Of a stretch of 47,817 nt of DNA, positions 1 to 47,817 are shown piece after piece; the first letter of the stretch is position 1, and each line of letters starts with the position of its first letter. The notes beneath the pieces were generated by a model, which had not been told where the DNA came from, made no database searches, and saw only the letters and a program-made list of their open reading frames with translations. The stretch is from an uncultured Peptococcaceae bacterium (lineage in GTDB: Bacteria; Bacillota; Peptococcia; Peptococcales; Peptococcaceae): assembly GCA_949743265.1 (NCBI GenBank), contig CATJSX010000141.1, forward strand, positions 1 to 47,817. Direction: 5' to 3'. The position numbers were made by a program, and so were the translations under genes.

Positions 1-1
1 A

Positions 2-412
2 ATTATCGTTGCTATTGGGTTTTTTATAAATCATGGCTTCACCAATGTGTCAAGGGAAAATAGTTTTATTTTGGTTGGCGTATGCCCCAGTGTTCTGATT
101 TTGGGAATTATCTAGAATTGGAAATACTCACTGGACATTCTATTCAAATCAACAGAAATATTCTCAGGTCATGTTATTCTCGGGCAACAAATATTTGGTT
201 CAAAAGTTGAGGCTTGCGAGGGAGCGCAATGGGAACTGATTGAGATAAGCGAAGGAAAATCCATTGGCAAATTCAGAATATATAGTGATAGAATGGGATT
301 GATTTATCCTGCCAACAAGTTACTTGTTGATTTGTGTGCGGGGCCGGTTAAGTTTCGCTACATGAAACGAAGCAAGTATATTGTAGAGATTATTCAGATT
401 AAACAGTCATAA
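2..412 (+). pseudogene. Small membrane protein remnant with in-frame amber stop, cut by window edge
   Basis: One reading frame runs from base 2 to a TAA at 410-412, interrupted only by a TAG at 113-115. The first 37 codons are hydrophobic and read as one or two membrane segments. The part after the TAG is a soluble, coding-like domain of about 98 residues ending in KYIVEIIQIKQS, with a charged and aromatic composition unlike random sequence. No ATG, GTG or TTG with a ribosome binding site restarts the frame after the TAG, so the second half is probably not translated alone. The layout (membrane hairpin followed by a small beta-rich domain) is common in small hypothetical membrane proteins, but I do not recognise the family. 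The 5' end lies outside the window. It could instead be two chance frames, though amber read-through into 98 clean codons argues against that. Confidence 0.45.
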
Positions 413-425
413 TAATTATGCGCTG

Positions 426-690
426 TCATCCTACGCTGTATAGGCGGTTTTGGCGGCGGGCGTGGTTGGTCATTACAGTTTTTTCAAGGAATGTCTTGGA
501 TTGTTCCTCTGCCAACGGTATCGTGTCGGGGGACAAGGCTTTCAAAAAGCCCCATGCGCTTGTAGAGCCGGTTTGTTCTGTCCTTGCGCTCCTGCTCTTT
601 CTGCTCATGGATAAGCCACTTTTTCTTGTTTGTAAGCTGTCTGATTTCCTCATCAATGCTCGTGATTTTTTCGGCTTTGGTTTTTGCCAT
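426..690 (-). pseudogene. DUF3847-type mobile-element protein, frameshifted
   Basis: The frame starts at ATG 690 behind an AAAGGAG site and reads MAKTKAEKITSIDEEIRQL, then a lysine/glutamate-rich coiled coil, RTNRLYKRMGLFESLVP, after which it runs into an early stop at 484. Skipping one base in the run of five G (528-532, plus strand) restores a continuation, DTIPLAEEQSKTFLEKTVM, ending at 426. That join matches the expected shape of DUF3847 proteins: N-terminal coiled coil, GLxESL motif, FLEKT tail. From family knowledge these short proteins sit next to the relaxase gene in Tn1549/CTn-type conjugative elements. No relaxase or other element gene is visible here, so this looks like a leftover. 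The family call rests on motif memory, not on a search. Confidence 0.6.
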
Positions 691-961
691 GTGTCAATCG
701 CTCCTTTCATGTCTGGTGTGGAATGGATTTTTACAAACAAGCAGTTTCCTGTTTTACTCCCTCCTGCATCAATATAGGTGTTGCTTACAGTTAAGATTAT
801 GCACCTCAATGCATGGATACTGGCAGCAAAATAGTATATACTAATTAAAATACTTGTATAAAATTCAACGGTTTTTGTATACATTATGTATCATAAATTG
901 ACTTGTCTTAGCTTAATAAAAACTCTTTATTAAGGAAAATGATGTTTTTTCAAAATAAGTA
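691..961. other. Intergenic remnant upstream of the DUF3847 pseudogene
   Basis: About 270 bases without a supportable gene. On the minus strand the 100 bases upstream of the pseudogene contain two purine-rich sites (GCAGGAGGGAG near 765-775 and AAAGGAG near 700), as expected for the leader of a conjugative-element gene. The rest is AT-rich spacer with one perfect inverted repeat at 912-934. Confidence 0.4.
912..934. repeat. Perfect 9-bp inverted repeat upstream of the pyc promoter
   Basis: CTTAATAAA (912-920) and TTTATTAAG (926-934) are perfect inverted arms around AACTC. The repeat lies about 30 bases upstream of the putative -35 of pyc. It has no T-tract, so it fits an operator better than a terminator. 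Which protein would bind is unknown. Confidence 0.4.
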
Positions 962-962
962 T

Positions 963-990
963 TTGTTTATGCGTTATTACAGCGTATAAT
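963..990 (+). promoter_or_regulatory. Putative sigma-A promoter of pyc
   Basis: TTGTTT (963-968), a 16-base spacer and TATAAT (985-990), about 43 bases before the chosen pyc start. The -10 is a perfect consensus and the -35 is weak. Confidence 0.55.
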
Positions 991-1033
991 AATTATCATG
1001 ATGATTTGCCATTTCCATCAAGGAGGTTTCTAC

Positions 1034-4000
1034 ATGAAAAAATTCAAAAGAATATTAGTAGCCAATCGCGGTGAAATCGCTATTCGCGTTTTTCGTGCCT
1101 GCCGTGAATTAGGGATTCGCAGTGTTGCCATTTATTCCGAGGAGGACAAGAATTCTTTATTCCGCACAATGGCAGACGAAGCTTATCAAGTTGGCAAAAA
1201 TAGTTCGCCTGTCGATGCGTATTTAAATATCAACGAAATTATCGCCTTAGCAAAAGCCAAAGGGGTTGACGCCATTCATCCGGGCTATGGTTTTCTTTCG
1301 GAAAATGCCGAATTTGCTAGACGCTGCGAACAAGCGGGCATTGTTTTTATCGGTCCTACACATGATATGATGAATGCTTTAGGTGATAAGATTCAATCGA
1401 AAAAAGTAGCTATTTCAGTCGGAGTGCCAACAATCCCCGGGGTCGAAAAAGCAGCGACTACTCGAGATGAAGTGATAGAATACGCCCGTCATTGCGGCTA
1501 TCCTGTTATTTTGAAAGCTTCTGCTGGCGGCGGTGGTCGTGGTATGCGCGTCGTTTTGGAAGAAAAAGATTTGTTGCAGGAATATGAAAGTGCCAGAAGT
1601 GAAGCCAAGAAAGCTTTCGGTATTGATGATGTTTTCGTGGAAAAATATATTCAAAATCCCAAGCATATTGAAGTGCAGGTTTTAGGAGATAATTACGGCA
1701 ATCTGGTTCATTTGTATGAACGCGATTGTTCTATTCAACGGCGTCATCAAAAAGTTATCGAATTCGCGCCAGCGCTGTGTTTAAATGAAGAACAGCGTCA
1801 AGCTATTTGTCGTGATGCTTTAAAAATTGCTGGTTCCGTTAACTATCGCGGTGCTGGTACGGTAGAATTTTTAGTGGATGGCGCTGGGCAACATTATTTT
1901 ATCGAAATGAATCCTCGTATTCAAGTAGAACACACCATTACAGAAATGGTAACAGGTATTGATATTGTACAATCGCAAATTTTAATTGCACAAGGCTATA
2001 AGCTGGATTCTGATGAAGTTAACATTAAATCTCAGAATGACGTTAAAATTAACGGCTACGCTATCCAATGCCGTATCACAACAGAAGATCCCAATAACAG
2101 CTTTGCACCAGATACAGGAACTATTGAAGTCTATCGTTCCAGTTCTGGCAATGGCATTCGTTTGGACGGCGGCAACGCTTATTCCGGCGCTTTTATCAGT
2201 CAATACTATGACAGTCTTTTAGTCAAAGTCTGCGCGTGGAGCCGCACCTTTAACGATTGTATCAACAAAGCCATTCGTACATTGCGAGAAACAGAAGTTA
2301 AAGGGATCAAAACTAATATCGGTTTTTTACTCAATGTACTCAATCATGATAGTTTTCGTCAGGGAAAATGCGATACCAATTTTATTGCCAAGACTCCAGA
2401 TTTATTCAATATTCCCAAAGAACGTGACAGCGAGTATAAAGTTTTAAGATTCTTAGGAGAAAAAGCTGTCAACGAAACGAAAGGGCAAAAACCGGTTTTC
2501 GATGTGCCGCAAGTGCCGAAATTTGAAGAACCTGAACAACCTTTATGCGGTAGTAAACAATTTTTGGATGCGCATGGACCGAAAAAATTGGCGCAGTGGG
2601 TATTGGAACAAAAGAAACTGCTGCTAACAGATACGACTTTCCGTGATGCGCATCAATCTTTGGTAGCTACTCGGGTACGTTCTATTGATATGTATCGTAT
2701 TGCGCCAGCAGTTTCTGTGCTGGGGAAAGATTTATTCTCGTTAGAAATGTGGGGCGGCGCTACTTTTGATACTGCTTATCGTTTCTTGAACGAATCACCA
2801 TGGGAACGATTAGAAATTTTGCGGGAAAAAATCCCTAATATTCTTTTCCAAATGCTTTTGCGCGGCGCTAACGCCGTCGGATACAAAAATTATCCAGATA
2901 ATGTTATTCGCGCTTTTGTCAAACAATCTGCCAAATCAGGTATTGACATCTTTAGAATCTTTGATTCGCTAAACTGGGTTAGAGGCATGGAAGTCGCTAT
3001 TGATGAAACGTTGAACCAAAACAAAGTTTGTGAAGCCTGCATTTGTTATACCGGCGATATTATGGACGAAAAACGAGATAAATACTCGCTGAATTATTAT
3101 GTCAAAATGGCAAAGGAATTGGAAAAACGCGGCGCGCATATGCTGGGAATCAAAGATATGTCTGCCTTGTTAAAACCAGCGGCGGCAACTAAATTGATTA
3201 CAGCGCTTAAAAACGAAATTTCTATTCCTATTCATCTTCATACCCATGATACCAGCGGTAACGGCGTAGCCACTTTGTTGAACGCCGCAGCGGCAGGTGT
3301 GGATATTGTTGATACGGCTTTCAATAGTATGGCAGGCTTGACCAGTCAACCAGCGCTCAATTCCGTAGTGGCTGCTTTGGTCAATACCGAACGTGATACA
3401 GAACTTTGCGGAGATGATTTGCAAAAGATTTCCGATTACTGGGATACTGTACGGCCAGTTTATGAAAAATTTGAATCAGGACTCAAATTTGGCACGGCTG
3501 AAATTTATAAATACGAAATTCCCGGCGGTCAATATTCCAATCTCAAGCCGCAGGTTGAAAGTTTCGGTTTAGGTCATCGCTTTGAAGATGTGAAAGAAAT
3601 GTTTAAAACCGTCAATACTATGTTGGGCGATATTGTCAAAGTAACACCGTCTTCTAAAGCAGTAGGCGATATGGCTATTTTCATGGTACAGAACGATTTG
3701 ACGCCGGAAAATATTTTGGAAAAAGGAAAGGACATCGACTTTCCCGATTCTATCGTTTCCTATTTTGAAGGCATGATGGGTCAGCCAGAAGGCGGCTTTC
3801 CACCGGAATTGCAAAAAGTGGTACTAAAAAATAAACAACCCATTACTTGCCCGCCCGGCGATCTACTGCCGCCAGAAGATTTCGATGCTATTAAACAACA
3901 TTTATCAGATGAATTTGGTATGGATGCCACGATGGAGCAAATTTTGAGTTATGCTATGTATCCAAAAGTATACGATGATTATCGTACTGAATTGAAAAAT

Positions 4001-4483
4001 AACTGCAACTTCCGTTATATGGGCAGCGATATTTTCTTTCATGGTTTAGCTATTGGCGAGACATCAGAAATTACTTTAGCAGAAGGACGTATTGTTGTCG
4101 TCAAACTTATCGAAATTCGCGAAGCTGACGATGAAGGATATCGTGAAGTAGTCTTTGAAGTCAACGGCAATCGCCGTAGTATTCGTATTTTGGATAAAGC
4201 GGCTAATAAAGTGAAAGCCACCACCAGTAAAATCATTGCCGATGTAGAAAATCCTGGCGAAATCGGCGCTAATATTCCCGGTACTTTGATCAAATTGTTA
4301 GTTAAAGAAGGGGATTATGTAGAAGCTAATCAACCTATCGCCGTTTTGGAAGCCATGAAAATGGAAACTAACGTCTTGAGCACAATTTCTGGTACAGTCA
4401 AGAAAATCTACATCAAAGAAGGAACACAAGTAATTGCTGGTGAATTGATAGCTGAAATTCGTTGCGACACTTGCGAAGAATAA
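1034..4483 (+). CDS. pyc: Pyruvate carboxylase
   Basis: ATP- and biotin-dependent carboxylation of pyruvate to oxaloacetate in the cytoplasm, an anaplerotic step. The 1149-residue length is that of a single-chain pyruvate carboxylase. An N-terminal biotin carboxylase opens with ILVANRGEIAIRVFRACREL and has the glycine-rich ATP-grasp loop ASAGGGGRGM at about residues 162-171. The carboxyltransferase (HMGL-like TIM barrel) starts near residue 530 with DTTFRDAHQSL and carries the GIKDM lysine near 705. The C-terminal carrier has AMKM, with the biotinylated lysine near residue 1109. The start at ATG 1034 was chosen because AAGGAGG (1020-1026) sits 7 bases upstream; the in-frame ATG at 998 has no such site. 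The gene stands alone between a promoter and a strong terminator, and no biotin ligase is nearby. Confidence 0.97.
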   Translation: MKKFKRILVANRGEIAIRVFRACRELGIRSVAIYSEEDKNSLFRTMADEAYQVGKNSSPVDAYLNINEIIALAKAKGVDAIHPGYGFLSENAEFARRCEQAGIVFIGPTHDMMNALGDKIQSKKVAISVGVPTIPGVEKAATTRDEVIEYARHCGYPVILKASAGGGGRGMRVVLEEKDLLQEYESARSEAKKAFGIDDVFVEKYIQNPKHIEVQVLGDNYGNLVHLYERDCSIQRRHQKVIEFAPALCLNEEQRQAICRDALKIAGSVNYRGAGTVEFLVDGAGQHYFIEMNPRIQVEHTITEMVTGIDIVQSQILIAQGYKLDSDEVNIKSQNDVKINGYAIQCRITTEDPNNSFAPDTGTIEVYRSSSGNGIRLDGGNAYSGAFISQYYDSLLVKVCAWSRTFNDCINKAIRTLRETEVKGIKTNIGFLLNVLNHDSFRQGKCDTNFIAKTPDLFNIPKERDSEYKVLRFLGEKAVNETKGQKPVFDVPQVPKFEEPEQPLCGSKQFLDAHGPKKLAQWVLEQKKLLLTDTTFRDAHQSLVATRVRSIDMYRIAPAVSVLGKDLFSLEMWGGATFDTAYRFLNESPWERLEILREKIPNILFQMLLRGANAVGYKNYPDNVIRAFVKQSAKSGIDIFRIFDSLNWVRGMEVAIDETLNQNKVCEACICYTGDIMDEKRDKYSLNYYVKMAKELEKRGAHMLGIKDMSALLKPAAATKLITALKNEISIPIHLHTHDTSGNGVATLLNAAAAGVDIVDTAFNSMAGLTSQPALNSVVAALVNTERDTELCGDDLQKISDYWDTVRPVYEKFESGLKFGTAEIYKYEIPGGQYSNLKPQVESFGLGHRFEDVKEMFKTVNTMLGDIVKVTPSSKAVGDMAIFMVQNDLTPENILEKGKDIDFPDSIVSYFEGMMGQPEGGFPPELQKVVLKNKQPITCPPGDLLPPEDFDAIKQHLSDEFGMDATMEQILSYAMYPKVYDDYRTELKNNCNFRYMGSDIFFHGLAIGETSEITLAEGRIVVVKLIEIREADDEGYREVVFEVNGNRRSIRILDKAANKVKATTSKIIADVENPGEIGANIPGTLIKLLVKEGDYVEANQPIAVLEAMKMETNVLSTISGTVKKIYIKEGTQVIAGELIAEIRCDTCEE

Positions 4484-4525
4484 AAAATAAAGAAACTGTA
4501 CAGAAAATCGAAATACAGTAGCAAT

Positions 4526-4575
4526 AAAAATAAGTGCGTAAGTTTACGGATAGAAAACTTACGCACTTATTTTTA
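4526..4575 (+). terminator. Strong rho-independent terminator after pyc
   Basis: A 17-bp perfect stem (4529-4545 with 4555-4571) around a 9-base loop, with A-rich and T-rich flanks on both sides. It can serve pyc on the plus strand and queG on the minus strand. Confidence 0.9.
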
Positions 4576-4683
4576 TATAATATATGTTATCAGATAACCG
4601 TTCATTAGGAAATTTGCTCTTGAGCAAAGCTTTTTTATCTCGTTTATTCGGCTTCCCTTTTGGCTTAACGAATTTTGGCGTTG

Positions 4684-5742
4684 TTATTCTTTGTGAGTGA
4701 TGTCGGACGATGTTTTATCAAATTGTGCCAATGCCCAGCGCCCAGCGGTTTTGAGACTTTCGCTGCCTTCGTTGGTCAAGATTTTCGTTAACATTGCGCG
4801 ATTATGTTCGTTTTTTTGCGCACCTAATACCAAAACGCTATTGCGTTTGATTACTGTTGCGCCACGCCATGCACCGGAAAGATGACCATAATATTTTTGA
4901 AATTCTTTGTTACTTAGTGATAACAAAAACGGCAGATAAGGATTTCTCATCTCAACATCGCCCCATAATTCTTCGGGATACTGTCGGCTTTGCTGATTAT
5001 AGGGACAAACCGATTGGCAAATATCGCAACCGTAGATTGTTCCGCTTTGTCCAATAGCCGTCATGACTTCTTCAGAAAGTATTGCCTTATTCAACGTACT
5101 ATAGGCAAGACATTTACGAGCGTCGACCATGCGACGTTCGCTGTCAATAGCGCCTAAAGGACACGCTTCGACACAGAGACGGCAATCCCCGCAACCATCA
5201 GCGATTTTATCATCATCATCAAGGGTGACGTCTAGTAAAAGTTCGCCTAAATAGATAAATGAACCCAATTCTTGATTGATCAAGTTACTATTACGTCCAA
5301 TCCAACCCAAACCGGCGCAAAAAGCAGCCCCTCTGTCCGAAAGGCTGCCGGTATCGACCATAACTTGATAATGACAATCAGACCAAAGATGTCGGCAAAA
5401 TTCGCCGAGAAGACACAGCTTTTCGCTCATGACGCGATGGTAATCCCGCCCCCAAGAAGCGTAAGCAAAACGTCCTCTGTCTTGCTTGGCAATTTTTTCC
5501 CGCTCTTGATGCGGATAGGCTATTGCGGCAGCAATTACCGTTTGACAGTTATTAAGGCTTAATTGCGGGTCGTTGCGTTTTTGTTGCTCCTTTTCTTCAA
5601 AGCCCGACGAATAGCCCAAGGCGCGGTAAACTTCATAGCGATCATCTTGCGCCGCCAATGTCCAACGATTGGCAAAACCAATGCAATCCAAACCAATAGA
5701 GCGGCCATAAGCCCTAATTTCTTCTTTGACTGATGATATCAT
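4684..5742 (-). CDS. queG: Epoxyqueuosine reductase QueG
   Basis: Cobalamin- and iron-sulfur-dependent reduction of epoxyqueuosine to queuosine at the tRNA wobble position, the last step of Q synthesis. The 352 residues match the family. The catalytic region VDTGSLSDRGAAFCAGLGWIG has its Asp at 130. Two ferredoxin-like cluster motifs follow: Cys 184, 187, 190, 194 (CGDCRLCVEAC) and Cys 239, 242, 246 (CDICQSVC), with Cys 211 between. A HEAT-like C-terminal tail closes the protein. ATG at 5742 follows AAAGGGGA. It lies 10 bases after the CBS-domain gene and is probably cotranscribed with it. No other queuosine genes are in the window. Confidence 0.95.
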   Translation of the reverse strand: MISSVKEEIRAYGRSIGLDCIGFANRWTLAAQDDRYEVYRALGYSSGFEEKEQQKRNDPQLSLNNCQTVIAAAIAYPHQEREKIAKQDRGRFAYASWGRDYHRVMSEKLCLLGEFCRHLWSDCHYQVMVDTGSLSDRGAAFCAGLGWIGRNSNLINQELGSFIYLGELLLDVTLDDDDKIADGCGDCRLCVEACPLGAIDSERRMVDARKCLAYSTLNKAILSEEVMTAIGQSGTIYGCDICQSVCPYNQQSRQYPEELWGDVEMRNPYLPFLLSLSNKEFQKYYGHLSGAWRGATVIKRNSVLVLGAQKNEHNRAMLTKILTNEGSESLKTAGRWALAQFDKTSSDITHKE

Positions 5743-5752
5743 GCTGTCCCCT

Positions 5753-6199
5753 TTATAGATAAACGTTGCGAATAATATCTTGGCGGGTAATAATCCCCAC
5801 TAAATGATTATCGGCGTCAACAATAGGAATACGATTAACTTTTTTGTTAATCATTAGTGAGGCAATATCGTTGATAGAAGCGTCTTCATGAGCGCTGATC
5901 ACATGTTTATTCATCAGTTGATCGACTTTATACGCCGCCATTTTGCTGATTTCTTCCCAAAAATCTTTGCGGTCTAACTGCAAAATACCGTCGAAAATAT
6001 TGATAAAGATAGGCGGCGTTACTGGTTTTTGCTGGAAAACGAGATCGCCTTCGCTGATAACGCCAATAATTTTGTTATCATCATCAACTACCGGCGCGCC
6101 GCTGATATTTCTTTCGACAAACAAACGAGCGACTGCATCTAATGTATCTTCTCCTTTGACTGAAATAACGTCTTTGATCATAATTTCTTTAGCTAACAT
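5753..6199 (-). CDS. Paired CBS-domain protein
   Basis: 148 residues made almost entirely of two CBS domains: one near residues 4-60 (IMIKDVISVKGEDTLDAV ... GVISEGDL) and one near 88-145 (VDQLMNKHVISAHEDASI ... GIITRQDIIRNVYL). Such free-standing CBS pairs usually bind adenine nucleotides and act as energy sensors; the partner here is unknown. The start is taken as ATG 6199, 8 bases after GGAAGG. The in-frame GTG at 6208 overlaps that site and is unlikely. It is the first gene of a two-gene unit with queG. Confidence 0.88.
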   Translation of the reverse strand: MLAKEIMIKDVISVKGEDTLDAVARLFVERNISGAPVVDDDNKIIGVISEGDLVFQQKPVTPPIFINIFDGILQLDRKDFWEEISKMAAYKVDQLMNKHVISAHEDASINDIASLMINKKVNRIPIVDADNHLVGIITRQDIIRNVYL

Positions 6200-6246
6200 G
6201 ACGTTCACCTTCCCTTATCAGAATCATATTTCTTTTATTGATTGTT

Positions 6247-6255
6247 ATTATAGCA
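6247..6255 (-). promoter_or_regulatory. Extended -10 promoter of the CBS-queG unit
   Basis: On the minus strand TGCTATAAT (complement of 6247-6255) forms an extended -10, about 48 bases before the CBS gene start. No good -35 is visible, which is normal for extended -10 promoters. Confidence 0.55.
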
Positions 6256-6301
6256 CAAAAAGCTGTAAGATAATAGTAAATTTTATCACCGACAAAATTT
6301 T

Positions 6302-7117
6302 TTAAGGCGTTATCATCATAAAAGCTGCCATGCGTCCAGTTTTGCCGCCACTAGCGCGATAAGAATAAAATAATTCTTGGTAGCAGGCGGTACAATAATC
6401 GCTGACAGTGATATGTTCTGCCGTTAAACCACAAGATAATAATTGCTGTCGATTGGCTTGCCAAAGATCCAACCAATATTTTCCGTTATTTTTGGCAGTC
6501 AAAACGTCGTCGCTGAAGGCAAAAGATCGGCGAAATTGTTCTGCTACAGTATGATCAACTTCATAATGACAGGGACCAATGGAAGGTCCAATAGCGGCTA
6601 AAATATTTTCTGGCTGCGAATGGTATAGCCTTTGCATTTTAGTTACCGTTTTAGCGCCAATAGCAGCTGCGGTGCCTTTCCAGCCGGCATGAGCTAAGGC
6701 AATAACTTTTTCTACAGGATCCCAAAAAAATAGCGGCGTACAATCGGCAAAACATAGCAAAAGCCCGATATTCTTTTCATTAGTGATCAGTCCGTCAACA
6801 TTTTTTAGGGCAGTTTCAGCAGAAAGAACGCCTTTGCCGCCGTCCGCTTGAGTTACAACGGAAATTTCGGTTTGATGTACTTGCTGAGGACTGACTGCCG
6901 AAGATGGTTGACAAGAGAAACAAGACAAAAACTGTCGTCTGTTTTCTTGAACTGCCTGTTCCTCGTCACCATTGTATAAGCCCAAATTCAAGCCAGCAAA
7001 TTCCCCTTGGCTGACGCCGCCCAGCCGCGTGCTAAAACCATGCGCCGTCAAACCAGTTTGCAAAAATTGAGGGACTTGCAAGATGGTCAAACCATTTTTT
7101 TCTGTAATTGTAAAAAT
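6302..7117 (-). CDS. pgeF: Peptidoglycan editing factor PgeF (YfiH/laccase domain), probable ATT start
   Basis: Cytoplasmic YfiH/DUF152 protein. Family members remove mis-incorporated L-Ser from UDP-MurNAc precursors or act as purine nucleoside phosphorylases. Visible signatures: HGFSTRLGGVSQG, PQQVHQTEI, CFADCTPLFFWDP and AHAGWKGT, supplying the His/Cys metal ligands. The start is unusual. The frame is open back to 7150 with no ATG or GTG, and its only TTG (7090) is 35 bases from the perfect site AAGGAGG (7132-7126). An ATT at 7117 is exactly 8 bases from that site and adds FTITEKNGL, which looks like a typical family N-terminus. This gives 271 residues; the TTG start would give 262. The ribosome site overlaps the cydC stop codon, so it is translationally linked to cydDC. 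Confidence 0.9.
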   Translation of the reverse strand: MFTITEKNGLTILQVPQFLQTGLTAHGFSTRLGGVSQGEFAGLNLGLYNGDEEQAVQENRRQFLSCFSCQPSSAVSPQQVHQTEISVVTQADGGKGVLSAETALKNVDGLITNEKNIGLLLCFADCTPLFFWDPVEKVIALAHAGWKGTAAAIGAKTVTKMQRLYHSQPENILAAIGPSIGPCHYEVDHTVAEQFRRSFAFSDDVLTAKNNGKYWLDLWQANRQQLLSCGLTAEHITVSDYCTACYQELFYSYRASGGKTGRMAAFMMITP

Positions 7118-7125
7118 AACAATCG

Positions 7126-7132
7126 CCTCCTT
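7126..7132 (-). promoter_or_regulatory. Ribosome binding site deciding the pgeF start
   Basis: A perfect AAGGAGG overlapping the TAA of cydC. Downstream options are ATT at 7117 (spacing 8, in frame with pgeF), TTG at 7122 (spacing 3, an 11-codon minigene whose TGA overlaps the in-frame TTG at 7090), and TTG 7090 itself (spacing 35). Confidence 0.7.
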
Positions 7133-8867
7133 AAAAAATTTGTGTTTTTTCTATTTGATACATTTGGCGATAAAGTCCTTCTTGTGACAACAATGTCGCT
7201 TCTGTGCCGCATTGAACGACATGCCCTTGTTCAAACACTATAATTTGATCATATTGATCCATATGCTTAAGCCAGTGTGTAATGTTGATTACTGTTCGCC
7301 CTTGCCGCCAAGAGTCAATCATTGCCATTAGCTTATGACCAGTTAAATTATCCAAACTTTGTGTGGCTTCGTCCAAAATAATGATGTCGCTTTCTTGCAA
7401 AAAAATTCTTGCCAATGCCACACGCTGCCGTTGACCGCCGGAAAGTTTGAAACCGTTTTCACCCACATAAGTCGCTAATCCCTCAGGCAGGCTTTGCACA
7501 AATTCTTTTAGCTGCGCCAATTCCAGCGCCTGCCACAATTGCTTATCGTCAGCATCGCTTTTTGCCAACAGTAGATTTTCACGAAGGGTAGCATTAAAAA
7601 GATAACTTTGCTGATCGAGCACAGCGATACTTTTGCGCACGCTTGATTCAGTCAGTTGTTGCAAATCGCAGCCGCCCAAAATAATGTGTCCGCTGTCAGG
7701 CGTATAAAACTTAGCCAGTAAATTGATCAGCGTACTTTTGCCACTGCCCGAAGAACCAATAACAGCAACTTTTTGTCCATAAGGAATTTGCAGATTAAGA
7801 TTTTGATACAGCGGCGTATTTTGGTCATAGCTAAAAGAAACTTTGTTAAAGATGATATCCGGTTTCGACGGCGTTACTAATCGAGCAATATGAGTAGCTG
7901 TTTTTTCTGTAGTTGTCAATGCAAAAACGCGCTCACCAGCAATTTGAGATTGTTTGATTTGTACAAAGGCTTGCGGCAACAAAACAACGGCTTCAAAACT
8001 AGCCCATACCACCAAAATAACCATAGCCGCATAGACGCCGGAAAGCGTCTGCCTATTAACAGCAATAATGACCGCCACCAGAGAAAGCCATAACGCTATA
8101 TAGCTTAAATAATTCAAACCGACGTTGCCCAAACGCTGCCAAAGAGTGATATGTCGCCAATCGTTGGCTAAATCTTGCTGATGCTGATTGATTGCTTGTC
8201 GAAACTGTTCATACCCTTGATTGCCTAGCAAAGAGCCGATGCCTTTGATATAATCTGATAATTCGATTTGCGCCACTTCTTTATTATGCAAAAATCTTCG
8301 GTTGGCTTCGCGGCTTTGTCTATCGACGATTAAGGGTCCAATAACGCCGCCTAATAACAGCAGCGACCAAAGAATGATTGACGAGGCGGGACTAAAGCGC
8401 CATAAAAAAGCGCCGCTGAACAAAGCGACAATGACGGCGACTAATGGCGCCGCAACTGCCTTTAAATAAAAAAATTCTAGCGTTGCTATGTCGTTGGTCA
8501 AGCGGCTAAGCAACGCGCTGTCTGCTAAGCCGGTTAAATCTTGGGGATTTTTGGGCTCGATACTTTGATAAAGTTTTACCCGCAAGCGACTCAAAATACG
8601 CAAAGTAATATCGTGAGTAACGTAGCGTTCAACATACCGCAGCACAGCCCGCGCAATACCAAAAAACCGCACAGCAACAATCAGCACCATCAAATCTAAA
8701 ATAGGTGGCGCTAAGGCGGCTTGTGAAATCAAAACTGCCGAGGTACCCAAAAGCCCCACATTACTTAAAACAGTGCCAGCGCCGAGAAAACCAGCGCCAA
8801 TGATCAGCGCCCAAAACGGTTGTAAAAGCGCCGCCATTTCTTTTAATGTATGACGATCTTTTTTCAA
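7131..8867 (-). CDS. cydC: CydC-like ABC exporter subunit
   Basis: 578 residues: six hydrophobic segments in the first ~300, then an ABC nucleotide-binding domain with Walker A GSSGSGKST, signature LSGGQRQRV and Walker B IIILDEAT. Its partner upstream is the equally organised CydD-like subunit, and the two genes overlap by 4 bases (8864-8867). CydDC is a heterodimeric inner-membrane exporter of cysteine/glutathione-type thiols needed for assembly of cytochrome bd oxidase. No cydAB is in the window. The exact order of C and D is assigned from position and CydD-like N-terminal features; paralogous multidrug exporters are the main alternative. Confidence 0.85.
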   Translation of the reverse strand: MKKDRHTLKEMAALLQPFWALIIGAGFLGAGTVLSNVGLLGTSAVLISQAALAPPILDLMVLIVAVRFFGIARAVLRYVERYVTHDITLRILSRLRVKLYQSIEPKNPQDLTGLADSALLSRLTNDIATLEFFYLKAVAAPLVAVIVALFSGAFLWRFSPASSIILWSLLLLGGVIGPLIVDRQSREANRRFLHNKEVAQIELSDYIKGIGSLLGNQGYEQFRQAINQHQQDLANDWRHITLWQRLGNVGLNYLSYIALWLSLVAVIIAVNRQTLSGVYAAMVILVVWASFEAVVLLPQAFVQIKQSQIAGERVFALTTTEKTATHIARLVTPSKPDIIFNKVSFSYDQNTPLYQNLNLQIPYGQKVAVIGSSGSGKSTLINLLAKFYTPDSGHIILGGCDLQQLTESSVRKSIAVLDQQSYLFNATLRENLLLAKSDADDKQLWQALELAQLKEFVQSLPEGLATYVGENGFKLSGGQRQRVALARIFLQESDIIILDEATQSLDNLTGHKLMAMIDSWRQGRTVINITHWLKHMDQYDQIIVFEQGHVVQCGTEATLLSQEGLYRQMYQIEKTQIF

Positions 8868-10582
8868 TTTTGCGCCTCCCGTATGAGTTGTTGATAAAGA
8901 CTTGATTGAACTAAAAGCTGTTCATGCGTGCCGCTAGCCACAATTTTGCCTTGATCAAGAACAATAATGCGATCCATTTGCTTGATAGTGCTCAGTCGAT
9001 GAGCAACGATAACGGCACCTTTATGGGCTAAAAACGAAGGCAATACTTGTTGAATTTGCTGTTCCGTTAAAACGTCCAGATTGGCAGTAGCTTCATCCAT
9101 CAAAATTAGCGAGGGATTCTGTAAGAACGCTCTAACCATCATTACCAGCTGTCGTTGACCGCCGGAGAGTTCGCGCCCGCCTTGTCCAACTTTTGTCGCT
9201 AAACCTTGCGGAAGTTGTGCTAATAAAGAGGTCAATCCTAGTTTTTCTATGATTTCCTGAATCTCGTTTTCTGTGCATGATGTATCAAACAAAACATTTT
9301 CTGCCAGCGTTGCTGAAAATAAATAAGGATTTTGGCTAATAATGGTCGTTTGCTGACGCAGTGTAGACCAGTCAAGCTGACTGCTGTCAACGCCGCCAAT
9401 CAATAATTGACCTTGACTCGGAGCAATAAAACCGGCTAAAAGATTGAGTAACGTACTTTTACCGCTGCCCGAAGGACCAACGACACCGATTTTTTCACCT
9501 GCTTCAAAACGAAGGTTGATGTCTGCTAAAGCTACTGGCGCGTCATTATGATAACGGTAAGCGACATTTTGCAATTCAATGGTCAAATCGGCAGCTTTTA
9601 CTGACGGCGAAAGGTGAACATCTTCTGACAACAGCAGAAATTCTGCTATATCTTTAGCGGCAGCTACACCGTTCAAACTGGTATGAAAAAAACCGCCCAA
9701 GGCTCTTAACGGCGCATAAAATTCTGGCGCTAACAACAGCAGAAAAAATGCAATGCGGAAGTCTAACAATCCTTCCACCAAACGTAATCCTAAACCAACC
9801 GATACAACGGCAATACTAAGCGTCGTCAATAATTCTAGCGCTAAAGAGGAAATAAACGCCCAGCGCATCACCGATAAGGTGACCAGACGAAATTCTTCAC
9901 TGACTTGCGCGATTTTTTCGCCTTGCTTTTGGCTGCGATTCAATAATTTTAGAGCGCGTAATCCCGATAAAACATCGGCCAGATAGCCGCTTAACAAGCT
10001 TAATACTCGCCATTGACGACGGCTGACGTTTTCTGTCCATTTGCCAATCAGCATCATAAAAAACGGAATCAGCGGTGCTGTAACTAACAAAATCACTCCG
10101 CTGATCCAATCCAGTGGAAAAATAAAAAGCAAGAATAAAGCGGGAATCAACGTAGCTTTTAATAGTTGAGGCAAATAATCGCTAAAATAATTTTCCAATT
10201 GCGCTATGCCTTCAGTAAGCAAATTAACGACTTTGCCGCTGAGCGTTTGATTCATTTTCACTGGTCCTAAACGAGCAATTTTATCCAAAAGTGCTTTGCG
10301 CAACGATTCTTGTACTCGCCAAGCTAATGCTAAAGATAATCTTTGCTCAATATAACTTAAGACTGCTCGTAGGGTCATTAGCACCAACAATATCCACAAA
10401 GACTGCCAAAGTTCTGTCAAAAGCGCTTCTTGCCAAAAAACGCGGTACACAATATCAGCTAATATATAGGATTGCAGTAAAACAATACTTGCCGTTAATA
10501 CGCCGCATACTACCGAAGCGATCAGTAATAACCGATGCATCATTGCTTTGCGCCATAAAAATTGATCAATCATTTTTTTCAT
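8864..10582 (-). CDS. cydD: CydD-like ABC exporter subunit
   Basis: 572 residues with an N-terminal transmembrane domain (KMIDQFLWRKAMMHRLLLI onward, six segments) and a C-terminal ATPase with Walker A GPSGSGKST, signature LSGGQRQLV and Walker B LILMDEAT. The stretch FFLLLLAPEFYAPLRALGGF is a strong CydD signature between the membrane and ATPase domains. It heads a cydD-cydC-pgeF run. The start is uncertain: ATG 10582 lies only 3 bases after AAAAAGGAG and ATG 10573 lies 12 bases after it. Confidence 0.87.
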   Translation of the reverse strand: MKKMIDQFLWRKAMMHRLLLIASVVCGVLTASIVLLQSYILADIVYRVFWQEALLTELWQSLWILLVLMTLRAVLSYIEQRLSLALAWRVQESLRKALLDKIARLGPVKMNQTLSGKVVNLLTEGIAQLENYFSDYLPQLLKATLIPALFLLFIFPLDWISGVILLVTAPLIPFFMMLIGKWTENVSRRQWRVLSLLSGYLADVLSGLRALKLLNRSQKQGEKIAQVSEEFRLVTLSVMRWAFISSLALELLTTLSIAVVSVGLGLRLVEGLLDFRIAFFLLLLAPEFYAPLRALGGFFHTSLNGVAAAKDIAEFLLLSEDVHLSPSVKAADLTIELQNVAYRYHNDAPVALADINLRFEAGEKIGVVGPSGSGKSTLLNLLAGFIAPSQGQLLIGGVDSSQLDWSTLRQQTTIISQNPYLFSATLAENVLFDTSCTENEIQEIIEKLGLTSLLAQLPQGLATKVGQGGRELSGGQRQLVMMVRAFLQNPSLILMDEATANLDVLTEQQIQQVLPSFLAHKGAVIVAHRLSTIKQMDRIIVLDQGKIVASGTHEQLLVQSSLYQQLIREAQN

Positions 10583-10718
10583 CGGCTCCTTTTTTGTCTG
10601 CTATCCTTATACCCCAACGACTATTATTTTACACCATTGTCTATTTATCAATGCCACAAACCTTTTTACTACTGGCCTGTTGTGAATTATTTTTTGTAAA
10701 ATTCATTGAATAAAACAG

Positions 10719-10747
10719 ATGACAAGACGGCATAAAATCGCTATAGT
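10719..10747 (+). promoter_or_regulatory. Sigma-A promoter of the Mor-like gene
   Basis: ATGACA (10719-10724), a 17-base spacer and TATAGT (10742-10747); each hexamer has one mismatch to consensus. It lies 55 bases before the start at 10802 and diverges from cydD. Confidence 0.65.
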
Positions 10748-10801
10748 AGCTACAGCGCACCATTTCGATACAGCAAACAATCAATAAAAAAGGTGATACT
10801 A

Positions 10802-11080
10802 ATGAATGTAGAAAAAATAGCGCCCGAACAGCTTAATGGAATTTACCGCAGCATTGCCGAAGAATTCGGCGTGGACATTGCTTTGCAGTTTTTTCAAACT
10901 TATCGCGGATTGCAAATCACATTTCCGATGACGCTTTATTCAAAAAATTATATCAAAGATCAAATTAACGCCGAATATACAGGAAGTAATATTCGAGAAT
11001 TGGCGCTTAAATATCAATATTCTGAGCGTTGGCTATACAAAATTTTGGCGGAAAACCCAATCCTGCATGCCAAGGATTGA
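10802..11080 (+). CDS. Mor transcription-activator family protein
   Basis: 92 residues. The C-terminal half, TGSNIRELALKYQYSERWLYKIL, reads as a helix-turn-helix, and the N-terminal half (IYRSIAEEFGVDIALQFFQTYRGLQITFP) matches the dimerisation fold of Mu Mor/C-type activators. From family knowledge these arose in phages but are common as free-standing genes in Firmicutes. Start ATG 10802 lies 8 bases from AAAGG; the in-frame GTG at 10793 overlaps that site. No phage genes flank it. It is followed after 6 bases by a small membrane-anchored protein that may share its transcript. Target genes are unknown. Confidence 0.78.
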   Translation: MNVEKIAPEQLNGIYRSIAEEFGVDIALQFFQTYRGLQITFPMTLYSKNYIKDQINAEYTGSNIRELALKYQYSERWLYKILAENPILHAKD

Positions 11081-11086
11081 AGGCAA

Positions 11087-11497
11087 ATGCGCCGTTATCG
11101 TTTTTGCCAAGGTTTTTGGCTGATAGTCATCGGTGTTTTGGGAATTATTTACATGTCAGAGAAAGCGCCGTCTTGTTATGATTTATGGCTGATGGAAAAC
11201 CCTTTCTCATCAGCGGTATGTTACCTCAATATTTCTGCCGAAAATATAGATTGTTTCTATTATGATGAATATGACTCATGGGCGAAAACTGTTCGCTGTC
11301 AAATCATTGAAACCAAATCGCGGCATTATTGGCTAATCAAGAAACCTGGCGTGCAACGAAAAGTTTTTTGTCAAATCATCTTGTCCGACAAGGGCGAGCA
11401 ATTACGATTAAAGAATAATTCTCACCAGTATCTATTGCATCGCGCTTCTTTTGGCGAGAAATTTTTATGGTTATTAAAACGCATCCAATATTTTTAG
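11087..11497 (+). CDS. Hypothetical protein with N-terminal membrane anchor
   Basis: 136 residues, family not recognised. Residues 7-24 (CQGFWLIVIGVLGIIYM) form one hydrophobic helix; the rest is a basic and aromatic domain with several cysteines. The ribosome site is weak (GAAGG, 3-4 bases from ATG), and the gap to the Mor-like gene is 6 bases, so translation is probably coupled. Composition and codon use look like real coding sequence. Confidence 0.55.
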   Translation: MRRYRFCQGFWLIVIGVLGIIYMSEKAPSCYDLWLMENPFSSAVCYLNISAENIDCFYYDEYDSWAKTVRCQIIETKSRHYWLIKKPGVQRKVFCQIILSDKGEQLRLKNNSHQYLLHRASFGEKFLWLLKRIQYF

Positions 11498-11562
11498 AAA
11501 TGCGCTTGTACGTAAGCCATTGACAATTTTTCTAAGAAATACTATGCGTTTCGTTTCTTTTG

Positions 11563-11571
11563 TGTTATACT
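11563..11571 (+). promoter_or_regulatory. Extended -10 promoter of the 11617 gene
   Basis: TGTTATACT (11563-11571) is an extended -10 element 45 bases before the start codon. TTGACA occurs at 11519-11524, but its spacing of 41 bases is too long for a matching -35. Confidence 0.5.
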
Positions 11572-11616
11572 AAATATAAGGAATAAATAGCCATATTATC
11601 AATGAGGTGACATTTT

Positions 11617-12687
11617 ATGTTAACACTTATTTCAACCGGTCCCGGTATTATTACTGTTAATACCAACAGCAGAGCGGCTTTTGTAGCCCAGTTAGAATTA
11701 CAGTTTAATCCTCATCCGCTAAAAGAAATCGGCGTGTGGAAACAAGCGGATAAAACGCTCTCTATTATGCATATCAAAGAAAATAACGACGAACAAACGG
11801 CACAGCTTTACGCTTTTGAACAACGACCAGAAGAAATCATGAGTCAGCTGATTACGCGTAGCGATCAGCGTTTGATTACGGATATTGCGACTTTGCCGCC
11901 GTTAATTATTTTTAATGGTTTAGGCGGCGATATGGCGGCGGTCATTGCTAAAATTAAAAAAGAGTTGCCTGCCAAAAGTTTCAAAACGACTGATTTGTTT
12001 CAAGCGCCGCAGGAAAGTGGCGTTATTGTCATTTTTCTCAAGGACGACAGCAGTGATCGACAGTTATTTTATGAAGAAGCTTTGATAATTGATAGAGAAT
12101 ATCAATCGCTTTTGGCGAAACTCAAAATTCATGCGCCTCGTTATTTAGCAAAAGCTTTTATGCCTGACGAATGGCATATGGTGGACTTAAGAGTGTTTGA
12201 TCGCTATGAAGCTTATGATTTGCAGTATGATCGTTTACTGCAAGCTATCAAATCATTAAATTTAGGGTATATTGTGACAGAAGCATGGAATCGGGAAACG
12301 TCAATTTTTAAAGAGCCCGTGGGAACTTACCGCATTCGGTTGCTAACTTTTCTTGAGCCGCTAGCGTTAAAGAAGTTGCTTATTGGTTTGGAATACAGTC
12401 AAAGTGGCGATCGCATGGTAGATTTGGATCTATTTTGGCACAATCGTAAAATTTCATGGAAAGACGTTCTTGATGACGCTACAACGCGTAAAGAAATTAA
12501 GCAAAACAACTCTTTCTTTCCTAAATCTTCCTTCTTTGCTATACAAAATGATAAGTTATCTTTGATCAAATATTGTTTAGAAGAAGTGCGTTTCAAGATG
12601 CCGGAAGAAGACAAAGAAATTATGCGCTACTATGAAAAAGAAATTCGTTTAACTTCTCAACAGGAAAATGAAAACGAATTGAACTGA
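11617..12687 (+). CDS. Conserved-looking hypothetical protein, 356 aa
   Basis: A soluble protein with no signal peptide or membrane segment, starting at ATG 11617 behind GAGGTGA and its own extended -10 promoter. The N-terminal ~90 residues (MLTLISTGPGIITVNTNSRA) look like a compact beta-rich domain. The middle holds hydrophobic strands such as PPLIIFNGLGGDMAAVI and SGVIVIFLKDD. The C-terminal third is charged and helical, with DLDLFWHNRKISWKDVL. I recognise no family and see no catalytic motif. It is monocistronic: the next features are 170 bases of spacer and a terminator. It is clearly coding, since the frame is long and clean and has typical composition for this genome. Confidence 0.75.
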   Translation: MLTLISTGPGIITVNTNSRAAFVAQLELQFNPHPLKEIGVWKQADKTLSIMHIKENNDEQTAQLYAFEQRPEEIMSQLITRSDQRLITDIATLPPLIIFNGLGGDMAAVIAKIKKELPAKSFKTTDLFQAPQESGVIVIFLKDDSSDRQLFYEEALIIDREYQSLLAKLKIHAPRYLAKAFMPDEWHMVDLRVFDRYEAYDLQYDRLLQAIKSLNLGYIVTEAWNRETSIFKEPVGTYRIRLLTFLEPLALKKLLIGLEYSQSGDRMVDLDLFWHNRKISWKDVLDDATTRKEIKQNNSFFPKSSFFAIQNDKLSLIKYCLEEVRFKMPEEDKEIMRYYEKEIRLTSQQENENELN

Positions 12688-13185
12688 TGCCGTAAATTTT
12701 TTTGATAAGAAATGTTGCAATCAAAAATTCCCGTCAAAAGTAAAAATCAATGGTAACTGAAGTGAATTAAATTGCGAAAACAGGGTTAAAAGCGTGAAGA
12801 ACAACGTGGTTTTGAGGGGATTTATGATAAAAAATTTTGCATTGCAAAAATAGGATAAAAAAGAGCTGCGGCAGACATTGCGCAGCTCTTTTTTTGTTGC
12901 AATGGTCGCGCATAACTTTTGCAGGGTAAAACAATAAAAAGCTAAGCATAAAAATGAACGGTAATTTTCTTTGCTTATTTTTCACGGATAACTTGCGGAT
13001 TTGCCAAAGGGGGGGCAATTCTTTTTATTTCCCTCTGCATGGCATAATACTGACGATTTTTCAAAATGCTAAAAATGAACGCAAAAAATAGGAAACCTTT
13101 TCTTGATTTCCTGTTTCTGCGTGCTTCCTGTTAGGGGTAATGGTTATTCGGTTTTAGAGGTTGCTGCAATTGTGCTAACTTGAAA
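12688..13185. other. Gene-poor intergenic stretch
   Basis: About 500 bases with no supportable gene. It holds one strong terminator (12857-12895), a run of seven G (about 13010-13016), and two near-identical short stretches resembling TAAAAATGAACG (near 12950 and 13070). A 12-bp imperfect hairpin is visible around 13085-13123. Open frames here are short and have no ribosome sites. Confidence 0.5.
12857..12895 (+). terminator. Rho-independent terminator
   Basis: A 12-bp stem, AAAAGAGCTGCG with CGCAGCTCTTTT (12859-12870 and 12881-12892), a 10-base loop and a seven-T run. It lies 170 bases downstream of the 11617-12687 gene, which is its likely client. Confidence 0.85.
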
Positions 13186-13787
13186 CTATCTTTCAAAATC
13201 TATCTGTACCAGTTTTTTCTCATTAGGCAGAAGTGTTCCAAAGTTTTAATTGAATGATAGCCAATTTCAAGCATTGCGTTCTCTAAAATGTGTGCCTCTA
13301 TCTGATGATGTACCTGCTCTAAATCATCAAAAACATGAAGATAGGGAGAATCTGACACCAATTATCCTCTATATTGATTTGAATAATACATGAAACATAT
13401 TTTGGATTTATCTGTTGGATTGCTTTCTGCAAACACTCATATCCAATATATTTAATCAACAAATTTGCAATAACCATGTCTGCTTTCGGCAGTTTATCCA
13501 CTTCATTTATCAAATTGATACACAAGCATTTCAAAGAACCGCCCAATTCTGGATACCTTTGAATAACCGTCTGCAATAGGAAGAATTGATGTCAACGCCA
13601 TATATTCTTTCAAATTTGTCTTTCTGAATATGTTCAAGACCATTACACTTGCAATACCCAATATCATTATACTGGAAACAGAATAAGCAGCAAATTGCTT
13701 CTTCATCATTTCATTCATAACCTGCAACTGCATAATAGAATCAAGGCTCATATGATTTTCATAATCAGTTAATGAATACCTTCCCAT
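13186..13787 (-). pseudogene. Class I SAM-dependent methyltransferase, four frameshifts
   Basis: Read from ATG 13787 the frame begins MGRYSLTDYENHMSLDSIM and reaches the SAM-binding strand IMILGIAS. It then needs single-base corrections at about 13655 (to give GNGLEHI), about 13585 (to give DINSSYLQTVIQRYPELGG), about 13360 (to give NWVSDSPYLHVFDDLEQVH) and about 13235 (to give LLPNEKKLVQIDFER, stop at 13186-13188). Every junction sits at or beside a short homopolymer or dinucleotide step. The reassembled protein of about 200 residues has motif I (GIASGNGLEHI), motif II (YGVDIN) and the DMVIANLLIKYIGY strand, typical of small Rossmann methyltransferases. It is not functional as read. Sequencing error is possible, but four errors in 600 bases would be excessive. 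Confidence 0.8.
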
Positions 13788-13888
13788 GGATTTTTCATTT
13801 TCTTACCTCATCAATTCCGATTTCTTGTTGATTTTATTATATATCCCTTTTCACGAAAAGAAATAGGTTTCTTATACTTCTCGTTCAT

Positions 13889-15241
13889 CTAAAGCGCCAC
13901 CTCAATATGTTGCTGCGCACTTAGTTTGGATAATAAACATACAGTCTCCACATGCCAACTCCAACTAAATAGATCAACCGGTTGGACACATTGCACTTGA
14001 TAACCATTTTCTTGTAGATAACGAACATCGCGAGCCAGTGTGCTGGGCTCACAGGAAATATAAACAATTTTTTCAGCGGCGCTATTAGCAAGTGCATGCA
14101 ACATTTGACTATCACAACCTTTGCGGGGAGGATCAACGACAATGACATCGGCATGATGATTTTTAGCAAGCCATTTAGGCAGCCAATCTTCCGCTTTGGC
14201 GGTAATAAATTGACAATTCGCGATATGATTGTCATGAGCATTTTGTTGTGCATCTTTAACAGCTTGCGAAACTGATTCTACACCATATACCATCAGCGTC
14301 TGCTGTGCTAAATAAAGCGAAATAGTGCCAATGCCGCAATAAGCATCAACAACTTGCTCAGTTCCCGTTAATTGCGCCAATTCCAACGCTTTTTGATATA
14401 AACGTTGTGTCTGTTGATTATTTACTTGAAAAAAAGATTGTGGCGACAGCTGAAAGTGAAAATCACCAATCGTATCATGCAATTTTTCACGCCCGCTAAT
14501 GTGATGAAAAATTTTACCTAGCATCAATTTAGGATTGGTATTGATATTATGATAAATGCTGATTACTTGAGGAAAATCGGTAATAATATTTTTCACTAAT
14601 TCCGTTAAGCGCCAAGAGTTGTCTTTGGTAACAAAAACGAGCATCATTTCGCCGTTAAAAGAACTTTGACGAATCATTATTTTCTGCACATAATGAGCGG
14701 GACTGTATTGCTGCAAACCTTTTTCTAAATAACTCACCAATCGATTGACTTCTTCAGAAAAAAGCAGACATTGAGATGCTGAATGACATTGGTGGCTACC
14801 TTGCTGATAAAATCCCAACACTACTTTGCCTGCCTGATAATCGGCATGAAAAACCCCTTTATTGCGATAGCGCCACGGCGTTTCCATACCGATAACCGGC
14901 GCAACAGGCACATCAATTTTGGCTAACCGCTGAAAAGCCTCAGCAACGATTTGTCTTTTAGCGTCCAATTGATACGAATAGCTGGCATGTTGCAATTCAC
15001 AACCACCGCAAATTTCACTAAACGCACAGAGCGACGCGATGCGTTCCTTTTGCGGTGTAATAATTTCCAGCAGTTCTCCTTTGGCTAAATTTTTTTTAAT
15101 CTCTGTCAAGCGTATGCGCACTACTTCTCCCAAAAGCGCTTTAGCAACAAAAACCACTAAATTATTTATACGAGCAATGCCAGCTCCTTGATGGGAAATG
15201 CCTGTAATCGTAACAATATGCTCCGAATCAACAACAACCAT
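13889..15241 (-). CDS. rlmD: 23S rRNA (uracil-5-)-methyltransferase RlmD/RumA type
   Basis: SAM-dependent m5U methylation of 23S rRNA (U1939 or U747 class in E. coli numbering). The 450 residues begin with a TRAM domain (VDSEHIVTITGISHQGAGIA). A cluster-binding Cys motif, CAFSEICGGCELQH, lies near residues 71-84. The C-terminal Rossmann methyltransferase has VVDAYCGIGTISLYLA, the DPPRKGCDSQML loop and the catalytic CEPSTLARDVRYL. Start is ATG 15241, with AGGAGG 8 bases upstream. The longer frame to 15292 runs into the CPBP gene and has no such site. It lies 11 bases after the CPBP gene, so the two are probably one unit. RlmCD is the Gram-positive alternative name. Confidence 0.93.
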   Translation of the reverse strand: MVVVDSEHIVTITGISHQGAGIARINNLVVFVAKALLGEVVRIRLTEIKKNLAKGELLEIITPQKERIASLCAFSEICGGCELQHASYSYQLDAKRQIVAEAFQRLAKIDVPVAPVIGMETPWRYRNKGVFHADYQAGKVVLGFYQQGSHQCHSASQCLLFSEEVNRLVSYLEKGLQQYSPAHYVQKIMIRQSSFNGEMMLVFVTKDNSWRLTELVKNIITDFPQVISIYHNINTNPKLMLGKIFHHISGREKLHDTIGDFHFQLSPQSFFQVNNQQTQRLYQKALELAQLTGTEQVVDAYCGIGTISLYLAQQTLMVYGVESVSQAVKDAQQNAHDNHIANCQFITAKAEDWLPKWLAKNHHADVIVVDPPRKGCDSQMLHALANSAAEKIVYISCEPSTLARDVRYLQENGYQVQCVQPVDLFSWSWHVETVCLLSKLSAQQHIEVAL

Positions 15242-15252
15242 AAATTTGCCTC

Positions 15253-15948
15253 CTATATGATATAAATTATTATCACCATACAGCAATTCCACAAACTGTG
15301 TGCAATTATTGCCGGATAAAGTGATTGTGTTCTTAATGACAATAAATTAAGCCAAAATCCTCCTAAAGTTAGAGGAATCATTCGCCAGAGATCATGATGC
15401 AATGCGCCAAAAAGCAGCGATGTCACTATTACACCAGCTTTTTCGCCTATATTTGCTCGTAGTGTGCCAAATAAAAAACCGCGAAATAAAATTTCTTCGC
15501 CAATAGGTGCCAAAATACCCGTAACCAAAAAGGGAATGAGCTTTTTCCAAAAACCTTCGGCGTTTACAATAATTGCTGTGATTGGTTGTGCGGATACTTT
15601 ATTGGGCAACAGAAGTTCTGTCAGTATTGACAACGCCATCATTATACCAAATAAACCTATGCCATGAACAAACGCCCACTGTATCCATCGAGATTGTATA
15701 GGCTTTTTCAAACCCAATAACGTTAAAGGCAATCGATGTGCTTTCAGAAAAAGCAAAACCATTACTAATATCGTCAGATTTTGCACAAGCGCATACAAGA
15801 ACAACTGATTATTCGGAGTCGTTGATGATAGAGAAGGACACATCATCAGAATCAAACGATAAATCCATTGACAAAGCTGTCCTAAGACGCTGATGAGTAC
15901 TAATGCTTCTATCAGATGGACTTTATTAAAATTTTTCGTTATCGTCAT
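15253..15948 (-). CDS. CPBP-family intramembrane metalloprotease
   Basis: 231 residues with about six membrane segments. The family motifs are present: motif 1 EEILFRGFLFG near residue 148, motif 2 FGALHHDLW, and a C-terminal HSLWN. From family knowledge these are Rce1/CAAX-type proteases; bacterial members are often linked to bacteriocin self-immunity or signalling, but this one has no bacteriocin genes beside it. Start is ATG 15948 behind GAGGTG. It is the first gene of a pair with rlmD. Substrate unknown. Confidence 0.87.
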   Translation of the reverse strand: MTITKNFNKVHLIEALVLISVLGQLCQWIYRLILMMCPSLSSTTPNNQLFLYALVQNLTILVMVLLFLKAHRLPLTLLGLKKPIQSRWIQWAFVHGIGLFGIMMALSILTELLLPNKVSAQPITAIIVNAEGFWKKLIPFLVTGILAPIGEEILFRGFLFGTLRANIGEKAGVIVTSLLFGALHHDLWRMIPLTLGGFWLNLLSLRTQSLYPAIIAHSLWNCCMVIIIYII

Positions 15949-16053
15949 TCACCTCTTCTATGCTCAAGCATTAAAATTAACAAATTTTGTCATGGTAAAA
16001 AGTTGCCGTTGACATATACTAAGGACGAATCAACCATCAAGGAGGTTTTGACC

Positions 16054-16557
16054 ATGTGGATTTTTTGGGTTATCGGTTTTGCCGTTGTTTTTCTTCTATT
16101 AGCACAGTTCATTAGTCGTTTGCCTGGTGAAAATTTTGCCGGCTTAAAAAAAGTTATTCCTGATGAAATGCCACGTATTGATGGCAATATTACCGATAAT
16201 ACGATTGAGCGTTTAAGTGGTAAAGAGCTGCCCTATTTTGAAAATCTTTTGCTGCTTGAAGCCAGATCACCTCATGAACTGCTGATTAGCTGGAAATTGA
16301 ATCATGCTTTTTATCAAGAGCAACTCAACAGTTATCATCAAGAAAATGTGGATTTGGATAAAGCTATGCTGCGGATGACTTATATCGGTGGCGGACGGCA
16401 TATTTACAAAGATTATCCCATTCGCCTAGCAGATGAGCGCTTAACGTTATTTGTCGATGCGCCCGGCAGCACCGTTACGGTTCAGTTAGGCTTTTTTACT
16501 GAAGAGCATAATTTTATCCCCCTGATGACCAGTAACGATGTTGTTTTACCTCAATAA
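16054..16557 (+). CDS. DUF4912-like protein with N-terminal membrane anchor
   Basis: 167 residues. Residues 1-20 (MWIFWVIGFAVVFLLLAQFI) form a signal-anchor. A domain from about residue 55 (ENLLLLEARSPHELLISWKL ... DERLTLFVDAPGSTVTVQLGF) matches the DUF4912 pattern of an aromatic/acid strand followed by a beta sandwich. Start is ATG 16054, with AAGGAGG 8 bases upstream; the longer frame back to 15916 lies in the CPBP promoter region. It is divergent from the CPBP gene and convergent with ridA. Function unknown; DUF4912 proteins in other anaerobes sit near glycogen or cell-surface genes. Confidence 0.7.
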   Translation: MWIFWVIGFAVVFLLLAQFISRLPGENFAGLKKVIPDEMPRIDGNITDNTIERLSGKELPYFENLLLLEARSPHELLISWKLNHAFYQEQLNSYHQENVDLDKAMLRMTYIGGGRHIYKDYPIRLADERLTLFVDAPGSTVTVQLGFFTEEHNFIPLMTSNDVVLPQ

Positions 16558-16564
16558 CATCATA

Positions 16565-16603
16565 CAAAAAAGGTGAGGGCAGCTTGAGCGCCGTCACCTT
16601 TTC
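16565..16603. terminator. Bidirectional terminator between convergent genes
   Basis: AAAAGGTGA and TCACCTTTT arms close an inner GGC/GCC step over a loop; A-run on one side and T-run on the other. It separates the DUF4912-like gene (plus) from ridA (minus). Confidence 0.75.
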
Positions 16604-16608
16604 ATCGT

Positions 16609-16992
16609 TTAAATTACCGCAATAGCTTCTACTTCTACCAAAACGTCTTTGGGCAGTCTGGCGACTTCTACACAAGCTCTAGCCGGTGGTTCAGATTTAA
16701 AATAAGAACCATAGATTTCGTTGATTACAGAGAAATCGTTCATATTTTTGATAAAAATAGACGTTTTAACCACATTATCAAATGTAGCGCCTGCTTCTGC
16801 CAAAATTGCTTTGACATTTTCCATGCATTGCTTAATTTGAGCAGCTACCTCATCGCTAACAATTTCTCCCGTTGCCGGAACAACAGGAATTTGCCCTGAA
16901 ATAAACAGCATCTGCCCAGAACATAAAACCGCTTGAGAATAAGGCCCGATAGCCTGTGGGGCTTGATTGGTATGAATAATTTTTTTCTCCAT
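16609..16992 (-). CDS. ridA: RidA-family enamine/imine deaminase
   Basis: Hydrolyses reactive 2-aminoacrylate-type enamines released by PLP enzymes, protecting the cell. The 127 residues carry the family landmarks AIGPYSQAV, LFISGQIPV, NVKAILAEAGATFDNVVKTSIFI and the arginine-containing PPARACVEV that binds the substrate carboxylate. Start is ATG 16992, 8 bases after AAAGGAG; the GTG at 17001 overlaps that site. It is the last gene of the minus-strand block, 21 bases after the phosphoesterase. Confidence 0.94.
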   Translation of the reverse strand: MEKKIIHTNQAPQAIGPYSQAVLCSGQMLFISGQIPVVPATGEIVSDEVAAQIKQCMENVKAILAEAGATFDNVVKTSIFIKNMNDFSVINEIYGSYFKSEPPARACVEVARLPKDVLVEVEAIAVI

Positions 16993-17013
16993 CAATAACA
17001 CTCCTTTTCAAAT

Positions 17014-17733
17014 TTATGATTTATTATAGATACATTTTGGGCTAAAATGCAAGTAATCTGCACTAACCAAATGAAAATTTATACCCCATTTTCTGCCCAT
17101 AAGATAATTTTCATCAACCGTTTTCGCATGCAAATGACCATAAATACAGTGACAAACTTCATAATCCTGCATTAGCTTGACAAAAGGACTCATTTCTTGT
17201 CGATAGTTGACTGGTGGAAAATGAAGCATAACGATAATTGTTGCAACCGTTTTAGGCACGCTTGCTAAAGACATTTGCAGACGACCGATTTCACGAGCGA
17301 AAATTTTAGCATTTTGCGCATCAGTGAAATTTTCTTCTGGACATTGCCAGCCTCTGGTACCGCAAACAGCCACATCATCGCTCAACAAAATATGATCATT
17401 TTGAATAGCGCTGATACTTGGCGGCAATGCCCGACGTACTTGGGTAATACTATTCCACCATAATTCATGGTTGCCACGAATAATAATTTTACGTCCCGGT
17501 AATTGATGAAGGTACGCCAGATCGCCTTCGGCTTCTTGCAGTGTCATAGCCCATGAAAGATCGCCGGGCAAAAGTACAATATCGTTTGGTGCTACGATAC
17601 GTCGCCAATTTTCCGCTATTTTGCGGCTGTGCGCTTCCCAATGCGCCCCAAAAATACCCATTGGTTTGTAGGAATTGCCTTGTTTATCAAAAGATAAATG
17701 TAAATCGCTTAAAGCAAAAATTCGCAATTTCAC
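17014..17733 (-). CDS. Calcineurin-like metallophosphoesterase
   Basis: 239 residues with the five metal-binding motifs of the family in order: DLHLS near residue 10, PGDLSW near 57, GNHELWW near 88, MLHFPPV near 170, and GHLHAKT near 200. Soluble and cytoplasmic; the substrate is not deducible. It lies 21 bases after the RNase G gene and 21 bases before ridA, so it is probably cotranscribed with both. RBS GAAGGCGG precedes ATG 17733. Confidence 0.88.
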   Translation of the reverse strand: MKLRIFALSDLHLSFDKQGNSYKPMGIFGAHWEAHSRKIAENWRRIVAPNDIVLLPGDLSWAMTLQEAEGDLAYLHQLPGRKIIIRGNHELWWNSITQVRRALPPSISAIQNDHILLSDDVAVCGTRGWQCPEENFTDAQNAKIFAREIGRLQMSLASVPKTVATIIVMLHFPPVNYRQEMSPFVKLMQDYEVCHCIYGHLHAKTVDENYLMGRKWGINFHLVSADYLHFSPKCIYNKS

Positions 17734-17754
17734 CGCCTTCTTTCTAAAGTGAGA

Positions 17755-19419
17755 TTAAGAAATAATTTTCGCTTTAGCGTAAGTGGCAAAAACTTTTTCA
17801 ATCTCGACCAAAACTTCCTGTTCCAAATAGGCGGCGCCATGCTCAATCCGAATCACATAGCCGCCAATACGCCCAATACCGTCTTGTTCTTGAATTTGAT
17901 GCACATCTTGCACTTTTATGCGCAAAATCTCGCCTGATTCCACAGGCAATTTGAGTTCAGCTTCAGCAGCCATTTGATGTACTGCTTGAATCTTATATTC
18001 CTGCCACGATAGTTGGCTGTTGCCAGTAACAATAATACGTTTCCCTAAGCGCTGCTCCAAAACGGTTAAACTTTGCCCATTTTCGCCAATTAACTCTGAA
18101 GCTATCTGCGGATGGCAACTGACTGCTATGGTAGCGGCTTCGCTGCGCTCGGCAATTTCCCGCAAATTGGCAACAATTTTTAATACCAATGTTTCTTCAG
18201 AAAGTAAACGTCCTTTGCCATGACAGTAAGGACACTCTTGTTCATAAATACCTGATAGTGGGGAACGAGTTTTTTTGCGGGTAATCTCTACCAGCCCTAG
18301 TTGTGTCAAGCCTTGAATGGTGCTCTTCACTTTTCCTTTTTTGAGAGCTTCGTCCAATTTGGCTAAAATTAGCGCTTTATCAGCTTCTCGCTGCATATCA
18401 ATAAAGTCAACAATAATGATGCCGCCAATGCTGCGCAACTGAAGTTGACGAGCAATTTCTATAGCAGCTTCGCAATTCATTTGTACAATGGTTTCCTGCA
18501 AATTATTTTTACCGACAAATTTACCGGTATTGACATCAATAACCGTCATCGCTTCAGTCTGGTCAATAACTAAAAAACCACCGTTTTTTAGCCAGACGCG
18601 ACGTTTTAATGCTCGCTCAATTTCTGCTGTTAAATTGTACTGCGCCTTTAACTGGTCGTCTTCCAATAAACGCAAAGGATAATTCACGTTATTTTCCCGA
18701 AAAAACTCTCGCAATTCTTCATACACCTGATAATCATTAACCACAATACGGCTGACATCTTGTTCCAGCAAATCTCGTACAATACAGTTAATAACACTGA
18801 AGTCATGATATACCAACGCTGGCGCTGTTATTTTATGGCTCTTTCGTTCCAGCTGCGTCCAATCCTCCTGAAGTTTGGCTAAATCCGTCGCTATTTGTTC
18901 TGCTTCGACGTTTTTGGCTATAGTTCGTATGATTATCCCATGGGGAGAATCAGCAGAAATTTTTTCAGCAAGATGAAGCAGTTCTTCTCGCTTGATTTCG
19001 TCAGTGATTTTACGTGAAACACCAATATGAGGATCATCAATCATCAAAACAGCGTAACGACCAGCTAAGGACAAACGCCGACTAACGCGTACGCCTTTTA
19101 AACTGTTGGCTTCTTTTGTCACTTGAACCAAAATTTCTTGTCCGCTTTTAACCAAATGACTAATATTGGGTACAATATCTTGATCATAGTGCGCGTCTAT
19201 AGCATCGTCAACATATAGAAAAGCATTTTTTTCTAAACCAATATCTACAAAAGCCGCTTGCATACCGGGCAACACGTCTTTGACTACGCCTTTAAAAATA
19301 CTACCACACAAACGCTTGCCATCAGCCCGTTCGTTATAGAGTTCTATTAAAACACCATCGTCGAAAACGGCTATAACTGTTTCTTCCCAGTGGTGCTGCA
19401 CAACAATTTCTTTGGCCAT
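17755..19419 (-). CDS. rng: Ribonuclease G/E family endoribonuclease
   Basis: A 554-residue endoribonuclease for rRNA maturation and mRNA decay. It has an N-terminal S1-type domain (GSIFKGVVKDVLPGMQAAFVD), a catalytic DNase I-like domain with the Mg ligands in VIDVNTGKFVG and IIIVDFIDM, and a C-terminal zinc-link CPYCHGKG that joins protomers. Length is that of RNase G rather than RNase E. Start is ATG 19419 behind GGAAGGTGG; the frame continues 12 codons further without a ribosome site. Together with the DUF2344 and radical SAM genes upstream it forms the common Clostridia/Negativicutes block that ends near rplU. Confidence 0.94.
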   Translation of the reverse strand: MAKEIVVQHHWEETVIAVFDDGVLIELYNERADGKRLCGSIFKGVVKDVLPGMQAAFVDIGLEKNAFLYVDDAIDAHYDQDIVPNISHLVKSGQEILVQVTKEANSLKGVRVSRRLSLAGRYAVLMIDDPHIGVSRKITDEIKREELLHLAEKISADSPHGIIIRTIAKNVEAEQIATDLAKLQEDWTQLERKSHKITAPALVYHDFSVINCIVRDLLEQDVSRIVVNDYQVYEELREFFRENNVNYPLRLLEDDQLKAQYNLTAEIERALKRRVWLKNGGFLVIDQTEAMTVIDVNTGKFVGKNNLQETIVQMNCEAAIEIARQLQLRSIGGIIIVDFIDMQREADKALILAKLDEALKKGKVKSTIQGLTQLGLVEITRKKTRSPLSGIYEQECPYCHGKGRLLSEETLVLKIVANLREIAERSEAATIAVSCHPQIASELIGENGQSLTVLEQRLGKRIIVTGNSQLSWQEYKIQAVHQMAAEAELKLPVESGEILRIKVQDVHQIQEQDGIGRIGGYVIRIEHGAAYLEQEVLVEIEKVFATYAKAKIIS

Positions 19420-19455
19420 AAGCCACCTTCCCTTTATTCTGGAATCAATTGACAA

Positions 19456-20160
19456 CTAACAAAATACAAAAGGTGAAACCAAATCGTTATCCTTTGCTAC
19501 ATATAGCCCTTCACGATGAATGGTCATAATTTCATTAACAATCGGCAATCCTACCGACATCAATCCTAAAACTACTTCGTCTGGACGTACGTTGCCTGTA
19601 CTGCCAGTCTGTACCAACATTTCCAGCTGTAAACAATCGCCGTCCATTTTGGCGGTCAATGCAAAAATACTCGGTCGAATATTAACTTCCCGTTTGTTTC
19701 TGCTGTTTTTCTTAAAGCGCAATACGTTAATGACATCTTGTGCCCAAAAATCAGATAATAATTGTGCCAAATGTGTCTCTGAAATTGTTTCAGTTAGTTG
19801 TGCGCTCAATTGATAACGCGCACGATCAATGACTGCCATTAACGCTTCTGTTTTTTGGGTAATTTCTTGCGCATCTAAAAGCATCAATGCTGGCGGCAAA
19901 TTTTGCGTCAGCCGCTCTTTCAACTGAGTGAGTTCAACAGCTTCGGTCAATTCCATATCCATATACTCACCGTTGCTGGTTACGCCTACTGAAAGCGCTG
20001 AACCGAAAGAGATTTTAGGATGAGGATTAAATCCTTGGCTGAACGCCAACGGTAAACCGCTGCGGCGAATAGATCGCTCCCATGCTCGCATGAGGTCTAA
20101 ATGAGACAAAAAACGTCCGGCATTAGTTTTAGCATATTTTATTCTGATTTGCACCATCAT
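19456..20160 (-). CDS. DUF2344 (TIGR03936) radical-SAM-associated protein
   Basis: 234 residues starting MMVQIRIKYAKTNAGRFLSH with the family marks LDLMRAWERSIRRSGLPLAFSQ and FNPHPKISFGSALSVGV. From family knowledge this gene always pairs with the TIGR03960 radical SAM gene, and in some genomes the two are fused. Here they overlap by 32 bases (20129-20160), which implies translational coupling. Starts at 20160, 20157 and 20154 all follow AAAGGAGG within 2-8 bases, so the N-terminus is uncertain by two residues. Biochemical role unknown. Confidence 0.9.
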   Translation of the reverse strand: MMVQIRIKYAKTNAGRFLSHLDLMRAWERSIRRSGLPLAFSQGFNPHPKISFGSALSVGVTSNGEYMDMELTEAVELTQLKERLTQNLPPALMLLDAQEITQKTEALMAVIDRARYQLSAQLTETISETHLAQLLSDFWAQDVINVLRFKKNSRNKREVNIRPSIFALTAKMDGDCLQLEMLVQTGSTGNVRPDEVVLGLMSVGLPIVNEIMTIHREGLYVAKDNDLVSPFVFC

Positions 20161-22027
20161 CTCCTCCTTTCAAATCAACCTTTGCCGCCAGATCTTGACA
20201 AACGCCGCAAATAGAACAATAGCCTTGTCGACAATCTGGCGTTACTGTTTCCGCTAATGCTTTTTGATGCTCGTTAATGAGATAGCTCTTGCGCACGCCA
20301 ATGTGGATATGATCCCACGGTAATGTTTCTTCATAATCGATAGAGCGATGGGCGTAAAAACAAGGATCAAGACCAGCTTCTTCAAAGGCTTCCAACCACC
20401 AATCGAGATCAAAAAATTCACTCCAACCGTCAAATTTACAGCCCTTTTGCCACGCGCCATAGAGTACGTTACCTAAACGGCGATCACCTTTGGCAAAAAC
20501 AGCTTCAATAAAACTTACCTGCGAATCATGATAATTGTAAGTAATTCGTTTATTATTGATCAAACTACGCAAATACTGCTGACGACGGCGTAATTCTTCA
20601 CCAGTAACTTGTCCTTCAAATTGAAAAGGCGTAAAAGGCTTGGGCACAAATCCCGCCACACTGATAGTTATTTGCGGCGGCTGTCCTTTGTTGCCTCGTT
20701 CTTTGCGAATAGCGTCGCCAATAGCTAACACTTTATAGGCCAGTTTAGCAATACCAGCAATATCTTCATCGGTTTCCGTCGGCAGACCAATCATAAAATA
20801 TAGTTTCAATTTACTCCAACCATTAGTAAATGCCATTTTGGCCACTTGTTCCAAATCTTCTTCTGAAACGCCTTTGTTGATCACATCACGTAAACGCTGT
20901 GTACCAGCTTCCGGTGCAAAGGTCAAGCTGGTACGTTTTACTTCCTGAACTACTTTGGCCAAACCTAATGAAAAATTATCTACTCGCAAAGACGGCAAGG
21001 AAACGCTGATATTTTTTTCCGCTAAAGTTGCTACCAAATTTTTCAGCAGCGGCTCTATGCCTGTATAATCACTGGTGCTCAAAGAAGTCAGCGACAAATC
21101 ATTATGTCCTGTATGCTGCAATATTGCTAGCGCCTGCTGAGTTAATTCCATTTGTGTTTTTTCACGAACTGGACGGTAGAGCATACCGGCTTGGCAGAAG
21201 CGACAACCTCGCGTACAGCCTCGCTGTACTTCCAACATTGCTCGATCATGAACCACATCAAGATAGGGGACAATGGGTTTAAGTGGAAAATAAGCGTGAT
21301 CCATCTGTTGCAAATAACGTTTAGTCAATACTTTCGGCGCTTCTTTTCGGTTAGGTGTTATGGCTGCGATTGTTCCATCGTCATGGTAAGTCATATCATA
21401 GAATCGCGGAATATATAGCCCTTTGATAGTAACTAATTCTTTCAATAGTTCGTCTTTGTGCCAACACCCTTCATGTTTTGCCAAATGCTCTGCTAATGCA
21501 TGATAAAATTCCAGATTGACTTCTTCTCCTTCTCCTAAAATAACGACGTCCACAAAATCAGCCAATGGTTCAGCATTATAGGCACAAGGTCCGCCAACAA
21601 AAATCAAAGGATCGTCATCGCTTCTTTCCCAGTATCGCAGCGGAATGCCGCTCAAATCCAGCATATTGAGAATATTGGTGTAGCTCATTTCATACTGCAA
21701 AGTAAAACCTACCGCATCAAAATCTTTTACTGGTCGAAAACTTTCCAGCGCGTAAAGAGGCAAATGATGTGTTCGCAACTGTTCTTCCATATCGCTCCAT
21801 GGCGCAAAAACTCGCTCCATTAAATAATCGGTTTGTTCATTAGTCAAATGATATAAAATGCTCAATCCTAAATGAGACATACCAATCTCATAAACATCAG
21901 GAAAAGCAAAAACCATGCGTAGTTTTACCGATTCCCAATCTTTTTTCACTACATTAAGCTCATCACCTAAGTACCTTAATGGTTTTTCTACTTTATTTAA
22001 AATATGCTGCTCAATATATTCCCGCAT
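20129..22027 (-). CDS. TIGR03960-type B12-binding radical SAM protein
   Basis: 632 residues. An N-terminal cobalamin-binding-like region (MRVVFAF-type strand, DVYEIGMSHLGLSIL) is followed by a radical SAM core with the cluster motif CTRGCRFC near residues 269-276 and SLPSLRVDNF. A Cys-rich tail, CRQGYCSICGVC, lies close to the C-terminus. Start is ATG 22027, with AAGGAG 9 bases upstream; the longer frame to 22060 has no site. It leads the five-gene minus-strand block. The reaction is unknown; conserved pairing with DUF2344 and RNase G suggests a role in RNA or ribosome maturation, which is inference. Confidence 0.92.
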   Translation of the reverse strand: MREYIEQHILNKVEKPLRYLGDELNVVKKDWESVKLRMVFAFPDVYEIGMSHLGLSILYHLTNEQTDYLMERVFAPWSDMEEQLRTHHLPLYALESFRPVKDFDAVGFTLQYEMSYTNILNMLDLSGIPLRYWERSDDDPLIFVGGPCAYNAEPLADFVDVVILGEGEEVNLEFYHALAEHLAKHEGCWHKDELLKELVTIKGLYIPRFYDMTYHDDGTIAAITPNRKEAPKVLTKRYLQQMDHAYFPLKPIVPYLDVVHDRAMLEVQRGCTRGCRFCQAGMLYRPVREKTQMELTQQALAILQHTGHNDLSLTSLSTSDYTGIEPLLKNLVATLAEKNISVSLPSLRVDNFSLGLAKVVQEVKRTSLTFAPEAGTQRLRDVINKGVSEEDLEQVAKMAFTNGWSKLKLYFMIGLPTETDEDIAGIAKLAYKVLAIGDAIRKERGNKGQPPQITISVAGFVPKPFTPFQFEGQVTGEELRRRQQYLRSLINNKRITYNYHDSQVSFIEAVFAKGDRRLGNVLYGAWQKGCKFDGWSEFFDLDWWLEAFEEAGLDPCFYAHRSIDYEETLPWDHIHIGVRKSYLINEHQKALAETVTPDCRQGYCSICGVCQDLAAKVDLKGGDDGANQNKIC

Positions 22028-22081
22028 GTTAGGCCACTCCTTAATCAATATCAAAATCATGACTTTTTGTTTTCGTCATTT

Positions 22082-22110
22082 ATTATAGCGTATTTATCTT
22101 AAATAATAAA
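22082..22110 (-). promoter_or_regulatory. Putative promoter of the radical SAM-ridA block
   Basis: Minus-strand TATAAT (complement of 22082-22087), 17-base spacer, and a weak TTTATT -35. It lies about 55 bases before the first start. Confidence 0.5.
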
Positions 22111-22127
22111 CACTTCACTGCTAATAA

Positions 22128-22184
22128 AAAAAGAAAAGACCAACCAAAGAGTTTTATTTTACTCTTTAGTGGTCTTTCCTTATT
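22128..22184. terminator. Terminator hairpin
   Basis: Nested arms AAGACCA...TGGTCTT and AAAGAG...CTCTTT around an AT loop, flanked by an A-run at left and T-rich sequence at right. It ends transcription entering from the remnant region on the minus strand, so it insulates the radical SAM promoter. Confidence 0.7.
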
Positions 22185-22189
22185 AAAAG

Positions 22190-22470
22190 TTATTTTCCAT
22201 CATCAAATCGGCAGTGTCTTTCCCGATGAATACCTTTGCTATCTAAAAGTCCTAATTTGCGAAAATGCTAACTTAAGATCTCACAAATTTTAGCAGTGTT
22301 CAACTGCAAATTTCTCTGATTTGGTTCCATTTTTGCAAAGTAATCAAATCAACATTAAACATAAATTCATTGGCCAAATGATAAATTTCTGGTTCTGTTC
22401 CATACTCGATTTTTTGGCATTGGAAACAGTATAGTTCTAGTTCAGAACCGTCATATGTTACATAAATTTT
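22190..22470 (-). pseudogene. Decayed small gene, CxxC-containing product
   Basis: On the minus strand a clean coding-like frame reads IYVTYDGSELELYCFQCQKI, EYGTEPEIYHLANEFMFNVD, ending QIREICS at a stop near 22312. A shift of one base restores LNTAKICEILS, then an in-frame TAG (where a Trp codon would fit) and HFRKLGLLDSKGIHRERHC, ending RFDDGK at TAA 22190-22192. No start codon is present at the upstream end. This is a gene with at least one frameshift, one nonsense change and a lost N-terminus. The family is not recognised; CFQC may be half of a zinc site. Confidence 0.6.
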
Positions 22471-22542
22471 TTAACCAAATATTATTATTGAGCGAGTTGC
22501 TTTTACTAATCAAAAGTAAAATCACAAAATAGAAGATTCATT

Positions 22543-23037
22543 TTACGCTATTGTTTCTTTTGATTGAGCAAAATATACTCTGAGCATTCCAAAATAAGCG
22601 GCGATACTAGCAGCAACGCCTGAATAAAATCCCACAAGAATAATCCATACTATTCGGGATAATGTAGTGGTAAAGCCGATTAACCAAATTATCCCATAAG
22701 GAATCACCCATAAAATAATGCTTGTCAAAATTCCAATGACGATGGCTCCAAACATTAAATTGTTTGGTATGAATCTTGCTATGAAATGATCTTCTTTTTG
22801 TTCAAAATCTAACTGCTCATTTTTAGCCAAAACACCTTTCAAAATCAAGCCGCCGAATAACGGACAAATTACGCCGCAACCCAAAGCAACCAGTAAAAAG
22901 TTAATCCGCAAAGATGAGCTAATCATTTGTTCCATCGATGGCAATGTGAAATAAGAAATAATACCATTGATAATAGCCGTCGTTAAGCCACAGTTAAGAA
23001 TACTATTTTTGATTAAAATTTTTGTTGTTTCTTTCAT
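22543..23037 (-). CDS. Small four-helix membrane protein, hypothetical
   Basis: 164 residues with four hydrophobic segments (about 14-30, 44-66, 92-116 and 126-150) and a charged loop, KNEQLDFEQKEDHF, after the second. ATG 23037 follows GGGGGGAG, and a near-consensus promoter lies at 23084-23112, so it is expressed as a single gene. The pattern of two helical hairpins resembles small uncharacterised integral proteins seen beside MarR or TetR regulators, but no regulator is present. Family not recognised. Confidence 0.7.
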   Translation of the reverse strand: MKETTKILIKNSILNCGLTTAIINGIISYFTLPSMEQMISSSLRINFLLVALGCGVICPLFGGLILKGVLAKNEQLDFEQKEDHFIARFIPNNLMFGAIVIGILTSIILWVIPYGIIWLIGFTTTLSRIVWIILVGFYSGVAASIAAYFGMLRVYFAQSKETIA

Positions 23038-23083
23038 TTTTTCTCCCCCCTTTCTCTATAAAGCTTGTTAAACGACAATATAA

Positions 23084-23112
23084 AGTATACTAGAAAATTA
23101 AACTTTAGTCAA
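23084..23112 (-). promoter_or_regulatory. Strong sigma-A promoter of the 22543-23037 gene
   Basis: Minus-strand TTGACT (complement of 23107-23112), 17-base spacer, TATACT (complement of 23084-23089); 46 bases before the start codon. Confidence 0.75.
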
Positions 23113-23271
23113 TCTTGTCATCAATATCATATCATGGCAGTTCATAGCGTCAATATTTTTGTAAAGCTGTTTTCTGCCGAAAAGTCCAATGGCAATAGCA
23201 GCTACCAACCAGAAAGTACCGTTAATGATATTGACGCCTAAGCAACCAAAAGAAGAAAAACCGGCTATTAA
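23098..23271 (-). pseudogene. C-terminal fragment of a membrane protein
   Basis: A minus-strand frame without a start codon: LIAGFSSFGCLGVNIINGTF, then WLVAAIAIGLFGRKQLYKN, ending TRLTKV at TAA 23098-23100. It reads as one or two membrane helices with a basic tail, like the end of a permease. Its last codons contain the -35 of the neighbouring promoter. The upstream part of the gene is missing and the frame abuts a different remnant on the opposite strand, so this is a deletion junction. Confidence 0.45.
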
Positions 23272-23507
23272 TCATAAACAATCGCTTTTTCCTAGAAGAG
23301 GCAAAAGAAGCTTCTATCCATCCTCATGCTGTTTCTGATGGTAATATTCCTTGCGTTATTGAAAAATTAGAGGACAAAGACGCCGCTATTGCTGGTATTA
23401 ACGGCGAAACTAATCATTCCTTGATTTTAAAACCAAAAGATAGAGAGCACGCCTTGAGCGATTTAATAATTACGCCATGTTATATTGTTCATATTATTTT
23501 ACATTAG
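23262..23507 (+). pseudogene. Internal or C-terminal fragment of an unrecognised gene
   Basis: A plus-strand frame without start: RLLIINNRFFLEEAKEASIH, then VSDGNIPCVIEKLEDKDAAI, AGINGETNHSLILKPKDREH, ending at TAG 23505-23507 after a tail that looks out of frame. The Asp/Glu/Lys-rich text is clearly coding-like and uses this genome's codons. No domain could be named. It converges on the cardiolipin synthase gene with a 9-base overlap. Confidence 0.45.
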
Positions 23508-25079
23508 CGGCGCAATAATTTTCAGAATGAACCCCATTATTTTTAATGTCCATTTTTCTTTTTTTATCGTTTCTGGTGTTACTAAACGGCATTTTGTTAA
23601 TGTATAATCAAAATCGGCTGCGATTTTAGGTAGGCAGTCTGCTTGATACAGATAAGTAGCACATTCAAAATGATGGTAAAGGCTACGATAATCTAAATTG
23701 ATTGTTCCTACAACAGCTTCTCTATCGTCGCTAACAAATACTTTAGCGTGAACAAAACCGGGTGTATATTCAAAAATCTGTACTCCCGACTCTAATAATG
23801 AGGCGTAATGAGATTTTGCCAAAGAATAGGGAGCTTTCTTGTCGGGAATACCGGGTAGAATTAGTTTGACATCTACGCCTCTTTCAGCAGCAAATTTTAG
23901 TGCTGTTTCCATTTCTCTGTCTAAAATCAAATAAGGCGACATAATATGGACATATTGTTGAGCGCGATTTAAGATATCCATATAGACCCGTTCGCCTATG
24001 CGATTGTCATCCAGAGGGCAATCGCCATAAGGCAACACATAGCCGCCAGCACCTGTTTGCGGTAGAACAGGATAGGATAAAAAATGATCAAACGCTAAGT
24101 CCTTTTCATCAATTCCCCACATTTGCAAAAACATCAGCGTGAAATTTTTTACCGCTTCTCCTTTGAGCATAACAGCAGTATCTTTCCAATGTCCATGCTT
24201 GCCAATATGATTGATGTATTCATCTGCCAGATTGACGCCGCCGTTAAAAGCGGTATGTCCGTCAATTACTAAAATTTTGCGGTGATCCCGATAGTTATAA
24301 TGCGTTGAAACAAAGGGAGTAATCGGTGCAAACATTTTGCATTTGATGCCCAACCTACACAATCGTTTGGGATAATCGTGCGGCAAAGTGGAAAATTCGC
24401 AAGTCCCGTCATACATAACTCGAACTTCCACGCCTTCTGCTGCCTTTTGAGCTAAGATCTCTAAAATTTTCCCCCACATCACACCTTCATCAATAATGAA
24501 ATATTCCAGAAAAATAAAATGTTTAGCTTGTTTTAACTGCTGCAACATTTCTGTCCATTTCTCTTCGCCACTAGGAAAATAAGTTGCTGCTGTATGATCG
24601 AACACTGGATAACAGCCGCTACGACGAATATATCGTGCTAAGGAAGCCACTGCTGGATTTTCTTTTGCCAGAGAAGCTAGCGTTTCAGCAGATTGTGGAA
24701 TGCTATCATAAGTTTGCGTATTCAACTGGTTAAAACGAGCTTTTATAGCGCGATGTCCAATATCATTTTGCGTATACCAAAACAATAATGCGCCGAATAC
24801 CGGTAAAAGCATGATGACTACCAACCAAGTAATTTTAGCAGTAGGATCAAGACGACTGTTGAGCAGGTTTAGCACTATAAAGGCAGTAAACAACACTGTG
24901 CCGCCCATAATATGGGGTAGAAAATCTTTAAACCACTGAAAAATACTAAACAGTACTAGAACTTGAAATACCAGCAGAAGCACAATCAATCCCAAACGAC
25001 TGAATACAGCATGAATGACTCCCTTCTGTCCTTTTTTCAAAAGCTGTATACCACGATTTTCATCAAATATTTTCGACAT
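23499..25079 (-). CDS. cls: Cardiolipin synthase (phospholipase D family)
   Basis: Joins two phosphatidylglycerol molecules to cardiolipin at the membrane. 526 residues: two N-terminal membrane helices (about 28-70) and a PLDc-N segment, followed by two HKD motifs, HYNYRDHRKILVIDGHTAFNG near residues 250-270 and FVHAKVFVSDDREAVVGTIN near 430-450. ATG 25079 follows AGAGGAT. It appears to be monocistronic. The call is firm at family level; other PLD-type transferases share the fold. Confidence 0.93.
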   Translation of the reverse strand: MSKIFDENRGIQLLKKGQKGVIHAVFSRLGLIVLLLVFQVLVLFSIFQWFKDFLPHIMGGTVLFTAFIVLNLLNSRLDPTAKITWLVVIMLLPVFGALLFWYTQNDIGHRAIKARFNQLNTQTYDSIPQSAETLASLAKENPAVASLARYIRRSGCYPVFDHTAATYFPSGEEKWTEMLQQLKQAKHFIFLEYFIIDEGVMWGKILEILAQKAAEGVEVRVMYDGTCEFSTLPHDYPKRLCRLGIKCKMFAPITPFVSTHYNYRDHRKILVIDGHTAFNGGVNLADEYINHIGKHGHWKDTAVMLKGEAVKNFTLMFLQMWGIDEKDLAFDHFLSYPVLPQTGAGGYVLPYGDCPLDDNRIGERVYMDILNRAQQYVHIMSPYLILDREMETALKFAAERGVDVKLILPGIPDKKAPYSLAKSHYASLLESGVQIFEYTPGFVHAKVFVSDDREAVVGTINLDYRSLYHHFECATYLYQADCLPKIAADFDYTLTKCRLVTPETIKKEKWTLKIMGFILKIIAPLM

Positions 25080-25190
25080 TTATTTTATCCTCTCTTTAGC
25101 TTTTTTGAAATGATTTTATTAAAAGATATTCTTTGATTGATTACGTTATATAATATGTTCTACCATCTTGAATCCTTTGACGTCTTATAG

Positions 25191-25237
25191 AAAAACCCCC
25201 GTCATAGATCGCATTCGCTTTTTGACTGGGGTTTTAT
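25191..25237 (-). terminator. Terminator of the alaR-alaT unit
   Basis: AAAACCCC arms pair with GGGGTTTT (25192-25199 and 25228-25235), extended by GTC/GAC inside, and on the minus strand are followed by a T-run. It lies 8 bases after the aminotransferase stop. Confidence 0.75.
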
Positions 25238-25244
25238 TTAAAAT

Positions 25245-26420
25245 TTATTTATTTTTACCAATACTTTCCAAAAAACGTCCGATACGTCGTAGTGCTTCAT
25301 TTAAATTATTCACTGAAGCAGCATAACTGCATCGTATAAAGCCTTCACCGCTAGGACCGAAAGCTGTACCAGGAACGACAGCAACTTTTTCTTTCATCAG
25401 CAGTTGTTCAACAAATTCATCGCTAGTTAAGCCGGTAAATTTTATAGAAGGAAAGATATAAAATGCGCCTTTCGGTTCAAAACAGTCAAATCCTAATTTA
25501 CGAAAACCATCAACGATTAAATTACGTCGTTGCTTATAAGAAGCAATCATTTTTTCCATTTCCTGCCGACCGTTTTTTAATGCTTCTAAAGCTGCCATTT
25601 GTCCCATAATGGGCGCACAAAGTGTCGTGTATTGATGAATTTTGGTCATTTGTGCGATGAATGACGCTGGCCCACAAGCGTAGCCTACCCGCCAGCCGGT
25701 CATAGCAAAGGCTTTGGAAAAACCATTAAGGACAATGGTGCGTTCTTTCATATTCGGCAATGCTCCGATAGAATGATGGTCAGCATCATAGGTTAATTCG
25801 CTGTAAATTTCATCAGAAATCACGATTAAATCATGTTTAATAGCGAATTGTGCTACTGCTTCCAAATCTTCCTTGCCCATGATGCCTCCAGTAGGATTGT
25901 TGGGATAAGGCATAATCAAAACTTTGCTCTTAGGCGTAACAACTTTTTCTAATTCAGCCACAGTCAAACGAAATTCATCTTTTTCATACGTATTGACTGG
26001 TACTGCTACGCCACCAACTAATGTGGTAATAGGCGCATAAGAAATATATGAAGGATCGGGTATCAATACCTCGTCACCAGATGAAATCAATGTGCGCAAA
26101 GCCACGTCAATTCCTTCGCTAGCGCCCACTGTGACCAACACTTCTTTTTCCCAATCAAAATGCAAATTGTATTTTTGAAGATATTGGCAAATAGCTTCTC
26201 GTAATTCTGGCATACCAGAATTGGGGGTATACATGGTATAACCTTCTTCCAAAGAATAGAAGCAGGCTTCGCGAATGTGCCATGGCGTGACAAAATCCGG
26301 TTCGCCGACGCCTAAAGAAATGCAGCCTTCCATTGTACTAGCAAGATCAAAAAATTTACGTATGCCAGAAGGCGGCAGATCAATAACGGTTTGGTTCATA
26401 TATTTTTCTGCGTTCATCAT
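25245..26420 (-). CDS. alaT: Class I/II aminotransferase, probable alanine transaminase AlaT
   Basis: PLP-dependent transaminase of 391 residues. Landmarks: YTPNSGMPELREAI, PYPNNPTGGIM (Asn contacting PLP), VISDEIYSEL (Asp to the pyridine N), and NGFSKAFAMTGWRVGYA with the Schiff-base lysine near residue 238. Start ATG 26420 overlaps the regulator gene by 4 bases (26417-26420). Naming as AlaT rests on context: it is cotranscribed with an Lrp-type regulator as in the alaR-alaT pair of Bacillus subtilis, and the leader is a T-box whose specifier reads GCC, an alanine codon. By sequence alone it is an aspartate-family aminotransferase of unsettled specificity. Confidence 0.88.
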   Translation of the reverse strand: MMNAEKYMNQTVIDLPPSGIRKFFDLASTMEGCISLGVGEPDFVTPWHIREACFYSLEEGYTMYTPNSGMPELREAICQYLQKYNLHFDWEKEVLVTVGASEGIDVALRTLISSGDEVLIPDPSYISYAPITTLVGGVAVPVNTYEKDEFRLTVAELEKVVTPKSKVLIMPYPNNPTGGIMGKEDLEAVAQFAIKHDLIVISDEIYSELTYDADHHSIGALPNMKERTIVLNGFSKAFAMTGWRVGYACGPASFIAQMTKIHQYTTLCAPIMGQMAALEALKNGRQEMEKMIASYKQRRNLIVDGFRKLGFDCFEPKGAFYIFPSIKFTGLTSDEFVEQLLMKEKVAVVPGTAFGPSGEGFIRCSYAASVNNLNEALRRIGRFLESIGKNK

Positions 26421-26908
26421 AAGGAAATCACCAGCCTTTTATCGGTCGTATTATCATTAAAGATAACACCGTCTTTTTTATAACTGCGCATGATAAAGTT
26501 GGTTTTGGTGCCGCGAACTTCTTCTAAGCAGGCGAGATGTTCTGCAACAAAGTTGCTAATTTCCTGCATCGTATCGCCTTCAACGATCACACACAAGTCA
26601 TAAGTACCGCTGACAAGATATAATGACTTGACTTGCGGAAAACGATAAATGCGTTCAGCAACTTTATCATAGCCAGAGCCTCTCTGTGGGGTAATATTAA
26701 CTTCGATCAAAGCTGTCGGGCGATGAACTTGTGCTTTTTCCCAGTTGATGACGGTATTGTAGCGAACAATAATTTGTTCTTTTTCTAATTGATCAATACG
26801 CTCAGCAATTTCTTCTGGCGAAGCTTTTAGCATACTGCCAATTTGTTCTGTAGTTAGACGATTGTTGTTTTCCAGCAGAATCAATAATTCTTTGGTGAGA
26901 TTGTCCAC
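26417..26908 (-). CDS. alaR: Lrp/AsnC-family regulator, probable AlaR
   Basis: 163 residues: an N-terminal winged helix-turn-helix (ELLILLENNNRLTTEQIGSM) and a C-terminal RAM ligand-binding domain (RPTALIEVNITPQRGSGYDK ... YLVSGTYDLCVIVEGDTM). The first start in frame, TTG 26917, touches AAGGAG, so GTG 26908 (9 bases away) is the better choice. It is the first gene behind the T-box and overlaps the aminotransferase gene, so both share premature-termination control. The N-terminal helices are acidic, typical of Firmicute AsnC-like proteins. Effector unknown; alanine is the natural guess. Confidence 0.87.
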   Translation of the reverse strand: MDNLTKELLILLENNNRLTTEQIGSMLKASPEEIAERIDQLEKEQIIVRYNTVINWEKAQVHRPTALIEVNITPQRGSGYDKVAERIYRFPQVKSLYLVSGTYDLCVIVEGDTMQEISNFVAEHLACLEEVRGTKTNFIMRSYKKDGVIFNDNTTDKRLVISL

Positions 26909-26934
26909 TTTTTTCAACTCCTTATTTTTTAAAA

Positions 26935-27190
26935 TAAAAAAACTCTCGCCCCTAAAATAGGGACGAGAGTAGTTCTCGCGGTACCACCCTAGTTGATTTT
27001 TATCTTAAAAAATCCACTTTGGTTGCCTTTAACGCAGGCAAGACGGCGCTATATACTACTTTGAATTTTCCATAGACGCACTCCAGAGGGGCTTCTTTGC
27101 GTTGTCCTGCCGAGTTTTCCACCAAGCGTCGGCTCTCTATAAGCAACAAATGAGCAAATATTTTCTCCATCAACGTTTTAATAATTTTTT
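26935..27190 (-). promoter_or_regulatory. T-box riboswitch, alanine-type specifier
   Basis: On the minus strand the leader contains the diagnostic T-box AGGGTGGTACCGCG (complement of 26977-26990), an overlapping terminator hairpin ACTCTCGTCCCT/AGGGGCGAGAGT (26942-26970) and a T-run. Upstream, stem I shows AGAGAGCCGACGCTTGGTGG, with the GGTGG apical loop. The specifier region reads GAA GCC CCT CTG GAG, placing GCC (complement of 27090-27092) as the specifier codon. T-boxes sense uncharged tRNA; here tRNA-Ala is expected to prevent termination and turn on alaR-alaT. Confidence 0.92.
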
Positions 27191-27192
27191 CA

Positions 27193-27222
27193 ATTATAGC
27201 ATAGAGTTGATAAAATTGTCAA
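27193..27222 (-). promoter_or_regulatory. Promoter of the T-box-alaR-alaT transcript
   Basis: Minus-strand TTGACA (complement of 27217-27222), 18-base spacer, TATAAT (complement of 27193-27198) with an extended TGC in front. Both hexamers are perfect. Confidence 0.85.
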
Positions 27223-27457
27223 ACAAATTTTGTGCAGAGTGATAATAAAAGTGCGTATGATTTCCTTTGAAGGTCACAATTTTTAATCATTAACGGCTGA
27301 AATTTCATCATTTATATATTGCATCACAAAAGGCACAGAAAACGATGTTTCTTTTTTCACGTTGCAGAAATAAAAAACGACACATATTCGCAATAATATG
27401 ACTATCCATGAAAGTGCTTGTTTTTCAATCCTTTCGAAGATAATCAAGATTATTTAA

Positions 27458-28060
27458 TCAGCAATACAAAATATAATCACTGTTCGTTTGTTTTGCGATG
27501 TGATATTCTTCATCGTCGTAAACATGTAGTATTATTTCGTAGCCTTTGCTCTGTAAAGCAACTACATAGGCAGTAGCTTCTGTAAGATCAGTAAATTGAT
27601 TGTACCATAAAGCAATCGGCTCTCGACAAAAAGGATAATGACTCATCGTTTCAATCATATTACCAAATCGTCTAAAAACAGGCAAATCTTCAGGCACTTC
27701 TCGTAAAATTTGCGGTCTTATTAAGCGTTTGTGTTCAATATTGAAAAAAACAATCTCCAAATCCGCACATAATTGTTTTAATGACCAACGATAAGGCTTT
27801 AAATAAAGTAAAAAACGTTCCCAAACGTTGCTTTTTGCTGATAAAACTGTTTCTCCTTCTGGGGAACTCCACAAACGACAGTCTTTTTCAGTCATTGAAA
27901 AATGTTTTAACAAACTAATGACGTTTGGGGGCTGATAATCTAAGTAAATAGTAATCTCTCGATTGATTTCGGCTTCTATATAATTGATACAGCCTTTTTG
28001 CAATGTACATAACCAGCTTCCACTAAGCCACAATGGTTTCGCACAGCAAAATATATTCAT
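27458..28060 (-). CDS. Hypothetical protein, 200 aa
   Basis: A soluble protein with no recognised domain. It begins MNIFCCAKPLWLSGSWLCTL, continues with a strand-rich middle (EINREITIYLDYQPP) and ends in a helix-strand tail with EATAYVVALQSKGYEIILHVYDDEEYHIA. The DDEEYHIAK segment near the C-terminus is acidic. Start is ATG 28060, 7 bases after AGGGAG; the in-frame GTG at 28078 overlaps that site. No partner gene in the same direction within 200 bases. Real coding sequence by length and composition. Confidence 0.65.
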   Translation of the reverse strand: MNIFCCAKPLWLSGSWLCTLQKGCINYIEAEINREITIYLDYQPPNVISLLKHFSMTEKDCRLWSSPEGETVLSAKSNVWERFLLYLKPYRWSLKQLCADLEIVFFNIEHKRLIRPQILREVPEDLPVFRRFGNMIETMSHYPFCREPIALWYNQFTDLTEATAYVVALQSKGYEIILHVYDDEEYHIAKQTNSDYILYC

Positions 28061-28285
28061 CTCTTTGCTCCCTCTCACTTTTGATTGAATCTATTATGCT
28101 TTGATGACACCTATTGTATTGTTTTTGCTTTCATATTGCAAGGTTTTTTTGTTGCCATTTTGTTGTTAATTACGATTTTTTTATTTTGGAAATTGTGGCG
28201 CTCTGAAAATAATAGCAGTTATTTTTCTCTAAAAGTTTTTCATAGCCATTTCAATAGCAGTGATGAGTAAACACAAGACGGCATA

Positions 28286-28843
28286 TCAGTCATCTTCATA
28301 ATCTTCACCGTCATCATCTTCTAAATCATCATCATACCATTCATCTTCATCAATTAGCCCCCAAAGGAAGGTTTCAAAATCAACAGCTAACGGCGTGATA
28401 ATCGGTTTATTGCTGCTTTTGACATCGACATGTACAACTCTCGGCTCTCCCACTAATCCACAAGCGCGGTAATCCAGCATTATTGCGTCATGACTAGCAG
28501 AAGGAGAATGCCCAATCACGATACCAATAGCTGGATAGCCCCATTTGGCAATAAAGGTTTCGCTGCCATTATCGCCAATAATGCTGTATTTGCCACCAAT
28601 ACCGCAAATATCAGTAAGAGCAATATGATCATCTGCCCACGAATTAGGCTGATCGGTAGGAAAAATTCGTTTTAACAATCGTCCGCCATTTTGTGTTTTT
28701 AAAAGTGCAATATAAGATTTGGGCAAGCGATACCCTAATGCATTTTCTGCTTCAGCTACCATCGCCTCCGTTATTGGTTCCCCACCAGTGTTTTCCTCCC
28801 AAAAATCGATCAGATCAAATTTTTTATCATCGTCGCCAAGCAT
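28286..28843 (-). CDS. SMI1/KNR4 (SUKH) family protein
   Basis: 185 residues. The SUKH signature is visible: GGEPITEAMVAEAENALGYR (helix leading into the fold), LPKSYIALLKTQNGG, and IGDNGSETFIAKWGYPAIGI. The C-terminus is a run of Asp/Glu (DDDLEDDDGEDYEDD). From family knowledge SUKH proteins are often immunity partners of contact-dependent or polymorphic toxins, but many are isolated and of unknown role. No toxin gene lies beside it. ATG 28843 follows GGGAGGAAG. Confidence 0.85.
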   Translation of the reverse strand: MLGDDDKKFDLIDFWEENTGGEPITEAMVAEAENALGYRLPKSYIALLKTQNGGRLLKRIFPTDQPNSWADDHIALTDICGIGGKYSIIGDNGSETFIAKWGYPAIGIVIGHSPSASHDAIMLDYRACGLVGEPRVVHVDVKSSNKPIITPLAVDFETFLWGLIDEDEWYDDDLEDDDGEDYEDD

Positions 28844-29373
28844 AAATAACTTCCTCCCAGAAAAAGTTGCACTGAAAATTTACGATAAATATTATAAAAT
28901 GTTGCTTGATTTATTGTACCACATTTTTGATTGGATTTTACGATTAAATTTCATATTTTACGTTTTTTTCTATAAAAAACTTTATCAAAGACAAATACCA
29001 TTTTAAAAATAAAAAATTTTCCATGATGGTGAAAAAATCTTTGTATTGACGTATATGTACTGGCATCAACTTATTATACAAGATAAAAAATAGAAAATCC
29101 CTATAAGATATGCTATCCTAATTTGTATTGATAACAAAAGCATCTTTATGCTTGAATTTCAATATTGCTGCCTTTGCTATAATCTAAAAGCTAATTTGTT
29201 GGGTTTCTTGCAACTTTAGCGGAGAGTGCAATATTAGTGGGTATGGCGTAGATTATGAGAAATGCTCATCGCAGAGAAAATATATTTTGTTTAACGGAAA
29301 ATGCTGTGTTATTATTAGAAACCGACACAATGGGATAAGTGATTTTTTCAATGATTTGGAAGGAGACGATTAA
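28844..29373. other. AT-rich intergenic region with a promoter for the next gene
   Basis: 530 bases without a supportable gene on either strand. An extended -10, TGCTATAAT (29176-29184), lies about 190 bases before the carbon-nitrogen hydrolase gene, leaving a long leader that includes a purine-rich GCGGAGAGTGC segment near 29218. I see no known riboswitch signature. GGAAGGAGACG (29356-29366) is the ribosome site. Confidence 0.5.
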
Positions 29374-30255
29374 ATGAATTTTTTAAAAATTGCTCTGTTG
29401 CAGATAGCGCCTTGTGAAACATTAAAGAAAAATCTCGAAAAAGGAATTTTTTATTGCGAGAAAGCTAAAGCAAATGGCGCTGATATAGCGCTATTTCCTG
29501 AAATGTGGAGTAACGGTTACAATATTTATAATCGACCGATTGACGAATGGCAAGCCGAAGCGATTGCTGTCAATAGTGATTTTGTCAATACATTTAGAAA
29601 ACTTGCTAAAAAACTTGATATGGCTATTGGCATCACACTACTTGAAAAATATCCAAACGCTCCTCGCAATTCTTTAATTCTTTTTGACAGATTTGGCGAA
29701 CAAAAATTGCTCTATGCGAAAGTGCATACTTGCGATTTTGATGTTGAGCGTCATTTGACAGCTGGTGAAGATTTTTATGTTACGACACTTGATATAGCAC
29801 ATGGAGAAGTAAAAGTTGGTGCTATGATTTGTTACGATAGAGAATTTCCCGAAAGCGCACGAATTTTAATGCTTAAAGGCGCTGAAATTATTCTTGTTCC
29901 TAATGCTTGCCCAATGGAAATCAATCGTCTTTCACAACTTCGTGCCAGAGCCTATGAAAATATGGTTGCCATTGTCACCTGCAATTATCCTAATTTGGTG
30001 CCAGATTGCAATGGCGGTTCAACTGTTTTTGACGGTGTGGCTTATCTTGATGAAATAGATGATGCACGAGATAGCTGTATTTTGCAGGCAGATGAAAAAG
30101 AAGGTGTTTATTTTGCTGAACTTGATTTGGATCAGCTTCGTCATTATCGTGAAAACGAAGTCCATGGAAATGCTTATCGACGTCCGAAAAAATATGGACT
30201 TTTAACTGACGTTAAAATTGACAAACCGTTTATAAGGGATAATTATCGAGGGTAA
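29374..30255 (+). CDS. Carbon-nitrogen hydrolase (nitrilase superfamily)
   Basis: 293 residues of the nitrilase/amidase fold. The catalytic Glu-Lys-Cys triad is visible: FPEMWSNGYN (Glu near residue 43), KVHTCDFDVE (Lys near 119) and GAMICYDREFPESAR (Cys near 154). The ending is a typical C-terminal oligomerisation tail. Such enzymes hydrolyse omega-amides, N-carbamoyl amines or nitriles; the substrate cannot be told from sequence. Start is ATG 29374 behind AAGGAGACG. It appears to be monocistronic; a small hairpin follows at 30265-30282. Confidence 0.92.
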   Translation: MNFLKIALLQIAPCETLKKNLEKGIFYCEKAKANGADIALFPEMWSNGYNIYNRPIDEWQAEAIAVNSDFVNTFRKLAKKLDMAIGITLLEKYPNAPRNSLILFDRFGEQKLLYAKVHTCDFDVERHLTAGEDFYVTTLDIAHGEVKVGAMICYDREFPESARILMLKGAEIILVPNACPMEINRLSQLRARAYENMVAIVTCNYPNLVPDCNGGSTVFDGVAYLDEIDDARDSCILQADEKEGVYFAELDLDQLRHYRENEVHGNAYRRPKKYGLLTDVKIDKPFIRDNYRG

Positions 30256-30431
30256 GAAAAATAAACCAAAAATGCTTTTGGTATGAAAGCGGCTGATTCT
30301 ATGCTTAAAACGTTATGAGATTAAAATTATTTAAGGAGTTTTGTTGAATTTGAAAAATGGCTGTAACCTTTTGCGGTGTGCTGAATTGAAATAAATAAGT
30401 AATCATTTGCAGCTTTGACGGAGGAGTATTT

Positions 30432-31226
30432 ATGGCAATAAGGATGTTGGTTTGGATAGGCATGATTTTGTTGATGGGTGGCGCGGCTAATTGGACGCTA
30501 AAGATGAGCAGTCAATTTGTGTGTGCAGTCATAAGTGGCTTGGGGTGTTTTTGTCTGCTTTGGGCAGCAGCGTTTGGCTCTTATCAACGTGAAAGTTGGC
30601 AAAAGGCAGCGAAAATGGGGCGGAAATTATTGATAGTATTGACGTTACTGTTTTTGGCAACTTTTTTGTTTATTGAAGGGTTGATTATTAACGCCAGTAA
30701 CGACGATAATTATGAAGGAAATTGTTTGGTGGTGTTGGGCGCTGGTTTATATGGTGATACGCCTTCGCCAGCGCTGGCCGCTAGATTGGAACGAGCAGTA
30801 GTTTATTTAGAGCAAAATCCGCAAGCGGTGGCTATCTTAAGCGGTGGGCAAGGGATGGGTGAAACCATCACCGAAGCCGAGGGTATGCGGCGTTATCTGC
30901 TGCAAAAGGGTATTGGGCAAGAGCGACTATATTTGGAAGAAAAATCACACAATACCCGAGAAAATTTATATTTCAGTCGCGAGATTGTTTTATCTTTGGG
31001 ATATGCAGCAGATGAAATTGGCGTAGTAAGCAATGGATTTCATTTATATCGGGCAAAAAGTTTGGCTAATACGTTGGGAATGAGTGTTAAAGGAGTGGCG
31101 GCGCCTTTACCCGATATTTTAGGATTGGATATGGTGTGTTATTTCAGAGAATATTTTGCCGTGCTTAAAATGTATGCGCAAAATGTAACGGGGCTTGGGC
31201 TGGATAGATTGACGCTTTCGTGGTAA
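30432..31226 (+). CDS. YdcF/SanA-type DUF218 membrane protein
   Basis: 264 residues. Two to three N-terminal hydrophobic segments (about 4-55 and 70-95) are followed by the DUF218 domain: CLVVLGAGLYGDTPSPALAA, ILSGGQGMGETITEAEGMRR, EEKSHNTRENLYFS and VVSNGFHLYRA. Family members (SanA, ElyC, YdcF) act at the envelope and are linked to vancomycin sensitivity or peptidoglycan maintenance. ATG 30432 follows GGAGGAG by 5 bases. It precedes the DAHP synthase unit by about 220 bases and has its own ribosome site, but I see no linkage. Confidence 0.88.
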   Translation: MAIRMLVWIGMILLMGGAANWTLKMSSQFVCAVISGLGCFCLLWAAAFGSYQRESWQKAAKMGRKLLIVLTLLFLATFLFIEGLIINASNDDNYEGNCLVVLGAGLYGDTPSPALAARLERAVVYLEQNPQAVAILSGGQGMGETITEAEGMRRYLLQKGIGQERLYLEEKSHNTRENLYFSREIVLSLGYAADEIGVVSNGFHLYRAKSLANTLGMSVKGVAAPLPDILGLDMVCYFREYFAVLKMYAQNVTGLGLDRLTLSW

Positions 31227-31251
31227 ATAGGGGGAAAAATGAAAAATTCTC

Positions 31252-31280
31252 TTGCAATTTTTCGGCAAAAATAGTATAAA
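31252..31280 (+). promoter_or_regulatory. Promoter of the aromatic (aro) unit
   Basis: TTGCAA (31252-31257), 17-base spacer, TATAAA (31275-31280). A second TATAAT lies at about 31284-31289 and could be an alternative -10. It leaves a leader of roughly 160 bases before DAHP synthase. Confidence 0.55.
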
Positions 31281-31380
31281 TATTATAATGAGTTTATCAT
31301 TATAAAAGACGTAGTATGGTAGTATTGAGCAAAAAGTTATTTTCAAGTAGGATGGTACAATGGTAGGGCATAATGATTGC

Positions 31381-31437
31381 GAACGCAGTGACAAAAGCGT
31401 TCAGTAAAAGCCTCTATTGTCCAGCGAAGAATAGGGG
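31381..31437 (+). promoter_or_regulatory. Leader hairpins sequestering the DAHP synthase RBS
   Basis: Two stems sit directly before the first aro gene: GAACGC/GCGTTC (31381-31386 and 31397-31402) and CCTCTATT/AATAGGGG (31411-31418 and 31430-31437, one G-T pair, 11-base loop). The second stem includes the AGGGG of the ribosome site (31433-31441). This arrangement could gate translation. No T-box or known riboswitch signature is seen. Confidence 0.45.
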
Positions 31438-31449
31438 GAAAGAAGAAAA

Positions 31450-32463
31450 ATGATAGTCGTTGTTTCTGGTGGTGCACAGAGTGAAAAATTGGAGCATGTT
31501 ATTGCTTATCTGGAGAGCCGCAATTTAGAGCTGCACATTTCTCGTGGGGCAGAAAAAAACATCATTGGGATTATCGGTTCGCAGAAGGATAAAGAAAGCC
31601 TTAATCTGGAATCATTGGACGGTGTGGAACGCGTCATTCCTATTGTGACGCCATACAAATTAGCCAGTCGTGAATTTCATCCGGAAGATACCGTAATCAA
31701 GATTAGAGATTTTACTATTGGTGGTCAGGAATTGCAGGTTATGGCGGGACCATGTGCGGTGGAAAGTAAGGAACAATTTTTGGAAGTAGCAGAAGCGGTC
31801 AAAAGCGCAGGGGCAAAGATTTTGCGCGGTGGTGCGTTTAAACCTAGAACGTCGCCGTATTCTTTTGACGGCTTAAAAGAACAAGGATTAAAAATCATGG
31901 CAGAAGCCAGAGAGCAAACAGGCTTGGCTATTGTCAGTGAAGTTATGGATACACGAGACGTTCCGCTGGTGGCTGATTATGTGGATATTGTACAAATTGG
32001 CGCTCGAAATATGCAGAATTTTAATTTGCTGCGAGAAGTGGGCAAAATTAGAAAACCGGTGCTGCTCAAACGAGGTTTATCAGCAACCATTGAAGAATGG
32101 ATTATGGCAGCGGAGTATATTCTTGCCGGTGGTAATGAGCAGGTGATTTTTTGCGAGCGGGGCATTAGAACGTTTGAAACTTTTACCCGTAATACGCAAG
32201 ACATTTCAGCAATACCGATTATTAAAGAATTAACTCATTTACCGATTATTGTAGATCCTAGTCATGGAACTGGTAAGTGGAATCTAGTAGAGCCAATGGC
32301 GAAAGCGGCTATTGCTGCTGGTGCTGACGGGCTGATGATTGAAGTGCATCCTGAACCATTAAAAGCACTTTCTGACGGACCACAATCACTAAAACCAGAA
32401 AAGTTTGCCGAGTTGATGGTTAAAATGAAGCGAATCGCTCAGGCGGTGGATAAAGATATTTAA
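31450..32463 (+). CDS. aroF: 3-deoxy-7-phosphoheptulonate (DAHP) synthase, AroF type I-beta
   Basis: Condenses PEP and erythrose 4-phosphate, the entry step to chorismate. 337 residues: an N-terminal ferredoxin-like regulatory domain of about 70 residues ([20 protein letters not shown]) and a type I-beta barrel with [35 protein letters not shown]-like FCERGIRTF and DPSHGTGKW. The appended N-terminal domain is the site of feedback inhibition by aromatic amino acids in related enzymes. ATG 31450 follows AGGGGGAAAG. It is separated from aroA by 160 bases of structured DNA, so it may be expressed at a different level from the rest. Confidence 0.95.
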
Positions 32464-32627
32464 TGAACAAGTCAATGCAGTTTGCGGCGTGAAAACGCCT
32501 TTCATCTGTTTATAAGACGAGCTAAAAGCGTCGTACGCGCCTAATGAAGCCGCGTCGGAATTTTGCGACCGCCTACAGGTCAGCTGATTTCGGTGCGGCT
32601 TTATTGTGGGCATGATTAAAAAAGGAT
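32464..32627. other. Structured GC-richer spacer between aroF and aroA
   Basis: 160 bases with several inverted repeats: GGCG/CGCC near 32487-32500, GACG/CGTC near 32517-32533, and a long-range AAGCCGC/GCGGCTT (32547-32553 with about 32595-32601) enclosing GTCG/CGAC. It is visibly richer in G+C than the neighbouring spacers. Candidate structured RNA, attenuator or dispersed intergenic repeat; no known family recognised. Confidence 0.45.
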
Positions 32628-32636
32628 GTGAAGAAA

Positions 32637-33935
32637 TTGTTAATGACGATCAAAAAAACATCTTCGTTAGTCGGAGAGATAAGCGTGCCTGGCGATAAAT
32701 CTATTTCGCACCGCGCTGTTATGTTTGGCGCTTTGGCTCAAGGGGATACGATAATCGAAGGCTTTTTGCGAGGTGAAGATTGCCTGAGTACTATTAGCGC
32801 TTTTCGCGCATTGGGCGTTAAAATTGATGAAGACGATCACGGACGAGTTGTAGTACATGGCGTTGGTCTGAATGGATTAAAAGAAGCTGATAATATAATT
32901 GATATTGGTAATTCAGGTACGACGATTCGTTTATTGAGCGGTATTTTGGCTGGTCAGCCTTTTGTCACGTTTTTAACTGGTGATGCTTCTATTCGTCAGC
33001 GACCTATGGGGCGAGTGCTCAAACCATTGTCGTTGATGGGCGCTCAAATTATCGGCAGAGCCAATCATACATTGGCACCTTTAGCGATAATTGGCAGTGC
33101 ATTGTCGCCTATTGTTTACCAATCGCCAGTAGCCAGTGCGCAAGTCAAATCGGCGGTTTTATTGGCGGGACTTTTTACTGATGGCTGGACAGAAGTGCAG
33201 GAGCCGTCCTTATCTCGCAATCATACGGAATTGATGCTGAGCGCTTTCGGCGCTGAAGTGGTGCAGCTTCCTAAAGGGGCAAAAGTTAAAGGACGACCGA
33301 TTTTAAAAGGGCAAAATGTGATGGTACCCGGCGATATTTCTTCAGCAGCTTATTTTTTAGTTGCTGGCGCTATCGTTGCTAACAGTCGTATTGTTTTAAA
33401 AAATGTAGGGTTAAATCCTACGCGAACTGGTATTATCGAGGTATTACGAGCTATGGGGGCAAAGTTGACCATTATCAGTCAGTGGCAAAGCGGCGGCGAA
33501 ACTTTGGGTGATTTGCTGATAGAAAGTAGTCAACTAAAAGGTACAACGATCGCTGGCGATATTATGCCAACGCTAATTGACGAAGTACCGATTATTGCTG
33601 TAGCAGCTGCTTATGCACAAGGTATAACTGAAATTCGCAACGCTGAAGAATTGAAAGTTAAAGAAAGCAATCGTTTGGAGACGATTGCTATAGGATTGCG
33701 TCAAATGGGCGCTAAAATTGACGTTCTTGATGACGGTTTGCGCATTTATGGTGGTGGGGCGCTGCATGGCGCTCATGTTGATAGTTTCAATGATCATCGC
33801 ATAGCAATGTCATTAGCAGTGGCAGCTTTGGCGGCTGAAGGAGAAACGGTTATTGACCATTTTGAAGCGGTCAGCGTTTCGTGGCCTGATTTTGTACAGG
33901 ATTTGGCACGATTGGCAGGTGGCGCTAATGAGTGA
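32637..33935 (+). CDS. aroA: 3-phosphoshikimate 1-carboxyvinyltransferase (EPSP synthase)
   Basis: Adds enolpyruvate from PEP to shikimate 3-phosphate. About 432 residues with the two-domain inside-out barrel and the active-site texts VPGDKSISHRAVMFGALAQG, GNSGTTIRLLSGILAG, DASIRQRPMGRVL, SAQVKSAVLLAGL and NDHRIAMSLAVAAL. The start is unsettled: AAGGATG ends 8 bases before TTG 32637, while GTG 32628 overlaps that site and ATG 32643 is 14 bases away; all are in frame and differ by five residues. The stop overlaps the aroE start by 8 bases. Confidence 0.96.
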   Translation: MLMTIKKTSSLVGEISVPGDKSISHRAVMFGALAQGDTIIEGFLRGEDCLSTISAFRALGVKIDEDDHGRVVVHGVGLNGLKEADNIIDIGNSGTTIRLLSGILAGQPFVTFLTGDASIRQRPMGRVLKPLSLMGAQIIGRANHTLAPLAIIGSALSPIVYQSPVASAQVKSAVLLAGLFTDGWTEVQEPSLSRNHTELMLSAFGAEVVQLPKGAKVKGRPILKGQNVMVPGDISSAAYFLVAGAIVANSRIVLKNVGLNPTRTGIIEVLRAMGAKLTIISQWQSGGETLGDLLIESSQLKGTTIAGDIMPTLIDEVPIIAVAAAYAQGITEIRNAEELKVKESNRLETIAIGLRQMGAKIDVLDDGLRIYGGGALHGAHVDSFNDHRIAMSLAVAALAAEGETVIDHFEAVSVSWPDFVQDLARLAGGANE

Positions 33936-34791
33936 TACAGAAACAAAACTTTTTGCGGTTTTGGGCAATCCTATTGCTCATTCGCTTTCACCGTTATTGC
34001 ATTCGTTTTTTATGGAGCAATGTCATTATAATGGCGTTTATTTGGCTTTTGCACCAAAGAAAGAGGAATTAGCGCAAGCCATAGCAGGGCTAAAAGCGCT
34101 GGGTGCTAAGGGAATTAACGTTACGATTCCTTACAAAGAAGCAGTTATTCCTTATTTGGCAGATTTGACGCCGCAAGCGAAAATCTGTCAAGCGGTCAAT
34201 ACGCTGATTTTAACAGAAAAAGGATTTATCGGCGATAATACTGACGGTAATGGATTGATTAAAGCGCTGGAAAAACAGCATGGTTGGCAACCAGAAGGAC
34301 GCAAGATTTTGCTCATCGGCGCTGGCGGTGCGGCTAAAGGCGTTGCGGCAGCCATAGCTAGGCGACAGGTGGCAGAAATTGTGATTGTTAATCGTACCAA
34401 AGAAAAAGCGGAATCTTTAGCGAAATTGTTAGCGCAGCACAGCGAGTGTCTGATAAAAGTACTGGACTGGGACGCTTTGCAGCAAGAAACACTGTATCAA
34501 AACGTGGATACGTTCATCAATACAACGCCAATGGGAATGAGCCCTCATATTGAAGCCATGGCGCCTGTACGGATGGAATGTCTGTGTGAAGATCACATGG
34601 CGGTAGATTTGATTTATAATCCGTTGGAAACAAAATTTTTGCGTTTGGCCAAAGCGCAAGGAGCAAAAACAGCGTCAGGTTTAGGAATGTTTGTGGAACA
34701 AGGCGCACTGTCTTTTGCAGCATGGACGACAATAACGCCAGAAACAACAGACGCTTACCGACTGATAGCAGAGACATTAAATAATGGTTAA
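33928..34791 (+). CDS. aroE: Shikimate dehydrogenase
   Basis: NADPH-dependent reduction of 3-dehydroshikimate. 287 residues with NPIAHSLSPLLHSFF (shikimate site), NVTIPYKEAVIPYL (catalytic Lys), GDNTDGNG (Asp), the dinucleotide loop LIGAGGAAKGVA and a C-terminal GLGMFVEQGALSF. Start ATG 33928 lies inside the aroA end (8-base overlap), preceded by AGGTGG; the longer frame to 33853 is inside aroA and unneeded. Confidence 0.95.
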   Translation: MSDTETKLFAVLGNPIAHSLSPLLHSFFMEQCHYNGVYLAFAPKKEELAQAIAGLKALGAKGINVTIPYKEAVIPYLADLTPQAKICQAVNTLILTEKGFIGDNTDGNGLIKALEKQHGWQPEGRKILLIGAGGAAKGVAAAIARRQVAEIVIVNRTKEKAESLAKLLAQHSECLIKVLDWDALQQETLYQNVDTFINTTPMGMSPHIEAMAPVRMECLCEDHMAVDLIYNPLETKFLRLAKAQGAKTASGLGMFVEQGALSFAAWTTITPETTDAYRLIAETLNNG

Positions 34792-34803
34792 GGTGGTGAG
34801 AAG

Positions 34804-35964
34804 ATGATCAGATATTTAACAGCAGGAGAATCACACGGCAAAGGACTGACAGCTATCATCGAAGGCATACCCGCCGGAATTTCGCTGGATATTGATTTTA
34901 TCAATCAAACATTAGCCAAACGACAGGGCGGCTATGGGCGCGGCGGGCGTATGAAAATTGAGCAGGATACGATAGAATTGATTACTGGTGTGCGTGGCGG
35001 CGTGACATTGGGAACGCCTATAACTCTTATGGTTTCTAATCGCGATTGGGCAAACTGGGAAAAAATAATGGATAGTACGTCGGCGGCTGATTTGAAGCAA
35101 AAACAAGTGACATTGCCGCGCCCGGGACACGCTGATTTAGCTGGCGGTATCAAATATCGGCAAAAAGATCTGCGCAATATTTTAGAACGAGCCAGCGCTA
35201 GGGAAACCGCTATTCGAGTCGCTATCGGTGCTATTAGTCAGTGTGTGCTGAATAATTTCGGTATTACGGTTATGGCGCACGTTTTGGCTATTGGCGCTGT
35301 CAATGCCAATGTTGATTATAGAAAATTGAATGAAAAACTATATGATACGCCTCTTTATTGTACTGATGATATGGCTACTCAAAAAATGATAGCAGCTATT
35401 GATGAGGCGAAAGCTAACGGTGATACACTAGGTGGCATTATTGAGGTGGTTGTCACTGGAGTGCCTATTGGTTTGGGCAGTCATGTTCAATATGATCGCA
35501 AATTGGATGGACGGTTGGCGCAAAGTTTGATGAGTATTCAAGCGATCAAAGGGGTAGAAATTGGCGACGGTTTTCATTTGGCACAAACGCGAGGTTCTCA
35601 AGCTCATGATGAAATTTATTACGATGAGGTCAAAGGATTTTATCATAAGACTAATCATGCTGGCGGCTTGGAAGGCGGCATTACTAATGGTGAAACGATA
35701 GTCCTTCGTGGAGCGATGAAGCCCATTCCAACGCTGTATCAGCCGTTAAACAGTGTGGATTTTCTTTCTAAAGAAGCGGGCTTAGCATCTGTAGAGCGTT
35801 CAGATGCTTGTGCAGTGCCAGCGTGTGCTATTGTGGCAGCTAATGCTTGCGCATGGACGGTTTTAGAATGTTTCTTGGAGAAATTTTCCGGTGATCATCT
35901 TGATGAAGTACGAGACAATTATTTATCTTATCAGCGCTATTTGAACGAGGTGATGAAGCGATGA
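34804..35964 (+). CDS. aroC: Chorismate synthase
   Basis: FMN-dependent 1,4-elimination of phosphate from EPSP to chorismate. 386 residues with signature 1 GESHGKGLTAIIEGIPAGI, signature 2 ERASARETAIRVAIGA, and RSDACAVPACAIVAANACA near the C-terminus. ATG 34804 follows AAGGTGGTGAG. It overlaps aroK by 4 bases. No flavin reductase is nearby. Confidence 0.96.
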   Translation: MIRYLTAGESHGKGLTAIIEGIPAGISLDIDFINQTLAKRQGGYGRGGRMKIEQDTIELITGVRGGVTLGTPITLMVSNRDWANWEKIMDSTSAADLKQKQVTLPRPGHADLAGGIKYRQKDLRNILERASARETAIRVAIGAISQCVLNNFGITVMAHVLAIGAVNANVDYRKLNEKLYDTPLYCTDDMATQKMIAAIDEAKANGDTLGGIIEVVVTGVPIGLGSHVQYDRKLDGRLAQSLMSIQAIKGVEIGDGFHLAQTRGSQAHDEIYYDEVKGFYHKTNHAGGLEGGITNGETIVLRGAMKPIPTLYQPLNSVDFLSKEAGLASVERSDACAVPACAIVAANACAWTVLECFLEKFSGDHLDEVRDNYLSYQRYLNEVMKR

Positions 35965-36488
35965 AAGCTGTAGCTTTGATTGGCTTTATGGCAGCAGGCA
36001 AAAGCGCTGTGGGACGAGAATTAGCGCAGCGTTTGCAGAAAAATTTTGTTGATTTGGACGAAGCCATTGCACAATCGGCACAAATGACCATTGGTGAAAT
36101 TTTTGAACGTTATGGAGAAAATTATTTCCGTCAAGAAGAGCAGCGAGCGCTAGAACATTTTGCGGTGCAAAAGGATATTGTATTGGCAACCGGTGGCGGC
36201 GCTGTTCTTAATGAAAAAAATCGCGCAATTTTGAACGAGCGGTTTTTTGTGGTTTCACTTTCTGCCACGCCAGATATGATTTGGCAGCGTGTGCAAAAAG
36301 ATGGCGCTACTCGTCCGCTTTTAGTGGGCTATGATGATCCTTTAGCGAGAATCAAAACTTTGCTTAAAGAACGGGCGCCTTTTTATGAAAAAGCTGATCT
36401 ATTTATTGATACGTCGCAAAAAACAGTAGCTGAAATTGTGGAAATGATCGTCAATGTTTGGAGGAATGATGATGCTTATTACTGTTGA
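35961..36488 (+). CDS. aroK: Shikimate kinase
   Basis: ATP-dependent 3-phosphorylation of shikimate. 175 residues: P-loop GFMAAGKSAVGRELA near residues 8-22, DLDEAIAQSAQMTIGEIF (Asp and shikimate-binding), FRQEEQRALEHF (Arg), GGGAVLNEKNR and the lid RPLLVGYDDPLARI. Start ATG 35961 overlaps the aroC stop by 4 bases. Its last 17 bases contain the start of aroB. Confidence 0.95.
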   Translation: MKAVALIGFMAAGKSAVGRELAQRLQKNFVDLDEAIAQSAQMTIGEIFERYGENYFRQEEQRALEHFAVQKDIVLATGGGAVLNEKNRAILNERFFVVSLSATPDMIWQRVQKDGATRPLLVGYDDPLARIKTLLKERAPFYEKADLFIDTSQKTVAEIVEMIVNVWRNDDAYYC

Positions 36489-37557
36489 TTTAGGTGAACG
36501 CAGTTATCCTATTGAAATTGAGCAGCAGATTTTGCCTCAAATTGGCGTTCGCTTGAGCGAGTTGACCAAAGGCAGACAAGCAGCAGTTATTACCGATGAT
36601 CATGTTGGTTCCCTTTATGGTCAAATAGTGCTGGATAGCTTGGCAAAAGCAGGATTTGAAACGTTTTGCTACACCATCAAAGCTGGTGAAGAAAGCAAGA
36701 CGTTTGCTATGAGTGAAACGATATTGAGTCAATTATTGCAGCATCAGTTTCACCGTGATTGCACAATCATTGCTTTAGGCGGCGGTGTTGTGGGCGATCT
36801 GGCGGGTTTTTGCGCTAGTATTTATCAGCGAGGCGTTAATTTTATTCAAATTCCAACCTCGCTATTGGCACAAGTAGATAGCAGCGTCGGCGGCAAAGTG
36901 GCAGTTAATCATGCGCTGGGCAAGAATATGATAGGATCTTTTTATCAGCCTAAAGCAGTCTGGATTGATCTGGATACGCTATCTACTTTACCGGAGCGTC
37001 ATTGGCGCAATGGTATGGCGGAAGTGATTAAATACGGTATGATTGTCGATAGAGATTTTTTTGCTTTTTTAAAGGAACATAGTGCAGCAATTAACTGTCG
37101 TGAAAAAACAGCAGTGACAGAAATGATTGCGCGTTGCTGTCAATTAAAAGCACAGGTCGTTGCCAAAGACGAACAAGAACGAGGGCTGCGAGCAAAATTG
37201 AATTTTGGTCATACTTTCGGTCATGGTTTAGAAATTGCCAGTCATTTTGACTATTTACATGGGGAAGCAATAGCTATTGGCATGGTTTTGGCGTCGTTAT
37301 TTGCTTGTGAACAAAAAATGTGTACACAGGCAGTCATTGATGAGCTGCGAACGCTGCTGCAAAATTTCCATTTGCCGGTTGCTATGGAAAAAGCGTTATC
37401 TTTGGATGATGTTTTAGCAGGAATGGCCTTGGATAAAAAAGTCACCCAAGGCAGCTGGGTCTTGATTTTGCCGCAAGCGGTTGGTCAAGTTGAAATTGTC
37501 AATGGCATCACTCAAGATAAAGTCAGAAATTTTTTGGAGAGTAAGGTGAAATCATGA
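36472..37557 (+). CDS. aroB: 3-dehydroquinate synthase
   Basis: NAD- and metal-dependent cyclisation of DAHP to 3-dehydroquinate. 361 residues with DDHVGSLYG, GGGVVGDLAGFCASIYQRG (NAD site), PTSLLAQVDSSVGGKVAVNH, and the metal ligands in LNFGHTFGHGLE and LHGEAIAIGM. Of four in-frame ATG codons the one at 36472 is 7 bases from GGAGG; the earlier ones (36454, 36466, 36469) are too close or lie before it. It starts 17 bases inside aroK and overlaps aroH by 4 bases. Confidence 0.95.
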   Translation: MLITVDLGERSYPIEIEQQILPQIGVRLSELTKGRQAAVITDDHVGSLYGQIVLDSLAKAGFETFCYTIKAGEESKTFAMSETILSQLLQHQFHRDCTIIALGGGVVGDLAGFCASIYQRGVNFIQIPTSLLAQVDSSVGGKVAVNHALGKNMIGSFYQPKAVWIDLDTLSTLPERHWRNGMAEVIKYGMIVDRDFFAFLKEHSAAINCREKTAVTEMIARCCQLKAQVVAKDEQERGLRAKLNFGHTFGHGLEIASHFDYLHGEAIAIGMVLASLFACEQKMCTQAVIDELRTLLQNFHLPVAMEKALSLDDVLAGMALDKKVTQGSWVLILPQAVGQVEIVNGITQDKVRNFLESKVKS

Positions 37558-37907
37558 TGAAAGCCATTCGCGGCGCGATAACAATCACTGAAAATACAGC
37601 AGAAAGCATTAGAGAGGGGACTGTCGAATTATTGAACGCTATTATGATTGCTAACGATTTGGTTGCAGAGGAAATAGTGCAGGTAATTTTTTCGGCAACA
37701 AAGGATTTGGATGCCGCTTATCCAGCCAAATTTGCTCGGGAACTTGGTTGGGATAATGTACCGTTATTTTGCGTGCAGGAAATGAATGTGGTCAATTCTT
37801 TGGCGATGTGTTTGCGAGTGCTCATTACAGTAGAAAATCATAAAGAAGTAAAACATATTTATTTAAAAGGAGCACAGTCACTACGTCCTGATTTAGTACA
37901 AAATTAG
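37554..37907 (+). CDS. aroH: Chorismate mutase, AroH type
   Basis: Rearranges chorismate to prephenate, committing it to Phe/Tyr. 117 residues of the monofunctional Bacillus-type trimer: IRGAITITENTAESIREGTV (Arg), IVQVIFSATKDLDAAYPAKF (Thr, Lys), VPLFCVQEMNV (Cys), SLAMCLRVLI (Arg) and IYLKGAQSLRPDL. It is unrelated in fold to the AroQ mutases of enteric bacteria. Start ATG 37554 overlaps aroB. No prephenate dehydrogenase or dehydratase follows within the window. Confidence 0.95.
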   Translation: MMKAIRGAITITENTAESIREGTVELLNAIMIANDLVAEEIVQVIFSATKDLDAAYPAKFARELGWDNVPLFCVQEMNVVNSLAMCLRVLITVENHKEVKHIYLKGAQSLRPDLVQN

Positions 37908-37976
37908 ATATAACAACAGTAATTTCGTATTGATGGTGAGGGACATTAATCTAAGTAATAGAGAGGAGTTTTTATC

Positions 37977-38414
37977 ATGAACTATGAACAATTACGCGCT
38001 GAAAAGATGAAAGCGCTGAAAGAAAAGGATACGGTAAAAAATGGCGTAATTACTATGCTTTTATCCGGTATGACGTATATGAAAAAAGAAGTCGGTCGTG
38101 AGCTGACCGATGACGAATGTTTACAAGTCATTCAAAAAGAATTGAAGCAAGTTCGAGAATCCTTGGAAATGGCAAAAGGTCGTGAAGATACCGTTAAAGA
38201 ATTGTCACAACAAATTGCGATTTTAGAAAGTTATTTGCCGGCACAAATGAGCGCTGAAGAAGTAGCGGAAAAAGTAAAAAATATTATCGTGGAATTGGGC
38301 GTGGAAATGGTCAGCAAAAATAAAGGCGTCATTATGAAAAATGTTATGGCGCAGTTAAAAGGCAAAGCCGACGGTAAGATGATTGGTCAAGTGGTAGACG
38401 ATTTGCTTAATTGA
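37977..38414 (+). CDS. GatB/YqeY-domain protein
   Basis: 145 residues, wholly the YqeY domain: MNYEQLRAEKMKALKEKD, then KELKQVRESLEMAKGRED, ILESYLPAQMSAEEV and KGVIMKNVMAQLKGKADGKM. The same domain forms the tail of GatB, which binds tRNA in the amidotransferase; the free protein has no settled role. ATG 37977 follows AGAGGAG. It lies 69 bases after aroH and may be read from the same transcript. Confidence 0.9.
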   Translation: MNYEQLRAEKMKALKEKDTVKNGVITMLLSGMTYMKKEVGRELTDDECLQVIQKELKQVRESLEMAKGREDTVKELSQQIAILESYLPAQMSAEEVAEKVKNIIVELGVEMVSKNKGVIMKNVMAQLKGKADGKMIGQVVDDLLN

Positions 38415-38577
38415 TCAATCAGTTAAAATAAATTGGCGATAAAGGCGTTTTTCCTATACAAAGCTAAACGCAAGAAAAATATTGTATGTATTATAAGTTA
38501 GCGCTAGAATTTTTATATCGTTTAATGATACTCTGGCTTTAGCGCAATAGGTTCGCGTATTTTTCTAAGGTAAAATC

Positions 38578-38606
38578 TTGACGTCGCTGATTGAATATTA
38601 TATGAT
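38578..38606 (+). promoter_or_regulatory. Promoter of the 29-aa peptide gene
   Basis: TTGACG (38578-38583), 17-base spacer, TATGAT (38601-38606); one mismatch in each hexamer. It lies 66 bases before the peptide start. Confidence 0.65.
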
Positions 38607-38672
38607 AAAATTGATATTAAAAATAAATTCATTGTTTTTCAGCCAAGAGATCAAATGATAGTGAGGGATAAG

Positions 38673-38762
38673 ATGAAAAAAATGATTATGGTCGTTACAG
38701 CGATCGCCGCTATCGTCGGCATCACGATTACAGCAGTGTGTTTGCCAGCAGATCGATTTTGA
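38673..38762 (+). CDS. 29-residue single-helix membrane peptide
   Basis: ATG 38673 follows GTGAGGGATAAG, a good ribosome site 6-7 bases upstream. The product starts MKKM, has an uninterrupted hydrophobic stretch IMVVTAIAAIVGITITAVCL (residues 5-24) and ends PADRF at TGA 38760-38762. It has its own promoter upstream and a perfect terminator 3 bases after the stop, so this is a complete transcription unit of about 200 bases. It resembles small membrane-inserted peptides (regulatory or stress peptides, or type I toxin-like), but has no antisense partner that I can see. One Cys sits at the end of the helix. Confidence 0.65.
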   Translation: MKKMIMVVTAIAAIVGITITAVCLPADRF

Positions 38763-38764
38763 CA

Positions 38765-38806
38765 CAAAAACCAGCAGAAGCAATTAAATGCTCTGCTGGT
38801 TTTTTG
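38765..38806 (+). terminator. Terminator of the 29-aa peptide unit
   Basis: AAAAACCAGCAGA and TCTGCTGGTTTTT (38766-38778 and 38792-38804) form a perfect 13-bp stem with a 13-base loop and a T-run. Confidence 0.88.
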
Positions 38807-39191
38807 TATTTAAGTCAGATTTATTTTGCTTACTTAGCAAAATAACAATCATTTATTTACGTTAATGTTACCAACAGACTCTATACTTCATCTTGTCAGT
38901 TGATACAACGGGCTGAAGGTTTCTTACCAAAATTTCAGCGCTTAATAGACAAAAATAATCGTTAAACGAACAGATTAGAGTAATGATTTGAAGCAAGGCA
39001 AAAATCGTTCCCGATATTATTCGTGTATATAACATTTGCTCCATATTTTTTCAAGAGGCTCTGCGGTGTTTTCTTTTATTGATAGCGACCTTATATATCA
39101 GATGATGGTTGCAGTCAGCAGAAACTATTTTTGTTTCGTTTTAACGAATTATTTTCAAAGCGATTATATGATTTGAATGGAGGATGTACTC
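38807..39191. other. Intergenic region before the epimerase gene
   Basis: 385 bases without a supportable gene. The only clear structure is the inverted repeat at 38821-38845. A TATGAT near 39166-39171 could be the -10 of the epimerase gene but has no convincing -35. Confidence 0.4.
38821..38845. repeat. Perfect 10-bp inverted repeat
   Basis: TTATTTTGCT (38821-38830) and AGCAAAATAA (38836-38845) around TACTT. No T-run follows on either strand, so it is more likely a protein-binding site or RNA hairpin than a terminator. Confidence 0.5.
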
Positions 39192-40205
39192 ATGGAAAAT
39201 ACTATTTATTTAGTTACAGGAGCCGCTGGATTCTTGGGTAGTACAATTTGTCGACAATTAGCTGCACAACAAAAAAATATTAGAGCTTTTGTATTGCCTA
39301 ATGATAAAGCGGCCAAATTTTTGCCTAAAGAAGTTGAAATCGTCGAAGGGGATCTTTGTGATCCGAAAAGTTTGGAGAAATTTTTTGACGTTCCTAAGGC
39401 AATGAAAAAAATTGTGCTGCATATTGCCAGCATCGTTACGGTTAATCCGTCATTTAACCAAAAAGTAATGGACGTCAATGTCAATGGTACGCAAAATATT
39501 ATTGATTTTTGCTTAAAAGATAAAGCTAACACTCGCTTGGTTTATTGCAGCAGCACAGGGGCTATTCCAGAATTAAAAAAAGGGCAGCCTATTAGGGAAA
39601 TATCTCATTTTGATGCTGCCGTGCTTCAAGATTGCTACAGTCAATCTAAAGCCTTGGCAACACAAGCTGTACTAGATGCTGTACATAATGCTGATTTGGA
39701 CGCTTGCGTCGTTCATCCCAGTGGTATTTTGGGACCGGAAGATTTTTCCATCAGTGAAACGACAAAAACAGTCATTGAAATTATTCAGGGCAAAATGCCT
39801 GCCGGCATAGACGGCACTTTTAATCTATGTGATGTTCGTGATTTAGCGCAAGGTATTATTTCGGCTGCGCATAAAGGCAAAGCGGGAAATTGCTATATTT
39901 TAGGAAATGACGAAATCTCATTCAAAAAATTTGCCGATGTTCTGGCAAAGGAAAGCGGTTGTAAACCTATCAAAGTGTTTTTGCCCATTAAGATAGCCTA
40001 CATTATGGCAGGAATGATGGAAAAAAGTGCTAAACGAAAAGGACAAACGCCAATGATGACAAAGTTTTCTGTGTACAATTTAGCACGCAATAATGTTTTT
40101 GATTCCAGCAAAGCCAAAAGAGAGCTGGATTATACAACGCGTTCCTATGAAGAAACCATTCGTGATGAAGTTAAATGGCTAAAAAAAGAGGGTATTATCA
40201 GTTAG
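39192..40205 (+). CDS. NAD-dependent epimerase/dehydratase (extended SDR)
   Basis: 337 residues with the extended short-chain dehydrogenase fold: Rossmann GAAGFLGSTICRQLA near residues 9-23, a DLCDPKSL acidic turn, IASIVTVNP, NVNGTQNIIDFC, catalytic YSQSKALATQA (Tyr-x3-Lys near 151-155) and HPSGILGPED. It resembles 3-beta-HSD/dihydroflavonol-4-reductase-like proteins more than UDP-sugar epimerases. Start ATG 39192 lies 7 bases after GGAGGA; the ATG at 39177 precedes that site. It is followed after 125 bases by a membrane protein gene. Confidence 0.88.
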   Translation: MENTIYLVTGAAGFLGSTICRQLAAQQKNIRAFVLPNDKAAKFLPKEVEIVEGDLCDPKSLEKFFDVPKAMKKIVLHIASIVTVNPSFNQKVMDVNVNGTQNIIDFCLKDKANTRLVYCSSTGAIPELKKGQPIREISHFDAAVLQDCYSQSKALATQAVLDAVHNADLDACVVHPSGILGPEDFSISETTKTVIEIIQGKMPAGIDGTFNLCDVRDLAQGIISAAHKGKAGNCYILGNDEISFKKFADVLAKESGCKPIKVFLPIKIAYIMAGMMEKSAKRKGQTPMMTKFSVYNLARNNVFDSSKAKRELDYTTRSYEETIRDEVKWLKKEGIIS

Positions 40206-40329
40206 AATGGGTTAAAAAAATATAAACAGAGAAAATACGATTCACTATGATAGCTGATAGTTCGCTTTTTATTATTTATTCAATCTATCAAGCTAAACAG
40301 TATGTTTTTATTCGGAAAGGATGATTATC

Positions 40330-40950
40330 ATGATAAATTTAATGATTAAACAAATGAAAAGTATGCGTTTTAATTGGCTGCCTTGTGTCATGTTAGTTTT
40401 ATTGACGATCAGAACTTTTATTTCTGGCAATTCGATTTTGTTGGCAGGATTGTGCATTGTTTATCTGCCTTATTTCACACAAATTAAAGCACTGCAACAT
40501 CTTGATGAAAACATCGCCAAAGAGAAAACCATTTTCAGTTGGTATATATTGTACCTATTGATAATTGCACTGGGATTTTTGTACATCAAAGGCATTTCCT
40601 ATTTGGGGTGGCGTTTTTATGATGGCTATGTAGTGAACCCTTTAGCCCATGAAATGTTTTTGTTGGCATACTTATGCGATTTAGCGTTTATTAGTATTTT
40701 ATTGCCATTGATTCATGAACTAAGCAGAATTCAACTGATGGTTACAGGTGCTGTATTAGCCAACATAGCTATTGCTGTGATGTCTTTAAGTCATCAGCTT
40801 TTGCTTTTGAGTAATGGCTTTGTTCTACATGACCAGTGGGGACTGTATTTTTTGGGAGCTATTATGCCGATATTTTCTTTGGGCATGGTTTTGGTTTCTG
40901 CTAAAAAAGAGAAGCAAGCGATGAACAACGCCAAAATTGTTGAGGATTGA
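40330..40950 (+). CDS. Integral membrane protein, hypothetical
   Basis: 206 residues with about six membrane helices and a basic C-terminal tail (SAKKEKQAM). It has the length and helix number of an ABC-2-type permease subunit, with HELSR in the middle, but no ATPase gene is next to it. Start is ATG 40330, with AAAGGA 8 bases upstream; the ATG at 40321 touches that site. It is followed by the two-component pair behind its own promoter. Function unknown. Confidence 0.7.
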   Translation: MINLMIKQMKSMRFNWLPCVMLVLLTIRTFISGNSILLAGLCIVYLPYFTQIKALQHLDENIAKEKTIFSWYILYLLIIALGFLYIKGISYLGWRFYDGYVVNPLAHEMFLLAYLCDLAFISILLPLIHELSRIQLMVTGAVLANIAIAVMSLSHQLLLLSNGFVLHDQWGLYFLGAIMPIFSLGMVLVSAKKEKQAMNNAKIVED

Positions 40951-40957
40951 ACTGGTC

Positions 40958-40987
40958 TTGACAAAAAATAAAAAGCGTTTTTATAAT
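40958..40987 (+). promoter_or_regulatory. Consensus promoter of the two-component pair
   Basis: TTGACA (40958-40963), 18-base spacer, TATAAT (40982-40987); both hexamers are perfect, and the start codon is 20 bases further. Confidence 0.85.
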
Positions 40988-41006
40988 AGTTCGGGAGGTG
41001 TTGTCG

Positions 41007-41699
41007 ATGGCAGTAATTTTGGTTGTAGAAGACGATCCATCAGCCCAACTGTTGACAAAAGTTAAACTAAAAAATCACTTCACAGTGGTTTGCGCTAATG
41101 ACGGCGAAGAAGCGCTAACCATTATGGAACAACAACGTGTTGACTTAATCGTCGCTGATATTATGATGCCAAACATGAACGGGTATCAGTTAGTTCAGTC
41201 ATTAAGGGAAGTCAAAGAAGAAGTACCCATTATTTTGGTAACAGCTCGGGCAGATTTTGAAGATAAACGACGCGGTTTCGCGTTGGGAGCTGATGATTAT
41301 ATGGTCAAACCCATCAATTATGAGGAATTACTTTGGCGAATAGAAGCTCTTTTACGTCGTGCCAAAATTGCTAGCGAGCAGCGCATTGTTATTGGTGAGA
41401 GTATTTTGGACGCCAAAAGTTATCAGATGATCCATAATGGAAAAGATATGGCTTTGTCCAAAAAAGAGTTTGAACTGTTATACAAATTACTTTCTTATCC
41501 TAACGTGATTTTGACCAAAAATCAGTTATTGGAAGAAGTTTGGGGTTATGATTCTGACAGCGATGAAAATACTATCAAAACTCACATCAACCGACTGCGT
41601 AATAAATTAAAAAATGTTGATGATTTTGCCATTATTACAGCTAAAGGACTGGGCTACAAAGCAGAGGTGAGCAAAGACAATGGCTGTCCGTCACACTAG
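41007..41699 (+). CDS. OmpR-family response regulator
   Basis: 230 residues. Receiver domain with acidic pair VVEDDPSAQ near residues 7-10, phosphoacceptor Asp near 51 in VADIMMPNM, Thr/Ala switch VTARAD and Lys near 101 in VKPINYEE. The C-terminal winged helix (LSKKEFELLYKLLSYPNVIL, EVWGYDSDSDENTIKTHINRLR) binds DNA. Start ATG 41007 follows GGGAGGTG; the upstream GTG overlaps that site. It overlaps the kinase gene by 20 bases. Target unknown. Confidence 0.94.
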   Translation: MAVILVVEDDPSAQLLTKVKLKNHFTVVCANDGEEALTIMEQQRVDLIVADIMMPNMNGYQLVQSLREVKEEVPIILVTARADFEDKRRGFALGADDYMVKPINYEELLWRIEALLRRAKIASEQRIVIGESILDAKSYQMIHNGKDMALSKKEFELLYKLLSYPNVILTKNQLLEEVWGYDSDSDENTIKTHINRLRNKLKNVDDFAIITAKGLGYKAEVSKDNGCPSH

Positions 41700-42771
41700 A
41701 AGGCTTGAAAAAATGTATCGTAAGCGTTTGCTAACGGAGTATCGTTTAGGGGATCGAATGTCTTTCTATTTTTCGGTAGTTTTTGTGGTCAAAGTGCTAA
41801 GCGTGTCTGCAATTTGCGCTTTCGTGCTGCTCATAGCTCATTGGATAAGCGGCTTTGGCGGAAAATATTATCTGCTTTATGCGTTAGCTGCTATTCCTAT
41901 CACTAATGCGCTTGTTGGCATTGGCGCATGGGTTTTTGGCGGACAGTGGTATAAACGACAGACTATGTTGGTTGATAGTATCAATCGTGTCGCCAGTGGT
42001 GATTTATCGGTTGTTCTTGATCCTGAGCAAGCTGGCGTTTGGCGTAATGTTTACCAAAATTTTAACGTGATGGTCTCTGGATTAAAAAGCAACCAGCTTT
42101 TTAATGAACGGTTTATCAATAATTTTTCTCACGAATTGAAAACGCCTATTGCTTCTATTCGCGGTTTTGCCGACGTGCTATTAACTGAAGAAATAACCAA
42201 TGAAGAACGCCGCATGTATTTAGAAATTATTGCTGCTGAATCAGCGCGGTTAGCAGATTTATCTCATAACGTTCTCTTACTTTCCAAAATTGATGCACAA
42301 AATTTTATTCCAGTAAAAGCGTTTTTTGAGCTTGATGAACAAATTAAAAACAGTATTATCCTGCTTTCTGCTTCGTGGGAAAAGAAAAATATCAGTTTTT
42401 CGGCAGAACTAGCGCCAGCGCGTTATTGGGGAAATGAAGAATTACTGCATCAAGTATGGCTTAATTTATTGACCAACGCTATAAAATTCACGCCAGTTGG
42501 AGGCAATATTGACGTAAAGTTGACCTTGAACGACGATTGGATAACTATCCTTATAACAGATACAGGAATCGGTATGAGTGAAGAAATGACAAAGCATATT
42601 TTTGAGCCATACTATCAAGGAAATTCTGCCAAAACAACAGAAGGCAGTGGCTTAGGGTTAGCCATTGTTGCGCAAATTATAGAATTGCACCAAGGCAGCA
42701 TCACCGTAAAAAGCACAGAAAATGTCGGCAGCACATTTCAAATATTATTACCATTAAAAAAGCAAGTTTAA
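41680..42771 (+). CDS. Sensor histidine kinase
   Basis: 363 residues. Two membrane helices (about 30-55 and 65-88) with a very short extracytoplasmic loop, then a HAMP-like linker (SINRVASGDLSVVL), the HisKA H-box NNFSHELKTPIASIRG with His near 151, and HATPase motifs N (NLLTNAIKF), G1 (DTGIGMS) and G2 (GSGLGLAIV). The tiny outside loop suggests that it senses within the membrane or through a partner. Cotranscribed with the regulator; ATG lies inside its end, behind GAGGTGAGC. Confidence 0.93.
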   Translation: MAVRHTRRLEKMYRKRLLTEYRLGDRMSFYFSVVFVVKVLSVSAICAFVLLIAHWISGFGGKYYLLYALAAIPITNALVGIGAWVFGGQWYKRQTMLVDSINRVASGDLSVVLDPEQAGVWRNVYQNFNVMVSGLKSNQLFNERFINNFSHELKTPIASIRGFADVLLTEEITNEERRMYLEIIAAESARLADLSHNVLLLSKIDAQNFIPVKAFFELDEQIKNSIILLSASWEKKNISFSAELAPARYWGNEELLHQVWLNLLTNAIKFTPVGGNIDVKLTLNDDWITILITDTGIGMSEEMTKHIFEPYYQGNSAKTTEGSGLGLAIVAQIIELHQGSITVKSTENVGSTFQILLPLKKQV

Positions 42772-42787
42772 AATAAAGATATCAAAC

Positions 42788-42837
42788 GGCGCATGCCAAT
42801 TAGCGAAAAACTAATGGTATGCGCTGTTTTTATGAGT
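42788..42837 (+). terminator. Terminator after the histidine kinase
   Basis: GCGCATGCC plus ATTAG pairs with CTAAT plus GGTATGCGC (one bulged A, one G-T), loop CGAAAA, then TGTTTTT. Confidence 0.8.
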
Positions 42838-42911
42838 AAAAAATTGAAATAGTGGCAGCGGTCACTTATTGGGTGAAAAGTTGCTCTATTAAAACGATAG
42901 AAGATAATTAT

Positions 42912-42940
42912 TTGTCCATCTTGATAGTGAGAGATACAAT
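42912..42940 (+). promoter_or_regulatory. Candidate promoter of the gtr cassette
   Basis: TTGTCC (42912-42917), 17-base spacer, TACAAT (42935-42940), 75 bases before gtrB. Confidence 0.5.
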
Positions 42941-43014
42941 AGTAACAAAATGGAAAATAGCACTATTGTCTTTCGCTATTGGTATTGGATGCAAAAAAGG
43001 AGGTATTGATCATT

Positions 43015-43920
43015 ATGTTATCTGTAGTAATTCCTGCTTATAATGAAGCGGAAAATATTTCTGTAACAGCAATACGCATTGATACTGTGCTCAGCTTTGC
43101 TACTATTGATTATGAGTTGATTTTTGTTGACGATGGTTCTACTGATGAAACTTTTGCTACAATCACAACACTTAGCAATGATAAACAAGTGCGGGGATTG
43201 AAATTTAGCCGCAATTTTGGTAAAGAAGCGGCTGTTATGGCGGGATTGAATTGCGCTAAAGGCGATTGCTGCGCTGTGCTGGACTGCGATTTGCAGCATC
43301 CACCAGAAAAATTGGTAGAGATGTACCGTTTGTGGCAAGAAGGTGCTATGATTGTAGAAGGTATTAAAGTTGATCGCGGCAAAGAAGCCTTATGGTATCG
43401 ACTGTTGGCTAAATTATTTTATGGTATAATGAATTGTTTTGCAGGATTTGATTTGCAGCGTTCCTCAGATTACAAACTTTTGGATCGCAAAGTAGTCGAT
43501 ATTTTGTGTCATTTACCAGAGAAAAAATTATTTTTTCGCGGCTTATCATCGTATTTTGGTTTTGCTAAAGCAGAAGTTTTTTTTGAAGTAGCGCCTCGTT
43601 ATGCTGGAAAAAGCAAATGGAATTTGTTGGGGCTATGGCGATATGCCATCAACAATATTACTGCTTTTTCTGCACTGCCTTTGCAAATAGTAACTTGTAC
43701 GGGCGTTTTTATGTTTATTATTTTTGTAGTTTTGGGTATACAAACGCTGTACAACTATATAACTGGTCAATCAATAGAGGGATTTACCACGGTAATTTTG
43801 CTCTTATTATTTATTGGCAGTACTTTGGCTATTGGATTAGGCGTAATTGGTCATTATATAGCGCGCATTTATGATGAGGTAAAGGGACGGCCAGTATATA
43901 TCGTTGAACAGGAGGTTTAA
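43015..43920 (+). CDS. gtrB: GtrB-type polyprenyl-phosphate glycosyltransferase (GT2)
   Basis: 301 residues. A cytoplasmic GT-A domain begins VVIPAYNEAENI and has FVDDGSTDE, FSRNFGKEAAVMAG and DCDLQHPPEKL (the Dx D-type metal site). Two C-terminal membrane helices (about 225-250 and 260-285) follow. This is the DPM1/GtrB pattern: sugar from a nucleotide donor is put on undecaprenyl phosphate. Start ATG 43015, 10 bases after AAGGAGGT; the frame to 42979 includes that site and is rejected. It stops 1 base before the GtrA start. Confidence 0.92.
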   Translation: MLSVVIPAYNEAENISVTAIRIDTVLSFATIDYELIFVDDGSTDETFATITTLSNDKQVRGLKFSRNFGKEAAVMAGLNCAKGDCCAVLDCDLQHPPEKLVEMYRLWQEGAMIVEGIKVDRGKEALWYRLLAKLFYGIMNCFAGFDLQRSSDYKLLDRKVVDILCHLPEKKLFFRGLSSYFGFAKAEVFFEVAPRYAGKSKWNLLGLWRYAINNITAFSALPLQIVTCTGVFMFIIFVVLGIQTLYNYITGQSIEGFTTVILLLLFIGSTLAIGLGVIGHYIARIYDEVKGRPVYIVEQEV

Positions 43921-43921
43921 T

Positions 43922-44344
43922 GTGTTAAAAAAACTATTGGAAATCGAAATTATACGATTTATTTTGGTGGGATTGTTTAACACTTTTATGGGCGTTGTGA
44001 CCATGTTTGCTTTTTATCATTGGCTTCATTTGGGGTATTGGGGAGCTAGTGGACTATCTTATTTTGTGTGTAGCATCATCTCTTTTTTTCTCAACCGGTC
44101 TTTTACTTTCAGAAGCGACGCCCATTGGTTTCAAGCTGCTTGTAAATTTGCTGCTAATATTGCCGTCTGTTACTTTGCGGCTTATCTGGTCGCCAAGCCG
44201 GCAGTAGTGGCGGTATTAAGCGCCTTAAAATGGCAAATAGAAGCGACGATTACCGAGCAAGTAGCTATGTTGGTAGGCATGGTATTTTTTACAGCATTCA
44301 ATTATTTGGGACAAAAACAGCTGGTTTTTAGAAAGGAAGCGTGA
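43922..44344 (+). CDS. gtrA: GtrA-family flippase-like membrane protein
   Basis: 140 residues with four membrane helices and the family texts EIIRFILVGLFNTFMGVVTM and SFFLNRSFTFR. GtrA proteins are thought to flip polyprenyl-phosphate-glucose across the membrane. It starts with GTG 43922 behind AGGAGG (6 bases), placed inside the gtrB stop region, so translation is coupled. It overlaps the next gene's frame by a few bases. Confidence 0.9.
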   Translation: MLKKLLEIEIIRFILVGLFNTFMGVVTMFAFYHWLHLGYWGASGLSYFVCSIISFFLNRSFTFRSDAHWFQAACKFAANIAVCYFAAYLVAKPAVVAVLSALKWQIEATITEQVAMLVGMVFFTAFNYLGQKQLVFRKEA

Positions 44345-44346
44345 GC

Positions 44347-45987
44347 ATGACAGATTTTTCACACTGGTCGGCATCGGAAATCATGCGGCGATTTTGGCAG
44401 CGAATTGACGGTGCGAGCAAAACGGCTTTTGTAACAGCGCTTATTTTGGGGTTAGTTACACATTTATATTTTTTTGTCAATAAGTTTCCTAACGGCGATG
44501 ATTTAGAAAATATTTATCGTGATTATGCGATGACTGCTAGTGGCCGATGGTTCGATCAAGTAGCAACAGCCTTTAGTTCTTATTATAGTGTACCATGGAC
44601 GACGGGCATAACAGCACTTTTCTTTTTGGCGTTGTCCGTTGGTGTGCTGTGCAGCCTGTTTCATTTTCCTTCTCGATTATATGGCGCGTTGATAGCGGCG
44701 GTAATGGTGACATTTCCGCTATTGGCTTCACAATTCTCTTATTTGTTTTATGCAGATTTATATATGTTGGCACAACTGTTTAGTATTTTGGCAGTATGGT
44801 GTACGGTGCATTTTCGATGGGGATTTTTATTGGGTGCTGTATTGCTGTCTTTAACATTAGGGAGTTATCAGGCGTTTATTAGCGTCACGGTTGTTGTTTG
44901 TTTATTAGTACTGATTCATTATATTTTACAAAATCATTATTTGCTGGGAAATATTTTTTCCTTGACATTAAAAATGCTGTTGATGGGCATTTTAGGTGTG
45001 ATGCTTTATTTTGTTATATTGCAAATGGCACTTCATTATGGGAATATTACGCTGACTGATTATCAGGGTATCAATACCATGGGACAATTACCAGAAGAAA
45101 GTTTAATACAGTTGCTGAAAGCTGCTTTTTTGGCTTTTGGTGCTTATTTTTGGGAAGGCACATTTTTTGAATCGCCTTTTCTAGCTAAAATTTGCTATGG
45201 TGTTTTGACTTTGTTAACGATTTATTGGCTGATAAAAATTATCGTTAGGCGACTAAAAAATCGTGCCTGCTGCGGACAGTTAATAATGCTAATTCCTTTT
45301 TGTCTTGCATTACCCATAGGATACAATCTTATTTTCTTTATAGCACCTCAGGCGTATCTTCATTGCTTAATGCAGCCGGCATATCATTTATTTTGGGTCA
45401 TGCCTATTATCATTTTTTCTGTCGCTTATCCTCATGCAGAATTATTAACGTTGGAACAATTGATTGGTCATTGGGCGTTGGTTATAACGATATTGGGAAT
45501 TGCATTTAATTTTTATCTGACGTGCAATGTTTGTTATTTTCATTTACAACTGCGGTATGAAATGACTTACGCTACAGAATTACGCATATTAGCCCAGATG
45601 GAAAGACAGGAAGGCTATAAACCTGATATGCCAACCTTGGTAATAGGGGCTTTTCCTAACGCGTATCATTCGATTATTCCTCAAGAAACCATAGGTGTTG
45701 TTCAGAATTTAACGGGTATCAAAGGAAATTTAGTTCATCATCGACTCAATTATCAGGGATTTTTTGGCTATTATCTAGGTAAACCGCTTCACTGGGCGAA
45801 TGCTGAAGAAGAAAAACGGATCCGAGCATATTTAAAAGACAATCCTTTGCCTCAATGGCCTATGGAAGGATCTGTTGCCATTATTGGTGATGTGATGGTG
45901 GTTAATATTTGCTCAGAAACTTCTTATCGTCTTGGCAAATCTCAGTATAAGGAGGAAACTGGTTATGCAAACGCAGCGTCTATTTGA
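44347..45987 (+). CDS. GtrII-like membrane glucosyltransferase
   Basis: 546 residues with about ten membrane helices. It matches the Glucos_trans_II pattern: PNGDDLENIY (the acidic first loop), TASGRWFDQVATAFSSYYSV and YADLYMLAQLF, and an extracytoplasmic C-terminal domain of about 130 residues. From family knowledge GtrII proteins take glucose from the lipid carrier and attach it to surface polymers (O-antigen in Shigella). The acceptor here is unknown. Start ATG 44347, 7 bases after AAGGAAG; GTG 44341 would overlap the gtrA stop. The stop overlaps the WYL gene by 23 bases. Confidence 0.85.
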   Translation: MTDFSHWSASEIMRRFWQRIDGASKTAFVTALILGLVTHLYFFVNKFPNGDDLENIYRDYAMTASGRWFDQVATAFSSYYSVPWTTGITALFFLALSVGVLCSLFHFPSRLYGALIAAVMVTFPLLASQFSYLFYADLYMLAQLFSILAVWCTVHFRWGFLLGAVLLSLTLGSYQAFISVTVVVCLLVLIHYILQNHYLLGNIFSLTLKMLLMGILGVMLYFVILQMALHYGNITLTDYQGINTMGQLPEESLIQLLKAAFLAFGAYFWEGTFFESPFLAKICYGVLTLLTIYWLIKIIVRRLKNRACCGQLIMLIPFCLALPIGYNLIFFIAPQAYLHCLMQPAYHLFWVMPIIIFSVAYPHAELLTLEQLIGHWALVITILGIAFNFYLTCNVCYFHLQLRYEMTYATELRILAQMERQEGYKPDMPTLVIGAFPNAYHSIIPQETIGVVQNLTGIKGNLVHHRLNYQGFFGYYLGKPLHWANAEEEKRIRAYLKDNPLPQWPMEGSVAIIGDVMVVNICSETSYRLGKSQYKEETGYANAASI

Positions 45988-46849
45988 AATTGTTTATCTT
46001 TTATTGGATAAAAAACAGATGACAGCGCAGGCATTAGCAGAGCATTTTGAAGTATCGGTTAGAACAATTTATCGCGATATTGACAGATTATCTCAGGCAG
46101 GTGTTCCACTTTATACTAAGCAGGGGCAAAATGGCGGAATTGCTATTTTAGAAGGGTTTAAGCTGAACAAATCGCTGCTTGATCGTGAGGAACAACAGCG
46201 CATCTTGACAGCGCTAGAAAGTTTAGCCGCTACAGGGTTAAATGAGCAAGCGCTTTTAGAGAGGTTGAGCCGTTTTTTTGCTTGCAGTGCCGATTGGATA
46301 AAAGTAGACTATATTGCTTGGGGTGAAGAAAATAAAGGGCTTTTTGAACAATTAAAAGAAGCAGCAATGAAACAACAAACACTTACTTTTGATTATTACA
46401 ACAGCAACGGCGAGTATTCACATCGTAAAGCGGCAGCATTGCGGTTAATATTTAAAAGCCGCTCATGGTATCTGCAAGGATATTGTTATGAGCGGAACGA
46501 TTACCGTTTGTTCAAATTGAAGCGTATGCAAAAAGTTGTCTTGTTAGCAGAATATGGAGAATTTGATGTACCAGATATTGATTTTGAACGACCAAGTCTT
46601 GCGCAAACGGAAATTGTTTTAAAAATAAAATCGACAGCGGCTTGGCGAATTTATGATGAATTTACGCCTGCAGAAATTACTGTACTTGATGACGGTGATT
46701 TTCTCATTCACAGCAAAAGACCGATAGATCGCTGGTTGTTGGGATATATCTTGTCTTTTGGTGAATTGGCGGAAATTTTAGCGCCAAAAACGTTGCGTCA
46801 AAATTTAGCGGCAGAATTGGAAAAAATGCAGCGTATTTATAAGGAATAG
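45965..46849 (+). CDS. HTH/WYL-domain transcriptional regulator (YafY family)
   Basis: 294 residues. N-terminal DeoR-like winged helix (RLFEIVYLLLDKKQMTAQAL, VSVRTIYRDIDRLSQAGVPL) and a C-terminal WYL domain (LRLIFKSRSWYLQGYCYERN, DYRLFKLKRMQKV) plus a WCX tail. WYL proteins sense nucleic-acid-type ligands or small molecules; some control phage defence or DNA repair. Start ATG 45965, 9 bases after AAGGAGG, lies inside the GtrII gene (23-base overlap), so the two are translated together. That makes it a candidate regulator of its own surface-glucosylation cassette (inference). Confidence 0.9.
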   Translation: MQTQRLFEIVYLLLDKKQMTAQALAEHFEVSVRTIYRDIDRLSQAGVPLYTKQGQNGGIAILEGFKLNKSLLDREEQQRILTALESLAATGLNEQALLERLSRFFACSADWIKVDYIAWGEENKGLFEQLKEAAMKQQTLTFDYYNSNGEYSHRKAAALRLIFKSRSWYLQGYCYERNDYRLFKLKRMQKVVLLAEYGEFDVPDIDFERPSLAQTEIVLKIKSTAAWRIYDEFTPAEITVLDDGDFLIHSKRPIDRWLLGYILSFGELAEILAPKTLRQNLAAELEKMQRIYKE

Positions 46850-46969
46850 ACTATATTAACAGTCTAAAAAGCGGCTGTCACCTCTTTCATATCTTGACTC
46901 TTGATATTGGGACGGTTCTGTAAAGAAATCATAAAATCGAGCTATAACCTTTAGGTATAAACTGCAAAA

Positions 46970-47002
46970 CAAAACGAGACTTCCCATGAAGTCTCGTTTT
47001 TT
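46970..47002 (+). terminator. Rho-independent terminator after the gtr-WYL unit
   Basis: AAAACGAGACTTC and GAAGTCTCGTTTT (46971-46983 and 46988-47000) pair perfectly over CCAT, with a T-run after. It lies 120 bases beyond the WYL stop. A MerR-style operator-like TATAACCTTTAGGTATA occurs just upstream (46942-46958). Confidence 0.85.
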
Positions 47003-47040
47003 ATAATATAAATGACAAAAGGAAAGGCTGGTGAAACAGA

Positions 47041-47817
47041 TTGAAAAAACATATTTCAATGTACTTGATTTTTTGTCTGTTGTTCTGTTTTGTCGGATGC
47101 AGCGGAAAGCAAAATGAATATGATAGAAAATCATAATGAAATATATACAGAAAATACAAAGATATCAGATGTCATTTCTGATTCAGCATTTGGAAATTTT
47201 GGCAGATTGATATTCCCCGTCAACAGTAGATATTACAGCGGCGATACTTTAGGAGAGTTGCAGCTGACATGGTATAATAATATTGATGCCAGTAAGACAG
47301 TAGAGATTGTAAACTATATGAAAATTCATGCCGAAGCGGGCGAAACGATTTTTTACTCTATCTATACTGAAGCAGAAAAAGAAGCTGATCCTGCTAAACG
47401 AGATACAGGATTATTCTTCTTTAAAGGGGAGCCCGGTGCAAAATTTGCCATCTGCAATGCAGGCGGAGGTTTTGCTTATGTGGGAGCCATGCACGACAGT
47501 TTTCCACATGCTTTGGAGCTATCGAAAAAAGGCTATAACGCTTTTGCACTGATCTACCGTCCACATGCACAGACTGCCTGTGAGGATTTGGCAAGGGCAA
47601 TAAGCTTCATTTTTGAGCATGCGGAAGAATTGGAGATTGATACCGATTGCTATTCTCTATGGGGCGGATCGGCAGGTGGGAGAATGACCGCTTATCTATC
47701 TTCTTACGGAACTGACGTATTTGGAGAAAAAAGCTATCCAAAACCGGGAGCTGCAATCATTCAATATACCGGTCACAGAGAATATACAAAAAACGATTCT
47801 CCCACCTATATGTGTGT
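47041..47817 (+). pseudogene. Alpha/beta hydrolase (esterase) with frameshifted lipoprotein signal, cut by window edge
   Basis: TTG 47041 starts a signal peptide, KKHISMYLIFCLLFCF, with lipobox-like FVGC (Cys at 47098-47100), but that frame stops at 47134-47136. One base away the body begins (ATG 47114 is the first start there) and stays open to the window end, about 234 codons. The body has the hydrolase marks NAGGGFAYVGAMHDSF (oxyanion-hole type) and SLWGGSAGGRMTAYLSSYG with the nucleophile Ser in GGSAGG. This is the BD-FAE/acetylesterase shape with an N-terminal domain resembling a carbohydrate-esterase beta region (YYSGDTLGELQLTWYNNID). Either an indel near 47105-47113 broke a secreted lipoprotein esterase, or the body is expressed from ATG 47114 as a cytoplasmic protein. 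The 3' end is missing. Confidence 0.65.

Follow-up and report, generated by a model that had tools for sequence, protein, structure and literature searches.

The question raised by this locus is whether a cell-surface glycosylation cassette and the regulator gene that overlaps its last gene make up a regulatory module, as an earlier note on this DNA had proposed. The window, i.e. the whole stretch of 47,817 nucleotides that was analysed, carries gtrB, gtrA, a GtrII transferase gene (gtrII) and an HTH-WYL-WCX regulator gene (the WYL gene) head-to-tail on the plus strand (Table 1). Pfam assigned all four proteins above cut-off, and the gene coordinates and identities given earlier proved correct upon direct reading of the sequence and by these assignments. 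The account that we favour, at a probability of about 0.7, is that the host, a bacterium without LPS, carries here a three-component transmembrane glycosylation cassette to whose end an ordinary HTH-WYL-WCX regulator gene has been appended.

Table 1. Features of the gtr–WYL locus (positions in the window)
Feature	Position	Strand	Description	Basis
Terminator hairpin after the preceding two-component operon	42784..42829	+	Intrinsic terminator; upstream limit of the gtr transcript	Inverted repeat; RNA folding energy −25.6 kcal/mol (z −5.8), then a T-run
Candidate sigma-70 promoter	42912..42940	+	TTGTCC-N17-TACAAT upstream of gtrB	Consensus scan, 9/12 (weak)
Imperfect inverted repeat	42931..42974	.	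Over the candidate −10; possible operator	13-nt arms, 18-nt spacer
gtrB	43015..43920	+	Membrane-linked GT-A glycosyltransferase; undecaprenyl-phosphate-sugar donor synthesis (predicted)	Pfam Glycos_transf_2 (PF00535), E 1e-26; 5EKP match
gtrA	43922..44344	+	Small GtrA/DPMS-type membrane protein; predicted lipid-linked sugar flippase	Pfam GtrA_DPMS_TM (PF04138), E 6e-18
gtrII	44341..45987	+	GtrII-type multi-spanning (GT-C-like) transferase; extracytoplasmic sugar attachment (predicted)	Pfam Glucos_trans_II (PF14264), E 1e-40; invariant D53-D54
GtrII C-terminal tail	45910..45987	+	25 extra residues, coded by 45910-45984; its coding stretch covers the ribosome-binding site and start of WYL	
WYL-gene Shine-Dalgarno	45950-45956	+	AAGGAGG	Direct sequence reading
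WYL gene	45965..46849	+	HTH_11-WYL-WCX transcriptional regulator, YafY/PafC-like architecture	Pfam PF08279, PF13280, PF25583; PafBC 6SJ9, E 2e-11
Terminator hairpin past the WYL gene	46971..47002	+	Intrinsic terminator; downstream transcript limit	RNA folding energy −17.1 kcal/mol (z −6.8) with a T-run

The cassette itself, as proposed earlier, is supported by its Pfam families and by a full-length match of GtrB to the solved polyprenyl-phosphate glycosyltransferase sll0501 (5EKP; E 9e-64, 297 residues); GtrB thereby qualifies as a GT-A enzyme of this kind with two C-terminal TM helices, and a GtrA-family membrane protein is the second component. The likely joint role of the three genes is to add a sugar to the cell surface: GtrB would charge undecaprenyl phosphate with the sugar on the cytoplasmic side, GtrA would aid flipping of the lipid-linked sugar, and GtrII would transfer it, outside the membrane, to a polymer of the wall or surface or to a protein. 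An Asp-Asp pair early in GtrII (residues 53-54) is invariant across five aligned sequences, as expected in GT-C-like transferases, and the Glucos_trans_II family is related to GT-C families (PMC7801869). When the predicted GtrII structure was compared with the PDB, the GT-C enzymes AftA, STT3 and AftB came out on top, and the fold comparison agrees weakly with the GT-C reading, the matches being weak (E 0.07 or worse, TM about 0.3). The word ‘glucosylation’ used for the locus rests on the family name, and the name GtrII derives from a Shigella enzyme.

As to the acceptor, LpxC was found in 0 of 46 genomes of the class, that of the window included, and Omp85 was absent from the window's genome. 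On this gene content the host is an LPS non-producer and in all likelihood stands outside the Negativicutes, so the Negativicutes framing of the earlier note does not hold; because both LpxC and Omp85 are absent, LPS O-antigen is an unlikely target of the cassette. Its closest functional parallel would be the Gram-positive three-component glycosylation of wall polymers rather than O-antigen serotype conversion. LTA, WTA and secondary wall polymers are established targets of such systems, and those of Listeria (GtlA-GtcA-GtlB) and B. subtilis (CsbB-GtcA-YfhO) share with the window a GT-A synthase, a GtrA-family protein, a multi-spanning transferase and an LPS-lacking host (PMC8035078); unlike them, the window has a third component of the GtrII family (PF14264) and a cassette ending with a WYL gene. 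The gtrA-gtrB-gtr(type) O-antigen cassettes of phages and Salmonella/Shigella comprise the same three functional protein classes, whereas the window has the order gtrB-gtrA-gtrII, no phage context and no LPS biosynthesis, and the Salmonella gtr operons are under OxyR/Dam phase variation, with no WYL control (PMC3688519).

The phage link drawn earlier, by which the locus would be a phage-derived serotype-conversion cassette or a phage-responsive module, is highly improbable. PHROGs does include GtrB-like and GtrC-like phage families that match (phrog_841, E 1e-82; phrog_4829, E 1e-9), and WYL regulators of phage defence are known (PMC9122601, PMC9122588), but the surroundings are chromosomal housekeeping DNA (aro genes, two-component system), 50,697 phage records gave no GtrII match, single-sequence queries returned no GtrII or WYL relative in viral contigs, and PADLOC matched the WYL protein to generic CRISPR-associated WYL models only, the cassette proteins matching no defence model. 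The narrower candidate of a phage O-antigen serotype-conversion cassette was rejected on the lack of LPS genes in the host (LpxC, Omp85) and on a location that is neither phage nor prophage. A plasmid origin was rejected as well; the plasmid match was a single distant GtrII, at 22.7% identity, from Pseudobutyrivibrio.

The genes of the locus are tightly packed. Preceded by the Shine-Dalgarno sequence GGAGG, gtrB ends at 43920, 1 nt before the GTG start of gtrA at 43922; gtrII starts with GTG at 44341 in a 4-bp GTGA overlap with the gtrA end at 44344, with ATG 44347 as an alternative start; and the WYL ATG at 45965 lies before the gtrII stop at 45987, giving a 23-bp overlap with a frame offset of 1. 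This is an ordinary size for the window, since the response-regulator and kinase ORFs upstream of gtrB overlap by 20 bp (41680-41699). That response regulator and histidine kinase pair (40998-42771) lies directly upstream of the cassette region, and a search of 12 further family genomes at E 1e-60 gave no match to its kinase. The earlier description of the WYL gene as ‘translationally fused’ to the cassette is imprecise: two proteins are encoded in different frames, and an AAGGAGG belonging to the WYL gene itself precedes its ATG by 8 nt, so ‘overlapping’ is the preferable word.

Because strong hairpins lie before gtrB and after the WYL gene, with no convincing terminator found between the two, gtrB-gtrA-gtrII-WYL is likely a single transcript, and the WYL gene would now probably be read from the gtr promoter. 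With a hairpin at each end and no convincing promoter just upstream of it, the WYL gene is placed to share the gtr transcript, as had been suggested. Both flanking hairpins were missed by the terminator consensus scan, whose only match fell inside gtrII at 45113 on a GC-poor stem, fewer matches than in shuffles; the promoter consensus scan gave 18 promoter-like sites in the region versus 15.9 expected from shuffles. That the WYL gene is effectively independent, being expressed from a weak promoter inside gtrII and acting on unrelated targets, is doubtful but has its arguments, namely its own strong Shine-Dalgarno and homologues that stand alone in varied contexts; against it, a crude consensus scan detected no plus-strand promoter-like site in the ~600 bp before the WYL start.

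Upstream of gtrB, the imperfect inverted repeat has the core ACAATAGT...ACTATTGT, a pattern with no second occurrence in the genome. Regulation of the gtr genes by the WYL protein is possible, and the repeat invites a specific form of it, in which the WYL protein made from the gtr transcript would bind the repeat over the gtrB promoter and tune surface glycosylation to the WYL ligand. Such autoregulation would suit a shared transcript and a repeat spanning the candidate −10, and adjacent genes are often the targets of those WYL regulators that have been characterised (SiwR, PMC10693628; CapW, PMC9122588), but the repeat, with its 18-nt spacer, was equalled by 20 of 300 shuffles and its perfect 8-nt arms by 87 of 1000 (7-9%), the conserved cassette occurs elsewhere without WYL, and no relative keeps the pairing, all of which makes this form unlikely. 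The repeat may be due to chance, and its reading as an operator was set aside as not separable from it.

Whether the pairing recurs was answered by a survey of gene neighbourhoods. Among 46 genomes of the class, with no other species of the window's genus among them, GtrII was present in six and had a WYL neighbour only in the window. The gtrB-gtrA-gtrII order was kept with no nearby WYL gene in three relatives, G043, G035 and G036 (57-60% identity for GtrB, 54-57% for GtrA and 42-44% for GtrII), in all of which the cassette ends right after gtrII, and a terminator-like hairpin sequence was read by eye just past the gtrII stop in G043 and G035. Conversely, the class contains 11 further homologues of the WYL protein at E ≤1e-20, with identities of 31-43% and one of them a paralogue from the window's genome, and none of the 11 has gtr genes beside it, their contexts being unrelated (partly visible for G029 and G032, which are on short contigs). 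In wider samples, GtrII was above cut-off in 6 of 398 genomes from an even draw of the phylum and in 41 of 391 from a different class within it (a survey centred on G183). The DNA around 57 other GtrII loci was scanned with a WYL profile sensitive enough to pick up the window gene as well as homologues at identities as low as 24%, and no WYL gene was found near any of these loci (0/57; flanks of ~3-8 kb a side, less on about five short contigs).

The gtr–WYL pairing is unique to the window's genome in everything sampled, a sample without congeneric species; within that sample this is the outcome that the earlier note had named as refuting its proposal. Since the pairing is absent at all other loci examined, a conserved module is not supported, and the locus looks like a one-off neighbourhood rather than a conserved regulatory module. 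Likewise, papers searched by keyword for WYL together with gtr or polysaccharide genes, short of a full literature search, described no gtr–WYL module. Two GtrII homologues met in the survey deserve mention in themselves: one (L102, G491:C423, 2818-4401) is cut by a TAA into two adjoining pieces and is possibly a pseudogene, and the other (L032, G034:C13, 3812-5518) has no adjoining gtrA or gtrB and sits beside a tRNA-like sequence and an RsmD-like gene, while G035 and G036, of the same genus as G034, retain the full gtrB-gtrA-gtrII cassette.

The same relatives suggest an origin for the junction. In the class, GtrII homologues of full length stop at a point matching residue 523 of the window GtrII or a few residues from it, whereas the window GtrII continues through the WYL Shine-Dalgarno and the first WYL codons in a tail whose residues 525-548 have a pLDDT <50 in the predicted structure. 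Because the relatives are without this 25-residue tail, we infer that the gtrII–WYL junction is derived: a local rearrangement would have placed the WYL gene directly behind gtrII and removed the gtrII stop and spacer, so that gtrII would read on to the first in-frame stop and leave the 23-bp overlap. Loss of the stop and spacer upon arrival of the WYL gene would be the simplest account. The cassette, the WYL gene and the neighbours have similar GC and GC3 values, which give no sign of a recent foreign origin for cassette or WYL gene. The spacer downstream of the WYL gene was considered as a remnant of a mobile element and rejected, as it occurs once in the genome and yielded no evidence of this kind.

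The appended gene is best read from its sequence as encoding a generic HTH-WYL-WCX regulator. An N-terminal HTH (HTH_11) is followed by WYL and WCX domains, with the WYL motif at residues 168-170 and a conserved RLFKLKRM at 181-188, and the nearest solved relatives, PafBC and PafC, are at a long distance. It shares with PafC, SiwR, CapW, BrxR and YafY-type regulators the HTH-WYL-WCX order and an intact WYL motif with R-x-F-K-L-x-R behind it; its sequence similarity to these regulators is distant, and it does not lie next to DNA-repair or defence genes. A CapW/BrxR-type phage-defence role was rejected, the neighbours being gtr genes and an esterase with no adjoining defence operon. The ligand site varies in the wider WYL family as compared with the defence-associated proteins (PMC9122588), so the nucleotide-type or phage-linked signal suggested in the earlier note is not to be assumed.

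The locus takes three-component glycosylation of the GtrII type into a class that lacks LPS. If the WYL protein does control the cassette, this would be an uncommon WYL role, in surface decoration as against DNA repair or phage defence; at the same time, the case cautions that a gene overlap in one genome does not establish a functional module. Further downstream, at 47045-47815, a lipoprotein-type signal peptide frame (LKKHISMYLIFCLLFCFVGCSGK...) runs into stops and differs from the frame of the following BD-FAE/esterase-like ORF, as if frameshifted, and the contig ends inside this region.
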